64,000 nt of DNA from Methanomicrobiaceae archaeon (GTDB lineage Archaea; Halobacteriota; Methanomicrobia; Methanomicrobiales; Methanomicrobiaceae). The stretch covers positions 2,772-66,771 of the forward strand of contig JARVGI010000002.1 of the NCBI GenBank assembly GCA_029762625.1. Reading direction: 5' to 3'. Below are positions 1-64,000 of the stretch, piece by piece. The position numbers were made by a program, and so were the translations under genes. The first letter of the stretch is position 1. The number at the start of each line of letters is the position of its first letter. The notes below the pieces were generated by a model. It was not told the origin of the DNA, ran no database searches, and was given only the letters and a program-made list of their open reading frames with translations.

Positions 1-81
1 CACCATGACCGCTCCACAGACAGCAGATACCTACATTCCACAATACAGGATGGTATGGGAGATGCAACAGTGGTTCGGGGA
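1..81 (+). repeat. 81-bp exact direct repeat, copy 1
   Basis: Positions 1-81 are identical to 355-435, a spacing of 354 bp (118 codons, one Ig-like domain). The match may begin before the window. Identity at synonymous positions points to recent duplication or gene conversion inside the repeat-domain gene. Confidence 0.95.
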
Positions 82-466
82 GAAGGTAGAGGCATCTATT
101 CAAGTCGAAGAGCCACAGGGACCGGATGCAGCCTATGTATCAGACACCATCCCTGCTTCCATGACCGCAGGACAGCCCTACGAGGTCCAGGTGACCATGC
201 AGAACACCGGAACCAATGCATGGTCAGAGAACGACTTCATACGCCTGGGCGCGGTCGGCGACGGAGCGGGTGATGCAGCACTCTTTGGGACGACAAGGGT
301 GGCGATTGCACAGGGAACAACTGTCGATCCCGGAGAACAGTATACATTCACCTTCACCATGACCGCTCCACAGACAGCAGATACCTACATTCCACAATAC
401 AGGATGGTATGGGAGATGCAACAGTGGTTCGGGGAAATATTAGCGAAATACGTGGATGTAACGTAA
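2..466 (+). CDS. Ig-like repeat surface protein, C-terminal part
   Basis: The reading frame is open at the left edge, so only the C-terminal 155 or so residues are present. They contain one complete domain of about 118 residues and the end of a preceding one. The pattern (threonine-rich start, MTAGQPYEVQVTMQNTGTNA, then a PGEQYTFTFTMTAP strand) resembles the Ig-like domain first described from NBR1, found in archaeal and bacterial surface proteins. The two domain ends are encoded by an identical 81-bp stretch. The protein stops 11 residues after the last WFGE. It is probably extracellular; the anchor and signal lie outside the window or are absent. The family call is by pattern only. Confidence 0.6.
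   Translation, partial: TMTAPQTADTYIPQYRMVWEMQQWFGEKVEASIQVEEPQGPDAAYVSDTIPASMTAGQPYEVQVTMQNTGTNAWSENDFIRLGAVGDGAGDAALFGTTRVAIAQGTTVDPGEQYTFTFTMTAPQTADTYIPQYRMVWEMQQWFGEILAKYVDVT
355..435 (+). repeat. 81-bp exact direct repeat, copy 2
   Basis: Second copy of the repeat at 1-81. The copies diverge from the next base onward: copy 1 runs into another domain, copy 2 into the stop codon 31 bases later. Confidence 0.95.
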
Positions 467-518
467 AATCAAAATTTTTTCATATTCATATTTCATAATA
501 TATAACCCATAAAAACAC

Positions 519-1136
519 ATGGCGATTAATCTCTCCATTCCAAGAACCCAGTATATTATTGGACTACAGTCATTGCGAATTGTGCGGTGGTTCTCTCCTT
601 TTGTAATTATTGGATATCTCGCAGCCAAAAATTATGAGAATATAGTTAACAATAAATATATTTACCCATTGGCTACAATGATATTTATTTTACTCCTTCC
701 TTCTTGGACCGGTTATGCCCCTAAAGGATTCATTAATTTTGGAATAATTCCACTTATTATTGATTTCATTTTATCTATTGCCGGAATAATAGTTGCATGG
801 GGTCTGATGCGATCATTGGCAAAAACTCCAATAGACAAACTCCTAAAATTTTATGGAATTTACTCTCTTGAAATTTACCTGGTATCAAATTTCGTGGCTC
901 TGATACTTATACAAATTGAGCACGTCCAATTCTGGATAGATCAGGGAATGACAGCATATATTACAGGAACGATTGTCTATCTGTTGATTTCACTAATATT
1001 GGCTGTATTATTGTCTTATAATAAATACGTTAGTTTACTTTTATTCGGAAAATGGTCCTGGAAAATTTTCAATGAACAGTTCAGAATACCGAAATTTAGC
1101 TTGCCCAATTTTAGTAGTGCACCAAAAAATAACTGA
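519..1136 (+). CDS. Truncated acyltransferase-3-like membrane protein
   Basis: The 205 residues hold about five hydrophobic segments. A WFSPFVIIGYLAAKN segment near residue 24 resembles the mid-protein membrane helix of acyltransferase family 3 (OafA/WecH-like sugar O-acetyltransferases, usually 330-400 residues). The N-terminal half with the catalytic His is missing: an in-frame TAA lies 9 bases before the ATG, and the upstream 50 bases are AT-rich and non-coding. This looks like the surviving C-terminal half of a broken gene, although an AT-rich promoter-like stretch (about 490-506) precedes it. Base composition is far more AT-rich than the window average, like its right-hand neighbours. 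The enzyme is probably non-functional. Confidence 0.5.
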   Translation: MAINLSIPRTQYIIGLQSLRIVRWFSPFVIIGYLAAKNYENIVNNKYIYPLATMIFILLLPSWTGYAPKGFINFGIIPLIIDFILSIAGIIVAWGLMRSLAKTPIDKLLKFYGIYSLEIYLVSNFVALILIQIEHVQFWIDQGMTAYITGTIVYLLISLILAVLLSYNKYVSLLLFGKWSWKIFNEQFRIPKFSLPNFSSAPKNN

Positions 1137-1213
1137 TAAATGGAAAAACTCACTGTGCAATTTTTTATCATTAACGCAGGAACGCAATCGATCATATTTC
1201 TTGAAATAGATCT

Positions 1214-2872
1214 TCAACCATATTCTGAGGCACTTCCCAAATTTTCCACACAGTGTAATTTAAACCCGTTAAATCCTAAAGTCTGTCTATCTCTGTCATT
1301 TTCAATAAGATACTCAATACACGCCTCAGCTTCCAGAGCATCCCCGTAGTAGAGACCACAATTCCCTGCTATACACATTTTCACAAGCAACTCATTACCT
1401 TCAGGCACGAGAAGGGGCACTTTACTCGTAAGGCCCATGGCAACATCACTTAAACCCGCAGTGGGATCCACCACCCAGAGAATCTTAACATGATTATAAT
1501 GTCCTGTTTGGAGCCAATCGCCCATAACAAAACGACATTGTAAATTCCCGGAATTCCTTGAAATAGCATTCATCGCCTGAATACAGTGCGGATCCATCTT
1601 GTGTCCAACACATGCTATAAGTTCTTCGTTTTTAGGATTTTTACCGAAGGCTACGGTGTCATAGATTGTGAGTATTTTCTGAACCTGATTCTGAAGTGTA
1701 TTAATTGCAATTTTATCATAGCTCTCTTGCCCGAATATTTTAATCCTTTCTGGATGTACAATAAATTCCAACATCTTCTGGGCCAGATTTTCTGCATCGC
1801 CTGCGTTAAAGAGATATCCGGTTTTTCCATCCTCAATGAGCTCGGGTATACCTCCAAGACCCGAAGCGATAACAGGAATTTTTGCGGACATCGCTTCGGT
1901 GATTGTAACCGGTTGGTTTTCAGGCCAAATGGAGGGGAGTATTAAAACATCTGTTTCCCGATATGCATCCTCAATATTTTTGATCTTCCCCCAGAATTTT
2001 ACCGATTTTTTTAATCCCATATCCCGCACTTTTTTCCTACAGTCCTCCATTAATTCCCCGTCACCAACAAGATTGAGGACATATCCGTTTTTATCGCCAA
2101 GGTATGCCAATGCATCCAGTAAAATATGAATGCCCTTATGCCTACCAAAGTAGCCGATAAATGTAAATCTAACTCGCTTGGAACTCAAAATTTTGGGTAT
2201 ACGTGAAAATTTTTCAACGTCAACCCCATTCCATATCACATGGAATTTAGATTCCGGCATACCAGCGCGGACGTAGGCACGAGCCAGATATTCGCTTGGA
2301 GAAATGAATGCATCGATTTCCTGGAGTTGTAGGGAAATAAAGTTCTTTCTCATCCAGATAGGAATTTTTACACCCTCATCATCAAAAATAAACGGCATGC
2401 ATTCCGTGCATCTGGTATAATCCTGGCAGATATCTCCTCCCTGTTTAATGATCGTGTTTTTAAAGCAAAATCCCCAGTGGTCATGAAGAGTCAATACCGT
2501 TCGTATATCCCTTTGTTTGGCGATATGAATAAGCCCTACAGAGAGCCCTATTAAATTATGGAAGTGCACAACATCCGGTAGAAATTCATCCAAAAACGTT
2601 TTGAAGTATTCTTCGACTTTTTTATGAGAAAAATTGATGCGATCAGACTGAAAGTCTTCAGATGTGAGTCTAATCCTATAAACGGTCAAACCGTCGTAGT
2701 CTTCTCGTCTAAGTGAATGTCTCTCATATTGTGTCTGAATATCCCCCGTAAAGATAATTACGGTATGACCGAGTTCTTGCAGGATCTTCGCCTGTGCATG
2801 TGCAATTAATTCGGCCCCTCCGATAAAATGTGGAGGATATACGTTACAGCAGATGGCTATCTTTTTTCCCAT
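1214..2872 (-). CDS. Glycosyltransferase family 4 with C-terminal extension
   Basis: A 552-residue protein with a GT-B fold. The N-terminal Rossmann domain starts with the glycine-rich FIGGAE loop at about residue 16. The C-terminal donor domain carries the GT4 E-x7-E signature (E318, E326), followed by a GLGGIPELI loop. C149, C155 and C158 form a small Cys cluster. After residue 400 there is an extra 150-residue tail that I do not recognise. It lies 61 bp downstream of the fused glycosyltransferase gene on the same strand and is the last gene of the polysaccharide operon. It probably transfers a nucleotide-activated sugar to a cell-surface glycan. Base composition is AT-rich compared with the island right of about 6,700. 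Confidence 0.85.
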   Translation of the reverse strand: MGKKIAICCNVYPPHFIGGAELIAHAQAKILQELGHTVIIFTGDIQTQYERHSLRREDYDGLTVYRIRLTSEDFQSDRINFSHKKVEEYFKTFLDEFLPDVVHFHNLIGLSVGLIHIAKQRDIRTVLTLHDHWGFCFKNTIIKQGGDICQDYTRCTECMPFIFDDEGVKIPIWMRKNFISLQLQEIDAFISPSEYLARAYVRAGMPESKFHVIWNGVDVEKFSRIPKILSSKRVRFTFIGYFGRHKGIHILLDALAYLGDKNGYVLNLVGDGELMEDCRKKVRDMGLKKSVKFWGKIKNIEDAYRETDVLILPSIWPENQPVTITEAMSAKIPVIASGLGGIPELIEDGKTGYLFNAGDAENLAQKMLEFIVHPERIKIFGQESYDKIAINTLQNQVQKILTIYDTVAFGKNPKNEELIACVGHKMDPHCIQAMNAISRNSGNLQCRFVMGDWLQTGHYNHVKILWVVDPTAGLSDVAMGLTSKVPLLVPEGNELLVKMCIAGNCGLYYGDALEAEACIEYLIENDRDRQTLGFNGFKLHCVENLGSASEYG

Positions 2873-2933
2873 ACCCTTCTCACTCCCTCAAGCGTAATCC
2901 CCACACCAGTCCTACCATTGAATTCTGATACTC

Positions 2934-5900
2934 TTACGCGTGTTTCGATTTCTCCTGGATGATCTCCTGCATACCGCTCGCTGAGTGGCTAACCTGCAAC
3001 GGGTCTTGACGAATTACGGGGTTGAGGTATGCTAACCCTAACCCACCCCACAACTCTCCCTGCGAAGGACCATCTACTTCAATCATTCTGCCCGGAATAA
3101 AGTCAAGATCTACCAAATGGACATAAGGAGACGCCTCCCAGTTCACTTCCTTCATACCTCTACGGCATTCCGGATTGAAGCTATCATGCATAACGACAAA
3201 AAGGGGTTTTTTTGGGACATAAGAGAGTACAGAGTCAAGATCCTTTTTTATACCCTCAGCAGAGTGATCACCATCAATTAGAATGAAATCAACGGGAATC
3301 TGCTCACGGTCCAACTCTTTTAATAATAGCGGCAGTATAATTGTTGAGGGCCCCGTTAAGAAACTGACATTGCTAAACCGCCTAAACTTATCAGGGATAC
3401 TCGGATCAATGTCGATGGAAAATGCCGTATGAGAGTATTGCGAAATCAGTGACAGGCTTCCGCCCATATAGGTTCCAATTTCTATGCTACACCTCGGTTT
3501 ATGGCGGGAGAGTAGCCCAGTCAAGGCTAACCTCTCTGAATGGTTCATCTGCCAATTCTCACATAAACAATCAGGATAAAGAATTTCCTCCCAACCGACT
3601 CCACCTTCCACTTGAGTGCTTTCTCTTTCAGTGGAATGGATGCTGGCGATCTCTTTTTTTGATCTTAATATGGATATGAATTCACATGCATATTCATCCC
3701 AAGTTTTTAATTTTCTTGAGACCGCCTGCTTAGAAAGCTCAAACAACAACTCCCTATCAGTAGCTAATCGATAAATTGACTCAGATAACGCCTGAACATC
3801 CAACACATCCGTCGTTAGGCAACCTCCCTCTTTGGCAAGTTCAGCCATCACCCCCTCCCGATAACAAATGCAGGGTCGGCCATGCCAGATACTCTCCAGG
3901 ATTGGCATTCCAAATCCTTCTACTATTGAAGGATACACAGTAAATGAAGCACTCGAATACAGCTCATGTAATTTCGAATCAGGGACAATCCCTAGCCATC
4001 GAATTCGAGGATTCTCTTTTGAAATCTTCTGAATCTCCTCGGCTATGTCAAAAGCTCCGGCATAACGGTTACCTACCAATGTTAACGTCCAGTTAACTTC
4101 AGGATGCTCTTTTTGCAGTAAAAGGCATGCTTGAATGAGTTTCCTATGGTTCTTCCTCGGTTCTAATGTTGAAACACATATTATGTTAATTGCATCCAAT
4201 TTTAAATTCAGATCAACTTGGCTCCTCTCAAATCCGCCAAATTCCCCAGGAAGTAGATTGGATATAACAGAAAAGCCCATAATATTCTGTCCTTTCCAAT
4301 AATTTTGAAGACATTGAGACGAGTATTCTGAAATGGGAATTGCCACATCACATTCCGCTAATCCATTCATATAATTGCTGTGGTTATCTCTTATTGCACC
4401 GTCTTTACAAAACTCCGGATAAAAAACCGGAATAGCATCATAAAAAATTGCGGCTAAGCGAAGGCCTTCCGCTCTCGCAAAACGGCGAGTTTCTTTCCCA
4501 CGGAGTTCATCGATCGTTTCTGAAAAAACCAACCATTTATCAAAATATCTGTTATTTTTCAAAAATTCTGACAAAGATAATTTAAATCCATCCGGCGATT
4601 TTCTGCACTTCTGTGTGAGAACAGGCCCGTTGAATTGACTCAATTGATTAAATTCTGAATCAGTTGGGAAAAAATACTGCTGACTTGTTGGATCCCAAAC
4701 GACAAACTGTACTTGTGCATGGTTCTGTAATTCCCTACAAAGTCTGCGTGTAACCCGAATAACTCCGGAATTGGCAGGATCTTTTACAGCGTTCGTAACG
4801 TCAACAAATATCAATAAATTATTTTGATCGAGGAACCCTTTTTTACTATCAATTTTCACAAATATTTCAGCAACATCAGAAATGACACGCTTCCATGTAA
4901 AATATTCTTTAAAGTTATTAATGGCATTATTTTTAGTTTCTAAATCCAAATCTGTCCCACTTAATATTTTTTTCGCCTTTGCCGCCATTTCACCATTATC
5001 ATTACATAGATACCAGGGATGAATAACAACTTCAGGATGTGCACCCTTATTTAACACCAAAACAGGACTATTTAACCATTGCATTTCAGCGAGGGGCAAG
5101 TTGAAACCTTCCCATAATGAGGTTGAAATCCCTAAATCAACATTTTCCATTAAATAAGATAATTCAGTATCGTCTGGATAACCAATAGGAAATATCACAT
5201 TCTGTAAATCAGGAGGTATATAGACGGTTGAAGGGTCGCTCAAAATAAATAGCACACAATTTGGAGCTTCGACCGTTATTTTTCGCATTACATCAAAAAC
5301 AGCTTCAGAATTCTTGTAGCAATCTGGTTCCCACCGACCCAAATTGAGAATACAACGCTTTCCATTATTCTTTACCGATTCAAATGAAGCAATGATTTTC
5401 GATTTCGTTTGAGTATCGCTCTTTTGCCAGATTTTAAAATCTAAATGATCTGCGCCTAATAATACTTTGAAAATAGGAACATTATAATTTGTATCAACTT
5501 TACTCTGTGTATCAGCAATAAAATCACTTATAGCAATAATCGCGGTTGCTTCGCGTAAATATTTTTTCCTCAGTTCCCGTAGTTTTTGTTGAGTTATAAG
5601 CAACCCATTCGAATAACCCTCTAACGGCACGGCACCACAATCAAAAAACACAGCGTGGACACCCATTTTCCGAAACAATGGTATTGATGAAAAGAAAGGC
5701 CATCCCCCAATTAACGCAATATCTGGTTTATTAGAATCATCAAACCACTCATTCCAATTATCCTTGAGCCATCTTTCAGTATGCTCATTCGCATTTAAAT
5801 AATCCTGGGGCGCTTCTGGAATATTGATAATATTATCCGCAAAAGACTCCAAAACCTCACGATCATATTTATTTGCAATAATGGATATAGTATGGCCAAA

Positions 5901-5987
5901 ATTCTTCAGACCTTTTCCTAAAATAATCAAAGCTCTATCTAAGCCAAAACGAAAAAGAAATCTCTCGTTACAGATTAAAATATGCAT
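2934..5987 (-). CDS. Fused glycosyltransferase-glycosyltransferase-methyltransferase
   Basis: One open frame of 1,017 residues with three modules. Residues 1-375 form a GT4-like unit with E-x7-E at E293/E301. Residues 390-775 form a second GT4 unit with a STLEPRKNH donor-domain start at 606 and E-x7-E at E690/E698, resembling O-antigen mannosyltransferases. Residues 815-990 form a class I SAM-methyltransferase-like domain (IEIGTYMGGS at 834, then FILIDGDHS at 901) of the type seen in cephalosporin hydroxylase/rhamnosyl O-methyltransferase families. A strong Shine-Dalgarno (AGGAGGTG) precedes the ATG. A single polypeptide could add two sugars and methylate one of them. The gene is AT-rich. Confidence 0.85.
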   Translation of the reverse strand: MHILICNERFLFRFGLDRALIILGKGLKNFGHTISIIANKYDREVLESFADNIINIPEAPQDYLNANEHTERWLKDNWNEWFDDSNKPDIALIGGWPFFSSIPLFRKMGVHAVFFDCGAVPLEGYSNGLLITQQKLRELRKKYLREATAIIAISDFIADTQSKVDTNYNVPIFKVLLGADHLDFKIWQKSDTQTKSKIIASFESVKNNGKRCILNLGRWEPDCYKNSEAVFDVMRKITVEAPNCVLFILSDPSTVYIPPDLQNVIFPIGYPDDTELSYLMENVDLGISTSLWEGFNLPLAEMQWLNSPVLVLNKGAHPEVVIHPWYLCNDNGEMAAKAKKILSGTDLDLETKNNAINNFKEYFTWKRVISDVAEIFVKIDSKKGFLDQNNLLIFVDVTNAVKDPANSGVIRVTRRLCRELQNHAQVQFVVWDPTSQQYFFPTDSEFNQLSQFNGPVLTQKCRKSPDGFKLSLSEFLKNNRYFDKWLVFSETIDELRGKETRRFARAEGLRLAAIFYDAIPVFYPEFCKDGAIRDNHSNYMNGLAECDVAIPISEYSSQCLQNYWKGQNIMGFSVISNLLPGEFGGFERSQVDLNLKLDAINIICVSTLEPRKNHRKLIQACLLLQKEHPEVNWTLTLVGNRYAGAFDIAEEIQKISKENPRIRWLGIVPDSKLHELYSSASFTVYPSIVEGFGMPILESIWHGRPCICYREGVMAELAKEGGCLTTDVLDVQALSESIYRLATDRELLFELSKQAVSRKLKTWDEYACEFISILRSKKEIASIHSTERESTQVEGGVGWEEILYPDCLCENWQMNHSERLALTGLLSRHKPRCSIEIGTYMGGSLSLISQYSHTAFSIDIDPSIPDKFRRFSNVSFLTGPSTIILPLLLKELDREQIPVDFILIDGDHSAEGIKKDLDSVLSYVPKKPLFVVMHDSFNPECRRGMKEVNWEASPYVHLVDLDFIPGRMIEVDGPSQGELWGGLGLAYLNPVIRQDPLQVSHSASGMQEIIQEKSKHA

Positions 5988-6025
5988 TTTTCACCTCCTA
6001 GCATTTCACCAATCTCTTTCGATAG

Positions 6026-7591
6026 TTACTTTTTTCCAATCATTGCGTAGTCCTGTGCTCCCAAGAGCAAATTGTTCAGCATATCTACATTATAGTTGAA
6101 GATTTCACCGAATGGGGCGTTCGTCTCCTCTAAAGATGTATCAATGTCAACTTTTTGCAGTCTATATTCAGAGGGTACAGGCGAGCTGTAGATCTCATCA
6201 ATTTCACGATATCCAACTGCTTTGAGGAGGAATTTAAGGGTTGCCGGATGTACCGGTTTAACATGCGAGAGATCTATCCAAAAATTTGCCATCGATGAAA
6301 AAGAAAGCGGATTGACAGTTTCCACAACAATATAGAATCCAAATTTCATCTTTTCGTAGCATAGGTTCAAGAGCGCTACCAAGTAGTCTGGTTCAAGGTG
6401 TTCGACCACCTGATCGATGAAAATCCCGTCAAAACTCTTATCCGCGGCATTTTGAAGATACGTGAGTGCATCCATTTGGATAACATCGAGTCCTTTCGAG
6501 TGGCAAAATTCCACCATGTCGGGGTCGATATCAACACCCATAGCATGAATTCCCTTTTCAGCCATTAATTCAAGGAATTCGCCCCTTCCACACCCGAGAT
6601 CTATAACATTGTGGCATCCTTCAAAATATTGCAAAAAGGAGGTCTGTCGCTGTTTGATGTCTTCACGTGAACCGCGAAATCGGTCCTCAAAGGCGAAGTA
6701 ATTTAGACCGATCTCAGTGGAAGGGGATTTTGGCACCTCGATCGTCCCAGGTGTGCTCCGCAATGCTCTGCCTTCGAGAACTTTCGCCAGCCAGGCCCGG
6801 TTCTCGATATCGGTACCCAGTGCGAGAATTGCAGATTGCACCTGGCCCTCGACCTCCCGGGCGATCGCAACCCTGGCCTTCTCGGCTGCCGCCGCAACTT
6901 CAGCTCTGAGCTGCTCCCGGAGCTCTCCTGCGATCTCGGCTTTTGCCTGTGAGGCCAATCCCGTAAATTCAGCCCGGATCTGCTCCTCGACCTCCGCGGC
7001 GATCTCGGCTTTCACCTGTTCGACGAGCTCCTTGACATCGATTCGGATCTGTTCATCTGTTTCAGAGATTTTGTTAAGGATATCGCCGTTCTGTTCGTTG
7101 AGCCGTTCTTTAAAACGCGAACGCACTTCCTCGATCGTCGCATGGATCTGGCCGGTGGTGTCCTCCCGGATTTGCTGGCGGAGTGGCTCGATTCCGGATA
7201 CCTGCCGGGCCACCTCATCAAGCATCCGGCCTGCAGCCCGATTGAACTCGGCCTGCTTCCAGAACATTGGATTCACATACCGGCGCACCTCGCCGTGGAC
7301 AAGCTCGCGCCCCCTCACTAGGAATTTTCCCACGTAGGGCCGGTGGGAGGAGATGAAATAGCTGTTGTTCTGGATATCCCAGTTGCCGGTCAGGTAGGCG
7401 AGATCGCGGGCAATGTCGGCGTTGCTCCCGGCAGGCGACCCCTGCCTCGGGGATGCCGGTATAGCTGCCGGATCCGGATTGGAAGGAGAGATCCCGGCTT
7501 CCTTCCTCCGCCGGATGTTCTCCCGGATCTTTTCCATAATCTCTTCGACGTTGATCTCGTCGTCGTGTATTTCAAACGGAGTATCGCTCAT
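6026..7591 (-). CDS. Coiled-coil SAM-dependent methyltransferase (WbdD-like)
   Basis: A 521-residue protein. Residues 125-265 are an Ala/Glu/Arg-rich coiled coil. Residues 320-480 are a class I methyltransferase domain with motif I VIDLGCGRGEF at 329, an acidic VDIDPD motif, and DQVVEHLEP. The start at 7591 is chosen because AAGGA lies 8 nt before it; ATGs at 7597 and 7615 are alternatives. It lies 11 bp after the ABC ATPase gene. In bacteria, a methyltransferase with a coiled coil (WbdD) caps O-polysaccharide chains and sets their length before export by an ATPase with a carbohydrate-binding tail, so the pairing suggests the same role. The coiled-coil part is GC-rich and the methyltransferase part AT-rich. 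Confidence 0.75.
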   Translation of the reverse strand: MSDTPFEIHDDEINVEEIMEKIRENIRRRKEAGISPSNPDPAAIPASPRQGSPAGSNADIARDLAYLTGNWDIQNNSYFISSHRPYVGKFLVRGRELVHGEVRRYVNPMFWKQAEFNRAAGRMLDEVARQVSGIEPLRQQIREDTTGQIHATIEEVRSRFKERLNEQNGDILNKISETDEQIRIDVKELVEQVKAEIAAEVEEQIRAEFTGLASQAKAEIAGELREQLRAEVAAAAEKARVAIAREVEGQVQSAILALGTDIENRAWLAKVLEGRALRSTPGTIEVPKSPSTEIGLNYFAFEDRFRGSREDIKQRQTSFLQYFEGCHNVIDLGCGRGEFLELMAEKGIHAMGVDIDPDMVEFCHSKGLDVIQMDALTYLQNAADKSFDGIFIDQVVEHLEPDYLVALLNLCYEKMKFGFYIVVETVNPLSFSSMANFWIDLSHVKPVHPATLKFLLKAVGYREIDEIYSSPVPSEYRLQKVDIDTSLEETNAPFGEIFNYNVDMLNNLLLGAQDYAMIGKK

Positions 7592-7602
7592 ATTCATCTT
7601 CC

Positions 7603-8811
7603 TTATCGCCGCCATGAACAGGGAATATCAAAGAGCCCGTCATCCCTCCCTGTATGGATGACATCGAACGCGTACGCCTTGTCCTGCCAGTCGTAGCGCT
7701 CCCCAATGTGAGTGTGAACCGCAACGGTCAGCAGAAAACGCCCAGAAAGCATCGGGATCCGGTCTATCTGAAGATCTATATGTCCTTCGCCATTAATATG
7801 CTCGATCTGGATGTCTTTCAACTCGGTGTTCGTTCCATAGATCTGTATCCCTTGTTCGGAGTAGATCGCGATCCCAAAGACGGGATTCTGGACCCGTTCG
7901 TGGGCCTCATAGTAGATGCGGATCGTCATCGGGTCGAAGGTATTGAAGCGGGTCGCCTCCTTTCCAAATTTATCGAAGAACCCAACACCTGTAATCTCAA
8001 CCTTCCGATTCCCCCATCGAGACGAATCCTGTCCTTCCGGCGCAGCATCGCCTCCCTCATCGTCAATGGGGGTCGAAGAATCACCATGCTCCCCGTAAAC
8101 GTACCGGTCGATCACCTCGTTCGTCTCGCCGAGGGCCACCTGCTCTCCGTGCCGGAGGAGGAGGGTACGGTCGCAGAACCGCCGGACAGAGCCGAGATCG
8201 TGGGAGACAAAGACGATGGTCACCCCCTCCTTTCGATACTGGTTCAGGACGTCGAGGCATTTCTGCTGGAAGTCCATATCACCGACCGCGAGAACCTCGT
8301 CCATCAACAGGATCTCAGGGTTCGTCTGGATGGCCGTGGAGAAGGCAAGCCGCACCTGCATCCCCGAGGAGAAGTTTTTCAGCTTGGTGTCCCTGAACCG
8401 CTCCAGGCCAGCGAACTCGAGGATCTCGCCGGTTCTTCCCTCTATCTCTCGCCTGGTGAGGCCGAGGATCGTCGCGTAGGTGCGGATATTCTCCACCGCG
8501 GTAAAGTCCGGGTTGAACCCCACCCCGAGCTCGAGAAAGGGGGTCACCTTCCGCTCCACCCGTATCGTACCCTTCGTCGGGCGCATGATATTGGCGAGGA
8601 GCTTGAGAAGCGTGCTCTTGCCGCTCCCGTTCTCCCCGATAACCCCGAACATCTCCCCTTCCTCGACAGAGAAGGTGATATCCTTCAGCGCTGCGAATGT
8701 CTCATAGTGGTTCGGCCGCATCAGGCCCGTCAGCGCCTCAAAGAGCGTCGTCCTCTTCTCGTGCGGGATGCGGAACTGCTTTTCGACCTGCTCGACATCA
8801 ATGATGCTCAT
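7603..8811 (-). CDS. Polysaccharide ABC exporter ATPase with C-terminal recognition domain
   Basis: 402 residues. The N-terminal ABC ATPase has Walker A GENGSGKST at 59, signature FSSGMQVRLA at 147, Walker B ILLMDE at 167 and a switch His in FVSHDLGS. From about residue 265 a second, beta-rich domain follows, typical of Wzt proteins that bind the modified end of the exported glycan. The ATG shares one base with the permease stop codon (TAATG), so translation is probably coupled. An in-frame extension further upstream overlaps the permease gene and is not used. The protein powers export of lipid-linked polysaccharide across the membrane. TagH-type teichoic exporters are the nearest alternative. 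Confidence 0.88.
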   Translation of the reverse strand: MSIIDVEQVEKQFRIPHEKRTTLFEALTGLMRPNHYETFAALKDITFSVEEGEMFGVIGENGSGKSTLLKLLANIMRPTKGTIRVERKVTPFLELGVGFNPDFTAVENIRTYATILGLTRREIEGRTGEILEFAGLERFRDTKLKNFSSGMQVRLAFSTAIQTNPEILLMDEVLAVGDMDFQQKCLDVLNQYRKEGVTIVFVSHDLGSVRRFCDRTLLLRHGEQVALGETNEVIDRYVYGEHGDSSTPIDDEGGDAAPEGQDSSRWGNRKVEITGVGFFDKFGKEATRFNTFDPMTIRIYYEAHERVQNPVFGIAIYSEQGIQIYGTNTELKDIQIEHINGEGHIDLQIDRIPMLSGRFLLTVAVHTHIGERYDWQDKAYAFDVIHTGRDDGLFDIPCSWRR

Positions 8812-9590
8812 TACATCTCCTCCGAAAATCGCGGCTCGAAACGGTAAAAAATCGCATAGCCCAGTCCCAGGACCACAAACGAGACGACGGCCGCGTAGGC
8901 CAGTCCGGTACTGCTCGCCGGGGTCGCGTAGATGATCGTATCGCGTGCCGCGGTGAGAATGTGTGCGAGCGGGTTGAGGAGGAGAATCTCCTGGAGGAGC
9001 CCTTCGAAGATCGTGATCGGGTAGAGGATCGGGGTTGCGAAAAACCCTGCCTGAAGGACCACAGCCCATATGAACTGGACGTCGCGGAAGAAGACATTCA
9101 GGGCCGCGAGGGCGAGGGATACGCCTACCGCCAGTACGAAGAGGATTGCGATGATGAGGGGCACATAGACGAGCGTGGGCGAGAGTGGAACCCTGAAGTA
9201 GGCCATAAAGACGATAAAGACCAGGGACTCGAAGATGCTCATCAGGAGAGCGGTGATGCCGGACGAGAACACGAGGATCTCGCGGGGGAAGTAGATCTTC
9301 TGGACCATGCTGGGTTTGCCCAGGATCGCGTTGAGCCCCATGCTCGTCGCCCGTGCAAAGAAGTTCCACAAGATGATGCCCATGAGCAGGAAGAGCTGGT
9401 AATACTCCACCTGCACCCGCATGAGGTTGGAGAAGACCACGTAGAGGACGATGAGGAGCAGGAGGGGCTCGAGGAGGGACCACAGATACCCGAGCACGGA
9501 GTTCTTGTAGCGGTGCTTGAACTCTCCCCATGCGAGGGTCCCGATCAGGTGCCGGTAGCCGTACAGCTCGTGCAGGTGATCAGAACGCAT
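8811..9590 (-). CDS. ABC-2 type polysaccharide export permease
   Basis: 259 residues with about six membrane helices. The N-terminal LAWGEFKHRYKNSVLGYLW segment and the later PREILVFSSG loop are typical of Wzm/TagG permeases. The start MRSDHLHEL at 9590 overlaps the preceding glycosyltransferase stop by 11 bp; an ATG 15 codons further upstream lies deep in that gene and is less likely. It partners with the ATPase encoded immediately downstream. Confidence 0.87.
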   Translation of the reverse strand: MRSDHLHELYGYRHLIGTLAWGEFKHRYKNSVLGYLWSLLEPLLLLIVLYVVFSNLMRVQVEYYQLFLLMGIILWNFFARATSMGLNAILGKPSMVQKIYFPREILVFSSGITALLMSIFESLVFIVFMAYFRVPLSPTLVYVPLIIAILFVLAVGVSLALAALNVFFRDVQFIWAVVLQAGFFATPILYPITIFEGLLQEILLLNPLAHILTAARDTIIYATPASSTGLAYAAVVSFVVLGLGYAIFYRFEPRFSEEM

Positions 9591-10650
9591 CGTACACCAT
9601 CGTTTTGATCTGCTCGTCGAAGACGGAGATGTCAAACAGCATCGCTCGTTTCAGGCATGATGAGCGGTACTCTTCCGGATCCTGTGAAACCCTCACAACC
9701 GCCTCACGGATGCTTTCGGCATTCGCCTGCACCAGCATCCCCGTCTCTCCAGTCACCGTCTCCCGAAATCCCCCTTCGTCCACCGCCACCACCGGCTTTC
9801 CGGCGGCCATCGCCTCCACGGGGGTGAGGCCGAAGTCCTCGTCCATCGCCGTGCAGATGTGGCCTTTGCACCCGGCATAGAGGTCGATCAATTCCTCCTC
9901 CGTGACTTCGCCCCGCAGCTCGACATTCTCGGGCAAAATCCCCTGCAACCGTTCCGAGTAGCTGCTCGCGTGATCGCCTGCGGCGAATCCTCCCACGATG
10001 ACCAGGTGTTCCTCCGGCAGCTGCCTGAACGCTTCGATCTGCAGCTCGATCCGCTTTTCCGGGTAGATGCGGTTGACGGAGAGCCAGAAGTCGCCGTATT
10101 CCTTGCACGAGTAGTTCGAGATATCCACCGGGGGGTAGATTATCTCGGCATCCCGGTGGTGAAATCGCCGGATGCGGTCCCGTACATTGTATGAGATGGT
10201 GGCAATGCGATCGATGTCCCCGACGGAGCGCTGGTCCAGCGCCCGGTGGCCCATCACCCAGGCCCTGAAGAGCTGCCGCGTGGCGAGATCCTGTCGCGCC
10301 AGGAACGTGGGGTAGAGGTCGTAGAACGCTCGCACCGGCGTGTAGCAGTACCAGAGGTTCGGGTGGTGGCGCCGGGCCGCGTAGTGGCTCCAGTTGCCGG
10401 TGAAGATGAAGAAATCGTAGTCGTCGGCCACATCGCAGGAGGAGAACTTCCAGGTGGCGGAGATCTGCTTGAAGGGCGGAAATTTGACCGTGCTTCCAAG
10501 ACTGCTCACTGTTGCGCCGCGGTCGAGCTTTGCCACCGCATCCGTATCGGTGGTGATGACGTCGGCACCGAGCAGGTCGGCCATAGTGAGGACAACACGC
10601 TCCCCCCCGCCGATAGCCCCGAAGTAGTCGTGGAAGATGGCGATCTTCAT
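9580..10650 (-). CDS. Glycosyltransferase family 4
   Basis: 356 residues with a GT-B fold. The start MKIAIFHDYFGAIGGGERV is the usual GT4 N-terminus with its glycine loop. LSVNRIYPEKRIE begins the donor domain, and the E-x7-E equivalent is EDFGLTPVEAMAAGKPVV. Start and stop overlap the neighbours by 4 bp (upstream dehydratase) and 11 bp (downstream permease), placing it within the export operon. It probably adds a sugar, perhaps mannose, while the glycan is assembled on the cytoplasmic face. Donor and linkage cannot be read from the sequence. Confidence 0.87.
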   Translation of the reverse strand: MKIAIFHDYFGAIGGGERVVLTMADLLGADVITTDTDAVAKLDRGATVSSLGSTVKFPPFKQISATWKFSSCDVADDYDFFIFTGNWSHYAARRHHPNLWYCYTPVRAFYDLYPTFLARQDLATRQLFRAWVMGHRALDQRSVGDIDRIATISYNVRDRIRRFHHRDAEIIYPPVDISNYSCKEYGDFWLSVNRIYPEKRIELQIEAFRQLPEEHLVIVGGFAAGDHASSYSERLQGILPENVELRGEVTEEELIDLYAGCKGHICTAMDEDFGLTPVEAMAAGKPVVAVDEGGFRETVTGETGMLVQANAESIREAVVRVSQDPEEYRSSCLKRAMLFDISVFDEQIKTMVYDAF

Positions 10651-11873
10651 GCCCGTCGCTTCTCGTCCATGAAATGGTTGAGCTGGTCCCGGATGATGTC
10701 TTCGACGCTGTAAGTCGAGGCGAAGCCGAGCTTGTTGATCTTGGTGATGTCGGCGAAGAGGATGGGCACCTCCGCCGGCCGGAACCGCTCGGGATCGAAC
10801 TCGATGGGAATGGTCTTTGCGCCCGAGCGGACGGTGATCCCGACATCCCCGAGCGCGAACTCGATCTCGTTCTCGAGGAGCATCCGGTCCACCTTCGTCT
10901 TCTCGAATGCAACGTCGAAGATAGGCGAGGCGTCCCTCTCGGTGGGATCCTCGACCACCTTGTTGTTCTTCACCGTCTCGATCCGGTCAACCGGCATGCC
11001 CGCATTCTCCAGGCTGAGGAGAATGTAGCTTAAGACCGAGGTGGTCCGCATGGAACCCTGGTTGTAGACGTTGCCGGGCAGGCCCTCATCAGCGAGCAGG
11101 CAGTAGCCGCGGACGGTGTCCATGACATGCGACCAGTCGCGAAACGCGCTCACGTTGCCGATGGTGATGCGGTCGATGTCCCCTGCGGCGTACTTCGCCA
11201 CCTGGTTGGTGACCACCGAGGTGACGAACATGATCCCGCGGCCCGCACCCTCGTGGTTGAAGGCCCGGGAGACGATGCCCTTGGTGCCGTAGGTGTAGTA
11301 GTAGTTGCGCATCAGGTGGTCGCCGTAGACCTTGCTCACCGCATAGGGGGACATGGGCCGGAGGGGATTGGTCTCCTTGATGGGGACCTCGGGGATGTCG
11401 GTCGGTTCGGGGTACACGGATCCGAACTTCGCCTTCATCCGGGAGTACTGCTCCTCTGAGCTGAAGACCAGCCCGTACTCCTCTGAAGACCCGGCGAACA
11501 CGATTGTGGGATCACAGTCCTTCCTGCGGATGGCCTCGAGGAGGTTGTTGGTCCCGATGGAGTTGATCTGGGCGGTTTCGATGGGGTGGGTGAAGGAACG
11601 GGGAACGAAAGATTGAGCTCCCAGATGGAAGACCACATCAGGCTGCGATTCGTCCAGTGCCGTGGCCAGGCCGGCGATGTCTTCCAGATTCCCTTCGATG
11701 AGACGGATGCCGCTCTGGATATTTTTATCGAGGATATTCTTCGGGATGGACCCGTCGGCTCTCCTGCGCACGAGGCCGAAAATATTCGCGCCTTCATCGA
11801 CGAGGTGGCGTGCGAGGTATGATCCGGCAAACCCGCTGACCCCGGTGATTAACACGTTCCTATCGTTCCACAT
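10647..11873 (-). CDS. NAD-dependent sugar dehydratase/epimerase, GDP-mannose 4,6-dehydratase-like
   Basis: 408 residues, extended short-chain dehydrogenase fold. The nucleotide-binding motif ITGVSGFAGSYL is near residue 8, the catalytic YxxxK is YAVSK near residue 185, and RDWSHVMDTVRGY matches the GDP-mannose dehydratase signature. The C-terminus is longer than in UDP-glucose epimerases. It probably makes GDP-4-keto-6-deoxymannose, a precursor of rhamnose- or fucose-type sugars, for the adjacent transferases. It is the first gene of the island operon and has a TATA-like element 27 bp before its ATG. The exact substrate is inferred. Confidence 0.78.
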   Translation of the reverse strand: MWNDRNVLITGVSGFAGSYLARHLVDEGANIFGLVRRRADGSIPKNILDKNIQSGIRLIEGNLEDIAGLATALDESQPDVVFHLGAQSFVPRSFTHPIETAQINSIGTNNLLEAIRRKDCDPTIVFAGSSEEYGLVFSSEEQYSRMKAKFGSVYPEPTDIPEVPIKETNPLRPMSPYAVSKVYGDHLMRNYYYTYGTKGIVSRAFNHEGAGRGIMFVTSVVTNQVAKYAAGDIDRITIGNVSAFRDWSHVMDTVRGYCLLADEGLPGNVYNQGSMRTTSVLSYILLSLENAGMPVDRIETVKNNKVVEDPTERDASPIFDVAFEKTKVDRMLLENEIEFALGDVGITVRSGAKTIPIEFDPERFRPAEVPILFADITKINKLGFASTYSVEDIIRDQLNHFMDEKRRA

Positions 11874-11894
11874 TGTGTAAAGTTCCGCGTTTCT

Positions 11895-11906
11895 ATAATA
11901 TAATTA
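11895..11906 (-). promoter_or_regulatory. TATA-like promoter of polysaccharide operon
   Basis: On the minus strand an AT-rich box (TTATATTA) is centred about 27 bp before the ATG of the sugar dehydratase gene. No Shine-Dalgarno is visible before that ATG, so the mRNA may be leaderless. Confidence 0.5.
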
Positions 11907-11949
11907 AATTCATTTACTGAAATCGGTTCTCTCGAATTTGAAAACAAAA

Positions 11950-13065
11950 CTATGTATGATACAATTCTTCAAGATGCTCTACAACCAGATCCCAATCGCA
12001 GGTTTTTGCATATTCCCTGCATGCCTCTGCCATGCTTCCCGAAGAGGAAATGGCCCGTTCGATGGCTTCTGCAAGATCGGCGCCGTCGGCCGCGCAGGAA
12101 AAGCCGGTCTGATCGGTGATGAGCCCACGCACGGCATTCCTCGGATGGTCGAGGGTGACCACCGGAAGCCCGCAGGCCATCGCCTCCAGCGCCGCGATCC
12201 CGAATCCCTCCCGGGAAGAGGGAAGGACGAATATCGATGACGCCTTGATGGCGGCGATGACCGAGTCGTGGTCGGGCAAAAAACCGGTGAATTCGATGTT
12301 TCTCTCCAGGTCGAGATCCGCTACCCGCTGCTCAAGCCGGGCCCGTTCGGGCCCGTCGCCGATGATCACGCACCGGAGATCAGGCATCGTCTCCCGCAGC
12401 AACGCGATCGCCTCGACCAGCAGATCGACGTTTTTCTCCGCGATCAGGCGCCCGGCAAAGAGCACATCGCTCGTCGACGGGGAAGGGGGGATGTTTTCGA
12501 TACGCTCGCAATCGATGCCGTTGGGGATAACGGTAACCCCACTGCCGAACCCTGCTTCCTCCAGCTGCGCTTTCGTGGCCTCCGAGACAGCAATCGACCT
12601 CGCGCCGAGATTGCCGACCAGCCGCTCCACCGCCTTCCCGAACACCCCCCTCCACCCGAGATACTCGTACCAGTAGTCGCCCCAGACCTCGTGCCAGGTG
12701 ATCACGAGGGGGACGCGGTGCGCCGACGATGCGATCTTCGCCGCAAAGCAGGAAAAGTAGGGGAAGTTCTGGCAGTCGATGACGTCGGCATCGCTCTCCA
12801 GCAGGGGCCCGAGCACCTTTGCCCCGAACCACACCGCCTGCGCGATGGACCGCCGCCCGCCGGCGTAGAGGGCCCGGGGGGCGCAGACCCCGTGGAGGAT
12901 CACGCCGTCCCGTTCGATGACCGCCGGGCCCTCCCAGCACCGCATCCCGTAGAGGTGGACCTCGTGGCCGCGGGCGGCGAGGCGGATGGCGAGCTCACCA
13001 ATGCGCTTCTCCACGCCTCCCCTGATGTACGGGTAGACGGCGTCGTAGACGTAGGCGATCTTCAT
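11950..13065 (-). CDS. Glycosyltransferase family 4
   Basis: 371 residues from MKIAYVYDAVYPYIRGGVEK, a classic GT4 start; the open frame continues 64 codons upstream but without family similarity. The donor domain starts at VLFAGRLIAEKNVDLLVEAI, and the E-x7-E region is SSREGFGIAALEAMACGLPVV. It is separated from the dehydratase operon by 76 bp that hold that operon's promoter, so it is a separate transcription unit on the same strand. Role: sugar transfer in surface glycan assembly; donor unknown. Confidence 0.86.
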   Translation of the reverse strand: MKIAYVYDAVYPYIRGGVEKRIGELAIRLAARGHEVHLYGMRCWEGPAVIERDGVILHGVCAPRALYAGGRRSIAQAVWFGAKVLGPLLESDADVIDCQNFPYFSCFAAKIASSAHRVPLVITWHEVWGDYWYEYLGWRGVFGKAVERLVGNLGARSIAVSEATKAQLEEAGFGSGVTVIPNGIDCERIENIPPSPSTSDVLFAGRLIAEKNVDLLVEAIALLRETMPDLRCVIIGDGPERARLEQRVADLDLERNIEFTGFLPDHDSVIAAIKASSIFVLPSSREGFGIAALEAMACGLPVVTLDHPRNAVRGLITDQTGFSCAADGADLAEAIERAISSSGSMAEACREYAKTCDWDLVVEHLEELYHT

Positions 13066-13237
13066 GGACCGTTGAAGAAGCATTGGCAGAGGGGATGCTT
13101 GATGATTCCGAAAAGATGGGCGCCAGGAATGTGTGGATACCCCGTTGGAAGTTTGTGGCAGGATGGTGGGAAAGGATCCGATTGAAATTCGGCCTTCGGC
13201 GTGATAAGGGGCTGAAAAAGGGCAGGAGGAGGATCTC

Positions 13238-13813
13238 CTATCCGCCCGTACTCCCACTCGCGTTCTCCGCCCGCAGCTGCTCCGTGAGGTTGATGGATGC
13301 CAGCAGGGCCCGGTAGACCCCCTGCTGCTCGGCGTCCACCACCGCCATGCGCTGCTGGATGGCCGGCACCGCCACCGATCCCATCTGTATCAGCGCGACC
13401 TTCGCCGACTCCTTCGAAACCCCTGTCCCTGACTCAACCTCGTTGATCAGGGGCGCGATCGCGGGCCTGCCGATGCAGGCGAGGGTGGTCGCCGCCCACA
13501 TCCGCTCGTCCTCGCTCGAAGCCCCGAGCACCCCGATCAGGGGGTCGACCGCGGGCTCGCCGATCTCGCAGAGCGCGACCGCCGCCCATATGGAGGCGTC
13601 AGCGTCGCCGGAGGAGAATACCCCGACGAGGGGGTCGACCGCGGGCGCCCCGATGCCCGCGAGCTCCTCCGCCGCCGCCCGCCGGGTGGCGGGGTCGCCC
13701 GAATAGAGGTCGTCGATGAGCGGCTGCACCCTGCTGTCCGTACAGCCGCCGGCGAGCGATGCCGCCAGCACGCACAGCACCCCCGCAAGCAGAATCCACT
13801 GCATCCGGTCCAT
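13238..13813 (-). CDS. HEAT-repeat lipoprotein
   Basis: 191 residues. A hydrophobic N-terminus ends in the lipobox LAGGC (Cys about 24), so it is probably a lipid-anchored surface protein. The rest is about four HEAT/PBS-lyase-like helical repeats (AAAEELAGIGAPAVDPL, AAVALCEIGEPAVDPL, AATTLACIGRPAIAPL and a weaker one). Such repeats are binding scaffolds; the partner is unknown. The start could be the first ATG or the one three codons later. The 172 bp between it and the glycosyltransferase gene contain nothing I recognise. Confidence 0.75.
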   Translation of the reverse strand: MDRMQWILLAGVLCVLAASLAGGCTDSRVQPLIDDLYSGDPATRRAAAEELAGIGAPAVDPLVGVFSSGDADASIWAAVALCEIGEPAVDPLIGVLGASSEDERMWAATTLACIGRPAIAPLINEVESGTGVSKESAKVALIQMGSVAVPAIQQRMAVVDAEQQGVYRALLASINLTEQLRAENASGSTGG

Positions 13814-13928
13814 TGCCTCTCATGTGGGCGGGCAGTGCACAAAAAGCATTGCCGGCGGGTGGCTCCGTGCGGTGCACCACCCGCGGCCGGATGCCCGCCG
13901 TGCCCGGAATCCATTCCCGGATTCCCGT

Positions 13929-15083
13929 TCATTCCAGCTTCATCACGTAGGCATAGGCCTCGAGCGCCGCTTTCGCTCCCTCGCCGCAGGCGATGACCAC
14001 CTGCTTGCCGTTGATGCTGGTGAGGTCCCCGGCGGCGAAGATGCCCGGCTCGCTGGTGTGGCAGTTGATGTCCACCACCACCTCGCCCGCCTCGTTGATC
14101 TCCACCAGTCCGTCCAGGAATCCGCTGTTGGGCTCGTGGCCGATGGAGAGGAAGAGCCCGTCCACCGGCAGGTCGATCTCCTCGCCCGTATCCCGCTCGC
14201 GGATGGTGATCGCCTCCAAAAACCGATCGCCGTGGAGGGCGGAGACCACGTAGTTTGTGAAGGTGGTGATGGTGTCCTTCTCCCGGTAGGGCTTGAGGTA
14301 GACCTCGTCCGCCTTGATGCTGCTCCGCACGATCAGGTAGACCTGCCGGGCGATATCGCTCATCTCGATGGCGGTGGTGAGGGCGTAGTTGCCGCCGCCG
14401 ACGATGGCCACCACTTTGTTGCGGAACAGGGGGCCGTCGCAGGTGGAGCAGACGCTCTCCCCGTGCCCGATGAACTTTTCCTCGTTTTCGAGGCCCAGCC
14501 AGCGGGGGCGCACCCCGGAACAGAGGATGAGGCTTTTGCCGGTGAAGGTCTGTTCGGAGACGGTGTCCACCCGGAAGAGATTGCCTTCTTTCGCGACCGA
14601 GGTGACACTGTCCAGCTCGATGTGCAGGTGGAGCTGCCGCACCTGCTCCTCGAACTTGGCGATCAGTTCCTGCCCGGTGACCATGCGGTAGCCCATGTAG
14701 TTCTCGATGGCCCAGGACTCGGTCGCCTGCCCGCCGATGTCCTCGGTGAGGAGAATGCCCCGCATGTTTTTGCGCGCCACGTACATCCCCGCGGTCAGCC
14801 CCGCGGGCCCGCCGCCGATGATGATGACATCATACACCTCGCCCCGTTGTTCGCTGCCGAAGAGCTCATTGAGGCGTTTGGCGTCGTAGCCCACGATGAC
14901 CTCGTCGCCCACCATCGTCACCGGCACAGCGAACTGGCCGGAGAGCTCGATCATCTCTGCAGCTTTCGCGGGGTCCGCTCCGACGTCGATGCCATCGTAT
15001 GCAACTCCCAGCCTGTCGAGCAATGCCTTGACCATACGGCAGTACTGGCACCCACTGGTGGAGTACACCCTCACTTCTTGCAT
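13929..15083 (-). CDS. Glutaredoxin-thioredoxin reductase fusion
   Basis: 384 residues. Residues 1-78 are a glutaredoxin/NrdH-like domain with active site C12-x2-C15. Residues 84-384 are a thioredoxin-reductase-type FAD/NAD(P)H disulfide reductase: FAD loop IIIGGGPAG at 87, redox pair CSTCDG (C212, C215), second dinucleotide motif VGGGNYAL, and a final GIFAAGDL motif. The fused domain probably accepts electrons from the reductase disulfide and delivers them to thiol targets. It stands alone between the HEAT lipoprotein and rubrerythrin, with stress genes around it, which fits oxygen or disulfide stress defence. Confidence 0.88.
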   Translation of the reverse strand: MQEVRVYSTSGCQYCRMVKALLDRLGVAYDGIDVGADPAKAAEMIELSGQFAVPVTMVGDEVIVGYDAKRLNELFGSEQRGEVYDVIIIGGGPAGLTAGMYVARKNMRGILLTEDIGGQATESWAIENYMGYRMVTGQELIAKFEEQVRQLHLHIELDSVTSVAKEGNLFRVDTVSEQTFTGKSLILCSGVRPRWLGLENEEKFIGHGESVCSTCDGPLFRNKVVAIVGGGNYALTTAIEMSDIARQVYLIVRSSIKADEVYLKPYREKDTITTFTNYVVSALHGDRFLEAITIRERDTGEEIDLPVDGLFLSIGHEPNSGFLDGLVEINEAGEVVVDINCHTSEPGIFAAGDLTSINGKQVVIACGEGAKAALEAYAYVMKLE

Positions 15084-15173
15084 CTTTCCGAGGGTATCTG
15101 GACGCTGCTATTTATGCGTGTCGGGATTTATCCCGGCGGAAAAAATAGGGGAACAGAGGAACCGCTGTGTCGT

Positions 15174-15677
15174 TTACCCGACTTCCCGGAACATCCGGCC
15201 CGGCACATTGCATATCGGGCAGTATTCCGGCACCTCGTCCAGCTCCACGTTGCCGCAGACAGGACAGAGATAGACTGCCGTGAGATCGAGGTCCTTCTCC
15301 TGCCTGACCGCCTCGAGCGATGCGGAATAGCGCTGGGCGTGCACCTGCTCCGCGCCCATGGCATGCTGGAAGACCTTCGCCGCATCGAGCTGGTTTTCCG
15401 TCTCCGCCTGCTCGATAAAGGCGGGGTACATGGTGGTGAACTCATCGGTCTCCCCCTCGATCGAGGCCGAGAGGTTCTCTTCGGTGGATTTGATCGCCTG
15501 AAGGACGAAGAGGAGACGTTTCGCGTGGATGGCCTCGGCCTCCGAGGCGGCCCGGAAGACTCGCGCCACATTCGGGAAATCCTCGGCATCAGCTTTCTCT
15601 GCAAACACTGCGTATTTCCTGTTCGCCTGGGCTTCACCCGCAAACGCGTCCCGGAGATTCTCCTGTGTACCGCTCAT
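15174..15677 (-). CDS. Rubrerythrin
   Basis: 167 residues from MSGTQENLRDAFAGEAQ; 18 upstream in-frame codons are not family-like. The N-terminal four-helix ferritin-like domain has the diiron ligands (EAQANRKY, EAEAIHAKR, TENQLD, GAEQVHAQ). The C-terminal rubredoxin-type site is YLCPVCGNV...YCPICNVP with four Cys. It reduces hydrogen peroxide in anaerobes, with electrons from rubredoxin-like proteins. It is divergent from radC, with a 103-bp gap. Confidence 0.95.
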   Translation of the reverse strand: MSGTQENLRDAFAGEAQANRKYAVFAEKADAEDFPNVARVFRAASEAEAIHAKRLLFVLQAIKSTEENLSASIEGETDEFTTMYPAFIEQAETENQLDAAKVFQHAMGAEQVHAQRYSASLEAVRQEKDLDLTAVYLCPVCGNVELDEVPEYCPICNVPGRMFREVG

Positions 15678-15780
15678 GAAAATTAACTGCACGTCATGCC
15701 ACATAAAAGGTGATGCCGGCAGCCGGAGCACAAATCAACAGCCCTATAGCACCCTGCGCGCAACCGATCATGACGAGACC

Positions 15781-16443
15781 ATGAGACGCATGCGGGATGT
15801 GCCGGAGATCGACCGGCCCCGGGAAAAGCTGATTAAAAAAGGGCCGGCGGCGCTCTCCGACCGGGAGCTGATCGCGGCAATTATCGGCAAGGGCACGAAA
15901 GAGCGCGACGTCAACCAGATTGCGGGCGAGATCGCCAGAGTCCTGAAAGAACAGGGAAGCGGGCTTGCCGTCGGGGACCTCACCTGCATGGAGGGGATCG
16001 GCGCGACCAAGGCCTGCCAGATCATGGCAGGGTTCGAACTGGCCCGCCGCTACCTCGTCGACGAGGACGCCGCGAAGATCACCGGCCCGCGGGACATCCT
16101 CCCCCTCGTCGCCGACCTCCTGGACAAAAAACAGGAGCATTTCCTCTGCCTCACCCTCAACGGTGCCGGCGAGCTCATCGAAAAGAGGACCGTCACCGTG
16201 GGTCTGCTCAACCACAGCCCGGTGCACCCCCGGGAAGTCTACGCCGACGCCATCACCGACCGCGCCGCCTCGGTAATCTTCGTCCACAACCACCCGTCAG
16301 GCAACCCCGAGCCGAGCGCCCAGGACCTCGAGATTACCCGCCAGCTGGCGGAAGCGGGAACCATTCTCGGTATCCGGGTCCTCGACCACCTCATCGTGGG
16401 AAAGAAGGGCCACGTGAGCCTGAAGGAACGGGGGGTCCTCTAA
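15781..16443 (+). CDS. radC: RadC-family JAMM protein
   Basis: 220 residues from MRRMRDVPEIDRPREKL. The N-terminal UPF0758 helix-hairpin region (GPAALSDRELIAAIIGKGT, then MEGIGATKACQI) precedes a JAMM/MPN metal site, HNHPSGNPEPSAQD (H-x-H-x10-D), with an upstream Glu in NHSPVHPREVYADAI. RadC is historically called a DNA repair protein, but its biochemical role is unsettled. It is complete and its metal ligands are intact. The next gene converges from the right. Confidence 0.9.
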   Translation: MRRMRDVPEIDRPREKLIKKGPAALSDRELIAAIIGKGTKERDVNQIAGEIARVLKEQGSGLAVGDLTCMEGIGATKACQIMAGFELARRYLVDEDAAKITGPRDILPLVADLLDKKQEHFLCLTLNGAGELIEKRTVTVGLLNHSPVHPREVYADAITDRAASVIFVHNHPSGNPEPSAQDLEITRQLAEAGTILGIRVLDHLIVGKKGHVSLKERGVL

Positions 16444-16451
16444 GACCTTTT

Positions 16452-16981
16452 TTACGGTGTGCCTTTTACAATCTCTGCGAGCTGGACGTAGTAGATGAGG
16501 CTGACGCCGGCGAACTCGTGGTGGTTCTGCAGGGTGGCGGTCTCGTCGCCAATATCGATCACCGTCACCTCGACGATCTCGCCGCCGTACGTGACCCAGA
16601 GAAGGTCTGGCCGACCCGAAGCTCACCGGTGGTGAGGATTTTCTCCTTGTCGAGGGTGAATGCCTCATCCCCCCAGAGCTCTGCAGGCGGGATGGAGATG
16701 ACCTTCGTCTCCTGCGGGCGCATGCCCACCAGAGCCGCCTCGAAGCGGGGATACATCGCACCGCTGCAGATGGTCAATTCGAAGGGTTCGCCACCTGTCG
16801 TCGACTCCACTACGGCGCCGTTTTGGAGCGTGCAGGTGGAGTGCACCCTTACCGTATCGCCAACCTGCGCGGCGGGCCCCTCTACCTGCTGAGACGGGGC
16901 CTGCCCGCCGTCCAGGCACCCGGCGGCGAGCGAGGCGGCGCAGAGGAGGATCAGGAGGAGAAGGTCCCAAGGGCGCTGCAT
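16452..16981 (-). pseudogene. FKBP-type peptidyl-prolyl isomerase lipoprotein, frameshifted
   Basis: The first frame gives a lipoprotein signal (LLCAASLAAGC) and an SlyD-like FKBP start (VGDTVRVHSTCTLQNGAVV, then MRPQETKVISIPPAELWG) as far as GELRVGQTF, then leaves the family and stops at 16,565. The continuation is in another frame: WVTYGGEIVEVTVIDIGDE, then TATLQNHHEFAGVSLIYYV, ending at a TAA at 16,452-16,454. The switch lies at an AGAG dinucleotide repeat (16,598-16,602 on the plus strand), consistent with a 2-bp gain or 1-bp loss. Both halves match one continuous isomerase, so the gene is either recently broken or carries a sequencing error. Confidence 0.85.
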
Positions 16982-17077
16982 CGGGTTAAAAGGTTATCCG
17001 ATTCATCGTATAAATGCTCTCGAAATGCAATAAACTGGGGTATATTTGCGCTAGTGCACTCCATAGCCCTCAAGAGG

Positions 17078-17689
17078 TCATGCCATCTTTTCTTTGTCCT
17101 TCGCAATGAGCGCACACATCTCCTTCGCCTTTCCGTAGGCCTCCTCCATCACCTCAGGGCGGGTGGTGATGTCCTTGATGGTGTCCATATCGTTCCTGAG
17201 CACGGTGCCCCACAGGGGGCAGTCGATGATCTCGCCGAAGGCCTTCACGGTGAGCAGTGCCCCGTCGAAGTCGTTCGGGATGTCCATCCCGCCGATGGAG
17301 AGAAACAGCATCCGGCGCAGGGCGCGGTGCTCGGGGGAAATGAAGGACTGCTTTCGCTCGTACTTGGCCATGTAGTAGACCTGGAACCGGTCCATGAACG
17401 ATTTCAGGCCCCCGGGGATGCCCATGGTCATGATGGGGGCGGCGATGATCAGCCCGTCCATCTCCCGGAACTTCTCGTAAAAGGGGGTTACATCATCCTG
17501 CATCCGGCAGGTCTCGTGCTCCACGCAGTGGAAGATCTCCATACAGGGCCGGAACTTCAGGTGGGGTACGACCACCTTCTCCACGTCGCACCCGGCATCC
17601 TGCGCGCCCCGTATCGCTTCATTGAAGAGCTTCGCTGTGTTCCCGCCGACGAGGGGGCTCCCGAGCAGTGCAATAATCGTTGGCCGCAT
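17078..17689 (-). CDS. Flavodoxin-like NAD(P)H-dependent FMN reductase
   Basis: 203 residues from MRPTIIALLGSPLVGGNTA. The SPxxxGNTxxL phosphate-binding loop for FMN is at residues 10-20. A cluster PC-x5-C-x5-C (near 50-62) is a variant of the iron-sulfur flavoprotein cysteine motif. APIMTMGIPGGLKSFMDR is the flavin-ring loop. It probably transfers electrons between reduced carriers and small acceptors. The gene faces the FKBP remnant downstream (96 bp away) and is divergent from the zinc-ribbon gene. Confidence 0.8.
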   Translation of the reverse strand: MRPTIIALLGSPLVGGNTAKLFNEAIRGAQDAGCDVEKVVVPHLKFRPCMEIFHCVEHETCRMQDDVTPFYEKFREMDGLIIAAPIMTMGIPGGLKSFMDRFQVYYMAKYERKQSFISPEHRALRRMLFLSIGGMDIPNDFDGALLTVKAFGEIIDCPLWGTVLRNDMDTIKDITTRPEVMEEAYGKAKEMCALIAKDKEKMA

Positions 17690-17804
17690 GAATGGGTATT
17701 TGCAGAGACCCTTCATCAACCTTTTTGTTGCGTTGCAGGCGAAATGAAGCAGCATGGCGGAAACACAGCCGATTCATGCCGTACACGAGCATACAGCCCA
17801 TAAT

Positions 17805-17813
17805 TTTATATAA
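17805..17813 (+). promoter_or_regulatory. TATA box before zinc-ribbon redox operon
   Basis: TTTATATAA lies 18-26 bp before the ATG at 17,831, with a GGGGG ribosome-site-like run in between. It is a good archaeal promoter candidate for the peroxide-defence gene set that follows. Confidence 0.6.
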
Positions 17814-17830
17814 CTCTAGGGGGTTATCTC

Positions 17831-18079
17831 ATGTCTGATAAAAGCATGACAGAGACATCAGAGAGTCCGAAAAAAGTGACGGCCGGTGAAAAAGTCGGCC
17901 CAGGGAAGTACGTCTGCATCGACTGCGGGCGAGAGCTCCACATCGACGAGGTGGACAAAGACCTGGCAAAGTGTCCTTCCTGTGCATGTGAGATCTACAA
18001 CTGCTTCCCCATGACCCACATGCGCCCCGATGTCAGGACGCCTGAAGACGCCAGAAACCCCCCGGAGCGAAAGAAGTAA
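17831..18079 (+). CDS. Small zinc-ribbon/rubredoxin-like protein
   Basis: 82 residues. The core is KYVCIDCGRELHIDE, then KCPSCACEIYNC: two C-x2-C knuckles about 20 residues apart, as in zinc ribbons and rubredoxins, preceded by a polar lysine-rich N-terminus. It probably binds Zn or Fe. As first gene of a run with desulforedoxin, CMD and peroxiredoxin genes, an electron-carrier role is plausible but not shown by the sequence. Confidence 0.7.
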   Translation: MSDKSMTETSESPKKVTAGEKVGPGKYVCIDCGRELHIDEVDKDLAKCPSCACEIYNCFPMTHMRPDVRTPEDARNPPERKK

Positions 18080-18155
18080 CGTGGTGCGGCGAACGGGCCA
18101 CTCCCCTCCGGATGTGGATGTGTTGTAAGCGAATATCGCGAGAAGGTGAAAACGT

Positions 18156-18284
18156 ATGGTAAACGTATCAGCAGAAGGGCAGGTCTACCGCTGTGAGATC
18201 TGCGGTAACGTGGTGGAAGTCAAGGTGAACGGCGGCGGCGAGCTGGTCTGCTGCGGTGAACCGATGATCCTCGTGGAGGAATGA
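18156..18284 (+). CDS. 42-residue desulforedoxin-like protein
   Basis: A short complete gene (ATG to TGA) encoding 42 residues. [12 protein letters not shown] and [10 protein letters not shown] give a C-x2-C plus CC arrangement, exactly the Fe(Cys)4 site of desulforedoxin and of the N-terminal domain of desulfoferrodoxin. The superoxide-reducing C-terminal domain of desulfoferrodoxin is absent. It ends 3 bp before the next gene. It probably supplies electrons to the peroxidase partners in this operon. Confidence 0.85.
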
Positions 18285-18287
18285 TCC

Positions 18288-18632
18288 ATGGACCAGCAGC
18301 TCAAGTCCCTCGAGGAGAAGATCGGCAAAGTCCCGAAAATTTTCGAGAACCTCAAGGAACTGGACCCCGAGCTCTACAAGAGCGTCATGGGGCTCGACCA
18401 GTGGATCTGGTCGGAAGGAGCGCTTTCCAAGCAGACGAAGAAGATCATCGCCGTCTGCATCGCCGCGGCGCTGCGCGACCGCCATGCGGTGCGCGCCCAG
18501 ATGGCAGGAGCCCCGAACCTCGGAATTTCCCCCGAAGAGATGGACGAGGCGCTCCGGGTGACCTTCCTGCTCGCCGGCATGCCGGCGTACGTATACGGCA
18601 AGACGGCAGCGGAAGAATTTTACAAACCCTGA
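18288..18632 (+). CDS. Carboxymuconolactone decarboxylase (AhpD-like) family protein
   Basis: 114 residues, all-helical CMD family. The usual peroxidase motif CxxC-x3-H is degraded: the segment reads CIAAALRDRHAVRAQ, with only one Cys before the helix and none where the redox pair should be. So if it has activity, it is not the AhpD thiol peroxidase reaction as known. It sits between the desulforedoxin-like and peroxiredoxin genes (3 bp and 11 bp gaps), so it is very likely co-transcribed. Confidence 0.8.
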   Translation: MDQQLKSLEEKIGKVPKIFENLKELDPELYKSVMGLDQWIWSEGALSKQTKKIIAVCIAAALRDRHAVRAQMAGAPNLGISPEEMDEALRVTFLLAGMPAYVYGKTAAEEFYKP

Positions 18633-18643
18633 GGAGATGACGT

Positions 18644-19291
18644 ATGGAAGAACAGGAACCCTGCGCCACGATGCCCGTCCTCGGTAATAAAGCGCCCGAA
18701 TTCGAGGCCCCGACCACCATGGGGCCGATCAAGCTCTCCGACTACATAGGCAAGTGGGTGGTGCTCTTCTCGCACCCCGCGGACTTCACCCCGGTCTGCA
18801 CCACCGAGTTCATGGCCTTCTCCGCGGTGGCGGGCGAACTCGAAGCGCTCAATGTCCAGCTGATCGGGCTTTCCATCGACAGCGTCCATTCACATCTCGC
18901 CTGGGTGCGCAACGTCCAGGAGAAGATGGGGGTGACCATCCCCTTCCCCATCATCGCCGACCTGAACATGAAGGTGGCGAAAGCCTACGGCATGATCCAC
19001 CCGGGCCAGAGCGACACGGCGACCATCAGGACCGTCTTCTTCATCGACCCCGAAGGCATCATGCGGGCGATGCTCTACTACCCCCTCTCCAACGGCCGGT
19101 ACATCCCCGAGATCATCCGGCTGGTCAAGTCGCTCCAGACGACCGACCGCTACGGGGTCGCCACCCCGGCAAACTGGCAGCCCGGCGATAAGGTTGTGGT
19201 TCCCTCTCCCAAGAACGCAAAAGAGATGGCCCGTCGCCTCGACGAAGGGTACGAGTGCAGGGACTGGTACCTCTGCTTCAAGGAGATCTGA
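18644..19291 (+). CDS. Peroxiredoxin (Prx6-type)
   Basis: 215 residues, AhpC/TSA fold. The peroxidatic Cys is C52 in HPADFTPVCTTEF. The long C-terminal arm ends in C205-x5-C211, which could act as resolving cysteines as in archaeal Prx6 relatives. It reduces hydrogen and organic peroxides. It is the last gene of the operon; a T-rich stretch at about 19,303-19,311 may end transcription. Confidence 0.93.
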   Translation: MEEQEPCATMPVLGNKAPEFEAPTTMGPIKLSDYIGKWVVLFSHPADFTPVCTTEFMAFSAVAGELEALNVQLIGLSIDSVHSHLAWVRNVQEKMGVTIPFPIIADLNMKVAKAYGMIHPGQSDTATIRTVFFIDPEGIMRAMLYYPLSNGRYIPEIIRLVKSLQTTDRYGVATPANWQPGDKVVVPSPKNAKEMARRLDEGYECRDWYLCFKEI

Positions 19292-19339
19292 ATCTCTCAC
19301 ACAACCTTTTTTATCGTTCACGCCAGAGCACACAACACA

Positions 19340-19972
19340 ATGGTTATCAACGTCCTTGCCTTCGCCACCAGCCCCCGACGGTACGGCAACTCGGAAACAC
19401 TCCTCGACTACCTGCTGGCCGCCATGGCCGATGAAGGCGGGGTGGCGATCACCAGACACGTGCTCGGCGAAGATATCGTTATCAACCCCTGCAGGGGGTG
19501 CAATGCCTGCGAGAAGCTCGGCCGGTGCATCCAGACCGGCGACGACCTCAACGACGTGCTGGAGGAGATCGTCGAGGCCGACTGCGTGGTGCTCGCCTCG
19601 CCCATCTTCTGCATGGGCCTCTGTGCACAGGCCAAGGCGCTGGTGGACCGCGCCCAGGTGTTCCGCTCCCGCAAGTATGTGCGCCACGAGCCCGTCGTCC
19701 CCCCGGACCGAAAGGATAAACGGATCGGCATTTTCGTCTCCACCGCCGGTCAGAAATGGGACATCGTCTTCGACGGTGCCGTGATGTCGATGGATTGCTT
19801 CTTCCACGTCTCCGACATCAAAAAAATGAACATGCGCTGGCTGATGATCGATGGGGTGGACCAGAAGGGGGCGATCGAGGCCCACCCGACCGCACGCGAG
19901 CAGGCGCGGGAGATGGGAAAAGGCGTGATCCGCGAATTAAAGGAACTGAAAGGCGAGGTATCGGGTACATGA
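19340..19972 (+). CDS. Iron-sulfur flavoprotein / FMN reductase
   Basis: 210 residues. FMN loop SPRRYGNSETLL at 11, cysteine cluster CRGCNACEKLGRC (C-x2-C-x2-C-x5-C, residues about 51-63) for a 4Fe-4S centre, and the flavin loop ASPIFCMGLCAQAKALVDR. Methanogen iron-sulfur flavoproteins of this type reduce oxygen and peroxide with electrons from ferredoxin. Its stop overlaps the next start by ATGA, so the two are translationally coupled paralogues. Confidence 0.85.
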   Translation: MVINVLAFATSPRRYGNSETLLDYLLAAMADEGGVAITRHVLGEDIVINPCRGCNACEKLGRCIQTGDDLNDVLEEIVEADCVVLASPIFCMGLCAQAKALVDRAQVFRSRKYVRHEPVVPPDRKDKRIGIFVSTAGQKWDIVFDGAVMSMDCFFHVSDIKKMNMRWLMIDGVDQKGAIEAHPTAREQAREMGKGVIRELKELKGEVSGT

Positions 19973-20685
19973 CCGGTACCTCGCTCGGGAAATCAAAGAT
20001 TTCTCCGACAGGAAACAGCTCCGATGTTTCCGTGCTCGGCATCTCGGGCAGCCCCCACCGTCACGGGAACACCGAGACCCTGCTGGATGCGTTTCTTGAC
20101 GGGGCGAGGGACGCGGGGGCGGAGGTGGAGGTGGAGAAGGTGGTCATCAAGAACCTCATCTACCGCAGCTGCCAGGGGTGCAATGCCTGCCACAAGGACG
20201 GCGTGTGCATCCTGACCGATGACTTCACCCCGCTCTTTGAAAAGATCCTCTCCGTGGACGTCCTGGCGATCGCCTCCCCCATCTACTCCATGGGGATCAC
20301 CGCCGAGCTGAAGTCCCTCATCGACCGCGCCCAGCCCTACTGGGCCCGCAAATTCGTGCTCAAGACCCTCTACTTCGACTACGGCCACTACCAGAGCCAC
20401 AAGGGGCTTTTTATCTCCACGGCAGGGCAGAGCTGGGACCACGTCTTCGACGGGGCGTTCCCGGTCGTCAACGCGTTTTTCTCCGACATGGGCTTCGAGT
20501 ACTACGACAACGTCATCGCCAACAAAATGGACGAGTACGGCGGCATCAAAGGCCATCCCGCGGCAATGAACGATGCCTTTGCAAAGGGCCAGAAGGTCGT
20601 GCGGGTGGTGAAAAAGATCAAAAAGAAGAAATCTTCAGAGGAAGAGACCGACGATAGCGTCCAGGCTCCCCCCGTAGTTGAATGA
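19969..20685 (+). CDS. Iron-sulfur flavoprotein / FMN reductase
   Basis: 238 residues, paralogue of the preceding gene. A 20-residue polar leader precedes LGISGSPHRHGNTETLL. The Fe-S cluster motif is CQGCNACHKDGVC, and the flavin loop ASPIYSMGITAELKSLIDR. The C-terminus is a charged Lys/Glu tail. The ATG overlaps the upstream stop by 4 bp. Its last 51 bp overlap the end of the M50 protease gene on the other strand. Confidence 0.85.
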   Translation: MTGTSLGKSKISPTGNSSDVSVLGISGSPHRHGNTETLLDAFLDGARDAGAEVEVEKVVIKNLIYRSCQGCNACHKDGVCILTDDFTPLFEKILSVDVLAIASPIYSMGITAELKSLIDRAQPYWARKFVLKTLYFDYGHYQSHKGLFISTAGQSWDHVFDGAFPVVNAFFSDMGFEYYDNVIANKMDEYGGIKGHPAAMNDAFAKGQKVVRVVKKIKKKKSSEEETDDSVQAPPVVE

Positions 20686-21282
20686 GAGCAGGAGCATCGT
20701 AAACGCAAGCATGATCAATCCTCCAAAGATGGCGGGATTCCATGCGAGCACCTTTTTCCCGTCGAGCACGCTCACCGGGAGCATATTGAAGGCGGCGATC
20801 ATGGCGTTGACCGTCAGCCCGATGATGCCCACCTGAGAGAGCAGCAATCCGCTCATGCCGGAGAGCGCCGCCCCCAGCACCACGATGCCCAGGAACGGTA
20901 CGCAAAGCAGGAGATTGCTAATGGGGCCTGCGGCCGAGATGCGCCCGTTCTGCTCCCGGGTCATGCCGGCGCCGTAGATCATGGTCGCGCCCGGTGCGGC
21001 GAAGACCACGCCCACGAGCGCTGCCAGCAGCACCGCTACCAGCAGCATCTGGTTGTCTTTCCGGAACTCTGCCCAGTACCCGTAGCGCATGGCCGTGAAC
21101 TTGTGCGCCAGTTCATGGAGGACGAAGCCGATACCCACCGTGACCAGCGAGATTGCGAAGAAGAGGGTAAAACCCACCGGATCGATATGGTCCCGTACGA
21201 AGATGAGGGTGAAGGCGACGGCGATCGCAAGCCAGGCGATGAGCAGATCGCGCCGTTCTCTCTCGGTGATGCGTTCGAGCAT
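20635..21282 (-). CDS. M50/site-2-type membrane zinc metalloprotease
   Basis: 215 residues with about six membrane helices. The zinc motif is H56-E57-L-A-H60, and the third ligand region NMLPVSVLDGKK (about 166) is the N-x2-P-x4-DG motif of this family. It resembles archaeal intramembrane or membrane-protein proteases without PDZ or CBS domains. Substrate unknown. It is divergent from chorismate mutase and overlaps the flavoprotein gene tail-to-tail by 51 bp. Confidence 0.85.
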   Translation of the reverse strand: MLERITERERRDLLIAWLAIAVAFTLIFVRDHIDPVGFTLFFAISLVTVGIGFVLHELAHKFTAMRYGYWAEFRKDNQMLLVAVLLAALVGVVFAAPGATMIYGAGMTREQNGRISAAGPISNLLLCVPFLGIVVLGAALSGMSGLLLSQVGIIGLTVNAMIAAFNMLPVSVLDGKKVLAWNPAIFGGLIMLAFTMLLLSFNYGGSLDAIVGLFL

Positions 21283-21389
21283 GGTACAAACCTTCCCAGA
21301 TCGGTATGCCGCCGGCCCTTAAGTACTTGGGTATTCTGCACATCATCTCCCGCAGGTTTTTTTCCCTCGCCGATCCACAACTCCAGTGC

Positions 21390-21674
21390 ATGACACTGGA
21401 CGAGTACCGCCGCACGCTCGCCGCACTCGATGAGCAGATCATCGACCTCATTGCGAAGCGCCAGAAGATCGCCGCGGCGATCGGGCGGATCAAGCACCGG
21501 GAAGCCATCCCCATTCACGACGAAGAGCAGCACGCACAGGTGATGGGCAGGGTCTTTGACAGCGCCGTCGAGCACAAGATTGACCCGGTGAGCGTGCAGA
21601 AGGTCTTTGAACTCCTGGTCGCCATGAGCGAGGAGCGCCAGCACGAGTGTGCGGGAGAGGGAAACCTCCCGTAA
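21390..21674 (+). CDS. Chorismate mutase, AroQ class
   Basis: 94 residues from MTLDEYRRTLAALDEQIIDL; in-frame upstream codons are not family-like. The all-helical AroQ fold shows R..LDEQIIDLIAKRQKIAAAIGRIK with the active-site Arg/Lys, then EEQHAQVMGRV. It rearranges chorismate to prephenate for phenylalanine and tyrosine synthesis. It is stand-alone, not fused to prephenate dehydrogenase or dehydratase. It ends 9 bp before the sensor gene converging from the right. Confidence 0.9.
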   Translation: MTLDEYRRTLAALDEQIIDLIAKRQKIAAAIGRIKHREAIPIHDEEQHAQVMGRVFDSAVEHKIDPVSVQKVFELLVAMSEERQHECAGEGNLP

Positions 21675-21683
21675 CGCCCGCAC

Positions 21684-23489
21684 TCATTCGGGCCCGGGAT
21701 CCACAGCGTATCCCGGGATATCGTAGTGTTTTCTCAAAAATGCCCGGATGTTCTCCGACTCGACCCAGCCCACGTCCAGCTCGTTGATGAGCGAGTCGAT
21801 CTCGTCCACATATGGCCGGATGGCATCCGAGAGGCCGTCGCCTTCGAGATCCACGGTGCCCACGATAGCCTGCAGGGGGTTGCGGATGTGGTCGTTGAGA
21901 ACCGCCAGCTGCTCCATGTTCTTTTCGATCTGGATGAGCGCCATCCGCTTCTCTCCCTCGATCTCCATGGAATTGATGGCGAATGCGAGATCGTTTGCCA
22001 GCGTCTGCAGCGAATGCAGCTCCTGCTCCCCCACGAGTGCCTTCGGCAGGAGGTAGATGACCAGCACCCCTTTGACCGTCGCCCCGTAGATCATGGGCAG
22101 GGCAAAGGCGTACTCGATGAACTCCACCCCGTCTTCGTGCTGGCTCACCAGCTCGGCCTCGAAGGTGGGCGACCGGTTCGCCACCACCTCTTTCACCCAC
22201 GGGCGCGAGAGCTGCAGGGCGTGCATCGCCCGGTACCGCAGATCGGAGATGGCCACGGGGACCGCCCTCCCCTCCTCGCACAGGGCGATGGCGGCAATGA
22301 TCCGGGGATCGAGCTGTGCCAGCTCCCTGCACGCTTTGTGCATGAGATCCCGCTTCCCGGTCTCGTGCACGATCATGTGCCGGATGGCGTTGGCGACGGC
22401 GATGAGGCGTTCCGCCTGCTTGCGAGCGGTGATGTCGAGAACGGACACCACGGTCCTCCTCGTCTGGGGGATGGTCCCGATATGGATGAGCACATGGTGC
22501 GAGAGACCCTCCGCATCGACGCACCGTGCTTCAAAGGTGCGGGGGACACCGGCGGCATCCCCCGCAAGACGTGTTTCATTGTACTGTTTGATGCGGAGGC
22601 GGTCCTCTTTCGCTACCAGGTCGAGGAGCACCATACCTCCTTCCAGCTCGCCGGCTATGTAGCCGAAGAGCGTCTCGCACTCCCTGTTGGCGAGAACGAT
22701 GGTGCCGTTCTCCTCGACGATCATGGTGGCGCTGCCGGTGGTGTCGAAGATGGTATGGTAGAGGTCCATGGAGCGCCGCAACTCCTCTTCCGCCTGTTTC
22801 CGGAGCGTGATGTCCCGCACCACCGTCAGCACGCGTCGCACCTCCTCATCCTCCTCGATAGGAGTGATGTTGATTTCGGTGTGCACCTCCCGTCCGCCGA
22901 ACTCGAACCGCTCCTCCGTGCGGTAGCGTGTTCCACTGACGAACACCCAGCCGTACTGCGCCTGCAGGCTGGGGAGGATGAAGGGGAGGATCTCAAAAAT
23001 CGGCGTTTTCCAGGGGGATTTCGGCATCTTCACGCCGATCTTGTCGCACCACCCGAGGAACCCGGCGTTGAAGAGCACCGGGATGAGCCCGCGATCGACC
23101 ACGAAGATGGCGTCCCTGGTGGCATCGATCGTCTCCCGGTAACGCTCCTCCCCCGCGTGCAGCGTGCTGGTGAGAAAGGAGACCACCCACGCCACGATGA
23201 TCATCATGCCGATGCGCCCCGCCGCGATGGACATAGAGAAGAGGTCGGGGCGGTTCAGGGCCATATCGGAGGCGAAGTAAGCTAGCCCGAGCAACGAGGC
23301 GAAATAGATACCCCGGTCCGGGTGGCGGTAGGCGACGAGCACGATGGGAATGTAGAAGAGGTGGGTGAAGAGTACGGAATGGCCGAAATAGAGGGAAATG
23401 AGCACAATCCCAAGGGTAAATGCGGTCGAGAGAGAGATCGCGAGGTTCCACCACCGGTCCTCGATCTGGGGGGAAGATGTCTGTGCCAT
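21684..23489 (-). CDS. Membrane PAS-PAS-GAF sensor with ATPase-less DHp-like end
   Basis: 601 residues. Four membrane helices (1-110), PAS (about 115-235), PAS (about 240-360), GAF-like (about 370-505), then a terminal module of about 75 residues. That module reads QIEKNMEQLAVLNDHIRNPL, then QAIVGTVDLEG, EID and GWVES..IRAFLRKHY. It resembles a histidine-kinase dimerisation domain, but where kinases have His-Glu before x-R-x-P-L this has Asp-His, and no HATPase domain follows. Two other genes here (47,053-49,242 and 51,185-52,660) end the same way. It is a membrane-bound signal sensor; the output is unknown. Confidence 0.8.
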   Translation of the reverse strand: MAQTSSPQIEDRWWNLAISLSTAFTLGIVLISLYFGHSVLFTHLFYIPIVLVAYRHPDRGIYFASLLGLAYFASDMALNRPDLFSMSIAAGRIGMMIIVAWVVSFLTSTLHAGEERYRETIDATRDAIFVVDRGLIPVLFNAGFLGWCDKIGVKMPKSPWKTPIFEILPFILPSLQAQYGWVFVSGTRYRTEERFEFGGREVHTEINITPIEEDEEVRRVLTVVRDITLRKQAEEELRRSMDLYHTIFDTTGSATMIVEENGTIVLANRECETLFGYIAGELEGGMVLLDLVAKEDRLRIKQYNETRLAGDAAGVPRTFEARCVDAEGLSHHVLIHIGTIPQTRRTVVSVLDITARKQAERLIAVANAIRHMIVHETGKRDLMHKACRELAQLDPRIIAAIALCEEGRAVPVAISDLRYRAMHALQLSRPWVKEVVANRSPTFEAELVSQHEDGVEFIEYAFALPMIYGATVKGVLVIYLLPKALVGEQELHSLQTLANDLAFAINSMEIEGEKRMALIQIEKNMEQLAVLNDHIRNPLQAIVGTVDLEGDGLSDAIRPYVDEIDSLINELDVGWVESENIRAFLRKHYDIPGYAVDPGPE

Positions 23490-23602
23490 TCGCTGCGTCC
23501 TGAAAAAAGGTATCGAAAGACGGGACGAAAAGAATGCCTATTTGCACCGGTGGGTTTTTGAAAAGAGAGGGATGCGGCCGGAAAGCCCGGAGCGGGCACC
23601 CT

Positions 23603-24481
23603 TCAACGCTCGTCACGCCGGATCATGGTGCCCACCCCCGCATCGGTGAAGAGCTCGAGCAGGAGATTGTGGGGCCTGTTGCCGTTGAGGATATGGGCGT
23701 GGGTCACCCCCGACCTGAGCGAGCGGATACAGGCTTCCAGCTTGGGGATCATCCCTCCCACGATTACGCCGTCGATGATCATCTCTTCTGCCTCATGGAC
23801 GGAGAGGCGCTGGAGGGTCCGGTTCCGATGGGCGTTCATGACCCCGTCCACATCGGTGAGGTTGATGAGCTTGTAGGCGCACAGGGCGGTGGCGATCTCG
23901 CCTGCCGCCGTGTCCGCATTCACGTTGAGGCTCCGCCCCTCCCGGTCGATGGCGATGGGCGCGATCACCGGGATGTAGTTGTTCTCGAGCAGGCCTTCCA
24001 GCAGCGCCGGGTTGACCTCGATGATCTCGCCGACGTGGCCGAGATCCACCTCCTGTTCCTGGTTGTCGATGACCACCCGCTGCGCGCTGAGCTTTCGGGC
24101 GATGAGCAGGTTGCCGTCGTTGCCGGAGAGGCCCACCCCGAGCGCCCCGAACTTGGTGATCAGGGAGACGATGCCGTCGTTGATCTTGCCCACCAGCACC
24201 ATCTGGGCGATCTCGAGGGTCTCCTGGTCGGTGATCCGCAGCCCGGCGACGAATTTGGGCTCTTTTCCCATCGCAACCATCTTCTGGGTGATCTCCGGCC
24301 CGCCGCCGTGAACGATGACCACCTGCATCCCCACGTAGCGCAACAGCACGATGTCCTGGATCACTGTATCCAGGATTGCCGGGTCCACCATGGCGTGCCC
24401 GCCGAGCTTGATCACGACGCGCCTGCCGTGGAACTTCTGGATATACGGCAGCGCCTCCGTCAGAACGTCTTCGCGTTTCAT
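23603..24481 (-). CDS. argB: Acetylglutamate kinase
   Basis: 292 residues from [19 protein letters not shown]; 18 upstream codons lie inside arg[11 protein letters not shown] and [10 protein letters not shown] are the phosphate and substrate loops, [10 protein letters not shown] and [11 protein letters not shown] are family signatures, and the ATP end is [12 protein letters not shown]. It phosphorylates N-acetylglutamate in arginine synthesis. The start overlaps the argJ stop by 4 bp. It is the last gene of the arg operon. Confidence 0.96.
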
Positions 24482-25638
24482 GTTGTGTACTTCCCGTTGA
24501 TCTCCACGTAGGTCTCCGTCAGGTCGCAGCCCCATGCGGTGGCCGTCGCCCCGCCTTCGCCGAGATCGATGGCGAAGGTGACCGTATCGCCGGCCATGAG
24601 CTCCTGTGCCTCCGCAAGCGCCGCCGCGTCGGCAAGGACCGCACCCCGCCGTGCGAAGACCACCTCGCGGTCGCCGGAACGCAGGCTCACGGTCATTGTC
24701 CCGGGATCGAAGGAAACCCCGGCCCGGCCTGCGGCGGCGACGATCCGCCCCCAGTTGGGATCCCGTCCGTAGACGGCGGTCTTGACGAGCGACGACCCCG
24801 CAACGGTGCGGGCGACGAGTGCGGCCTCCTCTTCGGTACGCGCGCCCGAGACCCGCACCACGAGCAGTTTCGTCGCCCCCTCCCCGTCCGCGGCGATCTG
24901 GCGGGCCAGCGAGACGCAGACCTCCTCGAGCGCCGCCTGGAACGCCTCGGGATCGGGCCGACCCTTGCGGCCGGTGGCGGTCACAAAGACGCAGTCGTTG
25001 GTGGAGGTGTCCCCGTCAACCACCACCCGGTTGAAGCTGCGGTCCACCGCCACCGTGAGGGCCGCCTGCAGGTCAGCGGCGGAAAGGGCGGCGTCGGTGT
25101 AGAGGAAGGCGAGCATCGTGCCCATGTTCGGGGCGATCATCCCGCTCCCCTTGGCGATCCCGGCCACGGCAAACCCATCGCCCCGGACGAGGGCGTGCTT
25201 GGGAGAGAGGTCGGTGGTCATGATCGCCGCCGCAGCGTCGTCCTCCGCCGATGCGTCGCACCGGAGTTGCGGGGCGATCGCCGTACACTGCCGCTCTATC
25301 AGGCTCACGTCGGGGAAGCGCCCGATCACGCCGGTCGAGGCCACACCCACCCGGTCGGGGGTCGTCCCGAACGCCGCGGCGGCAATCTCGCCCATCCGCA
25401 GCGCCGCCGCAACGCCGGCATCGCCGGTATAGACGTTCGCGTTCCCTGAATTGACGATGATTCCGTCGAGAAAGCCTGCCGGCATCAGCTCCCGCATCAG
25501 CTTCACGGGCTCGGCGACGACCTGGTTCCGGGTAAATACGGCGGCGGCGGTTCCCTGTGCCTCGATCAGGGCAAGCCCGAATTTGCCTTCCTTCACGCCC
25601 GCGGCGCGCACGCCTTCCACGGCACAGATGCTCTTCAT
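24478..25638 (-). CDS. argJ: Bifunctional glutamate N-acetyltransferase ArgJ
   Basis: 386 residues. The self-cleavage region is [18 protein letters not shown], with the nucleophile expected at T174; GDTSTNDC and DPNWGRI are also family motifs. ArgJ moves the acetyl group from N-acetylornithine to glutamate, so arginine synthesis runs as a cycle. Operon position: 11 bp after the CBS-domain gene, 4-bp overlap with argB. Confidence 0.96.
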
Positions 25639-25649
25639 CGTTGCCCCCC

Positions 25650-26132
25650 TCAGGCAGATGTTTCGAAGCGCGAGCCTACGCCGCGGACGATATCCAGCCG
25701 GGTGACGATCCCCACCAGGCGGCCTCCTTTCAGGACCGGCAGGCGGGCGATGCCCTCGCGGAGCATGATCGCCGCAGCCTCCTCGATGTCCGCGTCCTCG
25801 TCGATCGAGATGACGTTGTCGCTCATCACGGTGGTGATCGGCGATGTGCCGATGTCGGCAAGCGCCGCTTTGGTCTTTTCCCAGTTGATGAACTCCCGGA
25901 TGGGCACCTCGACGATCTCGAGCGGAGAGGGGAGCCAGAGGTCATCGCTGATCTCGCCGGTGTCGAGCAGCGAGAGGATATCGGTCTCGGTGACGATCCC
26001 GACGATCGTTTCGCCGTCCATCACCGGGAGACCGCCGATGCGGTTTTTCCGCAGGATCGCCGCGGCTTCGCTCACCGTGGCATCCGCAGGCACGGTCAGG
26101 GGAGAGGGGGTCATGACATCTTTCACTTTCAT
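25650..26132 (-). CDS. Two-CBS-domain protein in arg operon
   Basis: 160 residues, start at the ATG of MKVKDVMTPSPLTV (an earlier in-frame GTG is possible). Two CBS domains, about 5-60 and 95-155, each with the GI.RLPV / GGLPV strand and a VGIVT-x3-D/L end (VGIVTETDIL, VGIVTRLDIV). CBS pairs bind adenine nucleotides or SAM and signal energy state. It is inserted between argC and argJ (9 bp and 11 bp gaps), so it is presumably made with the arginine enzymes and may sense a nucleotide for them. Confidence 0.9.
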   Translation of the reverse strand: MKVKDVMTPSPLTVPADATVSEAAAILRKNRIGGLPVMDGETIVGIVTETDILSLLDTGEISDDLWLPSPLEIVEVPIREFINWEKTKAALADIGTSPITTVMSDNVISIDEDADIEEAAAIMLREGIARLPVLKGGRLVGIVTRLDIVRGVGSRFETSA

Positions 26133-26141
26133 GCATATCAC

Positions 26142-27128
26142 CTAGGGAACGAGGGCGACGACATCGAGGCCCATTGTTTCTTCAAGCCCGCACATCAGGT
26201 TCATGTTCTGGATCGCCTGGCCGCTGGCGCCCTTGACCAGGTTGTCGATCGCCGAGACCGCCACGATACGGTCGCCCTCGCTCTCCACCCCGATGTCGCA
26301 GAAATTGCTCCCCCGCACCGGGGCGAGCGCGGGTTTCTGGAGGCGGACGAAAATTTCCCCGGCGTAGAAGTCGGCATAGAGCGCCTCGACCTCGGCCTGC
26401 GTCATGGGCTCATCGAGCAGGATATGGGCGGTGGTCAGGATCCCGCGGTTGACGGGGAGGAGGTGCGGGGTGAAGTAGCACCGTGCGGACGAGCCGAGCC
26501 GCGCGAGCTCCATGCGCATCTCCGCCACGTGCCGGTGGGACGTCCATTTATAGGCGGTGAAATTGTCGCCCACGTTGGGGTAATGGGTGGTGGCGGAAGG
26601 GTTGACCCCCGCCCCCGATACGCCCGTTTTGGCATCGTAGATGATGGTGTGGGCGGCACGTGCGAGGGGGGCGGCGGCGAGGGTGGCGCCCGTGGGAAAG
26701 CACCCCGGGTTGGCAACGAACTCCGCACCCTTCACCTCGTCGCGGTGCAGCTCGGGGATGCCGTAGGGGGCGGGGAAGTAGTCGGTGTGCTCCACGCCGT
26801 AGACCGCCTCGTAGATATCACGGGGGAGGCGGTAGTCGGCAGAGAGGTCGACGGTGCGTATGCCCCGCTCGACAAGGGGCCCCGCGTAGGCCATCGCCGC
26901 CGTATGGGGGACCGCGAGAAAGGCAACATCCGCATCGACGGCATCGACATCGGGATTGGAGAAGAGGAGATCGGTAAAACCCCTGAGGTGGGGGTGCACG
27001 GTGTGCAGGGGTTTGCCGTCCATTGCCCGCGAGGTGGCGCAGACCACCTCGGCCTCGGGATGGTGGTGGAGGAGGCGGACGAGCTCCCCGCCGGTGTATC
27101 CCGATGCGCCGATGATCGCAATATCCAT
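26142..27128 (-). CDS. argC: N-acetyl-gamma-glutamyl-phosphate reductase
   Basis: 328 residues. NADP loop [15 protein letters not shown] at 6, catalytic Cys C143 in NPGCFPTGA, and a GVSGAG loop. It reduces acetylglutamyl phosphate to the semialdehyde. First gene of the order argC-CBS-argJ-argB. Only 26 bp separate it from the upstream ADP-ribosylglycohydrolase gene on the same strand, so the two may be co-transcribed. Confidence 0.96.
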
Positions 27129-27154
27129 GGTGATACTATTTTTCTAAAAAATGA

Positions 27155-28063
27155 TTAATCCTTCCCCGCATACCGCTCGTAAAGACGATCTGCCATCGTT
27201 TCTAATTGAACACGATTCTCGAGGGAGGAGACGAGATCGGCCGGAAGCGCATCGAGGCCGAAACGCAACCCCGCGTACGCGCCGCAGATGAAGGCGATGG
27301 TGTCGGTATTCCCTCCCACGTGGGCGGCAACGGAGATAAGCGATTCCGCATCCGGGTAGGTGTCGATGAGGAAGAAGGCGAGGGGGAGGGTCTGGTAGAC
27401 GGAAACGTCGTTGCCCAGCACGGAGAGGGCGGACTGGAGGCTGATCGATTCCCGGGAGAGGTGGAGGGCTTCCTTGATCTTCGCTCCCAGCTTGGTGTCC
27501 TCCAAAAACGCATTCTTCTGGGCAAGGGCGAGCGCGTCTTCCGATCCCCTGCGGGTGTAGAAGAGAAGCAGGGCGAAGGCGATGGTGCCGGCATAGGCGG
27601 CGGAATGGGTGTGGGTGACGCTGCAGGCCTGCACCAGCTGTTCCCTGATGTCCACCACATCGTCGTAGACGAGGGCGAAGGGGAGACCGAGGCAGAGGGA
27701 CCCTGAGGTCGTCGAGGAGACCCCGCACGCAAGGTAGCCCCTCACCGTCATGTGCTCGCATGCCGAGGCGACCGCCCCGTCGGGGAACCGCAGCCATCCC
27801 TCTTCATAAAACCGTTTCAGTGCGGCGGCATAGCGCTGTCCGGTAAATTCCCCGCGGGCCAGAAGATCGGCGGCGAGAAGCGTCATCTGGGTGTCATCGG
27901 TATACTGGCCGGCATTGAGGCCTGCGTTGGGGTGCCAGCGTGACGGCCGTCCATACACGGGACGGATGCGGGCGAGCTGGGGGGGGAGGGTCTCGTAGGG
28001 CATCCCCAGCGCGTCGCCGATCGCCGCGCCGAGCATACAGGCCCTGAAGGTATCACGCATCAC
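27155..28063 (-). CDS. ADP-ribosylglycohydrolase (DraG/ARH-like) family
   Basis: 302 residues, all-helical. The binuclear magnesium site motifs are all visible: GDALGMPYE near 16, QYTDDTQMTLLAADLL near 53, and GGNTDTIAFICGAYAG near 250. The family removes ADP-ribose from proteins or small molecules. ATGs at codon 1 or 2 are both possible. It lies directly upstream of argC. The substrate cannot be told from the sequence. Confidence 0.88.
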   Translation of the reverse strand: MMRDTFRACMLGAAIGDALGMPYETLPPQLARIRPVYGRPSRWHPNAGLNAGQYTDDTQMTLLAADLLARGEFTGQRYAAALKRFYEEGWLRFPDGAVASACEHMTVRGYLACGVSSTTSGSLCLGLPFALVYDDVVDIREQLVQACSVTHTHSAAYAGTIAFALLLFYTRRGSEDALALAQKNAFLEDTKLGAKIKEALHLSRESISLQSALSVLGNDVSVYQTLPLAFFLIDTYPDAESLISVAAHVGGNTDTIAFICGAYAGLRFGLDALPADLVSSLENRVQLETMADRLYERYAGKD

Positions 28064-28194
28064 TACTTAATCTTTAGAAAAAGGTGATAAGATTTGCCTC
28101 GACGGGACAGGCACCGGCGGACTGCTCAATATATCGCCGAAAAAATAACCTCACTGAGATAATTTAATTATTCTTTTCCGACATTCATCTAACA

Positions 28195-28683
28195 ATGCTG
28201 GCGTTGCGCATATTCAGGACCGATTTCAGGGCCGCTCTCGAAGAGGAGCTGAGCCGCAGGGACATGACCATCAAGGAGCTCGCCGAGCGGGCGGAGATCC
28301 CCGCCGCCACCATCTACAAGATCACCTCGGGGGAGCGGGACCCGCGGTTTTCCACGGTAAAAGCGATCGTGAACGCCATCGATCCCATGGAGAAGGATTT
28401 CATCGCCATCATCGCCGCCAAGTTTCTCCTCGACGAAGTGGAATCGCACAAGCTCACCGCCCATGGCAAACAGGTGAAGATCAGGGGATATACGGCGAAC
28501 ACCATGGAGGAGTGCATCATTGCCGCCGTGCGGGCGGAAAAGGAGGGGGCGAAGGGGATCATCTGCGCCCCCATTCTCGCCTCCATAATCGAGCGCATCG
28601 TGGACGTGCCGGTGGTGATCATGAAACCCCGGCAGGAAACGATCCTCGAGGCCATCGAGTCCATCGCCCTGCGGATCGAGTGA
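28195..28683 (+). CDS. HTH transcriptional regulator with ligand-binding-like tail
   Basis: 162 residues. An Xre-type helix-turn-helix lies at about 15-60 (MTIKELAERAEIPAATIYKI). The C-terminal 90 residues contain MEECIIAAVRAEKEGAKGIIC and VDVPVVIMKPRQETILEAI, alternating strand/helix, suggesting a small-molecule or dimerisation domain. This architecture is seen in archaeal regulators of unknown target. It is divergent from the ADP-ribosylglycohydrolase gene with a 131-bp gap that holds AT-rich promoter elements on both strands. Its TGA abuts the next gene's stop. Confidence 0.75.
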   Translation: MLALRIFRTDFRAALEEELSRRDMTIKELAERAEIPAATIYKITSGERDPRFSTVKAIVNAIDPMEKDFIAIIAAKFLLDEVESHKLTAHGKQVKIRGYTANTMEECIIAAVRAEKEGAKGIICAPILASIIERIVDVPVVIMKPRQETILEAIESIALRIE

Positions 28684-29781
28684 TCACGAGTGGATGAGCG
28701 GTTTCCTCTGCGCGATACAGTAGCCGGAGACGACCTCGACGACGTCGCCGAACTGCGCTTCGAGTTCGGGATCGCCAAGGTCGATGTAGAGCGCCGGTGT
28801 TGCTGCGAGTTTCTGCGGCGTTGCCACCACGGTAACCCTGCCCGCCCCTGCCTTCCTGACCACGGCAGGGCTGATCTGCTGGGTGCCCCGGCCCAGCACA
28901 AACCCCTGTGCCCCGATAGGGCTGACGATGATCCTGCACCGCTCCCCGGCCTCGACGAGCCGGAGCAGGTCGCGCTCGCAGGCATCGCGGGCCACGAGGT
29001 TTCGGTTTTTGATTACATCGACGCCGAGCAGGGTCCCCTCGATGCCGAGGGCCCGGGTGATCGCCGCGGTGGTCGTCCCCGCCCCGATGATGTAGAGGAT
29101 GTCGTCGGCCATGACGTCGGCAATAAAACGGGCGATCTCCTCTTTTGCCCGTTCCTCGTCGGCCGCCTCGCCCACCGTCTTGCACCCCTGCACGCCCGAG
29201 GGGAGGTGCGGGACCTTTGCATACCCGTAGAGCCGGGTGGCGAGAGTGCCGCCGCGGTAGGCCTCCTCGTCCACGTCCATCACCTCGCCGTCACGGAAAG
29301 CCAGGTCACTGGTGCGGGCCAGGATCTCGCCCACACGGGAGGGAGAGGTGGCAAAGACACCCGAGTACATCTTCACCCCCGCGGGGATGCCCAGGATGGG
29401 GATCGTTGCGTCCACGGCATCGAAGAGGTCGCGGGCCGTCCCGTCCCCGCCGCAGAAGAGCAGGAGATCGGCCCCCTCAGCGAGAAAGGCGCGGGCGGCG
29501 GCGCTGGTATCAGCGGCACTCGTCTCTGCTCCGGGCATATAGACCACCCGGTATGAGGCGATACCTGCCCGCGTGAGGGCATTCTCCCCCATGCTCCCGC
29601 CACAGGTAAGAAAGGTGAGACACTTCGCATCGACGGTGGAGAGCGCCGCCACCGCACGCTCTTCCGCCCGCGGGACGGCGCCGCGGCGACGGGCCTCGTC
29701 GACGAGGCGATCGGTCCCCTTGAGGCCGACGGTGCCGCCCATTCCGGCGATCGGGTTGATGAGGAAGGCGATCGTGGCCAC
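28684..29781 (-). CDS. ATP-NAD kinase-like protein (COG3199 type)
   Basis: 365 residues when started at the GTG giving MATIAFLINPIAGMGG; the open frame extends 16 codons further to an ATG but lacks family character there. LLLFCGGDGTARDLFDAV holds the GGDG motif shared by NAD and lipid kinases, and AGTTTAAI and NRNLVARDACE are further conserved-looking blocks. This archaeal family is annotated as NAD-kinase-like, though its substrate is not established. It ends base-to-base with the HTH gene; the two stop codons form TGATCA. Confidence 0.8.
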   Translation of the reverse strand: MATIAFLINPIAGMGGTVGLKGTDRLVDEARRRGAVPRAEERAVAALSTVDAKCLTFLTCGGSMGENALTRAGIASYRVVYMPGAETSAADTSAAARAFLAEGADLLLFCGGDGTARDLFDAVDATIPILGIPAGVKMYSGVFATSPSRVGEILARTSDLAFRDGEVMDVDEEAYRGGTLATRLYGYAKVPHLPSGVQGCKTVGEAADEERAKEEIARFIADVMADDILYIIGAGTTTAAITRALGIEGTLLGVDVIKNRNLVARDACERDLLRLVEAGERCRIIVSPIGAQGFVLGRGTQQISPAVVRKAGAGRVTVVATPQKLAATPALYIDLGDPELEAQFGDVVEVVSGYCIAQRKPLIHS

Positions 29782-29937
29782 AGTACCATTGCATTTCCTG
29801 CGGGGCCGGATAACCGTTCTGATCCGCACAAACGGGATGCAGTGCTGCTCCGGCGGCTTCTTACGGCGGATGCATGCGAGAGGGGCGGCACCGGATCGAC
29901 CGGGCCGGTGAGACGGGAAAAAAGATTCTTCCGGGGA

Positions 29938-30414
29938 TTATTTGCAGTAATGGAACTGCACGTTGTCGTTGTATTCATCCCCGACCTGCTCGTATACCGT
30001 ACCGTCGATCCTGAGCGTGATGACATCGATGCCCGGGCCTTCACCTTCATCTTTCACGAAGAGGTAGTCGCTATCGCCCCATTGCATTGTCGCGGTCTTC
30101 AGGTCGCAATCGCAGAGAAGAGAAGTGACCTTCTCCTGAACTTTCGTGCCCGAACCGTCGTGGAAGACGATCGTCACATGCCCCTTCACGCCGTCCTTTT
30201 TGTCAGGCTGCGCATTGAAACCGATGGTGACCTTGAGGCACTCACCATTCCCATCGACGCAGGGAATGGTGGCGACTTCTTCACAGACATATACCGTGCC
30301 TCCCCCTGTCACCTTGCAGAGGTGTGGTGACGGGGGGCAGCCATGAGCACTCACCCCACTCACGAGGACGCAGAGCGCACAGAGCACGACAAAACCCAAT
30401 ACTGCTGATCTCAT
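29938..30414 (-). CDS. Small secreted Cys-containing protein, post-COAP-1-like
   Basis: 158 residues with a clear signal peptide (VVLCALCVLVSGVSAHG). The mature part has seven Cys, two in a CDCD pair. The pattern CKVTGGGTVYV, VTIGFNAQPDKKDGVKGHVT, and GEGPGIDVITLRIDG resembles a beta-sandwich module described from bacterial surface proteins as post-COAP-1 (KVTGGG start, FGF.., G-x-GxD..I end). The whole gene is just this module, with no anchor. Function unknown; family link tentative. Confidence 0.55.
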   Translation of the reverse strand: MRSAVLGFVVLCALCVLVSGVSAHGCPPSPHLCKVTGGGTVYVCEEVATIPCVDGNGECLKVTIGFNAQPDKKDGVKGHVTIVFHDGSGTKVQEKVTSLLCDCDLKTATMQWGDSDYLFVKDEGEGPGIDVITLRIDGTVYEQVGDEYNDNVQFHYCK

Positions 30415-30590
30415 TTACCTGTACCTCCATTCCGGAGTTGCCATTAGAAAATGCCCCTGCCGGGGGGCATTGTTCTGGAATCAGGGAATATGGCGACAAT
30501 CATGAATGAGGGCGGCACCATCAGGGCGCAGACTCTCCCGGAATCCCGTTCGGGCACAAACCCGGGGGGCGGTAAGGCCCGGCACCGGAC

Positions 30591-31394
30591 CTAACGCGGT
30601 GCTTCTCCCGTCGCCGCCCGCATTGTCGCGATATAGGCAGAAAGGGCGGCCATCATCTCCTCCTCGTCGCCGAGGTGGCGCTCGATGATAGCCACGATGG
30701 CGCTGCCCACGATCACCGCATCCGCTCCTGCCTCACAGCAGGAGGCGACGTGTTCGGGCTCGGAGATGCCGAAGCCGACGGCGAGGGGCAGTGCGGTGCG
30801 GGACCGCATCTGCCGGATGAAGGCCAGTGTCTCCTCCGCCACCCGATTCCTTGTCCCCGTCACTCCGAGGACCGAAACCAGGTAGAGGAACCCGGACGCC
30901 CGGGCGATGATGCCATCCTGCCGTGCCGCGCTCGTGGTGGGGGCCACCAGGAAAATGGGGGCGATCCCGGCGGCGCGGGCCGCCTCCCGCACCCCGTCCG
31001 ATTCCTCGACGGGCATATCGACGATCAGAACCCCGTCGATACCAGCCTCACGGGCGTCCCGATAAAACTGCCCGATCCCGCGGTTGAGAACGAGATTGCA
31101 GTAGGTGAGCAGCACGATGGGCACCCCGGCATCCGCGCGGAGAGCCCTGGCGATGGCGAAGACCGCATCGGGCGTGGTGCCCGCGGCAAGGGCCCGCTGG
31201 TCCGCCCGCTGGATCACGGGCCCGTCCGCTACCGGGTCGGAGAACGGCATTCCCAGTTCGAGGATATCGACGCCTGCATCTACGAGCGTCCTCGCCACCC
31301 GGACCGAAGCCTCGGGATCGGGGTCCCCGGCGACGGTAAAGCCGGTGAACGCCGGGGCGGCGTGCTCGAGAAACCACCGGTCGATACGGTTCAT
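30591..31394 (-). CDS. trpA: Tryptophan synthase alpha chain
   Basis: 267 residues. [15 protein letters not shown] at 18 and [19 protein letters not shown] at 46 carry the catalytic Glu and Asp; [11 protein letters not shown] and VIVGSAIV are phosphate-binding. It splits indoleglycerol phosphate to indole. Last gene of the trp operon; start overlaps trpB stop by 4 bp. The 176 bp beyond its end hold no recognisable gene. Confidence 0.97.
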
Positions 31395-32566
31395 CCGCTC
31401 ACCCCCCCGCGAAGCGCCGCCTCACCTACGTCCTTGTCGCCCCGCCCGGAGAGGTTGATCACCATGATGTCGTCGGGACCGAGCTGGCCGGCAAGGCGCA
31501 TCGCATACGCAATCGCATGGGAGGATTCCAGCGCCGGAATGATGCCCTCCATGCGGGAGAGGTAGCCGAAGGCCTCCAGCGCCTCGCTATCGGTGACCGC
31601 CGCAGCCTCGATCCGTCCTGTGTGCGTGAGGTGGCTGAGTTCGGGGCCCACGCCGGGGTAGTCGAGCCCCGCGGCGATGCTGTGGGTGTCGGCGATCTGG
31701 CCCGCGGCGTCCTGGAGGAGGTAGGAGAGCGCCCCGTGGAGCACCCCTTCGGTGCCCGCGCACAGGGAGGCGCCATGCCTGCCGGTGTGCAGTCCTTCGC
31801 CACCCGCTTCGACGCCGATGAGCCGCACCGGATCTCCGATAAAGCGGTGAAAGATCCCCATGGCGTTCGAGCCGCCCCCCACGCAGGCCAGGATCACATC
31901 GGGGAGGCATCCCTCCTTGTGCAGACACTGCTCTCGCGCTTCTTCGCCGATGATCGACTGGAAGGTGCGCACCATGACGGGAAAGGGGTGGGGCCCCACG
32001 ATCGAGCCGAGCACATAATGGGTGTCCCCGACGCTCGCCACCCAGTCGCGGAGCGCCTCGTTGACCGCATCCTTCAGGGTCCTGCTCCCGGAGTGCACCG
32101 GGATCACCCGCGCCCCCAGCAGCGCCATCCGGTCCACGTTCAGGCCCTGGCGGGCGATATCGGTCGCCCCCATGTAGACGTCCACGGGGATGCCCAGCAC
32201 CGCCCCGGCGATCGCCGTCGCCACCCCGTGCTGGCCTGCACCGGTCTCCGCAATGAGCCGTGTTTTACCCATGTACTGCGCGAGCAGCGCCTGCCCCAGG
32301 GTATTGTTCAGTTTGTGGGCTCCCCCGTGGAGCAGATCCTCCCGTTTCAGGTACACCTTGCACCCGAGATTGCGGGAGGTGTTGGTGCAGAAAGTGAGCG
32401 GGGTGGGCCGTCCCGCATACTCGGTGAGGATGGAAGAGAGGCTCCGCTGGAATGCCACGTCGGCCTGTGCCCGTGCAAACGCCCCCTCCAGCTCGAGGAG
32501 CGCTTCCATCAGCGTTTCAGGTACATATCGCCCTCCGAAATGGCCGAATCGTGGGGAACTATCCAT
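31391..32566 (-). CDS. trpB: Tryptophan synthase beta chain TrpB1
   Basis: 391 residues from [20 protein letters not shown] Lys is K85 in HGGAHKLNN; the [13 protein letters not shown] and [10 protein letters not shown] phosphate loops are present. It condenses indole with serine and pairs with TrpA next door. It is the conventional TrpB1 form, distinct from the TrpB2 gene at the other end of the operon. The start overlaps trpF by 8 bp. Confidence 0.97.
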
Positions 32567-33140
32567 GCTGCCGCTCCCTGCAGGCGCGCATGAACGCCCG
32601 GATCTTCTCTTCGTCCTTGATGCCCGGTCGTTCTTCGACGCCTGAGGCCACGTCGACCGCGTAGGGGTCGATGCTCTCGATCGCTGCTGCAACCGTGCCG
32701 GGAGTGAGCCCTCCTGCCAGGATGACGGGGACGCGGGAATGCCGCACGACAAACCGGGCGTAGTCGGGATCAAAAACAGTGCCGGTGCCGTGACTCCCGT
32801 CGATGATCACCGCGTCGCAGTCATCCCGCACCGGATCGCCCGGGGCGAGCGCCCGCAGCATCCGCACGTGCGCATCATCCGGGACGGCGAGATCGCGCAT
32901 GAGCTGGACGGCGTCGGGGCGCAGGGCGAGAATGGCCGCCAGGTGCTCCTCCGAGTCGGTGTGCGTGACCGCCACGGTCGTGGTAAACGGGCCGACCGCA
33001 GCAAAAACCGCATTCGCTCGTTCGGGCGATACGGAGCGCGGCGATGTGCTGAAGAGGACGACACCGATGGCGTCCGCTCCTGCGGCCTCTGCCCGGCGTG
33101 CGTCCTCGGGGCGGGTGATCCCGCATATTTTTACGCGAAT
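32559..33140 (-). CDS. trpF: Phosphoribosylanthranilate isomerase, apparent ATT start
   Basis: 193 residues. The expected N-terminus (M)[13 protein letters not shown] begins at an ATT codon (33,140-33,138). A full GGAGG site at 33,152-33,148 sits exactly 7 nt before it. No ATG, GTG or TTG occurs in frame nearby; the longer open frame upstream is only trpC read in another frame. Family motifs QLMRD, ILAGGL and [15 protein letters not shown] are intact. It isomerises phosphoribosylanthranilate. The start lies inside the end of trpC (10-bp overlap), so translation is probably coupled. Confidence 0.9.
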
Positions 33141-33886
33141 ACAAATCCCTCCAGTGTTTTTCGTGGGTTCTTCGAGGCCATCAGCGCGGTGCCGATGAGG
33201 AACGCATCCGCAGACCGCCTGAGCGCCTTCACGTGGTACGGCCAGAGGATGCCGCTCTCGGAGACCACGAGCCTGCCCTCCTTCCGCACCATGCCCGAGA
33301 GATTCCGGGTGGTTCTCAGGTCGACCTTCAGCGTCCGCAGGTCGCGGTTGTTGATCCCGATGATCTCCGCCCCGCTGGCGAGCGCCGCAGGCACCTCGTC
33401 CCGGGTGTGCACCTCGACGAGGGGGTCGAGCCCGAGGGCGAAGCAGCGGTCCACGAACGCAGGAAGTGTGTCGCCCAGGACGCCTGCGATGAGGAGCACC
33501 GCATCGGCCCCGAGCGCCCGCGTCTCGTCGAGCTGCGCCATATCGATGATGAAATCCTTGCGCAGGATGGGGACGCCCGCGCAGGATCGCACGCGTGCGA
33601 GCAGGGCGGTGCTTCCTCCGAAGAACCGGGGTTCGGTGAGGACGGAGAGGGCGGTGCAGCCTCCCGCCATGAATTCGCCTGCAATCGAGGCGGCATCCAT
33701 CTCCGGCCGGATGCTCCCCTGCGACGGCGAGGCGGATTTCAGCTCCGCGATCACGGCAACCCTGTCGCCGGCGGCGCGGATCGCCCCGCTCAGGGAGACG
33801 GGGGTATGCGGATATGGCGGCGAGGGGGGAACCCCCATGGCCGCGACCCGCGCGCCGGTGGACTCGAGGATCTCGTCCAGGATCAC
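33131..33886 (-). CDS. trpC: Indole-3-glycerol phosphate synthase, GTG start
   Basis: 251 residues from a GTG that overlaps the trpD stop as GTGA; further upstream codons lie in trp[16 protein letters not shown] (catalytic Lys/Glu), [23 protein letters not shown] and VVSESGI are the family blocks in order. It closes the indole ring. Stand-alone, not fused to TrpF. Confidence 0.96.
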
Positions 33887-34899
33887 CGGGCACCACCCGT
33901 GGATTCGATCAGTGCGTGGAGTTTTGCAAGGGCGTTGCCGGAATCGATAGCGATTGCGGCCTGTTCGATACCGGCACGGAGCGACGGCCTCCTCCCGGCG
34001 GTATATATCGCCGCACCGGCATTGACCATGGCGATATCCCGGCACGGCCCCTGCTCGCCCTCGAGGATCTCCATGAGAATGCGTGCATTTTCCGCCGCAT
34101 CACCCCCACGAAGGTCGTCGAGGGATGCAGATCGTGTGCCGAACGCCTCGCACCGCAGGGTGTAGGTGGTGACCGCACCGTCGTTAAGTTCGGCCACCTG
34201 CGTCTCCCCCACCGTACTGATCTCATCGAGCCCCGAGCCGTGCACGACCATCGCCCGCTCAAGACCGAGCAGCCGGAGCACATCTGCAATCCTTGCGGTC
34301 AGGGCGGGATCGTAGACCCCCACGACCTGCGCCCTGGCCCCGGCGGGGTTGGTCAGTGGGCCGAGCAGGTTGAAGACGGTCCTGATACCCAGCTCGCGCC
34401 GGGTGCCGGCCACCTGGAGCATGGTGGGATGGTGCACCGGTGCATAGAAGAATGCGATGTGGATCCGCTCCAGAATCGCGCAGAGCTCCGCCGGCGGGGT
34501 ACCCAGATCTACTCCCAGGAACTCCAGCACATCGGCGGAACCGCACCTGCTGCTCATGCTCCGGTTGCCGTGTTTCACGACGGGGATGCCGGCGCCGGCG
34601 GCGATGAGTGCTGCCGCAGTGCTGATATTGAAGGTCTGCGCCCTGTCGCCGCCGGTGCCGCAGGTATCGACCAGCGTCCCCGCAATCCGCGGGGCGACGG
34701 TGACCGCGTGGTCCCGCATCACCCGCGCGAATGCAGCGATCTCCTGGCTTGTTGCCCCCTTCATGCTCAGCGCGGTCAGGAAACTGCCGACCTGCGCGGG
34801 CGTCGCCTCCCCCTCCATGATGGTGTGCATGGCCGAGGCCGCGTCCGCCGGTGAGAGAGCCTCGAACCGCACCAGTGTTCGTATCGCCTTCGCCATCAT
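33883..34899 (-). CDS. trpD: Anthranilate phosphoribosyltransferase
   Basis: 338 residues. The PRPP loop is [18 protein letters not shown] near 77; [18 protein letters not shown] and GPLTNPA follow. Couples anthranilate with PRPP. Overlaps trpG and trpC by 4 bp each. Not fused to the glutaminase. Confidence 0.97.
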
Positions 34900-35483
34900 C
34901 CGCCCCGCCTCCCCCCATCGTCGGACAGGAAATTCCGGATGAGGGCGTCCCCCTCCCTGGTGAGGATGCTCTCAGGATGGAACTGGATCCCCTCGATGGG
35001 ATACGTCCTGTGTCGGACGCCCATTACGTAGCCGTCGTCACCGCTCGTTGCGGTAATGGCAAGCGATTCCGGCAGTGATGCAGGATCGGCGATGAGTGAA
35101 TGGTAGCGTGTGGCGAGCAGGGGAACGGGGAGATGGCGGAATATACCCTTTCCGTCATGATGGATCGCGGAGGTCTTGCCGTGCATGAGGTGATCCGCCC
35201 TCACCACCTTTCCGCCGAAGGCGATGCAGATCGCCTGGAACCCGAGGCATACCCCGAGGGTGGGAACCGCACGGGCCGGACCGTCGAGCACGGCGAGGCA
35301 CAGTCCCGAATTTTCCGGGATCCCCGGGCCCGGGGAGAGGATGATCCGGTCGCACTCGATCGCTTCCAGCACGTCCGGGGATGCGTCGTTTTTCACCACC
35401 ACGGGCTCCCCACCGAGGGCTCCCACCTGCTGGTAGAGGTTGAACGTGAAACTGTCGTAGCAGTCGACGATCAGCACCCTCAT
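34896..35483 (-). CDS. trpG: Anthranilate synthase glutamine amidotransferase
   Basis: 195 residues from [16 protein letters not shown]. Class I glutaminase: [12 protein letters not shown] oxyanion loop, nucleophile C79 in GVCLGFQAI (Phe where most have His), and the IQFHPES His/Glu pair. Supplies ammonia to TrpE. Start overlaps the trpE stop by 4 bp. Confidence 0.96.
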
Positions 35484-37015
35484 TGCCGGGCTCCTGCACG
35501 CGCGAGCGCCATGACCATGGCTTTTCCCTTGCTCTCGGTCTCGTACCATTCATGTTCGGGGACGGAATCGGCCACGATCCCGGCGCCCACCTGGATGTAC
35601 GCCCTGTTTTCGTGGGCGATGATGGTCCGGATGGCGATGGCGAATTCCATCGTCCGGTCAAAACCCACGTACCCGACCGCACCGGCGTAGATGCCCCGGC
35701 GGCTGCTTTCCACCTCTTCGATGATCTGCATTGCCCGGAGTTTCGGCGCCCCGGACACGGTTCCCGCGGGAAAACAGGACTGCAGCGCATCATAACAGTC
35801 TGACCTTCCCCGCAGCGTTCCTGTGACCGTGGAGACGATGTGCTGGACATGGGAGAATCGCTCGACGCCCATGAAATCGCCGACCCGGACGGACCCGAAG
35901 GTGCAGACCCTGCCCAGGTCGTTTCTCGCCAGGTCGAGAAGCATGGTATGCTCCGCCCGCTCCTTCTCGTCGGCAAGCAGTTCCGCGGCGAGCCGGGCAT
36001 CCTCCTGCGGGGTGGCGCCCCGCGGCCTCGTGCCCGCAATGGGAACGGTGGTGACCGTGCCCTTCTCCACCCGGAGAAGCATCTCCGGGCTTGCCCCGAT
36101 GATCCGGGAATCGCCGAAATCGAGGTAGTACATGTACGGGCTCGGGTTGATCTCACGGAGCGCCGCGTACACGGAGAAGGGATCGGCCTCCAGGGGGCAC
36201 TCGATGCGCCTCGATATCACTCCCTGGAAGATCTCGCCGGCGCGGATGTACGCCAGCACCTGTTCGACCGCCGCTTCGAATGCCTCTTTTGAGAGGCTGG
36301 ACGAGCAGGGCGGCACTGTCGGGGGAGCGGGGAGCCGTTTTCCCCCCTCCTTCGCAGTCTTCGCAAGGTGCTGCAGCTCTGCCGCTCGCGCACCGATCGC
36401 GACCGCGCTCCGGTGGTACTCCTCCCCGAAGTCAGAACCGTAGGTCAGGAGGGGGCTGCTGAAGATGAAGAGTTTCTGCTCGCAATGGTCGAAGACGATG
36501 CAGTCCTTGACGAACATGAACCGCGCATCGGGGATCTCGATCTCCCGCCTCCTGCAGGTGTGCAGCTTCCCGGAGAGCGAGTATGCGCAGTCGTACCCGA
36601 AATAGCCGACCATTCCCCCGAAAAATCTCGGTGATTTGATATTGACGAACGCGAACCGCCGGAGGATGGATCGTATCCTGTCGACCGGGGTCTCCCCCTC
36701 GGGGTCCTCGGCGATGGACATGAACGCGTCGGTGCCCTCCAGCGCAACCGAATCGCCGATCGAGACGACACCCTCGGGCTCCAGGCCGATAAACGAGTAC
36801 CTGGCGATCTTCTCGCTTCCTTCGATGGATTCCAGCAGGAACCCGCGTCCGGTCTGGCACGCGGCGTAGACAGAAAGAGGAGAGAGCCCCTCGGGCAGGG
36901 GCAGTTCTGCACAGAGCGGGATGATGAGAGGTTTCGCCTGGTGCTCAACTGCGGATATGAATTCCTCAAGCCCGAGATTCAGTTGCGGCTCGCCGGTGGA
37001 GTTCAGAATGTCCAT
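35480..37015 (-). CDS. trpE: Anthranilate synthase component I
   Basis: 511 residues from MDILNSTGEPQL. YAACQTGRGFLLES-type N-terminus with the likely tryptophan feedback site, then the chorismate-binding half: GEIFQGVISRR, IAGTRPRGATPQED, LDLARNDLGRVC, AGTVSGAPKLRAM. Makes anthranilate from chorismate and ammonia with TrpG. It starts 10 bp after the TrpB2 gene. Confidence 0.97.
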   Translation of the reverse strand: MDILNSTGEPQLNLGLEEFISAVEHQAKPLIIPLCAELPLPEGLSPLSVYAACQTGRGFLLESIEGSEKIARYSFIGLEPEGVVSIGDSVALEGTDAFMSIAEDPEGETPVDRIRSILRRFAFVNIKSPRFFGGMVGYFGYDCAYSLSGKLHTCRRREIEIPDARFMFVKDCIVFDHCEQKLFIFSSPLLTYGSDFGEEYHRSAVAIGARAAELQHLAKTAKEGGKRLPAPPTVPPCSSSLSKEAFEAAVEQVLAYIRAGEIFQGVISRRIECPLEADPFSVYAALREINPSPYMYYLDFGDSRIIGASPEMLLRVEKGTVTTVPIAGTRPRGATPQEDARLAAELLADEKERAEHTMLLDLARNDLGRVCTFGSVRVGDFMGVERFSHVQHIVSTVTGTLRGRSDCYDALQSCFPAGTVSGAPKLRAMQIIEEVESSRRGIYAGAVGYVGFDRTMEFAIAIRTIIAHENRAYIQVGAGIVADSVPEHEWYETESKGKAMVMALARAGARQ

Positions 37016-37025
37016 TCCACCGGCA

Positions 37026-38384
37026 TCACCCCACCTTCGGCAGGTGCGCAAGCGATTCTTCGATCAGGTCCGCGGGGTGGGCGTAGTCGACCAGTTGGCC
37101 GTCGAAGTACGCGTCGTACGAGGAGAGATCGAAGTACCCGTGGCCGGAGTTGTTGAAGATGATGGTCTTCTCCTCGCCGGTCGCCCGGCACTTCAGGGCT
37201 TCGTCGATGGTCGCTTTCACGGCGTGGGCAGCCTCCGGAGCCACCAGCAGCCCTTCGGTCATGGCGAAGGTGCGGGCCGCGTCGAACACCTCGTTCTGGT
37301 GGCAGGACTGTGCCCGTATCGTCCCTTCGTTGACCAGTTTCGAGACCAGCGGTGCCATCCCGTGATACCGCAGGCCACCGGCATGGATGGCGGGCGGGAC
37401 GAAATCATGCCCCAGCGTGAACATCCGGAGAAGCGGCGTCAGTCCGGCGATATCCCCGAAATCGTAGGCGTAGAGGCCCCGGGTGAGGGTGGGGCACGCC
37501 GCCGGCTCCACGGCGATGATCTCGGTGTCGGGGTTTCTCCCGGTCAGCTTGTCGCCGGCAAAGGGGAAGGCGAGACCGGCGAAGTTCGACCCGCCACCCG
37601 CACAGCCGATGACGACATCCGGGTAGGTGTCGTCCTTGGCCAGCTGCTCCCGCGCCTCCTGCCCGATGATGCTCTGGTGGACGCAGACGTGGTTGAGCAC
37701 TGATCCCAGCGAGTAGTTGGTGTCGGACCGGGATGCCGCCTCTTCCACCGCTTCGGAGATGGCGATCCCCAGGGACCCCGGCGAATCGGGATCCTTTGCC
37801 AGCACCGCCCGCCCCGCATTGGTCATCGTGCTGGGACTCGGGAAGCATTCGGCGTTATAGGCCCGCATGAAGCTTTTCCTACCCGGTTTCTGGTCGTAGC
37901 TGACCCGCACCATGTAGACCCGGCATTCCATCCCGAAGAGGGCGGTCGCAAACGCAAGCGAAGAGCCCCACTGGCCGGCTCCCGTCTCGGTGGCGATCCG
38001 CTCGACGCCCTCCTTCATGTTGAAATAGGCCTGGGGCACCGCGGTGTTGGGCTTGTGACTGCCCGGCGGGCTCACCCCTTCCCACTTGTAGTAGATCTTC
38101 GCCGGGGTTTTGAGGTGCTTTTCCAGCCGGTGCGCCCGGTATAGCGGGCTCGGTCTCCAGATCTGCAGGATCTCCCGCACCTCTTCAGGGATGGGGATAA
38201 ACCGGTCCCGGCTCATCTCCTGCCGTATCAGCTCCATGGGAAAGATGGGTCGCAGGTCATCGGGGACGACCGGCTTGCCCGTCGCCGGGTGGAGCGGCGG
38301 ATCGAGGGGCGAGGGGAGATCAGCCTGGATGTTGTACCATTGTTTCGGCATCTCCGCCTCGTCGAGGAGAATCTTCGTATGCAT
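37026..38384 (-). CDS. TrpB2-type tryptophan synthase beta chain
   Basis: 452 residues from [19 protein letters not shown], the normal TrpB2 start. PLP Lys is K111 in [24 protein letters not shown] and [10 protein letters not shown] are TrpB2-like and differ from TrpB1. TrpB2 proteins lack strong TrpA binding and may use free indole or phosphoserine. It is the first gene of the operon, so this operon has a TrpB form at both ends. No ribosome site is visible and a TATA box lies 28 bp upstream, suggesting a leaderless mRNA. Confidence 0.93.
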
Positions 38385-38405
38385 GAAGACGTGTACGTAA
38401 TTGAA

Positions 38406-38419
38406 CATTAATATACATT
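38406..38419 (-). promoter_or_regulatory. TATA box of trp operon
   Basis: Minus-strand AATGTATATTAATG is centred about 28 bp before the ATG of the TrpB2 gene, the usual archaeal TATA distance for a start at or near the ATG. I see no clear attenuator or leader peptide. Confidence 0.6.
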
Positions 38420-38513
38420 GTGGTGCATAGCTGAACGTTGTTGGCGGAGGACCCGCCGTTGCACCCGTGGCGTTCATCCGGTTGCACAAGGGGATCGCAA
38501 ACCCAGAGAAGGG

Positions 38514-38522
38514 TTTTTATAC
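38514..38522 (+). promoter_or_regulatory. TATA box of GerW cluster
   Basis: TTTTTATAC lies about 35-43 bp before the ATG at 38,557; a GGAGG ribosome site at 38,544-38,548 is 8 nt from that ATG. Confidence 0.5.
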
Positions 38523-38556
38523 GGTCCAATCTACTAATCACCCGGAGGAATTCCTC

Positions 38557-38997
38557 ATGGCTGGTGAGATGTTAAAAATTACCACCGATGTACTGGAAAG
38601 AATGCTCTCCGCGAACACCATTGTCGGTGACGCCGTTGACGCGGGAGATAAAACGTTCATCCCGGTTGCAGGATTCGGGTTCGGCTTTGGATCTGCGGAA
38701 GGAGAAGGTACGGGCAAAGGCAAGGAAGGCGAAGGGAGCGGGCAGGGCGGTGGCTCAGGTGCCGGTGGCGGCATCAATCCCGTTGCGGTGATCATTCTCC
38801 ACAAGGAAGTGAAAGGGCTCGAAGGGGTGCAGGTGATCTCGCTTAAAAAGACCTCCATGCTTGCGGAAGTCGTGGGCACCGTCGGGGAGGAAGTGCTGCC
38901 ACATCTCATGAATGTGATGAAGGAAAAGATGGGAGAATTGGAAAAAACGGAAGGAAAAGAGATTAAAATCAGTGAGGAAGGGGAAACGGCGGAATAA
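38557..38997 (+). CDS. GerW/YtfJ family protein
   Basis: 146 residues. Conserved FIPVAGFGFGFGSAEGEG is followed by a glycine-rich linker (about 62-72) and VAVIILHKEVKGLEGVQVISL. In Bacillus the family includes the sporulation protein GerW (YtfJ), but methanogens do not sporulate, so the role here is unknown. Followed at 26 bp by a DUF2953 gene, the same pairing as ytfJ-ytfI in Bacillus. Confidence 0.85.
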   Translation: MAGEMLKITTDVLERMLSANTIVGDAVDAGDKTFIPVAGFGFGFGSAEGEGTGKGKEGEGSGQGGGSGAGGGINPVAVIILHKEVKGLEGVQVISLKKTSMLAEVVGTVGEEVLPHLMNVMKEKMGELEKTEGKEIKISEEGETAE

Positions 38998-39023
38998 TTT
39001 TTCCCGGTGAATTACCACGAATT

Positions 39024-39692
39024 ATGGCGCTGACCCTGCTCATTCTCATCCTTATTTTGCTCGTTGCCTGTGTGGGAGCACTACTATTGGCCCTCTATCT
39101 AATCCCGATCGAGATCGCGGGGACCATCGGCTACCACAAAAAGCCAGAGGTCGAGGTGCAGACACGCTGGGGAGCCGTCGCTCTCGACGTGGTGCCTGGA
39201 GAACCTCTCGAGATCCGTGTGCTGCTCTTCGGGCGCCGGTTGTACCGCCGCCTGGTCCCCATAGAAGAGCGGGGCCCGGCAGAGGAGAAAGCAAAGATCG
39301 AGGCGGAGATACAGGCGGAGGAAGAACACGCGGTCCCGCCACTAGAGGCGTTCCGGAGTTTTCGACGAGCATGGCCCTATCTGAAAAAACCGGTCTTCAC
39401 CGCGCTGCGATCCCTTCGCGTGAAGTATCTTGCCTCCGATGCCCGCCTCGGGTTCGGCAATCCTGTGGTGACCGGAGAGGTCTATGGCTGGTACTGGGTG
39501 GTCAAGGGCATCCTCTCGCCGCTCAGCTGTGTCAGCCTGGACATGGAACCCGCATTCACCGAACGGGTGATCGAGGGGGATACGAGCCTCTGCATCGCCA
39601 TCCAGCATCCGTTGCGGATCATGCTCGCGGGAGCATGGGCATTGACCAAAAAACCGGTCCGCGACCTCATCCGGCAGGGGGCCGCCCGATGA
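39024..39692 (+). CDS. DUF2953 membrane protein
   Basis: 222 residues. One N-terminal membrane helix (4-30), then a soluble domain: a beta-rich part to about 65, a Glu-rich linker (80-105), and a C-terminal part with TGEVYGWYWVVKGILSP and a final hydrophobic helix. This matches DUF2953 proteins, often encoded next to GerW. Probably membrane-attached with the domain in the cytoplasm or outside; orientation is not clear. Stop overlaps the next ATG by 4 bp. Confidence 0.8.
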   Translation: MALTLLILILILLVACVGALLLALYLIPIEIAGTIGYHKKPEVEVQTRWGAVALDVVPGEPLEIRVLLFGRRLYRRLVPIEERGPAEEKAKIEAEIQAEEEHAVPPLEAFRSFRRAWPYLKKPVFTALRSLRVKYLASDARLGFGNPVVTGEVYGWYWVVKGILSPLSCVSLDMEPAFTERVIEGDTSLCIAIQHPLRIMLAGAWALTKKPVRDLIRQGAAR

Positions 39693-39943
39693 GCGGGGAT
39701 GGCTCGAGGTTCATCGCCGGAGCGCCCAACCATTGCCACGGCAGGGCGTTCATCCCCATTGCCCGGTACTCGGTGTTCGCGTTCGGAAGCGGTGCGGCGA
39801 TCACGGTGGAGCCGCTCGGCATCTACGTCGTGGACGACGAGATCGAGTACTACTATCCTCTCGCCGGGGATGAGCCTGACTTCGAAGCGGTCGAGCGTCT
39901 GACTGAAATCCTGCAAAAAGAGCGAAAACAGCCCGTGGGATGA
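39689..39943 (+). CDS. Small GerW-like protein
   Basis: 84 residues. The segment RAFIPIARYSVFAFGSGAA lines up with KTFIPVAGFGFGFGSAEG of the GerW protein two genes upstream, followed by one beta strand and an acidic helix, without the Gly-rich linker. I infer a shortened paralogue. It is translationally coupled (ATGA) to the DUF2953 gene and abuts the methyltransferase stop codon on the other strand. Function unknown. Confidence 0.65.
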   Translation: MSGDGSRFIAGAPNHCHGRAFIPIARYSVFAFGSGAAITVEPLGIYVVDDEIEYYYPLAGDEPDFEAVERLTEILQKERKQPVG

Positions 39944-40813
39944 TCAGGAATGCGCCTTTTTCCACCAGATGGTGGCGTAGGCGGAGTCCCGGCTGTACAG
40001 AAAGGTGCCGTCATCGGCCTGGTTGATTGCGGCAAGGTAGGAGCGCAGCACCGCACCCTGCCCGGCGGTGCGGGCATCGTAGCGGGGAGCGAAAAAGGCG
40101 AAGGCCTCTTCGGGATCGCGGAAACGGTAGGTCTTTTCCAGCGGCCGCATGAGCACGTTGGCGTAGATGCCCATCTGGTAGAGTACGTTCCACAGGCAGT
40201 CCGCTTTCGGCCCGGACACGTAGGGCTCGCCGTGGAGATCCTCCCAGATCGCCGCCCCCATCCGGTCCCAGAGCGGCCCGTCGACGAATTCGAAGAGGTA
40301 CACCGACCCGCAGGACACCGCGTCCATCTTCTGCAGCGCCGCCCTGATATCATACATGGTCAGGGAAAACGACGCCAGAACCACGTCGTAGGGCCCCTGC
40401 AGGTCTGCATCCGGATCGGTCTCCTCCCAGGTCTTCTCCACCCAGTCGACGTTGGAAAGGCCCGCTTTTCCCACGCGCTCGGCGAGCACCGCGACCATTC
40501 CCGCCGCAGGTTCGACCGCCGTCACGTGCGCCGCCTTCCGCGCGAGCGGAATGGTCAGCGGGCCGGGCCCCGACCCGATATCAAGGACCCGGGATTCGGG
40601 GGTGACCGGGAGAAGAGCCATCTCCTCTGCGACGCGCGCCTGGTATCCCTGGTCCGCTTCCCGTGCATAGCGCCTCGCCTGCTCCGTCTCATCCCAGCGG
40701 TGCTGAGGGGCAGTTCCCTTCCGGGCGCGGCGAACACGGTCTTTTTTCGCCTTCCACACCTCGTTCCAGTCGATTGCATCCACCAGTGCCCAGTCTTCCA
40801 TCCCGGTCATCAC
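39944..40813 (-). CDS. SAM-dependent methyltransferase
   Basis: 289 residues. Class I fold: VLDIGSGPGPLTIPLAR near 74 is motif I, VTAVEPAAGM motif II, YDVVLASFSLTMYD the later strand. An N-terminal WNEVWKAKKDRVRRARK segment precedes it. Homologues are common in methanogens with unknown substrates; metal-chelatase or tRNA modification roles cannot be chosen. Single-gene unit; its stop touches the GerW-like gene stop (TGATCA). Confidence 0.8.
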   Translation of the reverse strand: MMTGMEDWALVDAIDWNEVWKAKKDRVRRARKGTAPQHRWDETEQARRYAREADQGYQARVAEEMALLPVTPESRVLDIGSGPGPLTIPLARKAAHVTAVEPAAGMVAVLAERVGKAGLSNVDWVEKTWEETDPDADLQGPYDVVLASFSLTMYDIRAALQKMDAVSCGSVYLFEFVDGPLWDRMGAAIWEDLHGEPYVSGPKADCLWNVLYQMGIYANVLMRPLEKTYRFRDPEEAFAFFAPRYDARTAGQGAVLRSYLAAINQADDGTFLYSRDSAYATIWWKKAHS

Positions 40814-40980
40814 CTGATACCTGCGACTTCGTTAAAACCTCCTCCCTTTTCTGCTTTTCGCCATGAATCTCATTCACCCGCCGGGGCCTTTTACGGCCGC
40901 ACCTGCCGACGTTCCGGATCCGCCGCTTGCGAGCGGCGACGGTTCACGTGCATCTCAGAAAGAGAGGGGGTGCCGGCACC

Positions 40981-42138
40981 TCACTCGTAGCGCAGCGCCT
41001 CGATCGGGTTGAGATTGGCCGCTTTCCAGGCAGGATAAACGCCCGATATGAGGCTCGTTCCTATCCCGAAGAGCATGCCGTAGGGGATATAGACGAGGCT
41101 CGAGGGGGCGAAGAGAAACGTGGTGTCCTGGAGCATGACCAGGAGGGCGAGATACCCGCCGCCGAAACTCAATATGCCCCCGATCGCCGAGCCGATAAAT
41201 CCCAGCAGAAACGCCTCGTAGAGGAACATCTTCATCACTTCCCGCCTGCGGGTCCCGATGCTGCGAATGATCCCCACCTCCCGGGTCCGCTCGGTGACCG
41301 ACATCATCTGCACGTTGAAGATGCTCACCCCCGCAACCACCAGGGAGATGCCGCCGATCGCCGTGGTGAAGGTGGATATTGTACTGAACGTTTCGAGAAT
41401 GGTCTCCAGGATCATCCTGGTATCGAAGATGTCCACCTCGGTTTCCCGCCGGTTCAGGGCTGCATCGATGTCATGTTTCACCTCCTCGATTTCCTCGAGA
41501 TTGCGCACTTTGACGATAACCTGGTCGTAGTCCGCCTCCCCGTAGACCGACCTGTACCACTGGTCAGAGACGATGACCGCCCGGTCGGGATTGATATCAA
41601 AGCCGACGCCCCGTTCGGTGAGAATGCCCGCCACGCGCAGCGACTGATCCCCCACGGTGATGCGGCTTCCCACGCCGAGATCGTAGGTCTCGGCGAGCAT
41701 CTGCCCGACCAAGGCGCCGCTGGCCCCCCGCAGGTACACCCCTTGGGTCACCTCAAGCAGCAGGGGGATGTCGGCCGTATCCATGCCGTACACCTGGACG
41801 ACGCCCATCTCTCCCCCCACCTCGATCCGGTCGGCGCTCACGTGGAGGGGAATGACGTCGTTGACACCCACCGCACGCTCGATCTGCTGCACCTGCCGTC
41901 CGGTGATGACCGTATCGGTCTGGACGGGGGGACCGTTGCCGAACCCCCCCGCGTGTGGATACACCACCACGGTGTCCCCGACATCGGAGAGAGCCTCTCC
42001 CACGCTGAGCACGAGGCTGTTTCCAAGGATGCCCATGGAGGAGATGGCCATCACGCCGATGACGATGCCGAGCACCGCGAGCAGAGAGCGAAGCCAGTGC
42101 AGACGGATGCTCCGTTTTGCAAATTCGAAAAAGATCAT
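40981..42138 (-). CDS. MacB/FtsX-family ABC transporter permease
   Basis: 385 residues: one N-terminal helix (SIRLHWLRSLLAVLGIVIGVMAI), an extracellular domain of about 200 residues, then three helices and the YPAWKAANLNPIEALRYE end typical of FtsX-like permeases. Works with the ATPase directly upstream (4-bp overlap). This family drives movements of envelope proteins or export of lipoproteins and peptides rather than import. Confidence 0.9.
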   Translation of the reverse strand: MIFFEFAKRSIRLHWLRSLLAVLGIVIGVMAISSMGILGNSLVLSVGEALSDVGDTVVVYPHAGGFGNGPPVQTDTVITGRQVQQIERAVGVNDVIPLHVSADRIEVGGEMGVVQVYGMDTADIPLLLEVTQGVYLRGASGALVGQMLAETYDLGVGSRITVGDQSLRVAGILTERGVGFDINPDRAVIVSDQWYRSVYGEADYDQVIVKVRNLEEIEEVKHDIDAALNRRETEVDIFDTRMILETILETFSTISTFTTAIGGISLVVAGVSIFNVQMMSVTERTREVGIIRSIGTRRREVMKMFLYEAFLLGFIGSAIGGILSFGGGYLALLVMLQDTTFLFAPSSLVYIPYGMLFGIGTSLISGVYPAWKAANLNPIEALRYE

Positions 42139-42827
42139 ACGATTTTGCCGTCCACGAGGTTGATGGTGCGGTGTGCGTACTCTGCAATCCTCGGGTCGTG
42201 GGTGACCATGATGATAGTCTTGCCCTGCCCGTTGACCTCGGTGAGGAGCTCCATGATCAGGGTACCCGTCTTTGTGTCGAGGTTGCCGGTCGGCTCATCG
42301 CAGAGCAGGATCTCGGGGTCGTTAACAAGGGCACGGGCGATGGCGACCCGCTGCTGCTGCCCGCCCGAGAGCTCGCTGGGCTTGTGGGGCAGCAGCTCCT
42401 CTTCCAGCCCCACCCGGCGGGTGAGTGCCTCCACCAGGCCTTCGCTCTCCCGGCGGCGTGTCTTCAGCACCAGCGGGTACTCCACGTTTTCCCTGACGGT
42501 CAGCAGGGGGATTAAGTTGAACTGCTGGAAGATGAAGCCAAGCGTGTCCCTCCGGAGATCGGTGAGCTCGTCGTCGGAGAGCTCCCCGATATTCCTGCCG
42601 GTGATGAAGAGATCGCCCTTCGTCGGCACATCGAGACAGCCGATGACATTGAGCAGCGTGGACTTCCCCGACCCGGAAGGTCCCATGACCGCAATGAACG
42701 CCCCCGGCTCCACGTCGAGGGAGACGTCGTCGAGGGCGGTCACATCGCCGAAGGGAAGCGGGTAGATCTTGGAGACATGATCCAGTCGTATGATCGGTTG
42801 ATCCGTCGACACCCGATCACCCTTCAC
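42135..42827 (-). CDS. ABC ATPase of MacB/LolD type
   Basis: 230 residues. Walker A GPSGSGKSTLLN, signature LSGGQQQRVAIA, Walker B ILLCDEPTGNLD. Matches the ATPase that pairs with FtsX-like permeases. Overlaps both neighbours by 4 bp, so all four genes from 44,633 leftward form one operon. Confidence 0.93.
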   Translation of the reverse strand: MKGDRVSTDQPIIRLDHVSKIYPLPFGDVTALDDVSLDVEPGAFIAVMGPSGSGKSTLLNVIGCLDVPTKGDLFITGRNIGELSDDELTDLRRDTLGFIFQQFNLIPLLTVRENVEYPLVLKTRRRESEGLVEALTRRVGLEEELLPHKPSELSGGQQQRVAIARALVNDPEILLCDEPTGNLDTKTGTLIMELLTEVNGQGKTIIMVTHDPRIAEYAHRTINLVDGKIV

Positions 42828-43981
42828 GCCTTTTTCTTCCAGGAATAGACGATGATGCCTGCGACCACAACCGCGGCAACGATGAGCAGCGCCACAATCG
42901 CTATCGGGAACTCACGTTCTTCTTCGGAAGACGGTGTCCTGTTGATACTGACCGGGGTCTCGCGCTCATAGCTGTTGCCGTCTTCGTCTTTGTACTGGAT
43001 GAGCAGGGGCACGCTGTCCGCATCGTCTGCACGGAAATTCACCTCGAAACTGGAGAAATCATCCGGATCGAGGGAGCCGACGACGTAGATACGGTTCGGC
43101 TCCACCGGGGTGGCGGGCGCGCCGGTGGTGATGATGACCGAATTGGCCACTTTCAGCCCGGCATTGGTGATATCGCCGCTGAGGGTGTAAACGCCGCCGC
43201 TGGTGGTCATGACAATATTGCTGACCACCGGCCTGGCGGCCCTCTTATCCTCCGAGATCACGATGGGGAGCGTATGGTCGAGCACATGGGTATTGAAGCC
43301 GTTGCGGTAGGTGACATGGAAGGTCAGGGTGCCGGTCTCCTGCGGGGTGATATCAAAGCTGACATTTGCGGATTCGTCCGGCTCAAGTTTCCCGATGAAG
43401 TAGCCGCTCTGCTCCACCTCGACACCCTCGCCCATGGGCACGACGGAGATGCCGTTGATGGTGTTTTCCCGGGGGTTGCCCACCCGGAGCTCGATGGTCT
43501 CCCGGTTCCCCGCGGAGAAGGTGTCGGGCCGTTTCACCAGCGATACATCGAGTTCGGTGCTCTCCACCTTGACCGGGATGTAGTCGCGGAGGCTCGGGGC
43601 GCTGCGGTAGTTGATGCTGAACCTCGGGTAATAGACCCCGTCGGGGACGTCAGCGCGCACGGTAAAGGTGAATGTCATGCTGTTGCCTGCGCCAATGGAG
43701 CCGACCGAATCATAGGAATCGACAGGGATGGAGAGCGAGGCGTCGCTCAGAAACGCCCTGCTGATGGGGACGCTCACTCCACCGTTGTTGGTGATGGTGA
43801 CCGTCATCGTTGCCCGGTCCCCCCGCATGAGGACCTGCGGGTCGATTGACTTTTCGGTTACCGTAACCTGTGCGGCGGCCGAAGCCGAATCCAGGGTATC
43901 GGTTGTCGTGGTTTGCTGGGCGACGACCGGAACCGCTGCCATACAGAGAAGGCATACCAGAACACATACTGCATAGTTCAT
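42824..43981 (-). CDS. Surface CARDB/NEW3-like repeat protein with C-terminal anchor
   Basis: 385 residues. Signal peptide ending VPVVAQQ (about 21). Two to three Ig-like repeats follow, each with MTVTITNNGGV / IELRVGNPRENTI / LSGDITNAGLKV strands as in COG1361 or CARDB-type domains. A C-terminal membrane helix (IVALLIVAAVVVAGIIVYS) and KKKA tail anchor it. Probably the outer partner of the ABC system. Start at 43,981 chosen for the signal peptide. Confidence 0.85.
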   Translation of the reverse strand: MNYAVCVLVCLLCMAAVPVVAQQTTTTDTLDSASAAAQVTVTEKSIDPQVLMRGDRATMTVTITNNGGVSVPISRAFLSDASLSIPVDSYDSVGSIGAGNSMTFTFTVRADVPDGVYYPRFSINYRSAPSLRDYIPVKVESTELDVSLVKRPDTFSAGNRETIELRVGNPRENTINGISVVPMGEGVEVEQSGYFIGKLEPDESANVSFDITPQETGTLTFHVTYRNGFNTHVLDHTLPIVISEDKRAARPVVSNIVMTTSGGVYTLSGDITNAGLKVANSVIITTGAPATPVEPNRIYVVGSLDPDDFSSFEVNFRADDADSVPLLIQYKDEDGNSYERETPVSINRTPSSEEEREFPIAIVALLIVAAVVVAGIIVYSWKKKA

Positions 43982-43982
43982 A

Positions 43983-44633
43983 TCAGAATCCTCCGGAGAA
44001 GAGGAGGCCGGAGAGCTGGGAGAGTACATAGAGCCCCACCGGTACGCCAACGGTGATGGCGGCATTCCGCGTGGAGAGGGTGCGCGATTCCTTCATCCCG
44101 AATATCCAGATATTGGCACTCCAGATGAGAAAGAGAAGAGAGATCACGACTGCGATCTGCAGCTCGGGTGCAGCGAGCAGCTGCCGCGTGACCTCCTCGA
44201 TCTGGGCCGGATCGCTCACCTGCGGGATGGTGAGATCGGCAAAGTAGAGATAGGAGATCGGGAGCGTGACTGCCGCCCCGATGATCTGGGGGAGGAAGCC
44301 GTAGCCGACGAACTCCAGCACGCGCTTGAACCCGCCTGTGCCCGAAAAGACCATCGAGATAACGAAGAAGATGACCGCACAGACCACCCACATCACCAGC
44401 GAGGCGACAAGTGCCGCTCCTGCGGAGATCGCCATCACGATCGGCGTGAACGATGCCGCCTCGGCGGGGAGCATGGCGAGGAAGGGGGCCGTGCTGAGCA
44501 CCGCCGTTGCGGCGCTGATAATCCCCAGCACGAAGACGACGAGGAAGGGGATGGTCAGACTCTCCTTCTCCTGCATCTTCTGCTCGAAGAACCGTCCGGG
44601 ATTGATCAAGAGATCCGTTACTGCCGCTGTCAT
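43983..44633 (-). CDS. Yip1-family membrane protein
   Basis: 216 residues with five membrane helices after a short N-terminal INPGRFF segment typical of the archaeal YIP1 family. First gene of the ABC operon; its stop lies 1 bp before the next ATG. Its role in such operons is unknown; the recurring association suggests a membrane subunit or assembly factor. Confidence 0.8.
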   Translation of the reverse strand: MTAAVTDLLINPGRFFEQKMQEKESLTIPFLVVFVLGIISAATAVLSTAPFLAMLPAEAASFTPIVMAISAGAALVASLVMWVVCAVIFFVISMVFSGTGGFKRVLEFVGYGFLPQIIGAAVTLPISYLYFADLTIPQVSDPAQIEEVTRQLLAAPELQIAVVISLLFLIWSANIWIFGMKESRTLSTRNAAITVGVPVGLYVLSQLSGLLFSGGF

Positions 44634-44784
44634 AGCAAATTCCTGCTCAACTATGATTCTCCTGCATTAAATCCTTTTCAGAATTATCGAACCCTGCTTT
44701 GTCTGCGGATTTCCCAAATAACGCACGATTCCGGGAACGGCACCGGGGAGAGATGGATTTTTCGGGGGATGGAGGGGCGCGTCA

Positions 44785-45192
44785 TCAGTGCTTCACACCC
44801 GCGGCTTTCAGCACCGCGAGGCGGACCACCGATTCGGGAAAATCGTCCCAATAGGCCCCGTCTCCGCCACTCCCGCACTTCCCGCTCTCCGGCGATGCAT
44901 CACAGGAACACGGGCATTCCGCGCAGGGGCGGAGGGGTTTCCGGGGCGGGACGAAGTCCTCGAGGGGGCGGCCGTCGATCAGCAGGCGGTGGAAACGCCC
45001 CGGAACGGCGGGGGCGGCAACGGTCTCTGAAAAGGAGAGTGCGATGCCCCGTTCCTCGAGCAGGGATTGCAGGTCCGAGATTACCTCTTCGAGCCGCCTT
45101 CCTGTATCGGGGCATATATGGGGCAGCATTCCCTCGTCCGGGGAATGTTCGATGGTGAGGATGATACTGCGCCCTGCCGGTTTCACGGGCAT
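44785..45192 (-). CDS. DUF2703 cysteine-motif protein
   Basis: 135 residues. A thioredoxin-like alternating pattern (SIILTIEHSPDEGMLP, EERGIALSFSETVA, GRFHRLLIDGRPLED) leads to LRPCAECPCSC near 92, a Cys cluster, and a further Cys. This fits DUF2703. It overlaps the preceding phosphatase gene by 10 bp. The Cys cluster could bind a metal or metalloid; this is inference from the neighbour. Confidence 0.75.
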   Translation of the reverse strand: MPVKPAGRSIILTIEHSPDEGMLPHICPDTGRRLEEVISDLQSLLEERGIALSFSETVAAPAVPGRFHRLLIDGRPLEDFVPPRKPLRPCAECPCSCDASPESGKCGSGGDGAYWDDFPESVVRLAVLKAAGVKH

Positions 45193-45596
45193 CCGAAGGC
45201 CTCCTCGAGCCAGGCGCGTATACTCTCCCGCAACGCCCGAAAGCCCTCCAGTATGTCGGCATCGGACCCCACGAATCGTGCGGGGTCGGAGAACTCCATG
45301 TACATGACATGCTGCGTGCGGGGGAATTGTGCGCAGGACTGTTTGTTTTCGCACATGAAAACGATATAATCGAAGTGCATATCCACGAATTCCTGGAAGG
45401 ACTTGGGACGGTGGTGGGCGAGATCGATCCCCACCTCCTCCATGACCTGGATCGTCGATGGGTTGACGGTCGACGAGGGGTTCATACCAGCGCTGTATGC
45501 TGCAAATCGATCGCCGCAGAGAGCCCGCATCAGCCCCTCCGCAATCTGGGATCGCCCGGCATTCCGGTTACAGATAAACAGCACCCGTTGTTTCAT
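45183..45596 (-). CDS. Low-molecular-weight phosphatase / arsenate reductase
   Basis: 137 residues. P-loop CNRNAGRSQIAEG at residues 9-21, a C-x5-R-S active site; the general acid region is MEFSDPARFVG. Later Cys (ENKQSC, GCP end) could form the disulfide relay of thioredoxin-coupled arsenate reductases. Arsenate reductase is favoured over protein-tyrosine phosphatase because of the MNPSSTVNPSTIQVMEEVGI segment and length, but this is not certain. Confidence 0.82.
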   Translation of the reverse strand: MKQRVLFICNRNAGRSQIAEGLMRALCGDRFAAYSAGMNPSSTVNPSTIQVMEEVGIDLAHHRPKSFQEFVDMHFDYIVFMCENKQSCAQFPRTQHVMYMEFSDPARFVGSDADILEGFRALRESIRAWLEEAFGCP

Positions 45597-45720
45597 GTTC
45601 CCCTGCCTTCGCTTGCTTCCCCTGCAATCCCGATCGACGAGAAGGGAATCTTCCTGTACCCGTGGGAACCGGGCACCTAAAAAAGTACGCGGGCTGCACG
45701 GGACCCCTCCTCGCGCAATC

Positions 45721-46125
45721 CTACCGATCGCCGGGAGCCGTCCCCCTGCCGCGTTCAAGCCGCTCGAGCGCGGTTGCCGCCCGCAAACGGACGCTTCTCA
45801 CCGGGTCCCGGAGGAGCGCGGTGAGGGGCTCTCCGGCGCGCGCATCCCCGATCTTGCCGAGCGCTTCGGCCGCTTCCTCCCGGACATGATGGTTGGCATC
45901 ACCGAGGCTGCGGATGAGGGCCGGGACCGCGGCAGGGTCCTTGCGGCGGCCCAGCAGCACCGCCGCCTGCCAGCGGATACTCTCGAACTCTCCGTCTTCA
46001 AGCGCTTCAATGAGGAGACCGGTCACCCACGGCGCCGGGTTCCCCTCGAGCGTGGATAGCGCGATCCAGCGCACCTCGGGATCGATATGGCGCAGCTCCC
46101 GCCGCAGCCGGTCCTTCTCACTCAT
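45721..46125 (-). CDS. HEAT-repeat protein
   Basis: 134 residues made of about four HEAT/PBS-lyase repeats (VRWIALSTLEGNPAPWVTGL, IRWQAAVLLGRRKDPAAVPAL, VREEAAEALGKIGDARAGEPL, VRLRAATALERL). No signal peptide, so cytoplasmic. Start overlaps the end of the cation transporter gene by 8 bp. It may regulate or bind that transporter; partner unknown. Confidence 0.8.
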   Translation of the reverse strand: MSEKDRLRRELRHIDPEVRWIALSTLEGNPAPWVTGLLIEALEDGEFESIRWQAAVLLGRRKDPAAVPALIRSLGDANHHVREEAAEALGKIGDARAGEPLTALLRDPVRSVRLRAATALERLERGRGTAPGDR

Positions 46126-46999
46126 GCATCTCCTCTCCTCGCTGATCGTCCGGGTCCACGTGAACCACCACGTCCTCGATTTCTTCCACCTCGGTGCGTA
46201 TCCTCGCCATCACTTCTTCCGCGATGGCATGGCCTTCGACGACGCTGAGGTGGGGGTCCACCGTAATATGAATGTCGGCGAAGAGCTCCTGCGGTTTGCC
46301 CCGGCAGCGGAAATCGTGATAGCCTCGGACCCCCTCGATCGAGGAGAGGACCATGGCGATCCGGTCCTCACAATCGACGACCACTGCATCGGTGAGTACG
46401 TTGGCAGCTTCCTTGAGAATCACCAGCCCCATGCGCCCGATGAGGATCCCGATGCCGAAGGCGATCAGCGGATCTGCGAGGGGATAGCCCAGCAGCACCG
46501 CCGCAAAACCGCCGAGGACGCTCAGCGATACGAAGATGTCGCTTGCAGTGTGCCTGGCGTCGGCGAGCAGGATCTGGCTCTGCAGTTCCTCGCCCACGCG
46601 CCGCTCGAACGTGGTGACGAGGAGGTTGATGAGGATGGTGGCGACCATCACCCCGATGGTCAGGCCCGTGATTTCCGGGGCCTCCCGGGTCAAGAACCGG
46701 CCCACACCCTCGCTGATGATCCAGAAGGCGGAGAGGAGGAGCATGGCGCCGATGACCAGCGTTCCCGCCGTCTCGAACCTGCCGTGGCCGTAGGGGTGGA
46801 CCTGATCGGGCGGCTGCCGGGCGAAGTGGGTGCTGACGATCCCCACGATATTGGAGAGGGAATCGAAAAGCGAATGCAGCGAATCGGCCACCATGCTCAC
46901 CGATCCGGCCATCAGGCCGACGGTGGCCTTGGCGGCAGCCACAAGCAGGTTCAGAAGGAGTACCAGCACCAGAGTGCGCTGGATGCGGTCGTACCTCAT
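46118..46999 (-). CDS. Cation diffusion facilitator transporter
   Basis: 293 residues from MRYDRIQRTLVLV (an upstream GTG is possible). Six membrane helices; metal sites SMVADSLHSLFDSLSN in helix 2 and LLADARHTASDIFVSL in helix 5; C-terminal cytoplasmic ferredoxin-like metal domain (about 205-285). Exports Zn, Fe, Co or Mn in exchange for protons. Confidence 0.92.
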   Translation of the reverse strand: MRYDRIQRTLVLVLLLNLLVAAAKATVGLMAGSVSMVADSLHSLFDSLSNIVGIVSTHFARQPPDQVHPYGHGRFETAGTLVIGAMLLLSAFWIISEGVGRFLTREAPEITGLTIGVMVATILINLLVTTFERRVGEELQSQILLADARHTASDIFVSLSVLGGFAAVLLGYPLADPLIAFGIGILIGRMGLVILKEAANVLTDAVVVDCEDRIAMVLSSIEGVRGYHDFRCRGKPQELFADIHITVDPHLSVVEGHAIAEEVMARIRTEVEEIEDVVVHVDPDDQRGEEMHE

Positions 47000-47052
47000 C
47001 GGATAAGGGTGCACACTCTCCCTATAAAGGGATTGTTCCGGGGGCAGTTATT

Positions 47053-49242
47053 TCAGGGCATTTTGTAATGTTTTCGAAGGAAATCACTGATTTTCTTTGA
47101 TTCCAGCCACCCGATATCCAGCTGCTTGATAATCGCATCTATCTCCGCCGCCTGCGATACGACTTTCTCGGCAAGAGGCCCTCCCTCGAGATCGACCATT
47201 CCCACGATAGCCTGCAGCGGGTTCCTGATGTGATCGTTGAGGATGGCGAACTGCTCCATGTTCTTCTCGATCTGGTCGAGCGCTTCCCTCCGGATGCGTT
47301 CCACTTCTTTCCTCTCCCCGATATCCCGGGCGACCCCCACGAGGCCTATTGGCCTTCGCTCACTGTCCCGTAAATAGGAGACCTTTGTCTCGACCCAGAC
47401 CGGTGAACCGTCGCTCCTGCTGCATTCAAGTTCCAGGACGTTGTTTGTCTCATCATGGTCCCCGCAGTCGTCCGCACGGGAGCATTGTTCAAGGAGAACC
47501 CGCCGGATGTTCTCCACCGCGCTCTCCGACAGGAACAGATCGATGCTGTTTGCCAGGATCTCTTCCGTGGTGTAGCCGAGCAGGGGGAGGACGGAGGGGC
47601 TGACATAGGTGAACCGGAGACCGAGGTCCATGGTCCAGATGACGTCCTTTGCATTCTCGGCAATGATACGGTACCACTCCTCCTTTTCCCTCAATCCCTC
47701 CTCGGCACGCCTGCGATCGGTGATGTCCATGAGGGAGACGACGCTTCGCGCGGTCCCGGGTATCAGCGAGACAGTGATAAAGACGGACCGGACCCTCCCC
47801 TTCGCGTCCACAAGGTTTGCCTCATAGGATCGCGGCGCCTGGTCCGGGGAATGGCGGCGCAGCAGATGGTAGCGGGTCACCTTTCCCAGATCTTCACCCT
47901 CAAAGAGTTTTTTATAGCCCTTGCTCCCCTCGAGTTCGGCCTGCGTGTACCCGAACATGCGTTCGAATTCCGCGTTGGCGAGGAGGACCGATCCGTCCTC
48001 CTCGACGATCATGGTCGCCGTCCCCGTCGTCTCGAAGATCGCCCGGTAGAGCTGCCTTGATTGGAGCAGTTTCCCCTCGGATTCCTTTCTGCCGGTGATA
48101 TCTGTGATCATGCCGAGGAGGGCGCGTTCTCCTTCGTAGGGAATGAACTGCCCCGAGAATATGGCATCAAGACGGTGACCGTCCTTTGCAAGGAGGGTGC
48201 ACTCCACCGCGCGGGCGCACAGGCAGTCGCCCGTCTCTTCGAACACCGCCATCGCACCGGCGTCCTCCGGCGCGAGCAGGTCCTGGAAGGCAAATGACGG
48301 GGCGCAGAGTTCATCCTGACTGTATCCAAGGATTTTTTCGCATTGCCGGTTGGCATAGACGACCTTTCCCCGGTGGTTGACCAGGACCATGTTGGGTGCA
48401 TGCTCGAGGAGCATGCGTGCACGCTCCATATCCCCGCGGCCTGCGCGCCGATCGGTGATATCGGTGCCGGTGCAGAGGACGGACTCGACGGCACCGGTCG
48501 GTGATTGCCGGACGCTGCTCGTCCAGGCAATCCGGCGTGTACTGCCGTCCGCAACCGCATGCCGGCACTCGAACGTGGGACATACGTCGGGGACGGCAAG
48601 GATGCCGGCGATCCGTGCGCAGAAGTCTTCATCCGGATCCCCGCCGCCCTGACAGATGGTCCCCACGTGAAAGCCGCCGGGGGTATCGCGCAGGCCAAAC
48701 AGCACCCTGCCGTACTCGTTGACAAAGAGGATATACCCCTGTCGATCGATCCTGATAACGATGCTGCGCGCATCCTCGACAAGTGTGCGATAGTGCGCTT
48801 CGTTGCGTCTCAGGCGGGCATTTTCCACGGACAGGCGCATGACCTCGTCCCGGAGGTCCGCACCTTTGCCCTCCACCGGCGATGCATGCGCCCCGATCAG
48901 GGCATTGTGACGGTTCCGGTGGTTTTTCAGGCTCTGTGCATCGACGCCGAAGAGTTCGAATGTTCCCATTTCCTCGAGCATGGCGCCCGCGCGGTCAAGG
49001 AGAAAGGAACCGTGGTTGTCCAGCATCATCACGCACTCGGGCGATCCTTCCACAAAGATGACTGCGGTAAGGCCCACATCATGTGCCGCGGTGGCGAGAG
49101 CAATGCCGTTGAAGTTCTCATCGAGGGCCATGGCAACCAGATCCCGGAAGCAGAACACACCCTCGAATGTCGAATTATGGATAACATCAGAAAAAATCGA
49201 CCCGAATCTGGTGCTTTCAAGGACGTGCATGGCGAGGGGCAT
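47053..49242 (-). CDS. Multi-PAS sensor with ATPase-less DHp-like end
   Basis: 729 residues, no membrane helices. Residues 1-115 form an unrecognised domain (FRDLVAMALDENFNGIALAT, DNHGSFLLDRAGAMLEEMG). A short coil then leads to four PAS domains (about 150-265, 275-385, 400-515, 530-645). The protein ends with the same 75-residue module as the genes at 21,684 and 51,185: QIEKNMEQFAILNDHIRNPL, DLEGG, EIDAIIKQLDIGWLES, FLRKHY. No HATPase follows. The last-but-one PAS is close in sequence to the second PAS of the 21,684 protein. A cytoplasmic signal sensor; output unknown. Confidence 0.82.
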   Translation of the reverse strand: MPLAMHVLESTRFGSIFSDVIHNSTFEGVFCFRDLVAMALDENFNGIALATAAHDVGLTAVIFVEGSPECVMMLDNHGSFLLDRAGAMLEEMGTFELFGVDAQSLKNHRNRHNALIGAHASPVEGKGADLRDEVMRLSVENARLRRNEAHYRTLVEDARSIVIRIDRQGYILFVNEYGRVLFGLRDTPGGFHVGTICQGGGDPDEDFCARIAGILAVPDVCPTFECRHAVADGSTRRIAWTSSVRQSPTGAVESVLCTGTDITDRRAGRGDMERARMLLEHAPNMVLVNHRGKVVYANRQCEKILGYSQDELCAPSFAFQDLLAPEDAGAMAVFEETGDCLCARAVECTLLAKDGHRLDAIFSGQFIPYEGERALLGMITDITGRKESEGKLLQSRQLYRAIFETTGTATMIVEEDGSVLLANAEFERMFGYTQAELEGSKGYKKLFEGEDLGKVTRYHLLRRHSPDQAPRSYEANLVDAKGRVRSVFITVSLIPGTARSVVSLMDITDRRRAEEGLREKEEWYRIIAENAKDVIWTMDLGLRFTYVSPSVLPLLGYTTEEILANSIDLFLSESAVENIRRVLLEQCSRADDCGDHDETNNVLELECSRSDGSPVWVETKVSYLRDSERRPIGLVGVARDIGERKEVERIRREALDQIEKNMEQFAILNDHIRNPLQAIVGMVDLEGGPLAEKVVSQAAEIDAIIKQLDIGWLESKKISDFLRKHYKMP

Positions 49243-49350
49243 ACTATCTCTCGGTGTTCGTGCTGGTGAGAAGGGAACGGGGATCTGCCTCCCGGCAGAT
49301 CGGTTGTTCCTGTTCGGTGAAAGGATGCGAACAATACAGTGTTGGGATAA

Positions 49351-49363
49351 GCCATATATAAGG
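49351..49363 (-). promoter_or_regulatory. TATA box of multi-PAS sensor gene
   Basis: Minus-strand CCTTATATATGGC. It predicts a start near 49,330 and a leader of nearly 90 nt before the ATG at 49,242. The dyad at 49,391-49,420 lies 27 nt upstream of it. Confidence 0.5.
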
Positions 49364-49390
49364 CTTTTTTTCGGTTTTTAGGGCAAAATC

Positions 49391-49420
49391 CAGTGTTTTT
49401 GGAGAGATCCAACACTCCGG
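49391..49420 (+). promoter_or_regulatory. 30-bp dyad, copy 1 (putative operator)
   Basis: CAGT-GTTT-TTGGA-GAGA-TCCAA-CACT-CCGG. The inner palindrome TTGGA-N4-TCCAA is perfect and the left outer CAGT arm is present; the right outer arm is not conserved. Together with the four preceding bases it shares AATCCAGTG-N3-TTGGA-N4-TCCAA with copy 3, at identical spacing. Confidence 0.65.
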
Positions 49421-49428
49421 GGAAAAAT

Positions 49429-49458
49429 CAGTACCTTTGGAGATATTCAACCGGATTG
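49429..49458 (+). promoter_or_regulatory. 30-bp dyad, copy 2 (putative operator)
   Basis: CAGT-ACCT-TTGGA-GATA-TTCAA-CCGG-ATTG: same layout as copy 3 with one mismatch in each right arm. It ends 15 nt before the TATA-like box of the UbiA gene. Confidence 0.65.
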
Positions 49459-49473
49459 TACCAATTCGATCGG

Positions 49474-49485
49474 TTTGTAATATTA
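49474..49485 (+). promoter_or_regulatory. TATA-like box of UbiA gene
   Basis: TTTGTAATATTA is centred about 30 bp before the ATG at 49,510. No Shine-Dalgarno is evident before that ATG. Confidence 0.45.
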
Positions 49486-49509
49486 CCCTCTTGTGGAAAC
49501 ACGATAACT

Positions 49510-50346
49510 ATGAGCTCCTTTACATACCCGCAGAGGTATTTATCGAAAATCAATTTTCCCTTTATATGCTATAAATTTAATTATTTCCCGCTCATCTCTT
49601 CAATCGCCGTCGTAGCGCTGTCAGGCGCGCTTAAACTTCACTTTGCCTACGAATTTCTCGGGCGGACCTTACCCCTTCACTCCTTCATCGTTGCCATTCT
49701 CGTCACGTATGCAAGCTACGCGTTCGACCGGGGTGTGGGCTGTTCGGAAGACGAGGAGCGAAGCGGGCTGTTCAAATCCGCGCTTCTTGTATCAGCCGTC
49801 ATCGCCACCATCCTCTCTTTTGTGTTGTTTGCAAACATCCTCCTCGCCGTCCCCTATATCATCGGGTATCTCTATGCCCGCGGCATTGGCGGGCACCGGC
49901 TCAAAGGCGGCTACGGCGTGAAAAATGCCGTGGTCGCATTGACATGGGCCTCGACAATGCCCATTTTCCTCTGCGACCTCTCCTTTGCGGGCCTGCTCGT
50001 CTACCTCTTCTTTTTTTCAAAAAGCTTCGTGAACACCATCATCTACGATGTCAGGGATGCGGAACGCGACCGCGAGGCAGGGATCGCAACCATCCCGACG
50101 CTCATGTCGAAGACGAGGCTCCGGGCGTTGCTGATCCTCATCAGCGCCGCGACCCACTGCATCCTGATCGCCGCAGCACTGGGCGGGATGCTTGCCTGCG
50201 CGGACATCCTGGTACTGAGCGCCCTGCACTCGCTGGGGTATATCATCATCTATTCGGGCGCATGCAATGTCCTGCGGAATACCCTCGTGGACGGGGAATG
50301 GATCCTCTATACCCTTTACAGTAGTTTCCGGGCCGTGTTCCTGTAA
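49510..50346 (+). CDS. UbiA-family prenyltransferase
   Basis: 278 residues from MSSFTYPQRYLSKINFP; the open frame extends 39 codons upstream through the operator region and is not family-like. Seven to eight membrane helices. The second aspartate motif YDVRDAERDREAG is clear; the first is weaker (YASYAFDRGVGCSEDE). Members attach prenyl chains to lipids, quinones or haem. The substrate here is unknown. Its last 31 bp overlap the FilR1-like gene tail-to-tail. Confidence 0.82.
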   Translation: MSSFTYPQRYLSKINFPFICYKFNYFPLISSIAVVALSGALKLHFAYEFLGRTLPLHSFIVAILVTYASYAFDRGVGCSEDEERSGLFKSALLVSAVIATILSFVLFANILLAVPYIIGYLYARGIGGHRLKGGYGVKNAVVALTWASTMPIFLCDLSFAGLLVYLFFFSKSFVNTIIYDVRDAERDREAGIATIPTLMSKTRLRALLILISAATHCILIAAALGGMLACADILVLSALHSLGYIIIYSGACNVLRNTLVDGEWILYTLYSSFRAVFL

Positions 50347-51065
50347 TAGGCAACCATATCCCTCCCGAATTTCAGCGCCTCGGGAGAGGTGCAGATCAGG
50401 TCCCGGGTAAAGTCATAGCTGCCCGATTTATAGAAAAAGCCGATAGAAAGAAAAGTGTCCGTAACGGTGATCGCAATTTTCGGGGTCTGGTCGGTGATAT
50501 AGAGGTCGACGTTGTCCAGTGATTCGTCGAGATGGTCGGCCACGACCTCGCGGAGGTCTTCGGTAATCACGATGGAAATCGGAATATTGTGCTTCACCAG
50601 CTCTTCCAGCATCTGCGGGTAATCAGGAAAGAGCATCGGGGTAACGCCCTGGATTTCAGTGGATTGCTTGAGATAGCCGAAAAAGACCCGGTGGGGCTTG
50701 AGTACATCAGAGGGCTCCGATGCCACGAGTTCGAAGGAGGATAGCTCGTAGAGGCGGATATAGAAATCATCCGGAAAACCGATACTATGGTCGGGAAAGG
50801 CGCGGAAGATATGCTGGAGCGTGGTGATGCTCCTCATAAAATGCTCGAACACCATCAGGTATGCCCTGCCGCTGTCCGTGAGTACAATCTCCCCATCCTT
50901 ATCCATCGCGAACTCGACGTTTTTAAGATAATCCACGGTGAACGCAAATGTCGAAGCAGGAACGGAATCCTTGATCTCATCCTTTGTCCTGCCTTTGAGC
51001 AGGGCATCGAGCACTTCCATCCGCCTTCCGCTGGCGAAAATTTTCATGAAATTAGAAATTTCCAT
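50316..51065 (-). CDS. FilR1-type winged-helix regulator
   Basis: 249 residues. The N-terminal winged helix (about 1-75) reads MKIFASGRRMEVLDALLKG, SVPASTFAFTVDYLKNVEF, VLTDSGRAYL. The C-terminal domain (about 115-245, VTPMLFPDYPQMLEELVKHN, ITDQTPKIAITVTDTFLSIGFF) matches the domain of methanogenesis regulator FilR1, which works with the sensor kinase FilI in Methanothrix (Methanosaeta). It lacks a receiver domain. A dyad 55 bp before its start suggests self-regulation. The sensor gene at 51,185-52,660 is directly upstream on the same strand. Confidence 0.8.
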   Translation of the reverse strand: MEISNFMKIFASGRRMEVLDALLKGRTKDEIKDSVPASTFAFTVDYLKNVEFAMDKDGEIVLTDSGRAYLMVFEHFMRSITTLQHIFRAFPDHSIGFPDDFYIRLYELSSFELVASEPSDVLKPHRVFFGYLKQSTEIQGVTPMLFPDYPQMLEELVKHNIPISIVITEDLREVVADHLDESLDNVDLYITDQTPKIAITVTDTFLSIGFFYKSGSYDFTRDLICTSPEALKFGRDMVAYYRNTARKLL

Positions 51066-51094
51066 GGATGTCCCGTTTCATTGTGGGTGATTCA

Positions 51095-51105
51095 CCTTTT
51101 TTAAG
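51095..51105 (-). promoter_or_regulatory. TATA-like box of FilR1-like gene
   Basis: Minus-strand CTTAAAAAAGG, about 35 bp before the ATG at 51,065. The third dyad begins 15 nt upstream of it. Confidence 0.45.
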
Positions 51106-51120
51106 ATTGTTTAATGAATC

Positions 51121-51150
51121 CAGTGAGATTGGATTTTTCCAACGGTACTG
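51121..51150 (+). promoter_or_regulatory. 30-bp perfect dyad, copy 3 (putative operator)
   Basis: CAGT-GAGA-TTGGA-TTTT-TCCAA-CGGT-ACTG: both arm pairs are perfect inverted repeats. It lies between the end of the periplasmic-sensor gene and the FilR1-like gene, 15 nt upstream of the latter's TATA-like box, the same distance as copy 2 from the UbiA box. Confidence 0.7.
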
Positions 51151-51184
51151 TTCAGCAACCCCTGCCGCGACCGTCCATTCCCCG

Positions 51185-52660
51185 TTATACGTCGGACCTG
51201 TTCCCATTGTTGTCCTTCTCCCGGGGATAATGGCGCTGCAGAAAGTCCCGGATCGCGCTGGATTCCAGCCAGCCCTGGTCGAGCCGGTTGATGATCGCGT
51301 CGATCTCGCCGGCCTGCAGAAAAATCTTCTCCGCCATTGGCCCTCCCTCGAGGTCGGCCAGCCCAACGATGGCCTGCAGGGGATTCCTGATGTGGTCGTT
51401 GAGGGTGGCCATCTGCTCCATGTTTTCCTCGATCTGTTCCAGCGCCTCGTGCTGGAGGACGGAGAGGTGCCGGAACTCCTCCTTGCTCCTGCGCAGCGCT
51501 TCCTCCGCCCGGCGGCGGCGGAGGATGTTGGCCGCAAGGATGACCACCGCAACGGCGAGCACGGCGATACCGGTGACCACGGCCCAGAAGACGTGCACGT
51601 TCACCGGAATGATCCCGGGGAGCTGGTTGATGAGCCTGCTGCCCTCGGGGAGCGCCGATGAATGGATGCCGAAGCGCATGAGCTGGTGGTTGTCAAAGAA
51701 CCAGTGGGTGGGCACCTCGGTGACCACCGGGATGGACGATGCCTCCTCGCCGTTGAGAATACGCTCAGTGAGTTCCGCGGCAATCCTTCCCTGGTCGGTG
51801 CCGTATGCCAGCTTTCCCCCCACAATGCCGCCTCCGAGGTAGAAATCCCACACCCCGTAGATGGGGACGCTGGACGCCGAGGAGACCAGTGCCATGCTCT
51901 TCTCGTGCTCGTAGTAGGTGCCGGCACCGTCGACGGTGTAGGTCATCATCAGGATCACGGTACCGTCGGGAAGATTGGCGACGGTTTCGAGGAGCGTGTC
52001 CATCGTCAGATCCTCGAGGAGGGTGATGCTCACCCGGTCCCGGTATTCGGGGAGGATTTCTGCAAGGCGGTGTTTGTTGGAGATACCGGATATCGACTGA
52101 TCATTGATGACGACCAGACGTGAAGTGCCGGGATGCAGGCGAAGCGCCGTATCAAGGGTGCTCCGGATATCATAGGCCTCCACCACGCCGGTACAGCCAT
52201 GCCATGTGTCGAGATCGCCGTTGTGGTAATCGGAAACCCCGCAGAACACGCAGGGGGTCATGGGGAAGAGGTCCTTGTGGCGTGCCTGCATGAACTGGTA
52301 AGCGCCGTCATCGGCGACAATCACCGCATCGAACCGGGTATCGGCATATTTGATCCGGTACAGCTCGTACATCTTCCGGGAATACCCGGGTTCCGATACG
52401 CGCGCCAGATCCATGTATTCAACAACGATGTCGACGTCCACGCCGCGGTTATCGAAGTACGACCCGATGCCCTCGTTGATACTATGCGTCCACACGTGCC
52501 CTTCATGATATGAATGGAGGACGAGGATTTTCTTCGGGGCCGCCTGCTCATCTGCGGAAACCGGGCATGCAGCCAGCAAGAGAAGGCAAATGATGACAGG
52601 CGCCCATCTGAAAATCGGCGCCCGCCAGGCACGCCGGCAATCCCCCTTCCCACGGTACAT
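51185..52660 (-). CDS. Periplasmic-binding-domain sensor with ATPase-less DHp-like end
   Basis: 491 residues from an ATG with GGAG 9 nt before it; an ATG 5 codons earlier is possible. Signal-like helix (ICLLLLAACPVSA), then an extracellular ABC-substrate-binding-like domain (about 40-345; KILVLHSYHEGHVWTHSIN, FDAVIVADDGAYQFMQ, VPIYGVWDFYLGGGIVGG). A membrane helix (VFWAVVTGIAVLAVAVVIL) and a coil lead to the conserved terminal module (LNDHIRNPLQ, DLEGG, LDQGWLES, FLQRHY). No ATPase domain. It may bind an external ligand and signal through the same output as the other two sensors; the FilR1-like gene is next. Confidence 0.82.
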   Translation of the reverse strand: MYRGKGDCRRAWRAPIFRWAPVIICLLLLAACPVSADEQAAPKKILVLHSYHEGHVWTHSINEGIGSYFDNRGVDVDIVVEYMDLARVSEPGYSRKMYELYRIKYADTRFDAVIVADDGAYQFMQARHKDLFPMTPCVFCGVSDYHNGDLDTWHGCTGVVEAYDIRSTLDTALRLHPGTSRLVVINDQSISGISNKHRLAEILPEYRDRVSITLLEDLTMDTLLETVANLPDGTVILMMTYTVDGAGTYYEHEKSMALVSSASSVPIYGVWDFYLGGGIVGGKLAYGTDQGRIAAELTERILNGEEASSIPVVTEVPTHWFFDNHQLMRFGIHSSALPEGSRLINQLPGIIPVNVHVFWAVVTGIAVLAVAVVILAANILRRRRAEEALRRSKEEFRHLSVLQHEALEQIEENMEQMATLNDHIRNPLQAIVGLADLEGGPMAEKIFLQAGEIDAIINRLDQGWLESSAIRDFLQRHYPREKDNNGNRSDV

Positions 52661-52953
52661 AATCCCTCGCTCCATAAAAGTCAGCAAAAATAATCATGCT
52701 CTTTACTGCAACCGCACCCTGATGATATTCGTGCGGTATCGTCGACACCGGCACTCTATAGATTAAATTGACCGCGGTAATAACCTTTGTGAAACAATCC
52801 ACCTTTTCTACTTTTAATAAATTTGATAATAAATCTTAATAGGGCTCAGAATAGAATATTGCGGCGGGTAGCCCTGCTATACAGGGCATGGCGGCGAATG
52901 TGTGAAAATTCAAAAATGGATACCTGGAGGTAAGATCATATGCTTCTCATGCA

Positions 52954-54093
52954 TCATGATCGCCGCACCGCCCGGATCCTGCGCATGGCCTCCTCGAGGC
53001 GGGCGAGGTCCGCGGCATAGCTGAGCCGGATCCACCCCGGGGCGCTGAAGGCGGTGCCGGGTGTCGCGGCGACGCGGGCATCGTGAAGCCACCGCCGGGC
53101 AATCTCCATGTCGTCGCCCTCGACCTTCACGAAGGCGTAGAATGCACCGTCCGCCGGTGCCGTTGCATAGCCCATATCGGCCAGTTCATCGATGATATAC
53201 CGGCGCCTTCCGTCGAATTCACGCCGCATCTCCTCAACACAGGCCTGGTCGCCGCGCAGTGCGGCAACCGCGCCCCACATCGCAAAGGTGGCGGGATGGC
53301 TGATGGTATGCTGCTGCACCTTGATCATCTGCCGGAGGATGGGTGCGGGCGCGACCGCATACCCGATGCGCCACCCTGTCATCGCGTAGGCCTTGGAGAA
53401 CCCGTTGATGGTAACCGTCCGCTCGTGCATATCGCCGATTGCGGCGAGCGAGCGGTGCGGTTTGCCGTAGATCAGCTTCTCGTAGATCTCGTCGGAGACG
53501 GCGATGAGGTCGTAGTCGCAGCAGAGATCGGCAAGGAGGGCGAGCGACGCATCATTGAGCACGGATCCGGCCGGATTGGACGGCGAATTGACCACGATCA
53601 TCCGGGTCTTCTGCCCTACCCGCTCGACCAGCCCGTCGTCCACCTGAAAGGTGCGCTCGTTCAGGCGGTGATGGACCGGGCGCCCCCCCGCGATCCGCAC
53701 GCAGGGCTCGTACGATACCCACGCCGGGTCGAGGATCACCGCTTCGTCGCCGGGATTGAGCACCGCCTCCATCGCCTCGTAGATGGCGTCCTTGGCCCCG
53801 CAGGTCACGATCACGTCCTCCGGCCGCGCAGGAATGCCATTTTCCCCGGTGATCTTTTCCGCGATCGCCTCCCGGAGTTCCGGGATGCCGGGGCTGGGGG
53901 CATAGTGCGTCTCCCCCCGCCGGAGGGCCTCAATACATGCCCCGGTGATATGCGCCGGGGTGGCGAAATCGGGTTCGCCGATGGAGAGCGAGACGACGTC
54001 GATGCCCTCGCGGGCCATCCGCGTCGCCGTGTCGGTGATCTCGATGGTGGCGGATGGCGGAATGGCGCTGATTTTCTCCGAAAGCGCCCTCAT
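52954..54093 (-). CDS. Class I/II PLP aminotransferase (aspartate type)
   Basis: 379 residues. PLP Lys is K234 in NGFSKAYAMTGWRIGY; SNPAG at about 172 and a late WIRLSYA Arg complete the site. Closest in pattern to aspartate/aromatic aminotransferases of fold type I-gamma. Start overlaps the ribH stop by 4 bp. The 266 bp on its downstream side hold no gene I can support. The acceptor is not resolved by sequence. Confidence 0.88.
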   Translation of the reverse strand: MRALSEKISAIPPSATIEITDTATRMAREGIDVVSLSIGEPDFATPAHITGACIEALRRGETHYAPSPGIPELREAIAEKITGENGIPARPEDVIVTCGAKDAIYEAMEAVLNPGDEAVILDPAWVSYEPCVRIAGGRPVHHRLNERTFQVDDGLVERVGQKTRMIVVNSPSNPAGSVLNDASLALLADLCCDYDLIAVSDEIYEKLIYGKPHRSLAAIGDMHERTVTINGFSKAYAMTGWRIGYAVAPAPILRQMIKVQQHTISHPATFAMWGAVAALRGDQACVEEMRREFDGRRRYIIDELADMGYATAPADGAFYAFVKVEGDDMEIARRWLHDARVAATPGTAFSAPGWIRLSYAADLARLEEAMRRIRAVRRS

Positions 54094-54497
54094 TGCAACC
54101 GCTGGACCATCTTCACCGCGGATTCCACCGCACGCCGTGCATAATCGATCCGCTCGTGGGCCTCGAGGCGCGTCATCCCCGGTCCCGAGATGCCCAGCGT
54201 CACCGGCTTGCCGTACTCGAGCGAGAGGTCGATGATCTTTCTCGCCGCATGCTGCACGACAATCTCGTCATGCTGGGTGGCACCCTCGATCACGCAGCCG
54301 ATGGTTACCACGGCATCCACGCGGCCCGCATCGAGCATCTTTTTTATCGCCAGCGGCATGTCGTAGGCGCCCGGCACGTAAAGGGTCTCCGTCACTTCCG
54401 CCCCGAGAAACTCGGCGTGCTCTTTGCCCTCGATTTCCATCATGTAGGTCAGGTCACGGTTGAATTCGGACACAACAAATCCAAGTTGTATGGTCAT
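54090..54497 (-). CDS. ribH: 6,7-dimethyl-8-ribityllumazine synthase
   Basis: 135 residues from MTIQLGFVVSEFNRDLTYMM (GGAG 7 nt upstream; an ATG two codons earlier is the alternative). VPGAYDMPLAIKKML, VTIGCVIEGATQHDEIV and GKPVTLGISGPGMT are the family blocks. Makes lumazine for riboflavin, in a pathway that also feeds F420 (ribityl-uracil donor). Coupled by overlap to the aminotransferase. Confidence 0.94.
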   Translation of the reverse strand: MTIQLGFVVSEFNRDLTYMMEIEGKEHAEFLGAEVTETLYVPGAYDMPLAIKKMLDAGRVDAVVTIGCVIEGATQHDEIVVQHAARKIIDLSLEYGKPVTLGISGPGMTRLEAHERIDYARRAVESAVKMVQRLQ

Positions 54498-54516
54498 GTT
54501 CATTCTCCTGTATGCA

Positions 54517-54526
54517 GTGTATATAA
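54517..54526 (-). promoter_or_regulatory. TATA box of ribH unit
   Basis: Minus-strand TTATATACAC is centred about 25 bp before the ribH ATG. Confidence 0.55.
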
Positions 54527-54551
54527 CAGTCCGGCATGAGGTTTCCGGCTC

Positions 54552-56140
<1,589 letters not shown>

Positions 56141-56149
56141 TCAGATCAG

Positions 56150-56163
56150 CCTAATATAATTAT
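56150..56163. promoter_or_regulatory. Shared AT-rich promoter region, divergent genes
   Basis: CTAATATAATTATT lies between the class V aminotransferase (minus) and purE (plus), 52 bp apart. TATA-like boxes can be drawn on both strands. The plus-strand one is about 35 bp before the purE ATG. Confidence 0.4.
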
Positions 56164-56192
56164 TGAAACACCTTATAAGAAGTTGGCATATC

Positions 56193-56588
56193 ATGGCAGA
56201 CGTGGCAATTATCGCAGGATCAACATCAGACGGACCGGTCGCAGACCAGACCATCGCCGTGCTCGAGGAGGCGGGAGTGTCTTTTGATTTCGAGGTCATC
56301 TCGGCGCACCGGGAGCCCGACCGCCTCGACGCCTATATCCGGGAGAGCAACTGCCGGGTCGTTATCGCCATCGCCGGGCTTTCGGCCGCGTTGCCGGGAG
56401 TCATCGCCTCGAAAACCGACCGTCCGGTAATCGGGGTCCCGGTGAGCGGCACCCTGCAGGGACTGGACGCTCTCCTCTCCATCGTGCAGATGCCGAAAGG
56501 CGTCCCCGTCGCCTGCGTCGGGATCGACAACGGGGAGAACGCAGGCCGCCTTGCGATCCGCATCCTCGCCGCCGGAAGAAAAGACTGA
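56193..56588 (+). CDS. purE: N5-carboxyaminoimidazole ribonucleotide mutase-type PurE
   Basis: 131 residues. [19 protein letters not shown] at 5, [19 protein letters not shown] at 32, [15 protein letters not shown] and [18 protein letters not shown] are the PurE blocks. Catalyses a carboxyl step in purine synthesis. The phosphate loop has STSD as in PurE class I. Converges with thiC with 3 bp between stops. Confidence 0.93.
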
Positions 56589-56591
56589 ACG

Positions 56592-57860
56592 TTATTTTCT
56601 CTCGCGCAGGATATCGCGGACCATTTTGACGGCGCAGAGGTCGCCGCACATCGAGCAGGTGTCGATGTCCCCATCGCGCTCGTGCACGGTCCGTGCCGTT
56701 TCCCCGAACATGGCATGGGAAAACTGCGCCTCCCAGTCGAGGCGGCGGCGCGCCTCCGCCATCTGCCGCTCCCCTTCGGTGAACCAGCGCTCGCCAAGGC
56801 GCACCGTGTTGCCCACATGCGCCGCCACGCGGGCAACCCTCGTCCCCTCGACGATATCGTTGACATCGGGGAGAGCGAGGTGCTCGGACGGCGAGACCAT
56901 GCAGAGGAAATCGGCCCCGTGCATGCAGGCCACCGCCCCCCCGATAGCCGCGGCGACGTGGTCGTAGCCGGGCGCAACATCGGTGACCAGCGGACCGAGG
57001 AGGTAGAGGGGGGCACCCTCGCAGAGCTCCTTGATCATCGCCACATTGTAGCCGATCTGGTGAATGGGGATGTGGCCCGGCCCTTCGATCATCCGCTGCA
57101 CGCCCATCCCCTGCGCACGCTGGGCAAGGGCCCCGAGGGTGAGGTACTCGGTCGCCTTTGCCATCCTGCCCGCGTCCACCACCGCACCGGGGCGCATGCC
57201 GTCGCCGAGGGAGACGCACACCTGCTCTTCGGCGAGGAGCTCAAGGAGATAGTCGTATTCCGCATAGAGAGGATTTTCCTCGCCTGTTTGCGCCATCATG
57301 GCCACGTGGAAGGCCCCGCCCCTGCTCACCACGCCCATGATGCGGGGATCGCTTCGCAGGGCGTCGAGTGCGGTTCGGTTCACCCCGCAGTGGAGCGTGA
57401 GGAAGTCCACACCCTGCCGGCAGTGTTCACGGATCACCGAGAAGAGCAGGTCGGCGTCGACGTCCGCCGCGCTGCCCGCCCGCCGGACCGCCTCGTAGAT
57501 CGGCACGGTCCCCACGGTTGCATCCAGCCCGAGGATCCGTTTCCGGATCGCCGCGAGATCGCCGCCGGTGGAAAGGTCCATGAGGGCGTCCGCACCGTTA
57601 TCCAGTGCGGCGCGGGCTTTGCGCTCCTCGAGATCGGGGTCGCAGCGGGTTCCCGAGGTGCCGATATTGACGTTCACCTTCACCCCGCAGCCTTCGCCGA
57701 TGGCACAGGGGCGGTGCTCGCGCCGCGGGTTGGCCGGGATGACCACCCGTCCCCGTGCGATCGCCTTGGCCAGCTGCCGGGGATTGAGGTGCTCGAGGGG
57801 GGCAACCTCTTCGACGATATCGGGAACGCCCGAGAGGCACTCCAGAATCAGGGTTTGCAT
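56592..57860 (-). CDS. thiC: Phosphomethylpyrimidine synthase ThiC
   Basis: 422 residues from MQTLILECLSGVPDIVEEV. GTSGTRCDPDLEERK, TLHCGVNRTALDAL and MIEGPGHIPIHQI are conserved; the C-terminal CSMCGDLCAVKM carries the C-x2-C-x4-C Fe-S site for SAM radical chemistry. Turns AIR into the thiamine pyrimidine. I found no TPP-riboswitch-like leader; only 34 bp separate it from the divergent MBL gene. Confidence 0.95.
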   Translation of the reverse strand: MQTLILECLSGVPDIVEEVAPLEHLNPRQLAKAIARGRVVIPANPRREHRPCAIGEGCGVKVNVNIGTSGTRCDPDLEERKARAALDNGADALMDLSTGGDLAAIRKRILGLDATVGTVPIYEAVRRAGSAADVDADLLFSVIREHCRQGVDFLTLHCGVNRTALDALRSDPRIMGVVSRGGAFHVAMMAQTGEENPLYAEYDYLLELLAEEQVCVSLGDGMRPGAVVDAGRMAKATEYLTLGALAQRAQGMGVQRMIEGPGHIPIHQIGYNVAMIKELCEGAPLYLLGPLVTDVAPGYDHVAAAIGGAVACMHGADFLCMVSPSEHLALPDVNDIVEGTRVARVAAHVGNTVRLGERWFTEGERQMAEARRRLDWEAQFSHAMFGETARTVHERDGDIDTCSMCGDLCAVKMVRDILRERK

Positions 57861-57894
57861 AAAACACATTTGTCAGGGATTCTTATTACTTTGC

Positions 57895-58497
57895 ATGGAA
57901 GTTCAGTGGATACCGGGTGAGCAGATGTTCGCCAATGCCTATGTGTCCGGCTCCGTGCTGGTCGATGCGGGAGCGCTCCCCATGGTGGTGGAGCCGTACC
58001 GGGACAGGATCGAGACCATCCTCCTCACCCACTGCCACTTCGACCACATCGCCCACGCCGCAGAGATCGCCCACATGTGCCACGCGGAGATCGTCATCCA
58101 CCGAAACGACGCACCCGGCCTCACCGACGAGCGCCGGAACCTCTCCCTGCTCTTCGGCGCCCGCCTGCCTGCAATCGTCCCCGACAGAACGCTCAGCGAC
58201 GGCGACCGTATCGGGGATCTGGAGGTCATCCACACCCCGGGGCACACGCCGGGGAGCGTCTGCCTGTACGACCGGGATCATGCCGTTCTCTTCTCCGGCG
58301 ACACGGTCTTCGCCGGGGGCGGATTCGGGCGCTGCGACTTCCCGTACGGCAGTATGCAGGCCCTGCGCACCTCTCTCGAACGCCTCGGCACCCTCCGGGT
58401 CGAGGAGCTCTATCCGGGCCACGGGGAGCCGGTAACCGCCGGTGCCGGACGGCATATCGAAGCGGCGCTGCGGTTCATCGGCACTACCTATGGATAA
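57895..58497 (+). CDS. Metallo-beta-lactamase-fold hydrolase
   Basis: 200 residues from MEVQWIPGEQMFANAY. Metal motif THCHFDHIAH (H-x-H-x-D-H), later HTPGHTPGS, FSGDTVF and PGHGEP; glyoxalase II-like arrangement. Substrate is unknown, probably a thioester or lactone. Last codons overlap the next gene by 8 bp, so they are co-expressed. Confidence 0.85.
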   Translation: MEVQWIPGEQMFANAYVSGSVLVDAGALPMVVEPYRDRIETILLTHCHFDHIAHAAEIAHMCHAEIVIHRNDAPGLTDERRNLSLLFGARLPAIVPDRTLSDGDRIGDLEVIHTPGHTPGSVCLYDRDHAVLFSGDTVFAGGGFGRCDFPYGSMQALRTSLERLGTLRVEELYPGHGEPVTAGAGRHIEAALRFIGTTYG

Positions 58498-58939
58498 AGG
58501 TGTTTACTGCCTGGTGCTTCAAAACTGCGCCTGCAACATCGAGATCGGGCGGCTGGGGAGGCGCGACTTCACCCCCGGGTGGCATGTCTACGTGGGCTCG
58601 GCGCTCGGCCCGGGGGGTCTGAAACGGGCATGCCGCCACGTCCGCCTCGCCCGGACGCGGGACCGGGCGCCGAAATGGCACATCGATTACCTCCTGGTCT
58701 CCCCCTGCTTCTCGCTCGGGGCTCTCTATTGCGCCCCGACCGGAGATGCCGCGGAATGTGCCGTTGCCCGGGGACTGGGCGGCGCCTGTGTACCCGGCTT
58801 CGGCTGCAGCGACTGCCGCTGCGGATCCCACCTGTTCTCTCGCTCCTGCGACCCCGGCGGGGAGATCGAAGCCGTTCTGGCCGGACTCGGGCTCGAGTGC
58901 CTGCGCCACGCCCCACAGGCGCACGATCCGGGTCCGTAG
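58490..58939 (+). CDS. DUF123 GIY-YIG-type nuclease-like protein
   Basis: 149 residues. MDKGVYCLVLQNCACNIEIG, HVYVGSALGPGGLKRACRHV and KWHIDYLLVSP are the DUF123 blocks, a GIY-YIG superfamily member sometimes fused to endonuclease III. A Cys-rich part (ACVPGFGCSDCRCGSH) follows. Probably DNA-related, but activity is not established. Translationally coupled to the MBL hydrolase. Confidence 0.85.
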   Translation: MDKGVYCLVLQNCACNIEIGRLGRRDFTPGWHVYVGSALGPGGLKRACRHVRLARTRDRAPKWHIDYLLVSPCFSLGALYCAPTGDAAECAVARGLGGACVPGFGCSDCRCGSHLFSRSCDPGGEIEAVLAGLGLECLRHAPQAHDPGP

Positions 58940-59141
58940 CAGTACCCGGTGGTCGCGGGAATGCATCATTCGGGCCCCGGAGAGGGAGGGTTATTGCGCC
59001 TGCCGCTCCCCGGACGGACTACCGGAATATGGCGGAATGGACCTGAGAGGGGGATCCGGAGGGAATATGCACCCTGCATCGAAACGCCGCCGTATTGCAA
59101 CGAGCAAAACTATGAAATAACTACACGCCAAGCATTAGACT

Positions 59142-59720
59142 ATGAAGGTTCTCGGGATCTCCGGAAGCAACAGGAAGGACGGCAATACCGCATTTCTCGT
59201 CAAAAAGATCCTCGAACACGTCGACGAGGAGGAGTGTTCTGAGATCGAGACCGAATTCGTGTCGCTGGCGGGAAAGATAATCAAGCCGTGCACGGGGTGT
59301 GAATTGTGCAAAGAGAAAAAATGGTGCGTTATCCAGAATGATGACTGGGACGACGTCGCAGAAAAGATCCTCGAGTGCGACGTGCTCGTCCTTGGGTCGC
59401 CCACCTATTACTACGATGTCTGCGGCCACCTGAAAAACTTCATGGACCGGACCTACTCGTTCTACCATGACCGCAAGCTCGCGGGACGAAACGCCATCGT
59501 CGTCTCCGTCTGCGCCGATCGCGGGTGCGAGAGGACGCTGGAGACCCTGGAAGCGTTCGTCAACACCCACGAGTTCTCCTACCTGGGCTACGTTGGGGGG
59601 AGGGGCTACCTCCCGGGCGATATCCTCAGGGACAAGCGGGCGCTGGCAAAATGCAAGGAGGTCGCCGGCAAGATCATCAAACTCCTGAGAAAAAATTCCG
59701 AGTATATCAGGTCGCTGTAA
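59142..59720 (+). CDS. Iron-sulfur flavoprotein / flavodoxin-fold reductase
   Basis: 192 residues. GISGSNRKDGNTAFLVK binds FMN; Cys cluster CTGCELCKEKKWC (C-x2-C-x2-C-x5-C) is the iron-sulfur flavoprotein type; GSPTYYYDVCGHLKNFMDRT is the flavin loop. Fourth flavodoxin-fold reductase of the window. Stands alone; the 202 bp before it hold no gene. Confidence 0.85.
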   Translation: MKVLGISGSNRKDGNTAFLVKKILEHVDEEECSEIETEFVSLAGKIIKPCTGCELCKEKKWCVIQNDDWDDVAEKILECDVLVLGSPTYYYDVCGHLKNFMDRTYSFYHDRKLAGRNAIVVSVCADRGCERTLETLEAFVNTHEFSYLGYVGGRGYLPGDILRDKRALAKCKEVAGKIIKLLRKNSEYIRSL

Positions 59721-59738
59721 GGAGAGGCGACGGCGCAA

Positions 59739-59753
59739 CCCTTTTTTAAAGGG
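59739..59753 (+). terminator. Possible hairpin terminator
   Basis: CCCTTT-TTT-AAAGGG, a perfect 6-bp stem 18 bp after the flavoprotein stop. The T-run within could also serve as an archaeal terminator. The remaining bases to 60,002 show no gene I can support. Confidence 0.4.
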
Positions 59754-60002
59754 CACAGCGCGAACACGGGGATGCGCCGTTCACGATACAATCGAGGATG
59801 CGAGGGGTCCGCCCTCAATTCGATTTTTGTTTCAGCTGCCCGGGCGGGAGGGGCTGTCCCTTTGCGGTGCCGTTGCCCCGTTCGGCAGAAAGTGAGGCTC
59901 ATGGGAGGCCGTTCCCGTTTCCTGAGATTTGTACCGTATCTTTCCCGCCAGCTGTTCCACCATAGCGCGATGCAGGTGCCACCGCCGCCGCGTGGCACCC
60001 CT

Positions 60003-61097
60003 TCACAGGAGGCTGTACAGCGTGGTCCGCGGGACGAGTTTCCGCCCGATATCCCCTGCAATCCGCCGCATCTCCTCCGGATCGAGATAATCGGTATCCG
60101 AAGCGCCGGCTCCCTTGGAGATGCTCTCCTCGTACAGTGTCCCGCCCAGGTCATCTGCACCGGCAAGAAGGGCAAGCTGCGCCATCTTCAGCCCCACCTT
60201 CACCCAGGAGATCTGGATATGGTCGATGTTGTCCAGGAACAGCCTTGCTACCGCATGCATCAGGAGATCCTCCCTGCCCGTGGCGCCGGGGCGGGCCAGC
60301 CCGGACCGATAGAGGGGAGTGCGGCGATGAATGAAAGAGAGGGGCACGAATTCTGTGAATCCTCCGGTATCGTCCTGAATGTCCCGGATGAGGGAGAGAT
60401 GGCGGATCCGGTCTGCCGTCGACTCCACGTGGCCGTACATGATGGTCGCCGTGGTGGGGATGCCGAGGTCGTGCGCCTCGCGGATGATCCGCTCCCAGGT
60501 GGCGGTATCGATCTTTCCCGGGCAGATGACCTGCCGCACCTCGTCGACAAGGATCTCCGCTGCGGTGCCGCACAGCGAATTCAGTCCCGCTTCCTGCAGG
60601 CGTCCGAGCATTTCCAGGGTCGTGATGCCGCTTTGCCGGGCACCGTAGGCGACCTCCATCGGGTTGCTGGCATGGATGTGCACGCGGGGGAGCGCCTCGC
60701 GGATCCAGCTGATGATGTCAGTATAGGAATCGGCGCAAAAATCGGGATGGAGGCCGCTCACCGTACAGATCTCGGTCACCTCCCTCGATCCGGCAAGGTG
60801 CGCCTTCTCCTGGACCTCGCGCTTTCCGCAGCAGAATGTATCCGGATCTCCCGGCTTCCTTGAAAAACCGCAAAATCCACAGGAATTCACACAGAGGTTG
60901 GTTACATTGATATTCTGGTTGCGGACATAGGTCACCACATTCCCGACGCGCTGCTCCCTGAGCGCATCGGCAGCCCGTGCGATATCCCAGACCTCGCGAC
61001 CGCGTGCCGAGAGAAGCGCCGTGCCCTCATCCGCGGTCAGGCGATGTCCCGCGAGGACATCGGCGAGGAGGGCGGCGGTTCGGGTGCCGGATCCCAT
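60003..61097 (-). CDS. cofH: FO synthase subunit 2 (CofH)
   Basis: 364 residues from MGSGTRTAALLADVL. Radical-SAM motif C69-x3-C73-x2-C76 in NLCVNSCGFCGF; TVSGLHPDF, HIHASNPMEVAYG and LAGADDLGGT are CofH-like. Joins tyrosine-derived 4-hydroxybenzyl to the ribityl-uracil to make FO for coenzyme F420. A second copy of the C-terminal region lies at 63,722 on the same strand. Confidence 0.9.
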   Translation of the reverse strand: MGSGTRTAALLADVLAGHRLTADEGTALLSARGREVWDIARAADALREQRVGNVVTYVRNQNINVTNLCVNSCGFCGFSRKPGDPDTFCCGKREVQEKAHLAGSREVTEICTVSGLHPDFCADSYTDIISWIREALPRVHIHASNPMEVAYGARQSGITTLEMLGRLQEAGLNSLCGTAAEILVDEVRQVICPGKIDTATWERIIREAHDLGIPTTATIMYGHVESTADRIRHLSLIRDIQDDTGGFTEFVPLSFIHRRTPLYRSGLARPGATGREDLLMHAVARLFLDNIDHIQISWVKVGLKMAQLALLAGADDLGGTLYEESISKGAGASDTDYLDPEEMRRIAGDIGRKLVPRTTLYSLL

Positions 61098-61501
61098 GCT
61101 CAATGATAACAGGGCACACGCGTGTATAAGTGTGTTCCTGTCCCCCCTCGATCCGTTCCCGAAGAGGGAAAAGCACGGGGGGGGAGTTCCACAACCAGCC
61201 CAGCATGCCCCTGCTCGCGGTCTCGTTCAGGGCGCGTGCCTGCAGCCGGTCCATTTCCTGCTCCATGTGCCGCAGCGCTGCTCCCTGAGCATGGCCTTTG
61301 TCTCCTCATCGCAGTCGCATTCCCCGATACGGCGGTTGAACGCCCGGTCCGTTCACGATTGGTCCGGCACCTGTGCGTCAGGGACACCCGCCCCGCGAAG
61401 GATTCCCAAACACGGGATGCCGGCCCACCGTCCCCCCTGCCGGCAACCACTGCCACGTGCACAACAGCAAAAACACATCGCAGCAAAGATCTCTCGCGAG
61501 C
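61098..61501. other. 404-bp gap between cofH and recQ
   Basis: The left end has a minus-strand TATA (CTTATACACG, 61,121-61,130) 28 bp before the cofH start. At 61,202-61,325 the minus strand reads CDCDEETKAMLREQ in one frame and MEQEMDRLQARALNE in the next: possible remnant of a small coiled-coil gene with a frameshift and no valid start. Nothing else recognised. Confidence 0.3.
61121..61130 (-). promoter_or_regulatory. TATA box of cofH
   Basis: Minus-strand CTTATACACG, 28 bp before the ATG; no clear ribosome site follows, so a leaderless start is possible. Confidence 0.5.
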
Positions 61502-63655
61502 ATGGAGGGCCCCCCCGATGCACTTGAGCGCAGTGACGCCTACCGGGTGCTGAAGCGCTATTTCGGCTACACGTCGTTTCTCCCCCACCAGGAGGGAATT
61601 CTACGCGCCGTCCTCGAAGGACGGGACGTGCTCGCCGTGGTTGCGACAGGCGGAGGAAAATCGCTCTGCTACCAGCTCCCCGCCCTCCTCAAGGACGGGC
61701 TCACCGTCGTGGTATCGCCACTTATCGCCCTGATGAAGGACCAGGTTGACGCACTGCGGGAATGCGGTGTCGCTGCGGCCTACCTCAACAGCACGCTTTC
61801 CTATGATGAGAGGGTGCGCATCGAGGAGAAGCTCCGGAGAGGCACCCTCAGCCTCCTCTACATTTCTCCCGAACGGGTGGTGCAGCCCGGGTTCCGGCGG
61901 ATCCTGCAGGGGCTCACCATCAGCCTTGTCGCCATCGACGAAGCGCACTGCATCTCCCAGTGGGGCCACGAGTTCCGGCCCGAGTACCGGCAGCTCGCCC
62001 TCATCAAGCGCACCTTCCCCGCCACCCCGGTCATCGCCCTGACCGCGACGGCGACGGCGGCGGTCCGGCAGGACATCTGCGAGCAGCTCCACCTCGATCG
62101 CCCGGCGGAGTTCGTCGGCAGCTTCCTGCGCCGCAACCTGCACTACCGGGTCATCCCGAAGAGCAACGCCTATGCGCAGCTCGTCGGTTACCTCTCCGGC
62201 CATCGCGGGGATTCGGGGATCGTCTACTGCACGAGCAAAAAGACGGTGGAGGACCTTGCACAGAAACTGAACCGGGACGGCTTCCTGGCGCTGCCCTACC
62301 ATGCAGGGCTCGACAGCAGGGTGCGGAGCCGGACACAGGATACATTCATCCGTGATGCTGTGCGCATCATCGTGGCGACCGTCGCCTTCGGGATGGGGAT
62401 CGACAAGCCCGACGTGCGCTTCGTCATCCACTATGACCTCCCCCAGACCCTGGAGCAGTACTACCAGGAGACCGGGCGGGCAGGACGGGACGGGGAGAAG
62501 AGCGACTGCATCCTTCTGTACTCGCGGGGAGACCGGGCGAAGGTGCAGTACTTCATCGAGAAAAAGAGCAGCGAGGCTGAAAAAAGGGTCGCCCGGAGAA
62601 AACTGGAACAGCTGATCGAGTTCTGCGAGAGCAGTACATGCCGGGTGCGCATGCTGCTGCGCTATTTCGGGGAGGAGCTCTCTCCCCCGTCCTGCGGGAC
62701 GTGCGACAACTGCCTCGAGCCCCGCCGGACCTTCGACGGCACGGAGATCGCACAAACGGTGATCGCCTGTGTCTCCCAGATCGGCGCCCCGTTCGGTGCA
62801 GGCTATATCGCCGATGTGCTGCGAGGGGCGAAGAGCGGGAAGGTGAAGGCACGCGGGCATACCGCCGTCCCCGCATACGGCTCGGGAAGGGGGACGACGA
62901 GAGAGCAGTGGACGGAATATATCGGGGAACTCGTCCGCAAAGGATACCTTGCCGTGGAGGGCGACCGCTACCCGGTGATCGTTCTCAACGAGCGGAGCAG
63001 GGAGATCGCCGGGGGACGACTGAATGTGGTGCTGAGCGAGCGGCGCGGTGCCCCCGCGGTGCGGCGCGCATCCGCGGGAGAAGGGTACGATGCGGCCCTC
63101 TTTGCCCTCCTCAAGGACCTGCGGACCGATCTCTCCCGGGAAGAGGGGATCGCCCCGTTCATGATCTTCTCCGACACCACCCTCCGGGAGATGGCGGCGG
63201 TCATGCCCCGCACCCGCGAGGATCTCCTCGCCATCAGGGGGATCGGCGCCCACAAGCTGCGCAAATACGGCGATGCCTTCCTGGCCGCGATCCGGGAGCA
63301 ACGCGAAACCCGCGCGGAAACCTCCGCACCCCCGCAGGGAGGGACCGCGCTTTCCCCCGACTCGATCGCCGAGACCCTTGCCCTCTACCGGCGCGGCTAC
63401 ACCGTGCGGGAGATCGCGGCGGCGAGGGAGATGGCGGAAGAGACCGTGGGAGCCCAGATCGAGGCCATCATTCTAGGCGGAGAGGAAATTTCCCTCGACG
63501 ACCTTGTCATACACGCCAAGAAGGAGGCCATCCGGGACGCCATTGCCCGATGCGGACATGAAAACCTCCGGCTCCTGAAATCGCATCTCGGCGACCGCTA
63601 TTCCTACAACGAGATCCGTTTCGTGCGGGCGTGGGATGCGGTGCGCACAGAGTAA
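61502..63655 (+). CDS. recQ: RecQ DNA helicase
   Basis: 717 residues from MEGPPDALERSDAYRVLKRY (43 upstream codons not family-like). Helicase core: ATGGGKSLCYQ at 48, DEAHCISQWGHEFRPEY at 146, QETGRAGRDG near 310. RQC zinc Cys in CGTCDNC; winged helix to about 500; HRDC domain about 525-600 (LLAIRGIGAHKLRKYG); C-terminal HTH (TVREIAAAREMAEETVG). Unwinds DNA 3' to 5' in recombination repair. No bacterial RecQ partner is nearby. Confidence 0.95.
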   Translation: MEGPPDALERSDAYRVLKRYFGYTSFLPHQEGILRAVLEGRDVLAVVATGGGKSLCYQLPALLKDGLTVVVSPLIALMKDQVDALRECGVAAAYLNSTLSYDERVRIEEKLRRGTLSLLYISPERVVQPGFRRILQGLTISLVAIDEAHCISQWGHEFRPEYRQLALIKRTFPATPVIALTATATAAVRQDICEQLHLDRPAEFVGSFLRRNLHYRVIPKSNAYAQLVGYLSGHRGDSGIVYCTSKKTVEDLAQKLNRDGFLALPYHAGLDSRVRSRTQDTFIRDAVRIIVATVAFGMGIDKPDVRFVIHYDLPQTLEQYYQETGRAGRDGEKSDCILLYSRGDRAKVQYFIEKKSSEAEKRVARRKLEQLIEFCESSTCRVRMLLRYFGEELSPPSCGTCDNCLEPRRTFDGTEIAQTVIACVSQIGAPFGAGYIADVLRGAKSGKVKARGHTAVPAYGSGRGTTREQWTEYIGELVRKGYLAVEGDRYPVIVLNERSREIAGGRLNVVLSERRGAPAVRRASAGEGYDAALFALLKDLRTDLSREEGIAPFMIFSDTTLREMAAVMPRTREDLLAIRGIGAHKLRKYGDAFLAAIREQRETRAETSAPPQGGTALSPDSIAETLALYRRGYTVREIAAAREMAEETVGAQIEAIILGGEEISLDDLVIHAKKEAIRDAIARCGHENLRLLKSHLGDRYSYNEIRFVRAWDAVRTE

Positions 63656-63721
63656 CCGCTGCGGACGGCCGAAAGGCAACCGCGGCCTCCCGGTGCAGAA
63701 AAAACTCAGGACCCTCCCGTT

Positions 63722-64000
63722 TCAGACCGGCCCGTACGTCGTCGTCCGCTGCCGCAGCGTGAGCCCGAGGTCGTCGACGATGCGCCGCATCTCCTCCGGA
63801 TCGAAGAGGCCGCCCGCCTCCCCGCCGGCGTCGGCGGAGACCGCATCGACGAACATCGTGCCACCGATGTCGTCGGCGCCTGCTCGCAGGAGGAGCGAGG
63901 TCATCTTCAGGCCCACCTTCTGCCAGGGGACCTGGATGTGGTCGAAATTGTCCAGGAACAGGCGTGAGACTGCAACGAGGAGAAGGTCTTCCCGGCCCGT
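63722..64000 (-). CDS. CofH-like radical SAM protein, C-terminal fragment
   Basis: The frame runs off the right edge; only the last 92 residues are here. TGREDLLLVAVSRLFLDNFD, HIQVPWQKVGLKM and AGADDIGGT align closely with the CofH gene 2.6 kb to the left, and the end FDPEEMRRIVDDLGLTLRQ also matches. So it is a second CofH/MqnC-type protein. Its Fe-S motif lies outside the window. It could be a duplicate CofH or a paralogue with another substrate. Confidence 0.85.
   Translation of the reverse strand, partial: TGREDLLLVAVSRLFLDNFDHIQVPWQKVGLKMTSLLLRAGADDIGGTMFVDAVSADAGGEAGGLFDPEEMRRIVDDLGLTLRQRTTTYGPV

Follow-up and report, generated by a model that had tools for sequence, protein, structure and literature searches.

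A conserved array of 19-bp-spaced palindromic boxes, the probable operator of a FilR1-like regulator, upstream of UbiA-type prenyltransferase genes in methanogens

Genes of the sensor/regulator locus

The locus lies in a 64,000-nucleotide stretch of Methanomicrobiaceae DNA, referred to here as the window. It encodes a multi-PAS sensor (47053..49242, minus strand), a UbiA-type prenyltransferase (49510..50346, plus strand), a FilR1-like regulator (50316..51065, minus strand) and a second sensor (51185..52687, minus strand). The multi-PAS sensor gene is transcribed away from the box array described below, and the UbiA and FilR1-like genes are convergent.

The FilR1-like protein (249 aa) is the candidate reader of the array and combines an N-terminal winged HTH with a long helix and a FilR1_middle domain of PLD-like fold; PF08350 matches residues 123-243 with 93.9 bits against a gathering cut-off of 27. 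The middle domain stands at the end of the protein, and Pfam gave no Response_reg match, consistent with the lack of a C-terminal REC domain. No Pfam HTH family passed an E-value of 0.001, and neither PF01978 nor PF11495 was found at E<=0.001; the winged HTH is instead evident from the predicted structure (helices 13-23, 28-34 and 37-49, wing strands 53-62). In the AlphaFold model (pLDDT 83.8) the winged HTH, the long helix and a further domain are distinct, and a Foldseek search placed members of the TrmBL2/TrmB group at the top (5box, E 9e-9; 3qph, E 6.5e-8; probability 1.0), with alignments of TM about 0.4 and rmsd 16-21 that presumably reflect differing domain orientations. Phospholipase-D-type proteins followed next in the fold search, so that the C-terminal domain looks PLD-like. 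When the FilR1 alignment was searched against PDB sequences, no match was returned.

The window UbiA resembles NF010117 (the PRK13591 equivalog), although its profile matches fall below the curated cut-offs both for that family (131.6 bits; cut-off 238) and for Pfam UbiA (26.4 bits; cut-off 34.2); the UbiA partner of a distant clade (L127) matches NF010117 with 393 bits. The same convergent UbiA/FilR1-like pair was present in all 23 Methanosarcinaceae loci inspected (L164-L186) and in distant Methanomicrobiales loci (L118-L129), which suggests an old module. Since the gene is widespread in Methanosarcinaceae, a role in making methanophenazine was considered and set aside; Methanomicrobiales are not known to make this compound, and among the several UbiA genes listed in PMC6315138 this one is not assigned. 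Methanosarcina acetivorans carries this UbiA family.

Both sensors end in a common C-terminal segment (ILNDHIRNPLQAIVG...; 67% identity) that resembles a kinase H-box. In the second sensor this HisKA-like segment scores below cut-off, and by inspection the N-terminal part resembles an ABC-type solute-binding protein. Pfam detected no ATPase domain after the H-box-like segment of either sensor (no HATPase_c match in the multi-PAS sensor), and both may be phospho-acceptors or dependent on a partner kinase.

The box array and its promoters

The intergenic DNA on either side of the UbiA/FilR1-like pair had initially been annotated as carrying three copies of a 30-bp dyad. All three lie where that annotation placed them: the copy at 51121-51150 is perfect, as claimed, and that at 49429-49458 has two mismatches, one in each right arm, also as claimed. 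The copy at 49391-49420, described as half-conserved, is indeed imperfect but better than this term implies, with only two mismatches, both in the outer right arm. The distances given to TATA-like boxes (15, 15 and 27 nt) are correct if those boxes are read as TTTGTAATA, CTTAAAAAAG and TATATA. The 30-bp dyad itself has to be replaced as the unit by tandem 11-bp palindromes with a 19-bp period: each unit consists of a palindromic box, CARTNNNAYTG, and a linker of ~8 bp. The first two dyad copies are offset by 38 bp (2 × 19) and belong to a single five-box array (49391-49477), with further in-register boxes at 49410, 49448 and 49467 that had been missed.

In this array, box 1 (CAGTGTTTTTG; 49391..49401) and box 2 (CAACACTCCGG; 49410..49420) form the left and right halves of the first dyad copy, and box 3 (CAGTACCTTTG; 49429..49439) and box 4 (CAACCGGATTG; 49448..49458) those of the second. 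Box 5 (CGATCGGTTTG; 49467..49477) directly abuts the UbiA TATA-like element TAATATT (49478..49484, plus strand) and overlaps the expected BRE position. About 32 nt separate this element from the UbiA start codon (ATG, 49510), a distance that suggests a leaderless mRNA and marks the element as the TATA box. At the other end, the array reaches the TATA of the multi-PAS sensor (CATATATAAGG on the plus strand; 49353..49363, minus strand), which is conserved at this position in two loci of the window's genus and is replaced by TATAAATGG in Methanoculleus-type loci. A degenerate box 0 (CGGTTTTTAGG; 49372..49382; in-phase score 6.6 with a matrix from other genera) keeps the 19-bp register and adjoins the sensor-side TATA, beginning 8 bp from it; in Methanoculleus-type loci this position is occupied by an in-phase CGGTTTYKCCG. 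The five boxes take up the DNA between these two TATA elements.

Boxes were also identified upstream of the FilR1-like gene, at 51140..51150 (minus strand CAGTACCGTTG) and at 51121..51131 (minus strand CAATCTCACTG; conserved in the relatives G066 and G111), followed in register by a weak third box (minus strand AAACAATCTTA; 51102..51112) that overlaps the FilR1-like promoter and has similar sequence in the same two genomes. With a matrix trained outside the window's genus, the 30-mers beginning at 51121, 49429, 49448 and 49391 rank first to fourth of the ~64,000 window positions; those from 51102 (13.1 bits), 49410 and 49467 rank 6, 8 and 12. One window match to the box matrix, at 4541-4570 (18.3 bits; AT-rich), lies inside a coding ORF and was taken as chance.

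Specificity, conservation and further targets

Dinucleotide-shuffled versions of the window gave a mean of 0.01 dyad matches at <=3 mismatches, and none of 100 shuffles reached three. In the organism's own genome (2.2 Mb) the dyad occurs at four places at the same threshold, and the reversed-pattern control at none, so that random occurrence, one of the outcomes that would have told against the initial annotation, does not describe its distribution. The fourth place is a perfect dyad outside the window and 24 kb away (C21:75540-75569), between a tandem-HTH gene and a stand-alone REC-only (Response_reg) gene and upstream of the latter. A profile search of the genome returned no further credible site, the next best (C26:80424) having an E-value of 0.4 and not being credited. 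Cognate box arrays are present in this genome at the FilR1-like gene, the sensor gene and the REC-only gene, with two to three boxes before the FilR1-like gene and two to three before the stand-alone response-regulator gene.

Upstream regions of UbiA from 18 loci in several genera were anchored on TG[T/G/A]AATATT and stepped back in 19-bp increments. All 18 regions (mostly Methanoculleus) carry the array, the equivalent of box 5 is the last box in every one of them, and both the 11-bp box with 8-bp linker and the TAATATT-like element with its ~32-nt distance to the UbiA ATG are kept in most. An off-register step occurs inside the array in a few loci (e.g., G068, G108, and G080). Methanoculleus-type loci have four boxes plus box 0 and the window's genus five plus box 0; the spacing between the sensor and UbiA TATA elements in the latter is one 19-bp unit longer than in most Methanoculleus-type loci. 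In scans with leave-one-genus-out matrices, the UbiA upstream region held the best-scoring position of the locus in 18 of 19 cases, the exception being the window's own locus, where the top score was at the FilR1 promoter site; the next-best sites lay mostly at 19-bp offsets, including in a genome that was in no training set (G115).

The periodicity is also apparent from a pattern-free autocorrelation of UbiA upstream DNA, for which one locus per genus was used. In the window's clade, peaks were found at 19 bp (z 8.1) and 38 bp (z 6.8), in a distant clade with the same gene pair at 18-19 bp (z 6.2 and 5.3), and in five Methanosarcinaceae loci at 19 bp (z 4.6); the last peak is the weakest of the three and comes from few independent loci of AT-rich DNA with a secondary peak at 21. 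None of 200 shuffles reached the 19-bp value in any of the three sets. Across Methanomicrobiales, the array arrangement is kept together with the FilR1-UbiA pair, and the proposal that the dyad serves a sensor/regulator locus as a conserved regulatory element is supported by its non-random occurrence genome-wide and its retention upstream of UbiA orthologues. The expectation of dyads at the other orthologous genes of the locus holds in part: UbiA is the core conserved target, and the copy at the FilR1 promoter was found only in the window's genus.

In relatives, signalling genes dominate the array targets. Arrays precede a REC gene in G103 (L131), where the last box again abuts a TATA-like element, a GAF kinase gene and a multi-PAS HTH gene in G080 (L075 and L076, respectively), a Yip1-domain gene in G111 (L132) and possibly a DUF1616 gene in G099 (L077). 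In other genera (G138, G014, and G190), genes for REC-domain proteins occur close to the UbiA-FilR1 pair as well.

Reader of the array, sign of regulation and known regulators

Across 199 Methanomicrobiales genomes, with the dyad called at <=2 mismatches, a FilR1 orthologue was present in 10 of the 11 dyad genomes as against 11 of the 188 others (Fisher p=1.7e-10; genus-collapsed p=1e-3); the reversed pattern matched in six genomes, none with a FilR1 orthologue. The match in the sole dyad genome without an orthologue (G177) falls inside a PAS-kinase coding ORF and is attributed to chance. In most orthologue genomes that have no dyad at two mismatches, the matrix still found the array; the locus of G150 is truncated by a contig end, and G120 has no UbiA gene. 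The latter represents a natural loss case, with a 46%-identical FilR1-like gene (L070), no UbiA partner and no recognisable array nearby. Because the array is conserved across methanogens wherever the regulator gene adjoins, the FilR1-like protein, already named as the obvious binder in the initial annotation, is its probable reader and the best candidate on prediction.

We consider it probable that the array is the operator of the adjacent FilR1-like regulator, whose dimers would bind cooperatively, recruit TBP/TFB to switch UbiA on, and feed back on its own gene as well as on those of the sensor and the response regulator. In this scheme, dimers with a winged HTH, a long joining helix and a TrmB-like fold would occupy neighbouring boxes side by side; with a box touching the weak UbiA TATA/BRE, the protein could help to bring in TBP/TFB; and the sensor, response-regulator and regulator genes would be adjusted as well, forming a feedback circuit. 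Activation at UbiA is plausibly favoured because the boxes abut weak TATA elements; the sign of regulation may differ between sites. In the window's genus, the array before the response-regulator gene comes after a conserved TTTTTATAC (L005 7571-7625), unlike at UbiA, so that the dyad at this REC-only gene may sit at the transcription start or beyond it. This promoter may therefore be repressed, dual action is possible, and the term activator would not apply uniformly.

The same arrangement lends some weight to a possible but less likely reading in which the FilR1-like protein acts mainly as a repressor that blocks BRE/TATA or elongation until a signal releases it: at the response-regulator gene the array follows a conserved TATA and is close to where transcription is expected to start, at UbiA the BRE position is overlapped by the last box, and TrmBL1 and Tgr repress from downstream sites and activate from upstream ones (PMC4706686, PMC4158304). 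Against general repression, the boxes lie upstream of, rather than over, the TATA in the 18 anchored UbiA loci and at the REC (G103), GAF kinase (G080) and Yip1-domain (G111) genes, the UbiA TATA is weak, as expected of an activated promoter, and, in a reporter assay, the FilR1 of Methanosaeta harundinacea increased expression from the promoters that it targets (PMC3991700).

That another regulator reads the array, be it a global factor from another part of the genome or the tandem-HTH protein whose gene adjoins that of the response regulator, with FilR1 no more than a neighbour, appears improbable. FilR1 and UbiA are nearly always linked, so that co-occurrence cannot separate regulator from neighbour; other HTH proteins are present (e.g., L005 7654-8349); and FilR1 without an array in G120, together with the restriction of the FilR1-gene array to the window's genus, counts against FilR1 as the reader. 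Yet the sites are confined to genomes with a FilR1 orthologue and also occur at the FilR1 promoter in the window's genus, and beyond that genus no other array that was examined has the tandem-HTH gene close by. Moreover, in the distant FilR1 clade both the presumed recognition-helix segment (TATGMLPQIKIL vs STFAFTVDYLK) and the boxes (YAAYNNNRTTR) differ, a pattern that co-evolution of the two would produce, although the comparison involves no more than two clades. It is very unlikely that the repeats are left over from tandem duplication or act as a structural promoter feature such as curved AT-rich DNA: 19-bp periodicity and AT-rich linkers could be so explained, but adjacent boxes vary freely in linker and centre while keeping their palindromic arms, these arms are found again, with 0-2 mismatches, at unlinked genes, and the register is held across genera despite strongly diverged flanks.

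Under the preferred reading of the array as a FilR1 operator, the initial annotation was partly right and too small in scale: the element is probably a conserved operator array, with the FilR1-like regulator as its reader and UbiA as its core target. As a more speculative extension, which we regard as doubtful, the FilR1-like protein could be a sequence-guided filament former resembling TrmBL2, with a fixed-length sheath on the 19-bp-phased array that bridges the two promoters and switches the divergent sensor/prenyltransferase pair as a unit; array length would then evolve by whole 19-bp units, and Methanomicrobiales and Methanosarcinaceae would share a conserved regulator-UbiA-array module.

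Regulators with a FilR1_middle domain occur widely among methanogens. In the literature searched, no operator is defined for any of them, and the array is the first cis-element that we find proposed for one, with a grammar of 11-bp 4-N3-4 palindromes, a 19-bp period and a box abutting the TATA; a search for 19-bp palindromic arrays in archaea likewise yielded nothing useful. The conserved target, a UbiA-type prenyltransferase, is common to Methanomicrobiales and Methanosarcinaceae, so that the prediction can be tested in the genetically tractable M. acetivorans.

One of the closest parallels is the FilI/FilR1/FilR2 system of Methanosaeta (Methanothrix) harundinacea, with which the window protein shares FilR1_middle and an N-terminal wHTH. 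In M. harundinacea, FilR1 binds the filI-filR2 promoter as well as its own, and it raised reporter expression in Escherichia coli (PMC3991700); FilR2 is REC-only (PMC5847659). The targets predicted here from the arrays likewise include, besides the regulator's gene, one for a sensor and one for a REC-only protein. The systems differ in that the window protein lacks a REC domain at its C-terminus and in their targets (UbiA as conserved core here, methanogenesis operons there); the searched text of PMC3991700 defines no DNA motif for M. harundinacea FilR1. In lacking REC, the window protein resembles MsrC and MsrX of M. acetivorans, which are described as HTH + DUF1724 proteins (PMC11784639). 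MsrA/B/D/E activate methyltransferase operons (cited in PMC11218639), and no operators of Msr regulators were found in the literature searched. HdrR was considered as a possible relative and not retained, as the text of the paper describing it mentions neither DUF1724 nor FilR (PMC11218639).

In fold, the best matches are TrmBL2 and TrmB of Thermococcales (5box, 3qph), and the TrmB recognition sequence TACT-N3-AGTA shares its 4-N3-4 geometry with the window boxes (PMC4158304), whereas the box sequence differs and the FilR1-like protein matches neither TrmB-family Pfam model. TrmBL2 was co-crystallised with a 19-bp TGM; its dimers oligomerise into tetramers, whose paired HTH domains occupy neighbouring grooves along about two turns of DNA, and into cooperative filaments (PMC4877046). 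Compared with the single site (TGM) or the non-specific coating by TrmBL2, the arrays described here consist of two to six sequence-specified units, and they offer a natural system for asking how a TrmB-like fold moves from binding single sites to forming ordered polymers along DNA.
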